Positions 1-13,397 of a stretch of DNA of 13,397 nucleotides are shown here, piece after piece. How positions within the stretch are numbered: position 1 is the stretch's first letter; every line of letters begins with the position of its first letter. Made by a program: the position numbers and the translations under genes. Source of the DNA: Rodentolepis nana (Eukaryota > Platyhelminthes > Cestoda > Cyclophyllidea > Hymenolepididae). The notes beneath the pieces were generated by a model, which did not search any database, was not told the origin of the DNA, and saw nothing but the letters and a program-made list of their open reading frames with translations. The stretch is taken from assembly GCA_900617975.1 (NCBI GenBank), contig UZAE01001426.1:1-13397 (forward strand), written 5' to 3'.

Positions 1-468
1 CTTAATAACAAAATTTCGCATTCAGTGTTAGCTTAAGTTCAAAAAAATACTGGGTAATCCGAATCAACTAATGATCAGCTTGAACAATTCTAAGTTACGA
101 TTCTACTCACCTCAACTATCATTATAAAGTTGACTTTCTGCTACACTATTCCATGCTTGGAAGGTTAGATGCCTAAAATAGACAACTTGAAAGAACTGTG
201 CTGTGGACTCTTCAAGATTTCCACAGTTTATGAGTGCAATGAAGATTTTTTTAACTTATGCAAAAAGGTATAGATATATGAGGAATAGGCATTTCAAGGT
301 CAAACGATCCTTTATAGGGGAGTATAAAGTATTTGTGGATAATAGTACATTGGAATCAAAATTTACTGATATAATTTTTTTCATATACGTTGAGTTGATT
401 ATGGTATATTTTTTGCGAAATCAAATTCCAGATCTTTTTTTCTCATATTATTCTATATATGGTTATTT
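1..468. other. AT-rich stretch without recognised gene
   Basis: I see no coding or RNA gene here. The only open frame of note begins at 203 and continues into the retroposon copy at 487, so its C-terminal third is repeat sequence. Its remaining residues show no recognisable domain. Runs of T and TA are common, as expected for intergenic or intronic animal DNA. Confidence 0.6.
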
Positions 469-486
469 ACAATCGCCATATATATA
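469..486. repeat. Target-site duplication of Rz copy A, left
   Basis: This 18-bp direct repeat matches 795-812 with one mismatch (ACAATCGCC here, ACAATCCCC there, then TA repeats). The TA tail makes the inner edge uncertain by a few bases. Confidence 0.75.
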
Positions 487-794
487 TATTTATTTATATC
501 AAATGGCAGGCGTTTTGATGGTTATCATTAGCCCTTTAGTTGACTTCAGGCTTCACAGAGGGGAAGGAACATCAAATTGAAAAAAGTCGAGAGGAGGGGA
601 ACTGAAGAGTGTTTCAAAAACGAAGGTTGAAAATTTAGATAAAAGGTGAGGTGAGTACTGTGAAAGTGGTCGAATATGTCGTACAGGGGGGGGGCTTGGT
701 AGTTTGAAGTCAACTGCCGGTTAAAAGACTTTTTTGCCGTATGAGTATACGGTGCTCAGGGTGCACCACATGGAGGTAAGTCTATCGCACACCC
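487..794 (-). mobile_element. SINE-like retroposon, Rz element copy A
   Basis: This is a 308-bp copy read on the minus strand. It begins at 794 with GGGTGTGCGATAG and ends at 487 with the tail GATATAAATAAATA. The order is: ribozyme-like head, a block with GTTGACTTC, a pyrimidine-rich middle, a block with GGCTTCA/TGAAGTCAAC, then an AT tail containing AATAAA. It is flanked by an 18-bp target-site duplication with one mismatch. It differs from D and F by one fewer G at the start, loss of about 8 bp in the GTTGACTTCTGACTTCA block, and a G7 tract. It has no coding capacity. The duplications show retroposition; the reverse transcriptase donor is not visible in the window. Confidence 0.9.
724..794 (-). 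ncRNA. HDV-like ribozyme head of copy A, decayed
   Basis: Read on the minus strand, P1 can form between GGGUGU (794-789) and GCACCC. P2 starts as AUAGACUU but its partner reads AAGUCUUU, giving a mismatch. P3 is ACC/GGU, and the P4 hairpin CGUAU/AUACG is intact. The catalytic C is the complement of 736 in GCAAA. The joining segment between P1 and P4, which is GGGCAA in D and F, reads GAGCAC here. One G is missing at the cleavage end. The fold is recognisable, but these changes should reduce or abolish activity. Confidence 0.65.
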
Positions 795-812
795 ACAATC
801 CCCATATATATA
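795..812. repeat. Target-site duplication of Rz copy A, right
   Basis: This is the partner of 469-486 (17 of 18 identical). It abuts the first nucleotide of the element, which is also the predicted ribozyme cleavage position. Confidence 0.75.
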
Positions 813-3800
813 AACCTAGCTATATGAAGTTCCTCATATTAGATCCATGTATTCATTACGATTTTCCTCAGTTAAACTTCTCAAAGTCAACACAACATGC
901 CATTTCAATCTGAGACCGAATAGCGTAACCTCTACCAAGAATTCGTTCCATAGTATCTAAAGCTGATAATTCTGTGGTGCCGAAGATTATCAAATTGAAG
1001 GAGCTATTGAAATAAGGCTAAATCGCGGAAGCTAAGGATTTAGCTAGCAGCTAACAACAGCAGATAAACAACAGAAAAGTAGGTAGAACACGGAGACTTT
1101 TGAAGGCCAAAGTGCATTAAAAATTCACTCTGGAGACTCGAGATGGGAAGAGAGATAAGGTACAAGACTAGGAGATAAATGGCATGAGTACGTCTGGAAT
1201 TGTGTGTACGAGCAGAAGTACAAAGCCCGTTTTATAAAACGCCCTTAGAGCACGTGATGTATGAGTTCATACGCACTTTTAAGCGATATTGAGCAATTGC
1301 TGAAAAAAGGCTAATCAATTAACTCTTGTAGATATAATGGTTATTGGCTTGAGGCACACGGAGACAAAGGCACCTTTGTGACTCCGTGAATGAAACTCAA
1401 AGTTTTATGCATGGAAAATGCAATTATGCAATAAGCTTCAAAGTGCATAAAGCCTTTCTTTATTCGAAAGGTTATATTCGAACTTATCTCTGCCGCTTAA
1501 GTGAATCCCATTGATACAACAGTTCCCTAATGAAGTTACTTTTCCAGCCTTTTTATTATCTAGATCTTGCCACAACAAAGTGGGTGAACTACATTGGCAT
1601 TTTGGGAAAACGCCCACGCGAATATCCTAATTTCTGCCAATTGGCCAAAAAATCCCACAATGATTTCAAGTGTTTGGTGAGGCAATCGCATTTGTGGTAA
1701 ATTTAATTTATAAGAGAAATGGTACCCTTGATCCATTATTATTTACTTGGACTGAGAATGTAGAAGTTTGGATGTGTAGGGAACTGAGTAAAAATAATCG
1801 ATATGCACAGGGGTAAAGTGACATCGGAATAAGGTTAGCCTCGACTCGGCATCAATAAGACTGAAAGTGACAATCGAAAAGAGACGTTGGGCCTGCGTGG
1901 CCAATACTGGCTTGTCTGTAATTTCAGAAAATCAATATAATAAGTGAAGTAGTCTGCCATAGGTGTTGAGGTTGGTGAACAAATGTATGAAATTTCAACC
2001 ATTATGGTCTTCTATAGGTTCAAATTGACCAGAAAGTGGGTATTGAAAGTGGACTTCGATCATTTTGTCCGGGAAATGGTGGTGGGATCTACAGTATATA
2101 AATACAGTCTTCTTTTTTGTAAATATGCATATGCAATTAATTGCTTCACAGTTCATTGTTGTGACTCAAATTTCATTGGGGTGAAGGCCTACTCTATCAC
2201 AGATGAAAATCAATATTTTCGACTGTTGAGGCCACGTTAAGTTAATTAAAACACAACTTACTTAGCGTCTTCGTGTATAAATTGGCATGAACATTGCTTA
2301 AACGCGTATTTTACCTTTCCAAAATAGTTTTTTTCACTGAAAACTTTATCAATTTGCAAGAGCCTTTATTATTTCTTAAGCACTCGACATTGATAGGGTA
2401 GATGTTATACTGTAAGCAATCTAGAGCTAGCAACTTTGCTAGACAGCGAATCAACATGGGACTAAACAGAAGTCGGAACGTGAGATAATCAAACACGGTA
2501 TCATACAGATTTACGCTTAAGTGGTCACAATGTCATACTAGTCACTTCCTCTCAACGATTTAAGTGGTATATTGACTCCTCCTGTCTCCAACTTTTTTTC
2601 AGAATAAGCTTTTTGCGTAAGGTAGCACTTATTGCGTAATACGCCCCATCTAGAATGCGGAGAAGCATTATTAAAGAAGTGATTTCAAAATATGAAGGAT
2701 TAGGTGCAAAATGCGCAGAAAATGCTTTTTTCCTCCCATGTTTATATTTCCAGCAAATGAATTAATCGGCTTTCTCAAACACATTTCCCAGCTTTTAAAC
2801 ACCCTGGAAAAATTTCTATTCAACACTATTTTATGAATTTATATCAATAGAGATATCTATACATTCTGCAAGAAGAGTTGAAACAGATATGAATAAAATT
2901 GTTTGAACTGTGCTTTCTTAAAATATTAAATGGAAACTGAAAATGACAAAAAAATGTTGGCAGGTATGCAGTTATTGCGCATTCATAGACTTGAAATAGA
3001 AAGTTTGAACGTTTAACTCCTCATTTGCTTCTGAACATCCCTTTCCCATCTTTCACGCATGCCTCTATGTTTGCCCTAGATGAAATATCTTCGCGAAATG
3101 AAGTTCGGTATTCCATACTGTAATTTTATTCTTAAAATTTGTAATTTTAAATTGGTGGTTTAATGTGCTCCTGTACAAGGCAAAGGGGTGGGAGTTCAGT
3201 GCTCATTAATGCCTATTCAATGAGGTGAATGGCCAACAATACTGGCTAAGTCTCGTTAATGCGGGTTGCCTCATCAGGGAGACGCCTTAATATTATCCAG
3301 GAGTTAAAAAAAAACTATCTCAGAAACAGCTTTCCTGAAAGTGTTATGGAGTTTTTAAGTAGTATATGTAACCGAGATGTTCTTTAATATGAAGCAAAAA
3401 AATGTCTGCTCTATATTAAAAGCAAAGATTAAATTTGAATTCATATCAAAACTATTATTATCACTTTGCTCCGAGTAATTGATTTTTAATATGAATTATT
3501 GATTTCTAAGCAAATGAATCACAGAAAAGAGGATTTTCAGGAGAGCATCCACGACTACTCATTGGATATTTTTCCCAAAATTATGCGTATGTATTTATGA
3601 CTATTCTGTAATCTTATAGCTGTTATTCTAGAAATTAAAATACAAACTTTGGATGGAAATTAAAATTGGTAAATAATTTCAGTTTTTATTATTATCAATG
3701 AAAATATCTTAGTCATTGGTTAACGAAAATGGCACTCATTAATCGCAGTCTTGTAAAACGAAATGCTAGCACCTGGCCACAAAGATGACCTCTTTCATTA

Positions 3801-4650
3801 ACCCAACAGTTGGTGGACATAGGTAGTCCCAATTTCCATTTATAAGGCTTTAGGGCTTTGCCAAAACTTTATTCTCGCTGCAACGCAGTTTTATTCAGGA
3901 AAAAACACTGAAAAAATTTTATATAAAGTAAAGGACTGCCTACAAAAGCGTTGTTTTTTATTGACCAAGGAAAACAGAAGTTAAGTAAGCAGGCAAATTG
4001 AGAAAAAAATTTAAGAAAAAGATTGATGTCCACCAAAACACGCAATATGCGTCTGGCTATCTACTTTCTCATTCTAAAGTGACATAATTGAATTTGTAGT
4101 ATCCAAATGTTCACCAATTTAATTTTCATGTTTAAGTTTCCAAGTGAGTTTAGTCTCATGATATTTCGGGCTTATTGTGAGGTGATTTAACTGAACGGTT
4201 GGCAAAGTGACGTTGGATCAATCAATCTTTTTAAAATCGCAAACAGATAGATGTTGTAGGCGAAGACATTTGAATATTTTGAGCACATTTGGTAAACATT
4301 AGTCATTAATAAATTAAATCAATTTTGGTCCATTTGAAAACTTTAATATCAAAAGTCAAATCAAATCACTTTTATGATTTACCGTTGGTACGATTGATGA
4401 TGCTATAAGGAAAAAAAGCTTCAAAAATACAAATGCGTTGATTTTAGTACTCGTTTAATTTAAAGAAATGTAATTTCAAATTTTTTAAATTAAGTGATCA
4501 TGAAATGCTAACACGTGCTGACAATTTTTAGCTTATCTCTATCTAAGCTAATTACCAATTGCCCATAACAAGTCAGTCCTAAGTTCAAATATACATATGC
4601 GACACCAATACACTGAGAAATAGGTAATTTTGAAGAATTTTGAGCTATAA
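813..4650. other. 3.8 kb unique AT-rich DNA, no gene recognised
   Basis: No frame gives a recognisable protein, and no tRNA, rRNA or snRNA was seen. Short frames at 1983-2240 (plus, 85 codons) and 2311-2496 (minus, 61 codons) have no domain or compositional support. There is a perfect 14-bp palindrome, CGTTTTATAAAACG, at 1228-1241. The part at 3170-3310 is less AT-rich than its surroundings and may be an old repeat (see findings). The rest appears to be unique intergenic or intronic sequence. Confidence 0.6.
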
Positions 4651-4691
4651 TTTGTGCGCGATAGACATATCTCTACGTAGTTCTCCCTGAC
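4651..4691 (+). ncRNA. Remnant of HDV-like ribozyme, 5' half only
   Basis: The P1 5' strand, P2 5' strand, P3 and loop region can be aligned to copies D and F with many substitutions. The joining segment, P4, catalytic C and P2 3' strand are deleted. It cannot fold as a ribozyme, but it shows that this fragment began at the same nucleotide as the other copies. Confidence 0.5.
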
Positions 4692-4997
4692 AGTTGACTT
4701 CTGACTTTAAACTACCATGAGCCGACTGCATGTCATATTCGTCTACTTCTACAGTACTCACCTCACCTTACTTTTTTCTCTACCTTTAGGTCTGTCTTTT
4801 TACTTCTGAAAATCATTCTTCTGTTCGCCTTCTCTACATTTTATAATTTCGATGTTCCTCTCCCCTGTGAAGCCCAGTGACTGCCTCTTTTACATCTGTG
4901 GATCACTATTTTGTTCCCCACCTCTCGACTTTTGTAACACTAATGTTCTTCTCTTCTGTGAAGCCGAAGTCAACTAAAGGACTAATGATAACAATAA
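4651..4997 (+). mobile_element. Rz element copy B, left rearranged part
   Basis: This part matches the element from its first nucleotides (degenerate TTTGTGCGCGATAGAC) through GTTGACTTCTGAC, the CAGTACTCACCTCACC block and the pyrimidine tract. At about 4873 (GTGAAGCCC) it jumps back and repeats the pyrimidine-to-TGAAG section (4874-4992). It then stops at GATAAC without the usual tail. About 36 nt of the head, corresponding to P4, the catalytic C and the P2 3' strand, are deleted between CCCTG and ACAGTTGAC near 4690. I found no target-site duplication. It reads as at least two joined fragments: an older head-bearing piece and a younger piece matching the inverted right part. Confidence 0.8.
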
Positions 4998-5145
4998 TTT
5001 GTTTATATCAAATGGTAGACTGTATGATAGTTATCATTAGTCCTTTAGTTGACTTCGGCTTCACAGAAGAGAAGAACATCAATGTTACAAAGGTCGAGAG
5101 GTGAACAGAATAGTGATCCAAAGATGTAAAAGAGGCAGACACTGG
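4874..5145. repeat. Large inverted repeat (fold-back) within copy B
   Basis: The left arm 4874-4992 and right arm 5030-5145 are reverse complements at about 94%. The innermost 50 bp (4943-4992 against 5030-5079) are identical, with a 37-nt spacer (4993-5029). Both arms share private variants not found in other copies, such as GCCGAAGTC and AAAGGACTAATG, so they derive from the same parent sequence and not from two random insertions. A transcript would form a long double-stranded hairpin. Confidence 0.92.
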
Positions 5146-5279
5146 CTGAGAAATAATGAGGTGAGTACTGCGGAAGTGATCAAATAAGCCATACAGTGGG
5201 GTCATGGTAATTCGAAGTCAGAAGTCAACTGTCGGTTTATAGACTTTTTTGCCATATGAACACACGTTGCCCAGGGTGC
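4998..5279 (-). mobile_element. Rz element copy B, right inverted, 5'-truncated part
   Basis: Read on the minus strand, this part runs from GCACCCTGGGCAACG (5279) to the 3' tail GATATAAAC near 4998. It lacks the first 31 nt of the element (P1, P2 and P3 5' strands). Such 5' truncation is typical of incomplete reverse transcription in LINE/SINE insertions. It retains the CAGTACTCACCTCA block and a pyrimidine section shorter than in the other copies. No flanking duplication was found. Confidence 0.85.
5240..5279 (-). ncRNA. Remnant of HDV-like ribozyme, 3' half only
   Basis: Read on the minus strand, the P1 3' strand GCACCCU, joining GGGCAA, P4, GCAAA and the P2 3' strand AAGUCUAU are all present, but their 5' partners are absent. 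P4 reads CGUGU/AUAUG. It differs from the D and F stem at two paired positions, yet every pair is kept through G-U wobbles. The catalytic C is the complement of 5251. As a truncated copy it cannot cleave. Confidence 0.6.
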
Positions 5280-6785
5280 AAAAATACTCATTGTGATCAG
5301 TTATCAAGAAAGGCATTTGGTTCGAAATATCATTACTAGCATTATAGAAATGTGATTTAATTAATCTATATTGGTTTATTTTTATTCCCTGGGATTGATA
5401 GAATTATGATATCGATTTTCCTATTCTTCCTACTTTGGCTATTTTCACAAACTTTCAATTATTATTGCCCATAACAAAGGGAGCACTTTTAGAAAATTTA
5501 TTTGCAGAAAGTCATCTGAAAAAGAGAATTACGAGCCAAGATTAATGAGGTTTAAAACAGGGGTGATGTCCAAGTAGAGGTGGGTAATGACTTGACATCA
5601 GCTCCGTTGAGTTGTCAAATTGTTTTCAAAAAGAGCAGAATTCCCACTTTGATATCATAATGTTCAATCTTCATCATTTGCCTTAGAGGTCTATACTTGA
5701 GATTATAGCCATGATATTCAGATTACCTTAACGGGTTGATCCACTCATTTTCCATATCTGTATCACGATGTTAATTTAAGTCAATTTCAGAAAGTGTTTT
5801 GGCCTAAGTGAAGCAATATCCCATTGTTTACTTTTAAGCAACTTACTATTGTTTTATTTGTTATCACATTACATAAGAATAAGGCAGTTTCTAGTGGGAC
5901 CCAAATATCATTAACTGAATTTACCTAAAGATTAATGCCATGTGCTATACAATTGTCATGATGACAATATAATAATGACTATTTTTTGGATATTTTCACG
6001 TTGAAGAAACAGATATTTCATTTTACGCTAATAAGAATTACGAAAGAGAGAGTTTCAGAAAAATTGCATTGAGTTCTCAGTAGTTTTACTTTCCTGCTGG
6101 TCGGAGTATCAGCTTAAAAATTATACAAGTAATGTGTGACTTGTTTTTTTTTAAATTCTAGCATTTATCTAAATCTCCTTTATGAGTTTTTTAGGTGTAA
6201 AATCGATTTTTGCTTTATTTTTTTGGTTTCGAATCACAGTATTTTTTATTTAAAAATGACTATTATAAATTTTAATTAGTGACTTCGGGGATTTTCATAA
6301 GTTGCAGTTCCAGTATTTCATAAAGCAATAAATTGAATTACCACTGCCATATTTTCACTTATTAGCAAGCAGACTGGCAATACGAAAACGTTTTTTTGCA
6401 TCATTTCTTTTTTAAAATAACATTTCTTTCCATTTTACCGAAATCCTTTTATAGGATAAATCATCAAAGGGTGTTTTACCTTTCATGTGTTCCATTTATA
6501 TATACAGCATGCGCTTACGCTAACTTGTAATGGAAATTATTCTTAAACACAACCGAGAGACAATTATTTCGTTTAATTTCAATCTAAATTGGGGACATTT
6601 TCCTGCTTTATTTGTTTTGGTTGTAGAAAGTAGGGCACTCTAACGGATTGCTAAATTTGGGAGCATTGACTATACTCAGTAATCACTGTGTCTGATTCTC
6701 CTATGTTTATAAAGACTCCCGGAATTAGCAAGCCTACCGCAAAGCTATAGATGTATGATGCGGAACCCGTTTATCTTTGAACATA

Positions 6786-6795
<10 letters not shown>
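5280..6795. other. AT-rich unique DNA, no gene recognised
   Basis: I see no open frame of useful length, no RNA gene and no repeat copy in this interval. It has frequent T- and A-runs and numerous stops in all frames. It is probably intergenic or intronic. Confidence 0.6.
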
Positions 6796-6836
<41 letters not shown>

Positions 6837-6841
6837 CACAC
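6796..6841. repeat. CA/TA compound microsatellite
   Basis: An AC run (6796-6818) is followed directly by an AT run (to 6836) and a short CACA end. Overlapping open frames on both strands here encode only Thr-His, Ile-Tyr or Cys-Val repeats and are artefacts of the microsatellite. Confidence 0.97.
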
Positions 6842-7539
6842 TTTTTGGCATGATAACCATTTACTGGTTTTGAATGTTGATTGGTCGAGAGGCCTCTGCT
6901 TTTCCCATAATGTAGTCGTGTTTCCCACAATACATAGTTCTATATTATTTGATGACTAGATCACGAATATGAAATTATTAGTCTGTGTTCTTTGACATAA
7001 GTCGCATAAAAGTTGTTCGAAAAAGTTTGAACAGGACCAAATGAAAATAAACCTAGGCAATTATTAACATTTACGGTCGTAAATAGACTAATTTAAACTC
7101 GTCACTTCCTTGGAAAGTTTTTAATTAGTCATAGGAGAGCCATGAACTTGTATTTAGAAAATGTTTTAAGTATGTTAGAGCGTATTAAGTTACGACACAA
7201 TTGAAGGAGGTCAACAATAGAGAGAAACGAAGTTAGTGCCTTACAAATCCCCAGTTTCTCAAATTCGCGAGCTTTAAGTTTCTTATATTTTCTAAAGGGA
7301 TGTCGAATGGTTGAGTCAGCTCCCAATTTCATGATTAAGACTAGAGCACACTGATTTAGTACGTAGATGTTCAATTCACTCCAAGTTCGCTGTACTAGCC
7401 TATTGGGACAAGGACACCTGGGTGGGTTAAGCAGAAATGTAATTTAAATTATATTTTTTTACTTAAACATCAATCATCAAACTAAGTGAAATGAATCCGA
7501 TCAATTTGAAAAGTACTATCATATATAAGTTATATAGCA
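6842..7539. other. AT-rich unique DNA, no gene recognised
   Basis: The only notable frame is 7129-7374 on the minus strand (81 codons, Lys/Leu-rich). It has no domain I recognise and no supporting splice or promoter context, so I do not call a gene. Confidence 0.55.
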
Positions 7540-7553
7540 ATCAAGATTAAAAT
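7540..7553. repeat. Target-site duplication of Rz copy C, left
   Basis: ATCAAGATTAAAAT is identical over 14 bp to 7911-7924. Confidence 0.93.
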
Positions 7554-7797
7554 TATTTATATCAAATGGCAGGCGTTTTGACAGTTATCGTTAACCCTTC
7601 AGTTGACTTCAGGCTTCACAGAGGGGATGGAACATCAAAGTGAAAAAAGTCAAGTTGGTTGGGGGAACAGAACAGTATTTCAGAGATGTAAAAGAGACAG
7701 ATACAAAGGTAGAAAAAAGATGATGTCAGTACTGTGGTAGTAGTCGAATATGACATAAAGTGAGGTGATGGTTGTTTGAAGTCAGAAGTCAACTGCC

Positions 7798-7910
7798 AGT
7801 TAATAGACCTTTTTGTCGTATGAGTATATGTTGCCCGGAGTGTACCACATGGTCGATGAGTATATGTTGCCCGGAGTGTACCACATGGAGGTAAGTCTAT
7901 CGCACATCCC
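7798..7910 (-). ncRNA. HDV-like ribozyme head of copy C, interrupted by a duplication
   Basis: On the minus strand the order is P1 5' strand (GGGAUGU), P2 AUAGACUU, P3 ACC and the UCC loop. The segment from the P3 3' strand through half of P4 then appears twice with a 36-nt period. After it come the rest of P4, ACAAA (catalytic C opposite 7815) and a P2 partner with an inserted G. P1 contains an A-C mismatch. The second unit could in principle be looped out, but the copy is probably inactive. Confidence 0.6.
7820..7888. repeat. 36-bp tandem duplication inside the ribozyme of copy C
   Basis: The 33-nt unit beginning ATGAGTATATGTTGCCC occurs at 7820-7852 and again at 7856-7888 without a mismatch, separated by TCG. 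The two units are identical while the element differs from its relatives at many positions, so the duplication is recent relative to those changes. Confidence 0.97.
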
Positions 7911-7924
7911 ATCAAGATTAAAAT
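7911..7924. repeat. Target-site duplication of Rz copy C, right
   Basis: This is the exact 14-bp partner of 7540-7553. It directly abuts the element's nucleotide 1. Confidence 0.93.
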
Positions 7925-10538
7925 ATAGTTAATGAATATAATATATAGTTATAAAATAATTCTTTTGCTAGAATATCAATCAGCACAGTAGGATTTGCTT
8001 AGTTTAAATACTATCATAAGAAGAATTATGAAAACCGCTTTCAAAAATACCCTATGGCATTTCATTTGTGTGATTTAACTTATATCATACTCCCAGCATT
8101 TTCATTTAATTCTCACGAATTTCAAGGACAGTGGTTACTATAGCTATAACTATTGGTTCTCTGCCATTTTGAACAATTACATTTTCCGGTTATTTTACAT
8201 AGTAGCTGCTTCTGGTTGGCTAGCATCTTTCACAACAGCTTCCTGATTATCTGCCACTGGCTACCCTTAACTTCACTTACTATTTCAAATTAACAAGCAA
8301 AGTTGATTTCTATGCCATTGGGTTGAAAGCATAGAAAAAATAACTGAACTCATTAGAGTTTTTGGTCGAAGAAGAGGCTTGCAGTGTTCGATTTGTATAG
8401 AAAGGTACCTTAGAATTACTTCATTTAAGAATTGGCAAACTCGCATTTATTTGTTGCCTGAATTAACTAGAACTGCAGCACATCCCCACCTCTGAAGGTC
8501 CTCCGAAGAGCTTTACCTTCTGGTGCGTTGAAATCTATGCCAATTGGATTAGTCAATCGCTAACCCTTCAGACAGCAATTGCTTATCAGACAATAAAATC
8601 ATTGCCTTGAAGTACTTTTGAACCCTTCGTATGAACATATGGTGATTATGCAAATCTCGACTTGTCAAATATGGTGACGCTGTTAAGACCTGAAGTAGAC
8701 AGTGTCACTGTTAACCTTAGCACCCTTAACGTGCATATTCGCCCCTCCTCCATTGACATTGTTGGCATTGTAAGTGTTCTCATTTATGCTCATGCAATCT
8801 CTCCCTAGCATTTCCTTCTCTTTTCACCCCATTGTATTCGGTAGGTCGTAATTGGTCAGGACCAAAGTTTCTGCTCTCCAAGCCAACCCTTTCTTCGATA
8901 ACCACCGTCTTGGGCCATTTGAAGTTTTATCAACAAGAATGTGCTCGAGAATAGGGGATCTACTTTAAGTTTCAAGGAAAAAGAAAATATGATTCTGTAA
9001 TGCTTCACTTCAAGTTGAATGTTTCCACTAACAAAAGAACGATATTGGAAGTTGACTTTGCTCAAATATTAAGCCGCGTCTTACTCAATCGTAAACGTGG
9101 TATGTGGATAGGCAGTGAAATAAAATGTACTTATACAAATGTTGGTGTTTATATTGAACTACTGGAAAGTAAATCCTAGGGATTCTCAAATGAAAAATTT
9201 CAATTTAGACTGAGCTTTATTCGGAAATACTAGTCCTTCAAAGATGGACAGAAAGTTGACCAATTAAACTTTGAAGAGAAATTAGTATGGGCAACTGCGC
9301 TACCTTTTTGTTTTGGAAAAGACTTTGTACTATTTAACAAATAGTGATCAGGTATCAGTCATTTTTGATGAGAAAATTAGATCAAATTTCTGTTTCTATC
9401 AAAAGTCTTACCACATTATTGTAAAATTATGATTTGTAATTAGATATATTATAGACCATCTTAGAAAGCTTTGGGTTCAAAATTGACGGCATCTAACGAG
9501 TTATCAGATGAGTCAATCGAATATCAAACAACTTTATAAACACATTGCACTTTAATAAATATTGGAAAATCTTCTCTGATTAGTGCATTACCTTCACAAA
9601 ACAATAGAAAAGATCTTTCAACTTTTCTGTTTTTTTAAATCCTCGTAGTTATTACACTGGCCCATAGAAATACAAGTGCTATTAAAATTTTCATTGTTAG
9701 CAAGCAATTAAATTCGATTAACATTTGGTTCAATAGAATGGATCGAAGGTATTTAGACAAAAGATAAGGTGAATGAGACACTAAAGGGGGGAATTATTGA
9801 CTTCTACTAATTCAGATCTCAACTATGAGTCAACTAATGGCCTGTGTTCGATCGCAGAAAGTCATTAATTTCCAAGAATACGAGAAAATGGTGGACCTTT
9901 GCAAGGTGGTTCCAGAATATATTTTCCTGAGCAGAGGGGCCAAGTAACTCAGTTTGGTTGAAATTCGGGCAATAAGTTTAAAAAATTTCAACCAAACAAA
10001 GCATGAGAGGTTCACCCTATTATTCGATTAAGCTAATGAATTAATATCAGACTAATTTGGAGAACTAACCCATGAACTATCTCCTGACTACCTTTAGGAG
10101 ATAAGAAATAAGTGACAACTCTGCTATTGATTCCTTAGGCTACTATCTAACCAAATTAAGAAGTGCCAGTGAGTGGCGTATTTATTATAGATCATGCTTA
10201 ATTAATCTTATAAACTCATTTTGCATCAGTGACCTTTGGAGGGAAGTGAACTGAAGTGTCAAGGCAAGGTGATATTATAAACAAACCGTCAATTAGCTTT
10301 AAACGCAGCAAATGTGAATCCGCGGCATGATTCGCGGAATTTGAATTTGACCAACCAGATGTAATAAAACAAAGTTAAAAAATTATAACCTGAATCCAAA
10401 TATTAACTGTTATACAACTCTTTTGAATGCAACAATTTTCAGTTCCCATTCCCTAATGATTCATTTACCTGTTAATTATTTTCTCTCATTAAAAAATGAG
10501 GTAATTGGCTGCCTTGTAATGGGTTAAAATAAATATTT

Positions 10539-10539
<1 letters not shown>
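7925..10539. other. 2.6 kb mostly unique DNA, no secure gene
   Basis: No recognised gene or repeat copy. The stretch 8450-8900 is less AT-rich than its flanks but has no sustained open frame. Minus-strand frames at 8856-9065 and 9830-10015 have no family resemblance. A weak exon-like segment at 9814-9944 is listed separately. Confidence 0.5.
9814..9944 (+). other. Weak candidate short exon or short ORF
   Basis: The sequence CTACTAATTCAG at 9804-9815 resembles a branch point followed by a 3' splice site. It opens a frame that contains ATG at 9825 and again at 9837 and runs to TAA at 9942-9944. The peptide includes QKVINFQEYEKMVDLCKVV, a mixed composition unlike the Ile/Leu/Ser-rich random frames around it. 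I see no downstream donor or neighbouring exon and do not recognise the protein. Chance is the more likely explanation. Confidence 0.15.

Positions 10540-10571
<32 letters not shown>
10540..10571. repeat. TA dinucleotide microsatellite
   Basis: About fifteen uninterrupted TA units lie about 130 bp upstream of Rz copy D. Confidence 0.97.
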
Positions 10572-10573
<2 letters not shown>

Positions 10574-10685
10574 TCAGTTACTAAGAATTTAAGTTAATTA
10601 AAATAATCAAACTACCGAAAAACTTTAATAACGTTATTCGTTTCACAATCAAGTAATTGAAATAACAAGAAAAATAAGCTCTTCT

Positions 10686-10701
10686 ATTTTCATCCCGAAT
10701 T
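10686..10701. repeat. Target-site duplication of Rz copy D, left
   Basis: ATTTTCATCCCGAATT is identical over 16 bp to 11021-11036. Confidence 0.96.
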
Positions 10702-10773
10702 GGGGTGTGCGATAGACTTACATCCACGTGGTGCACCCTGGGCAACGTATACTCATACGGCAAAATAGTCTAT
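10702..10773 (+). ncRNA. HDV-like self-cleaving ribozyme of copy D
   Basis: P1 pairs GGGGUGU (10702-10708) with GCACCCU (10733-10739), 7 bp with G-U at the cleavage end. P2 is AUAGACU (10712-10718) with AGUCUAU (10767-10773). P3 is ACA/GGU (10720-10722 with 10730-10732; one A-G mismatch) around the 7-nt loop UCCACGU. The loop's CC can pair with GG at 10740-10741 to form P1.1. GGGCAA leads into P4, CGUAU-ACUC-AUACG (10746-10759). The joining segment GCAAAAU holds the catalytic C at 10761. The strand order and lengths match the HDV-like fold known from R2-type and other non-LTR retrotransposons. Cleavage is predicted between 10701 and 10702. The A-G mismatch in P3 and one extra base before P2 are the only blemishes. 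Confidence 0.85.
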
Positions 10774-11020
10774 TTATCGGCAGGTGACTTCTGACTTCAA
10801 ACTACCATGACCCTACTGTATGTCATATTCAATCACTTCCACCATACTTATCCTACCTTTTCTCTGCCTTTGTATCTGTCTGTCTTTTTAACATCTTTAA
10901 ACACTCTTCTGTTCACCCCCTTGACTTTTTTCGATTTGATGTTCCTCCCCTCTATGATGCCTGCCGTCAACTAAAGGGTTAATGATAACAATCATAAAGC
11001 CTACCATTTGATATAAATAA
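10702..11020 (+). mobile_element. SINE-like retroposon, Rz element copy D (full length)
   Basis: This 319-bp copy is the best reference in the window. It has a full head, an exact 16-bp target-site duplication and the tail GATATAAATAA; AATAAA is completed by the first base of the duplication. Element order is: ribozyme head (10702-10773), GTGACTTCTGACTTCA block (10784-10799), pyrimidine-rich middle (about 10855-10960), GTCAACTAAAGG block and AT tail. No tRNA-, 5S- or 7SL-like promoter is evident. Its transcription is therefore inferred to come from flanking promoters, and its mobilisation from an unseen LINE. The open frames at 10581-10763 and 10897-11094 cross the element and are not genes. 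Confidence 0.95.
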
Positions 11021-11036
11021 ATTTTCATCCCGAATT
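11021..11036. repeat. Target-site duplication of Rz copy D, right
   Basis: This is the exact 16-bp partner of 10686-10701, directly after the AT tail. Confidence 0.96.
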
Positions 11037-11659
11037 TGCTGTAATGATTGAATTCAGTTATCATTAGTTCGTTGCATGGGTATTTTAAATCCATTGGTTG
11101 TTAAAATTGGATCTAATTCCTTTTATGGATCAGTAGTTACACTCTAACAACGACTGATGCCCTTCAGGTTGACTCATCACGCTATACCTAAGCGTATTTC
11201 ATTTTCAAATCTCGCCAAAATGAATACAATCGATTAAAGAATATTGAGAAAAGCTTTGTTAACTTAAAAAAGCTACAATACCATTCATTGCTAGTCCCAT
11301 CTTCTCGCTTTGAGCTATAAATCAATACAACTTAATTAGAGTTAATTAATAGACTGAAACGCTCTGCACAAGCAGTAGATTATCTCACTCGTGAATATGA
11401 GGCTCAGTTCATGATGAATAGGCCTTTGGAAGGGGGGTATCATAGTACGGGAAAGATAATGAATTTCTAGACTTTATCGCCATAATCCATGGAATTTCAA
11501 GACGTTTGAATTATTCTAATTGATGAACAAAAAGGAAAAATAAGGGATGTCATATCGTAATTTCGCTCAATCCAATTATAGCGCTTGACATCAAGAACTA
11601 GACGCCAAATTTAAATAACTAGCGCATTACATTTAAATTTTATCACATTAGTACCCTTT
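11037..11659. other. Unique AT-rich spacer between copies D and E
   Basis: I find no gene, RNA or repeat copy in this 620-bp interval. Confidence 0.6.
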
Positions 11660-11673
11660 ATATTAATTCAAAG
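11660..11673. repeat. Target-site duplication of Rz copy E, left
   Basis: ATATTAATTCAAAG is identical over 14 bp to 12099-12112. The following G run makes the edge uncertain by one base. Confidence 0.93.
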
Positions 11674-11744
11674 GGGGTTTGTGATAGACTTACCTCCACG
11701 TGGTGCACCTAGGGCAACGTATAATCCTACGGCAAATTGTCTCT
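11674..11744 (+). ncRNA. HDV-like ribozyme head of copy E, decayed
   Basis: The UCC loop, P3 ACC/GGU (fully paired here), GGGCAA joining segment and GCAAA with the catalytic C at 11733 are preserved. P1 (GGGGUUU against GCACCUA) has at least two mismatches. P4 (CGUAU/CUACG) has one. The P2 partner reads UUGUCUCU and pairs only partly. The copy is probably inactive, but it retains the family's C-G pair in P3 that D and F have lost. Confidence 0.65.
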
Positions 11745-11837
11745 TAACTGGCGGTTGACTTCTCACTTCAAACTACTTTCATCTCACTCTATGCCATATT
11801 CGTCCATTTTCACAGTACTCTCCCCACCTTTTTTCTA

Positions 11838-11952
11838 CCTTTGTGTCTGTCTGTCTCTTTTACATCTCATATTGCCTTTTCTCTGCCTTTGTGTCTGTCT
11901 GTCTCTTTTACATACTTTTTTCTACCTTTGTGTCTGTCTGTCTCTTTTACAT
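11838..11952 (+). repeat. Threefold repeat of pyrimidine block in copy E
   Basis: A 28-nt core starting CCTTTGTGTCTGTCTGTCTC occurs without change at 11838-11865, 11886-11913 and 11925-11952. The start-to-start spacings are 48 and 39 nt. Other copies have one such block. The inner (TCTG)n run and the identical cores point to slippage or unequal exchange. Confidence 0.96.
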
Positions 11953-12098
11953 CTTTGAAACATTCTTCTGCCCCCCCCCCTTCCCTCTCGACTTTTTTTC
12001 CACTTTGATGTTCCTTCTCCTCTCTGTGAAGCCTGAAGTCAACTAAAGGGCTAATGATAACCATCAAGACGCCTGCCATTGGATATAAATAAATAGAA

Positions 12099-12112
12099 AT
12101 ATTAATTCAAAG
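12099..12112. repeat. Target-site duplication of Rz copy E, right
   Basis: This is the exact 14-bp partner of 11660-11673. Confidence 0.93.
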
Positions 12113-13141
12113 TGGAAAAAACGCTAGAGGGCTTTTATGGGTTCCGAAAGTTAAGGATTTCCATTTTCTTTTTGAAAAGTTAGTCAAAAAATATGTCACG
12201 CTCATTTTTTGTAGAGAATGTTTATTTATTGAAAATTCATCTTTCACTGGTGCTTGGTTCAAGAAGTTGGCACTAAATATTCGCTTATGAAATCGCAATG
12301 TGATATCGCCAATTAAAAAGTCAATATCTCCTTTTTGCGTATCTGTATGCACTCAAGAGTTTTTTGTTCAAGGCTTATTTAACTTCCAGTTCAGTCGGCC
12401 GCATTAGTCGCAAATTCAAGTAGCTTTAGCCAGTCAACATCTCCAAAATTCAAGATAAGGTCGGGGATGTGTCAACACCCCGTCCCCCCCCCCTTATTTA
12501 AATAAGACCAATTTTATCTACGTAATTCCTCTGATCAAAAGTATCTTATTGTTGTTTTGACGAGATTAAACAAATGCTTTCGAATACGATCCACCATTTT
12601 TTTCGAGAAAACGATAAACTCAAAGTTGCAACCAAATATTCTCAAAACAAGTGTTAGTCGGACAAACCCCCCTCCTCCCCCCCCCCACACACACAAATTT
12701 CTCAATTACTGGGGGGGTCTGCTAATTGGGTTCAGGACAAAATTGACGGACTTCGGTCTCTCTTACTCCTTCGTAAACTTACTTTCATAGGTTTTTATTT
12801 TTCTCAATTTTTTGTTAATAGATCTGCTATTAGAACTCGCCGTTTAACTGGTCTAAACTTAAGAAGCCCAGCTGTCAAATGAACAAAGACCAATCATAGT
12901 CATGACAATTTTTTCAAATTGAATAAAATCTGCATATACTCAATAAATTTCATGCTGAATAACAGTATTCAATCAAATTTTTCTGTGTGTCATTGTGGGT
13001 CCCTGGATTCCTCACGCCGAAGGCTATGTTTTGTAAGTCATTATTCTCTAACGTTCAACAACCCTTGTGACAAATGGGCAAGGTAAAAATTTGGACCCAA
13101 GTGAATACAGGAGGGATGGCTAATGCTATATTTCAAGTGAA
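12113..13141. other. Spacer with C and G tracts, no gene recognised
   Basis: There is no convincing gene. The frame at 12557-12790 (plus, 77 codons) crosses a C-tract that gives a Pro/His run and has no recognised domain; the frame at 12107-12352 (minus) likewise. Structural items are a C10 run at 12484-12493 joined to the perfect palindrome CTTATTTAAATAAG (12493-12506), and a C-rich tract at 12667-12686 with a G7 run at 12711-12717. Confidence 0.55.
12667..12717. repeat. C-tract and G7 run able to form a hairpin
   Basis: A nearly pure C tract (12667-12686) is followed by ACACACACA and then seven G at 12711-12717. The C10 end (12677-12686) could pair with G7 across a 24-nt loop. This looks like simple-sequence DNA; I assign no function. 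Confidence 0.7.
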
Positions 13142-13213
13142 GGGGTGTGCGATAGACTTACATCCACGTGGTGCACCCTGGGCAACGTATACTCATACGG
13201 CAAAAAGTCTATT
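13142..13213 (+). ncRNA. HDV-like self-cleaving ribozyme of copy F (best preserved)
   Basis: P1: GGGGUGU (13142-13148) with GCACCCU (13173-13179), seven pairs closed by G-U at the cleavage site. P2: AUAGACUU (13152-13159) with AAGUCUAU (13205-13212), eight perfect pairs. P3: ACA/GGU (13160-13162 with 13170-13172), two pairs and an A-G mismatch. L3: UCCACGU (13163-13169), whose CC can form P1.1 with G13180-G13181. The joining GGGCAA precedes P4, a 5-bp hairpin with loop ACUC (13186-13199). J4/2 is GCAAA (13200-13204) with the catalytic C at 13201. All parts are in HDV-like order and of normal size. The fold is seen in the sequence; self-cleavage is inferred from the family. Confidence 0.87.
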
Positions 13214-13397
13214 AATTGGCAGTTAACTTCTGACTTCAAACTACCATCACCCCACTGTATGTCATATTCTACCACTTTCACAGAACTCACCTCACCTTTT
13301 TTCAACTTTCGTCTTTGAAATACTCTTCTTTCCCCCCCCCCTTTCGACTTTTTTTCACTTTCCCCTCTGTGAAGCCTGAAGTCAACTAAAGGGCTAA
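13142..13397 (+). mobile_element. SINE-like retroposon, Rz element copy F (cut by window end)
   Basis: The copy begins GGGGTGTGCGATAGAC at 13142 and is still in the element at the last base (GTCAACTAAAGGGCTAA). About 35 bp of tail and the right target-site duplication should lie just outside. The left duplication should end at 13141 in the sequence ATATTTCAAGTGAA. The pyrimidine middle is shorter than in D and includes a C11 tract. Internal inverted arms lie at 13222-13238 and 13370-13386 (14 of 17 complementary). Confidence 0.92.

What the first reader, a model, noticed from the sequence alone, without database searches (positions are those of the whole stretch)
13142..13213. HDV-like self-cleaving ribozyme at the 5' end of a short retroposon
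The first 72 nt fit the nested double pseudoknot of HDV-like ribozymes: P1 (7 bp, starting at nt 1, G-U at the cut site), P2 (8 bp), P3 with a 7-nt UCC loop, possible P1.1 (CC with GG), GGGCAA, P4 hairpin, and GCAAA with the catalytic C at 13201 followed by the NRA-type turn. Such ribozymes are known at the 5' ends of autonomous non-LTR retrotransposons (R2, some RTE, trypanosome L1Tc). A ribozyme-headed about 320-bp SINE-like family in an animal-type genome may be undescribed. The fold is seen directly; activity is inferred.
Basis: partly seen in the sequence, partly recalled or inferred. Interest (0 to 1): 0.93.

Follow-up and report, generated by a model that had tools for sequence, protein, structure and literature searches.

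The report
Ribozyme-headed SINE-like element in tapeworm
A short jumping element, present in thousands of copies in what is very probably the genome of the dwarf tapeworm, begins with a sequence that matches the fold of the self-cutting hepatitis-delta ribozyme and shares its head and tail with a longer jumping element that likely copies it; the ribozyme is predicted to cut the RNA exactly at the element's first base, a way of spreading that would need no promoter of its own.

Summary
Window 13142-13212 fits every helix of an HDV-like ribozyme, with one P3 mismatch (A13162/G13170); this copy scores below Rfam's gathering cut-off (34.4 of 44 bits), but sibling copies pass it (37 of 61 scored places). 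It heads a ~320-nt SINE-like family: 4,877 exact places of a 25-nt core, 18,628 with up to 3 mismatches, none for the reversed control. The genome matches the tapeworm Rodentolepis nana. Most elements start at ribozyme G1 and many are flanked by target-site duplications, typically 13-14 nt. New here: an APE-RT-RNase H LINE of the same genome carries the same ribozyme at its own 5' end and the same 3' tail. Between SINE and LINE consensus the ribozyme is conserved (5 of 72 positions differ), the next 25 nt are not (9 differ; p = 0.0012). Reading: a LINE-dependent short retroposon released from host transcripts by self-cleavage. Cleavage is untested. Close precedents are NARTc/RIME in trypanosomes and R2 SIDEs in Drosophila, so this is a new member of a known kind, unusual in host and abundance.

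The parts
13142..13212 (+). HDV-like ribozyme domain of the finding's copy (G1 = 13142)
   Evidence: RF02682 34.4 bits; own model 103.2 bits; the model was built from siblings and from this copy
13142..13148 (+). P1 5' strand, pairs with 13173-13179; predicted cut between 13141 and 13142
   Evidence: read directly
13152..13159 (+). P2 5' strand, pairs with 13205-13212 (pseudoknot)
   Evidence: read directly
13160..13172 (+). P3 (ACA/GGU, A13162/G13170 mismatched) and L3 UCCACGU
13180..13185 (+). GGGCAA: P1.1 partner GG and J1.1/4
13186..13199 (+). P4 hairpin CGUAU-ACUC-AUACG
13200..13204 (+). J4/2 GCAAA with the presumed catalytic C at 13201
   Evidence: C in 98% of 43 SINE heads
13128..13141 (+). 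5' target-site duplication ATATTTCAAGTGAA; the 3' copy is seen in L002 (C228), a second contig with the same 5' flank and an identical 256-nt element
13142..13397 (+). SINE-like copy 1, cut by the contig end before its tail is complete
11674..12096 (+). copy 2 with ribozyme head (RF02682 25.3 bits) and TSD ATATTAATTCAAAG
   Evidence: right end approximate
10702..11022 (+). copy 3 with ribozyme head (RF02682 33.9 bits) and TSD ATTTTCATCCCGAATT
   Evidence: right end approximate
485..795 (-). copy 4 with ribozyme head (RF02682 31.1 bits)
7548..7910 (-). copy 5; its ribozyme core is duplicated in tandem (36-nt unit, 7815-7888)
4994..5290 (-). copy 6, decayed head (own model 43.8 bits)
4651..4985 (+). 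copy 7, decayed head (own model 13.7 bits, E = 0.27)

Best explanation
This is one copy of an abundant short retroposon, in what is very probably the dwarf tapeworm Rodentolepis nana, whose first 71 nt have the sequence and pairing of an HDV-like self-cleaving ribozyme that likely cuts the RNA at the element's first base and would so free it from longer host transcripts. Shown by sequence: most elements begin at ribozyme G1, end in an AATAAA-type tail, and more than half of those tested have clear target-site duplications; a LINE of the same genome (APE endonuclease, reverse transcriptase, RNase H) has the same ribozyme at its 5' end and the same ~65-75-nt tail. Inferred: (1) the short element is read through by host polymerase, since no pol III promoter was found; (2) the nascent ribozyme cleaves 5' of G1; (3) the LINE protein binds the shared 3' tail and copies the RNA by target-primed reverse transcription; (4) copying to the cleaved 5' end gives the G1 boundary and carries the ribozyme into the next copy. 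Whether today's copies still cleave is not known.
For: Fold. 5' end: of 39 copies that had not been used to choose their locus, 28 begin at ribozyme nt 1-2, 3 at nt 3-10, 7 further in, 1 has no ribozyme similarity (the split into used and unused is by position and approximate). TSD: 34 of 60 copies with both ends have an exact repeat of 8 nt or more ending at or within 3 nt of the 5' boundary, against 1.2% of 3,540 mismatched pairs (one of the 34, in L070, lies in an AT repeat). LINE partner: shared tail downstream of RT in 11 of the 20 held loci of this LINE; all or part of the ribozyme at the LINE 5' end in 20 of 20 junctions fetched, 18 of them unrearranged; L055 joins ribozyme, 5' UTR and an APE-like start; one near-complete, broken copy runs ribozyme-APE-RT-RNase H-tail over ~4.1 kb (domains by Pfam in relatives). 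L046 has TATATTCCACAC on both sides of an inverted LINE 5' segment that begins inside the ribozyme, as a twin-primed LINE RNA with a ribozyme head would leave. Constraint: SINE and LINE consensus differ at 5 of 72 ribozyme positions but at 9 of the next 25, Fisher p = 0.0012.
Against: No cleavage, RNA or retrotransposition data. This copy is below the Rfam gathering score and has a P3 mismatch. None of the 20 LINE heads fetched passes the gathering score (best 40.3), and the LINE majority consensus has U/U at the closing P4 pair. No covariation above shuffles in the ribozyme or tail alignments. 26 of 60 copies lack an exact 8-nt TSD. A pol III promoter of unusual form is not excluded. The near-complete LINE copy of C2663 has G instead of the J4/2 C and broken frames.
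Confidence: 0.8

Rival explanations
1. The head is an internal promoter that starts transcription at G1 (as reported for trypanosomatid Pr77), with the ribozyme fold secondary or inherited.
For: G1 boundaries would also follow from a fixed transcription start; PMC4035085 (background section read) reports both promoter and ribozyme roles for Pr77.
Against: Constraint tracks the ribozyme domain and drops behind it (5 of 72 against 9 of 25); four of the five changes keep the pairing (P1 wobble U-G to C-G, one J1.1/4 base, two P4 loop bases), the fifth opens the P4 closing pair in the LINE majority. Of 43 SINE copies 1 has an A-box-like and 0 a B-box-like stretch; other promoter types were not tested.
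Confidence: 0.12
2. The ribozyme is a relic: active in the LINE ancestor, carried along in the short element and no longer needed.
For: The window copy has a P3 mismatch and is sub-threshold; copies show no covariation.
Against: The SINE consensus keeps every pair and the J4/2 C, and its good copies score higher than any LINE head fetched; the family multiplied to thousands with the head present.
Confidence: 0.07
3. A chance resemblance or satellite repeat rather than a retroposon with a ribozyme.
For: Some copies hold tandem repeats of the core.
Against: 0 descriptor hits in 2.0 Mb of shuffles (post hoc descriptor); dispersed copies with TSDs and tails; 37 of 61 scored places over an independent Rfam cut-off.
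Confidence: 0.01

Closest known systems
Trypanosomatid L1Tc/NARTc, ingi/RIME and SIDER (L1Tc/ingi clade, Pr77 ribozyme)
   Same: HDV-like ribozyme in the first 77 nt of both an APE-RT-RNase H LINE and its short non-autonomous partners (PMC4035085: abstract, background and phylogeny section read).
   Different: Different phylum; here a ~140-nt middle without a match in the LINE loci sits between LINE head and tail; no promoter role tested; LINE clade not established. Copy numbers were not compared.
R2 and R2/R1 SIDEs of Drosophila
   Same: 5' HDV-like ribozyme plus the 3' end of the autonomous element, moved by its TPRT machinery (PMC3414825: passages).
   Different: Those sit at the R2 and R1 sites of rDNA; here the flanks differ from copy to copy, TSDs are typically 13-14 nt, and the partner is an APE LINE with RNase H.
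Sm-alpha / Sj-alpha SINE-like elements of schistosomes
   Same: Flatworm SINE-like family in very high copy number that carries a self-cleaving ribozyme (PMC2770079: passages).
   Different: Hammerhead, not HDV-like; similarity to a tRNA-Gln reported in the same passages; a link to Penelope-like elements is from recall and a reference title.
Ribozyme-bearing LINEs R2, R4/Dong, baggins, RTE
   Same: HDV-like ribozyme at or near the 5' end of a non-LTR element (PMC3774820: passages).
   Different: None of the passages seen names a tapeworm element or a dispersed short partner.
Rfam RF02682 (F. prausnitzii HDV ribozyme)
   Same: Best-matching covariance model; sibling copies over its cut-off.
   Different: Bacterial; resemblance of fold and core, no claim of descent.

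Membership tests
HDV-like ribozymes | nested double pseudoknot P1, P1.1, P2, P3, P4 | tested here: met
   one P3 mismatch in this copy, ACC/GGU in the consensus
HDV-like ribozymes | covariance model above gathering score | tested here: inconclusive
   this copy 34.4 of 44 bits: not met; sibling copies up to 54.5, 37 of 61 scored over the cut-off: met
HDV-like ribozymes | catalytic C in J4/2 and CC/GG P1.1 | tested here: met
   C13201; consensus of 43 SINE and 18 LINE heads; which C is catalytic is from recall of HDV
HDV-like ribozymes | self-cleavage 5' of G1 | not testable with these tools
   needs RNA
SINE, wide sense (short LINE-dependent retroposon, usage of PMC4035085) | short, without ORF, dispersed, with TSDs and simple tail | tested here: met
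SINE, wide sense (short LINE-dependent retroposon, usage of PMC4035085) | 3' tail shared with a LINE of the same genome | tested here: met
SINE, strict sense (pol III transcribed, usage of PMC3414825) | pol III promoter (A and B box) | tested here: not met
   of 43 copies 1 has an A-box-like and 0 a B-box-like stretch; no tRNA in the window
SIDE / NARTc-type element | 5' and 3' ends of the LINE with the coding part lost | tested here: met
   head ~1-97 and tail ~234-309 match the LINE; the ~140-nt middle had no match in the LINE loci held
L1Tc/ingi clade | APE, RT and RNase H coded by the LINE | tested here: met
   RVT_1 and RNase_H; PF14529 listed for P0088, whose contig length equals C2663; APE-like start read by eye in L055
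L1Tc/ingi clade | RT falls in the ingi clade in a tree | not tested
   no reference clade sequences were at hand; nearest named non-cestode hits are spider proteins

The most novel reading that the evidence does not exclude
A promoterless SINE class in an animal: perhaps more than ten thousand dispersed copies arose because each insertion into any transcribed region can cut its own RNA free with an HDV-like ribozyme and hand it to an APE LINE that uses the same trick; the ribozyme head would be the ancestral 5' hallmark that this LINE group shares with trypanosomatid L1Tc/ingi.
Probability: 0.35. Interest if true: 0.78.

Novelty: new member of a known kind. Interest (0 to 1): 0.6.

Why it matters
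[quoted passage not shown] If the ribozyme works, it explains how a SINE-like element without a recognisable pol III promoter can become so common, and the pair allows direct tests of self-cleavage, shared-tail recognition and TPRT. It would also mean that many host transcripts carry a self-cleaving site. Searches that found no print of it: self-cleaving ribozyme, hepatitis delta virus, tapeworm: 0 papers; HDV-like ribozyme with Platyhelminthes: 1 paper, on R2, passages seen; Hymenolepis, SINE, retrotransposon: 22 papers, 15 listed, of which I looked into one, PMC7653826, passages; it leaves 14.8% of the H. microstoma repetitive sequence unclassified; HDV-like ribozyme, SINE, retrotransposon: 6 papers, none with tapeworm in title or abstract start. 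Repbase and most subscription papers, including Ruminski et al. 2011, could not be checked.

Tried and rejected
Of its 30 loci printed, I read 29 by eye as the same element; the stretch printed for L069 missed the match; so no second ribozyme family was seen, but only 61 of 25,212 candidates were scored. Exact core pattern in viral and prokaryote contigs: 0 and 0. Nested energy folding is uninformative for a pseudoknot. Covariation within the family: none above shuffles. Rejected: MIR7723 at 4920-5102, which is two SINE tails facing each other. Rejected: satellite or chance (third rival). Not resolved: the LINE's clade. A first version of the constraint test compared nt 73-110 (16 of 38 differ, p = 1.8e-5); since the likeness of SINE and LINE fades near nt 97, that count is inflated, and one search replaces it (9 of 25).

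Rows dropped before counts: the TSD test left out L001, L010, L015, L028 as repeats of other loci and kept copies with a head from nt 1-2, a recognisable tail and long enough flanks (60). The head consensus left out L102 (rearranged) and L106 (truncated) and took SINE heads by a motif that itself asks for 17 head positions and GGGCAACGTAT, so its per-position agreement is biased, without that motif, gives the same consensus for nt 1-72. LINE analysis used 20 of the 30 RT loci; the other 10 were taken as LTR-type from match length, six of them read by eye. Twenty of the 40 scored LINE 5' ends were fetched. Alignment A1 used 20 of 41 distinct heads, picked by me for variety. Copies in L061-L090 were not checked for genome overlap with each other.

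Full report
What is there. Window 13142-13212 reads as a complete HDV-like double pseudoknot: P1 7 bp from G13142, P2 8 bp, P3 with a 7-nt loop UCCACGU, CC/GG for P1.1, GGGCAA, a 5-bp P4, and GCAAA with C13201. One flaw: the third P3 pair is A13162/G13170, where the family consensus has C-G. Rfam finds nothing at gathering level in the window. Below it, RF02682 matches four copies in the window at 34.4, 33.9, 31.1 and 25.3 bits, and RF00094 three at 29.1, 27.6 and 23.9. A descriptor of the whole pseudoknot, written after seeing this fold and allowing one P3 mismatch, hits the window once, at 13142, and never in 75 shuffles, 2,009,550 strand-bases; it misses the six other copies of the window. 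Nested folding energy is no better than shuffled, which says little about a pseudoknot.

The family. The window holds seven copies of one element in both orientations. The window is a contig of a 107.1-Mb assembly that is held unnamed. A 25-nt ribozyme core occurs there exactly 4,877 times, 0 for the pattern read backwards, and 18,628 times with up to 3 mismatches, again 0 for the control. These counts include the tandem cores described below, and the second also LINE heads, so they are not counts of elements. Of ten loci given (of 30 held), seven pass the RF02682 gathering score; genome-wide, 37 of 61 scored places do, out of 25,212 first-look candidates, with 0 of 14 control genomes ringing. 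Tandem duplications of the core, mostly 36-43 nt per unit, occur in some copies.

Whose genome. The best named protein matches of the LINE reverse transcriptase are from Rodentolepis nana and Hymenolepis microstoma, and the contig lengths given for three R. nana proteins (16117, 24280, 40446) equal those of C4190, C403 and C2663 of this assembly. I take it to be R. nana, the dwarf tapeworm (Cestoda, Hymenolepididae). This is an inference.

Boundaries. The elements begin at ribozyme G1 and end in a tail CCATTTGATATAAATAAATAAA or close to it, often followed by a repeat of the 5' flank. Of 39 copies that had not been used to select their locus, 28 begin at nt 1-2, 3 at nt 3-10, 7 further in and 1 shows no ribozyme (the split is approximate). 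Of 60 copies with both ends, 34 have an exact duplication of at least 8 nt, most often 13-14, against 1.2% of 3,540 mismatched flank pairs; mean 9.5 against 3.8 nt. This is the mark of target-primed reverse transcription. Of 43 copies, 1 has an A-box-like and 0 a B-box-like stretch; no tRNA was found in the window.

The partner. Of 150 reverse transcriptase matches scored (of 460 candidates), 30 loci were held. Twenty belong to one LINE, and in 11 of these the SINE's last ~65-75 nt recur downstream of the RT without the SINE body. In L055 the SINE's nt 5-89 stand upstream of the same LINE, followed about 80 nt later by a frame LQILQWNVGGM that looks like the start of an APE endonuclease (read by eye, motif recalled; the 43-residue piece has no Pfam match). 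A search with the stretch behind the ribozyme gave 40 scored LINE 5' ends of 571 candidates. Twenty junctions were fetched. All 20 match the ribozyme model made from SINE copies (L106 only in part, L102 rearranged); of the other 18, 15 begin with GGGG and 3 with GGG, and the flanks before them look unrelated by eye. Fourteen of 20 match RF02682 at E 0.01 or better, none above its gathering score. A LINE-type core occurs exactly 474 times, 0 for the control. One contig, C2663, holds a near-complete copy of about 4.1 kb: a ribozyme head without its first three G and with G for the J4/2 C, an APE frame, RT, RNase H (by eye) and tail, with stops and frameshifts. In L046 TATATTCCACAC flanks an inverted LINE 5' segment, starting inside the ribozyme, joined to the LINE's 3' part; this is what twin priming on a ribozyme-headed RNA would leave.

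Constraint. Consensus heads of 43 SINE and 18 LINE copies differ at 5 of 72 ribozyme positions and at 9 of the next 25, Fisher p = 0.0012. The five are nt 7 (P1, U-G to C-G), nt 41 (J1.1/4), nt 50 and 51 (P4 loop) and nt 54, which leaves U/U at the closing P4 pair of the LINE majority. Within the SINE family copies show no covariation above shuffles, as dead insertions should. The shared tail can form a GGC/GCC-closed hairpin in most of 18 tails, again without covariation above shuffles.

How it likely works. The short element keeps what the LINE needs: a head that cuts the RNA free and a tail that the LINE protein recognises. Host transcription through an insertion would yield an RNA that cleaves itself 5' of G1; the LINE protein would prime on the tail at a nick and copy up to the cleaved end. 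The G1 boundary and the TSDs are shown; transcription, cleavage and tail recognition are inferred.

What is known. In trypanosomatids L1Tc and ingi carry such a ribozyme in Pr77 together with their short partners NARTc, RIME and SIDER (PMC4035085: abstract, background and phylogeny section read). [quoted passage not shown] R2, R4/Dong, baggins, RTE and L1Tc are named as ribozyme bearers (PMC3774820: passages). Schistosome Sm-alpha SINE-like elements bear a hammerhead, with some 38,500 candidates in S. mansoni (PMC2770079: passages). For tapeworms I found no such report, within an open-licence library. So the kind is known; this family and host appear new. Whether the LINE belongs to the ingi clade was not tested.

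Noticed in passing
L112 (C20:53150-54450), L113 (C26:47000-47900), window 7815-7888: Some copies carry tandem duplications of the ribozyme core (mostly 36-43 nt per unit, joining the 3' side of P4 to the P3/L3 stretch), with 14 cores in L112; possibly repeated template jumps of the reverse transcriptase on the folded head.
   Followed up: partly
window 4920-5102: Rfam MIR7723 match at 78 bits (cut-off 200) is a hairpin made of two SINE 3' ends facing each other, not a microRNA gene.
   Followed up: yes
L002 (C228:347-602) and window 13101-13397: The window's last element and its printed 40-nt 5' flank recur identically on a second contig, where the element is complete; likely overlapping or allelic contigs of the assembly.
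   Followed up: partly
SINE positions ~98-233: The CT-rich middle of the element has no match in the LINE loci held; its origin is unknown. It also forms ~40-nt tandem repeats in some copies (L112; window 11826-11956).
   Followed up: no
L033, L034, L036, L039, L040, L058: LTR-type (Gypsy-like by eye) reverse transcriptases in the same genome, some in long open frames (1109 aa in L033).
   Followed up: no
L032 583-858: A SINE copy lies directly against LINE sequence upstream of the RT, inserted into the LINE or abutting a truncated copy.
   Followed up: no
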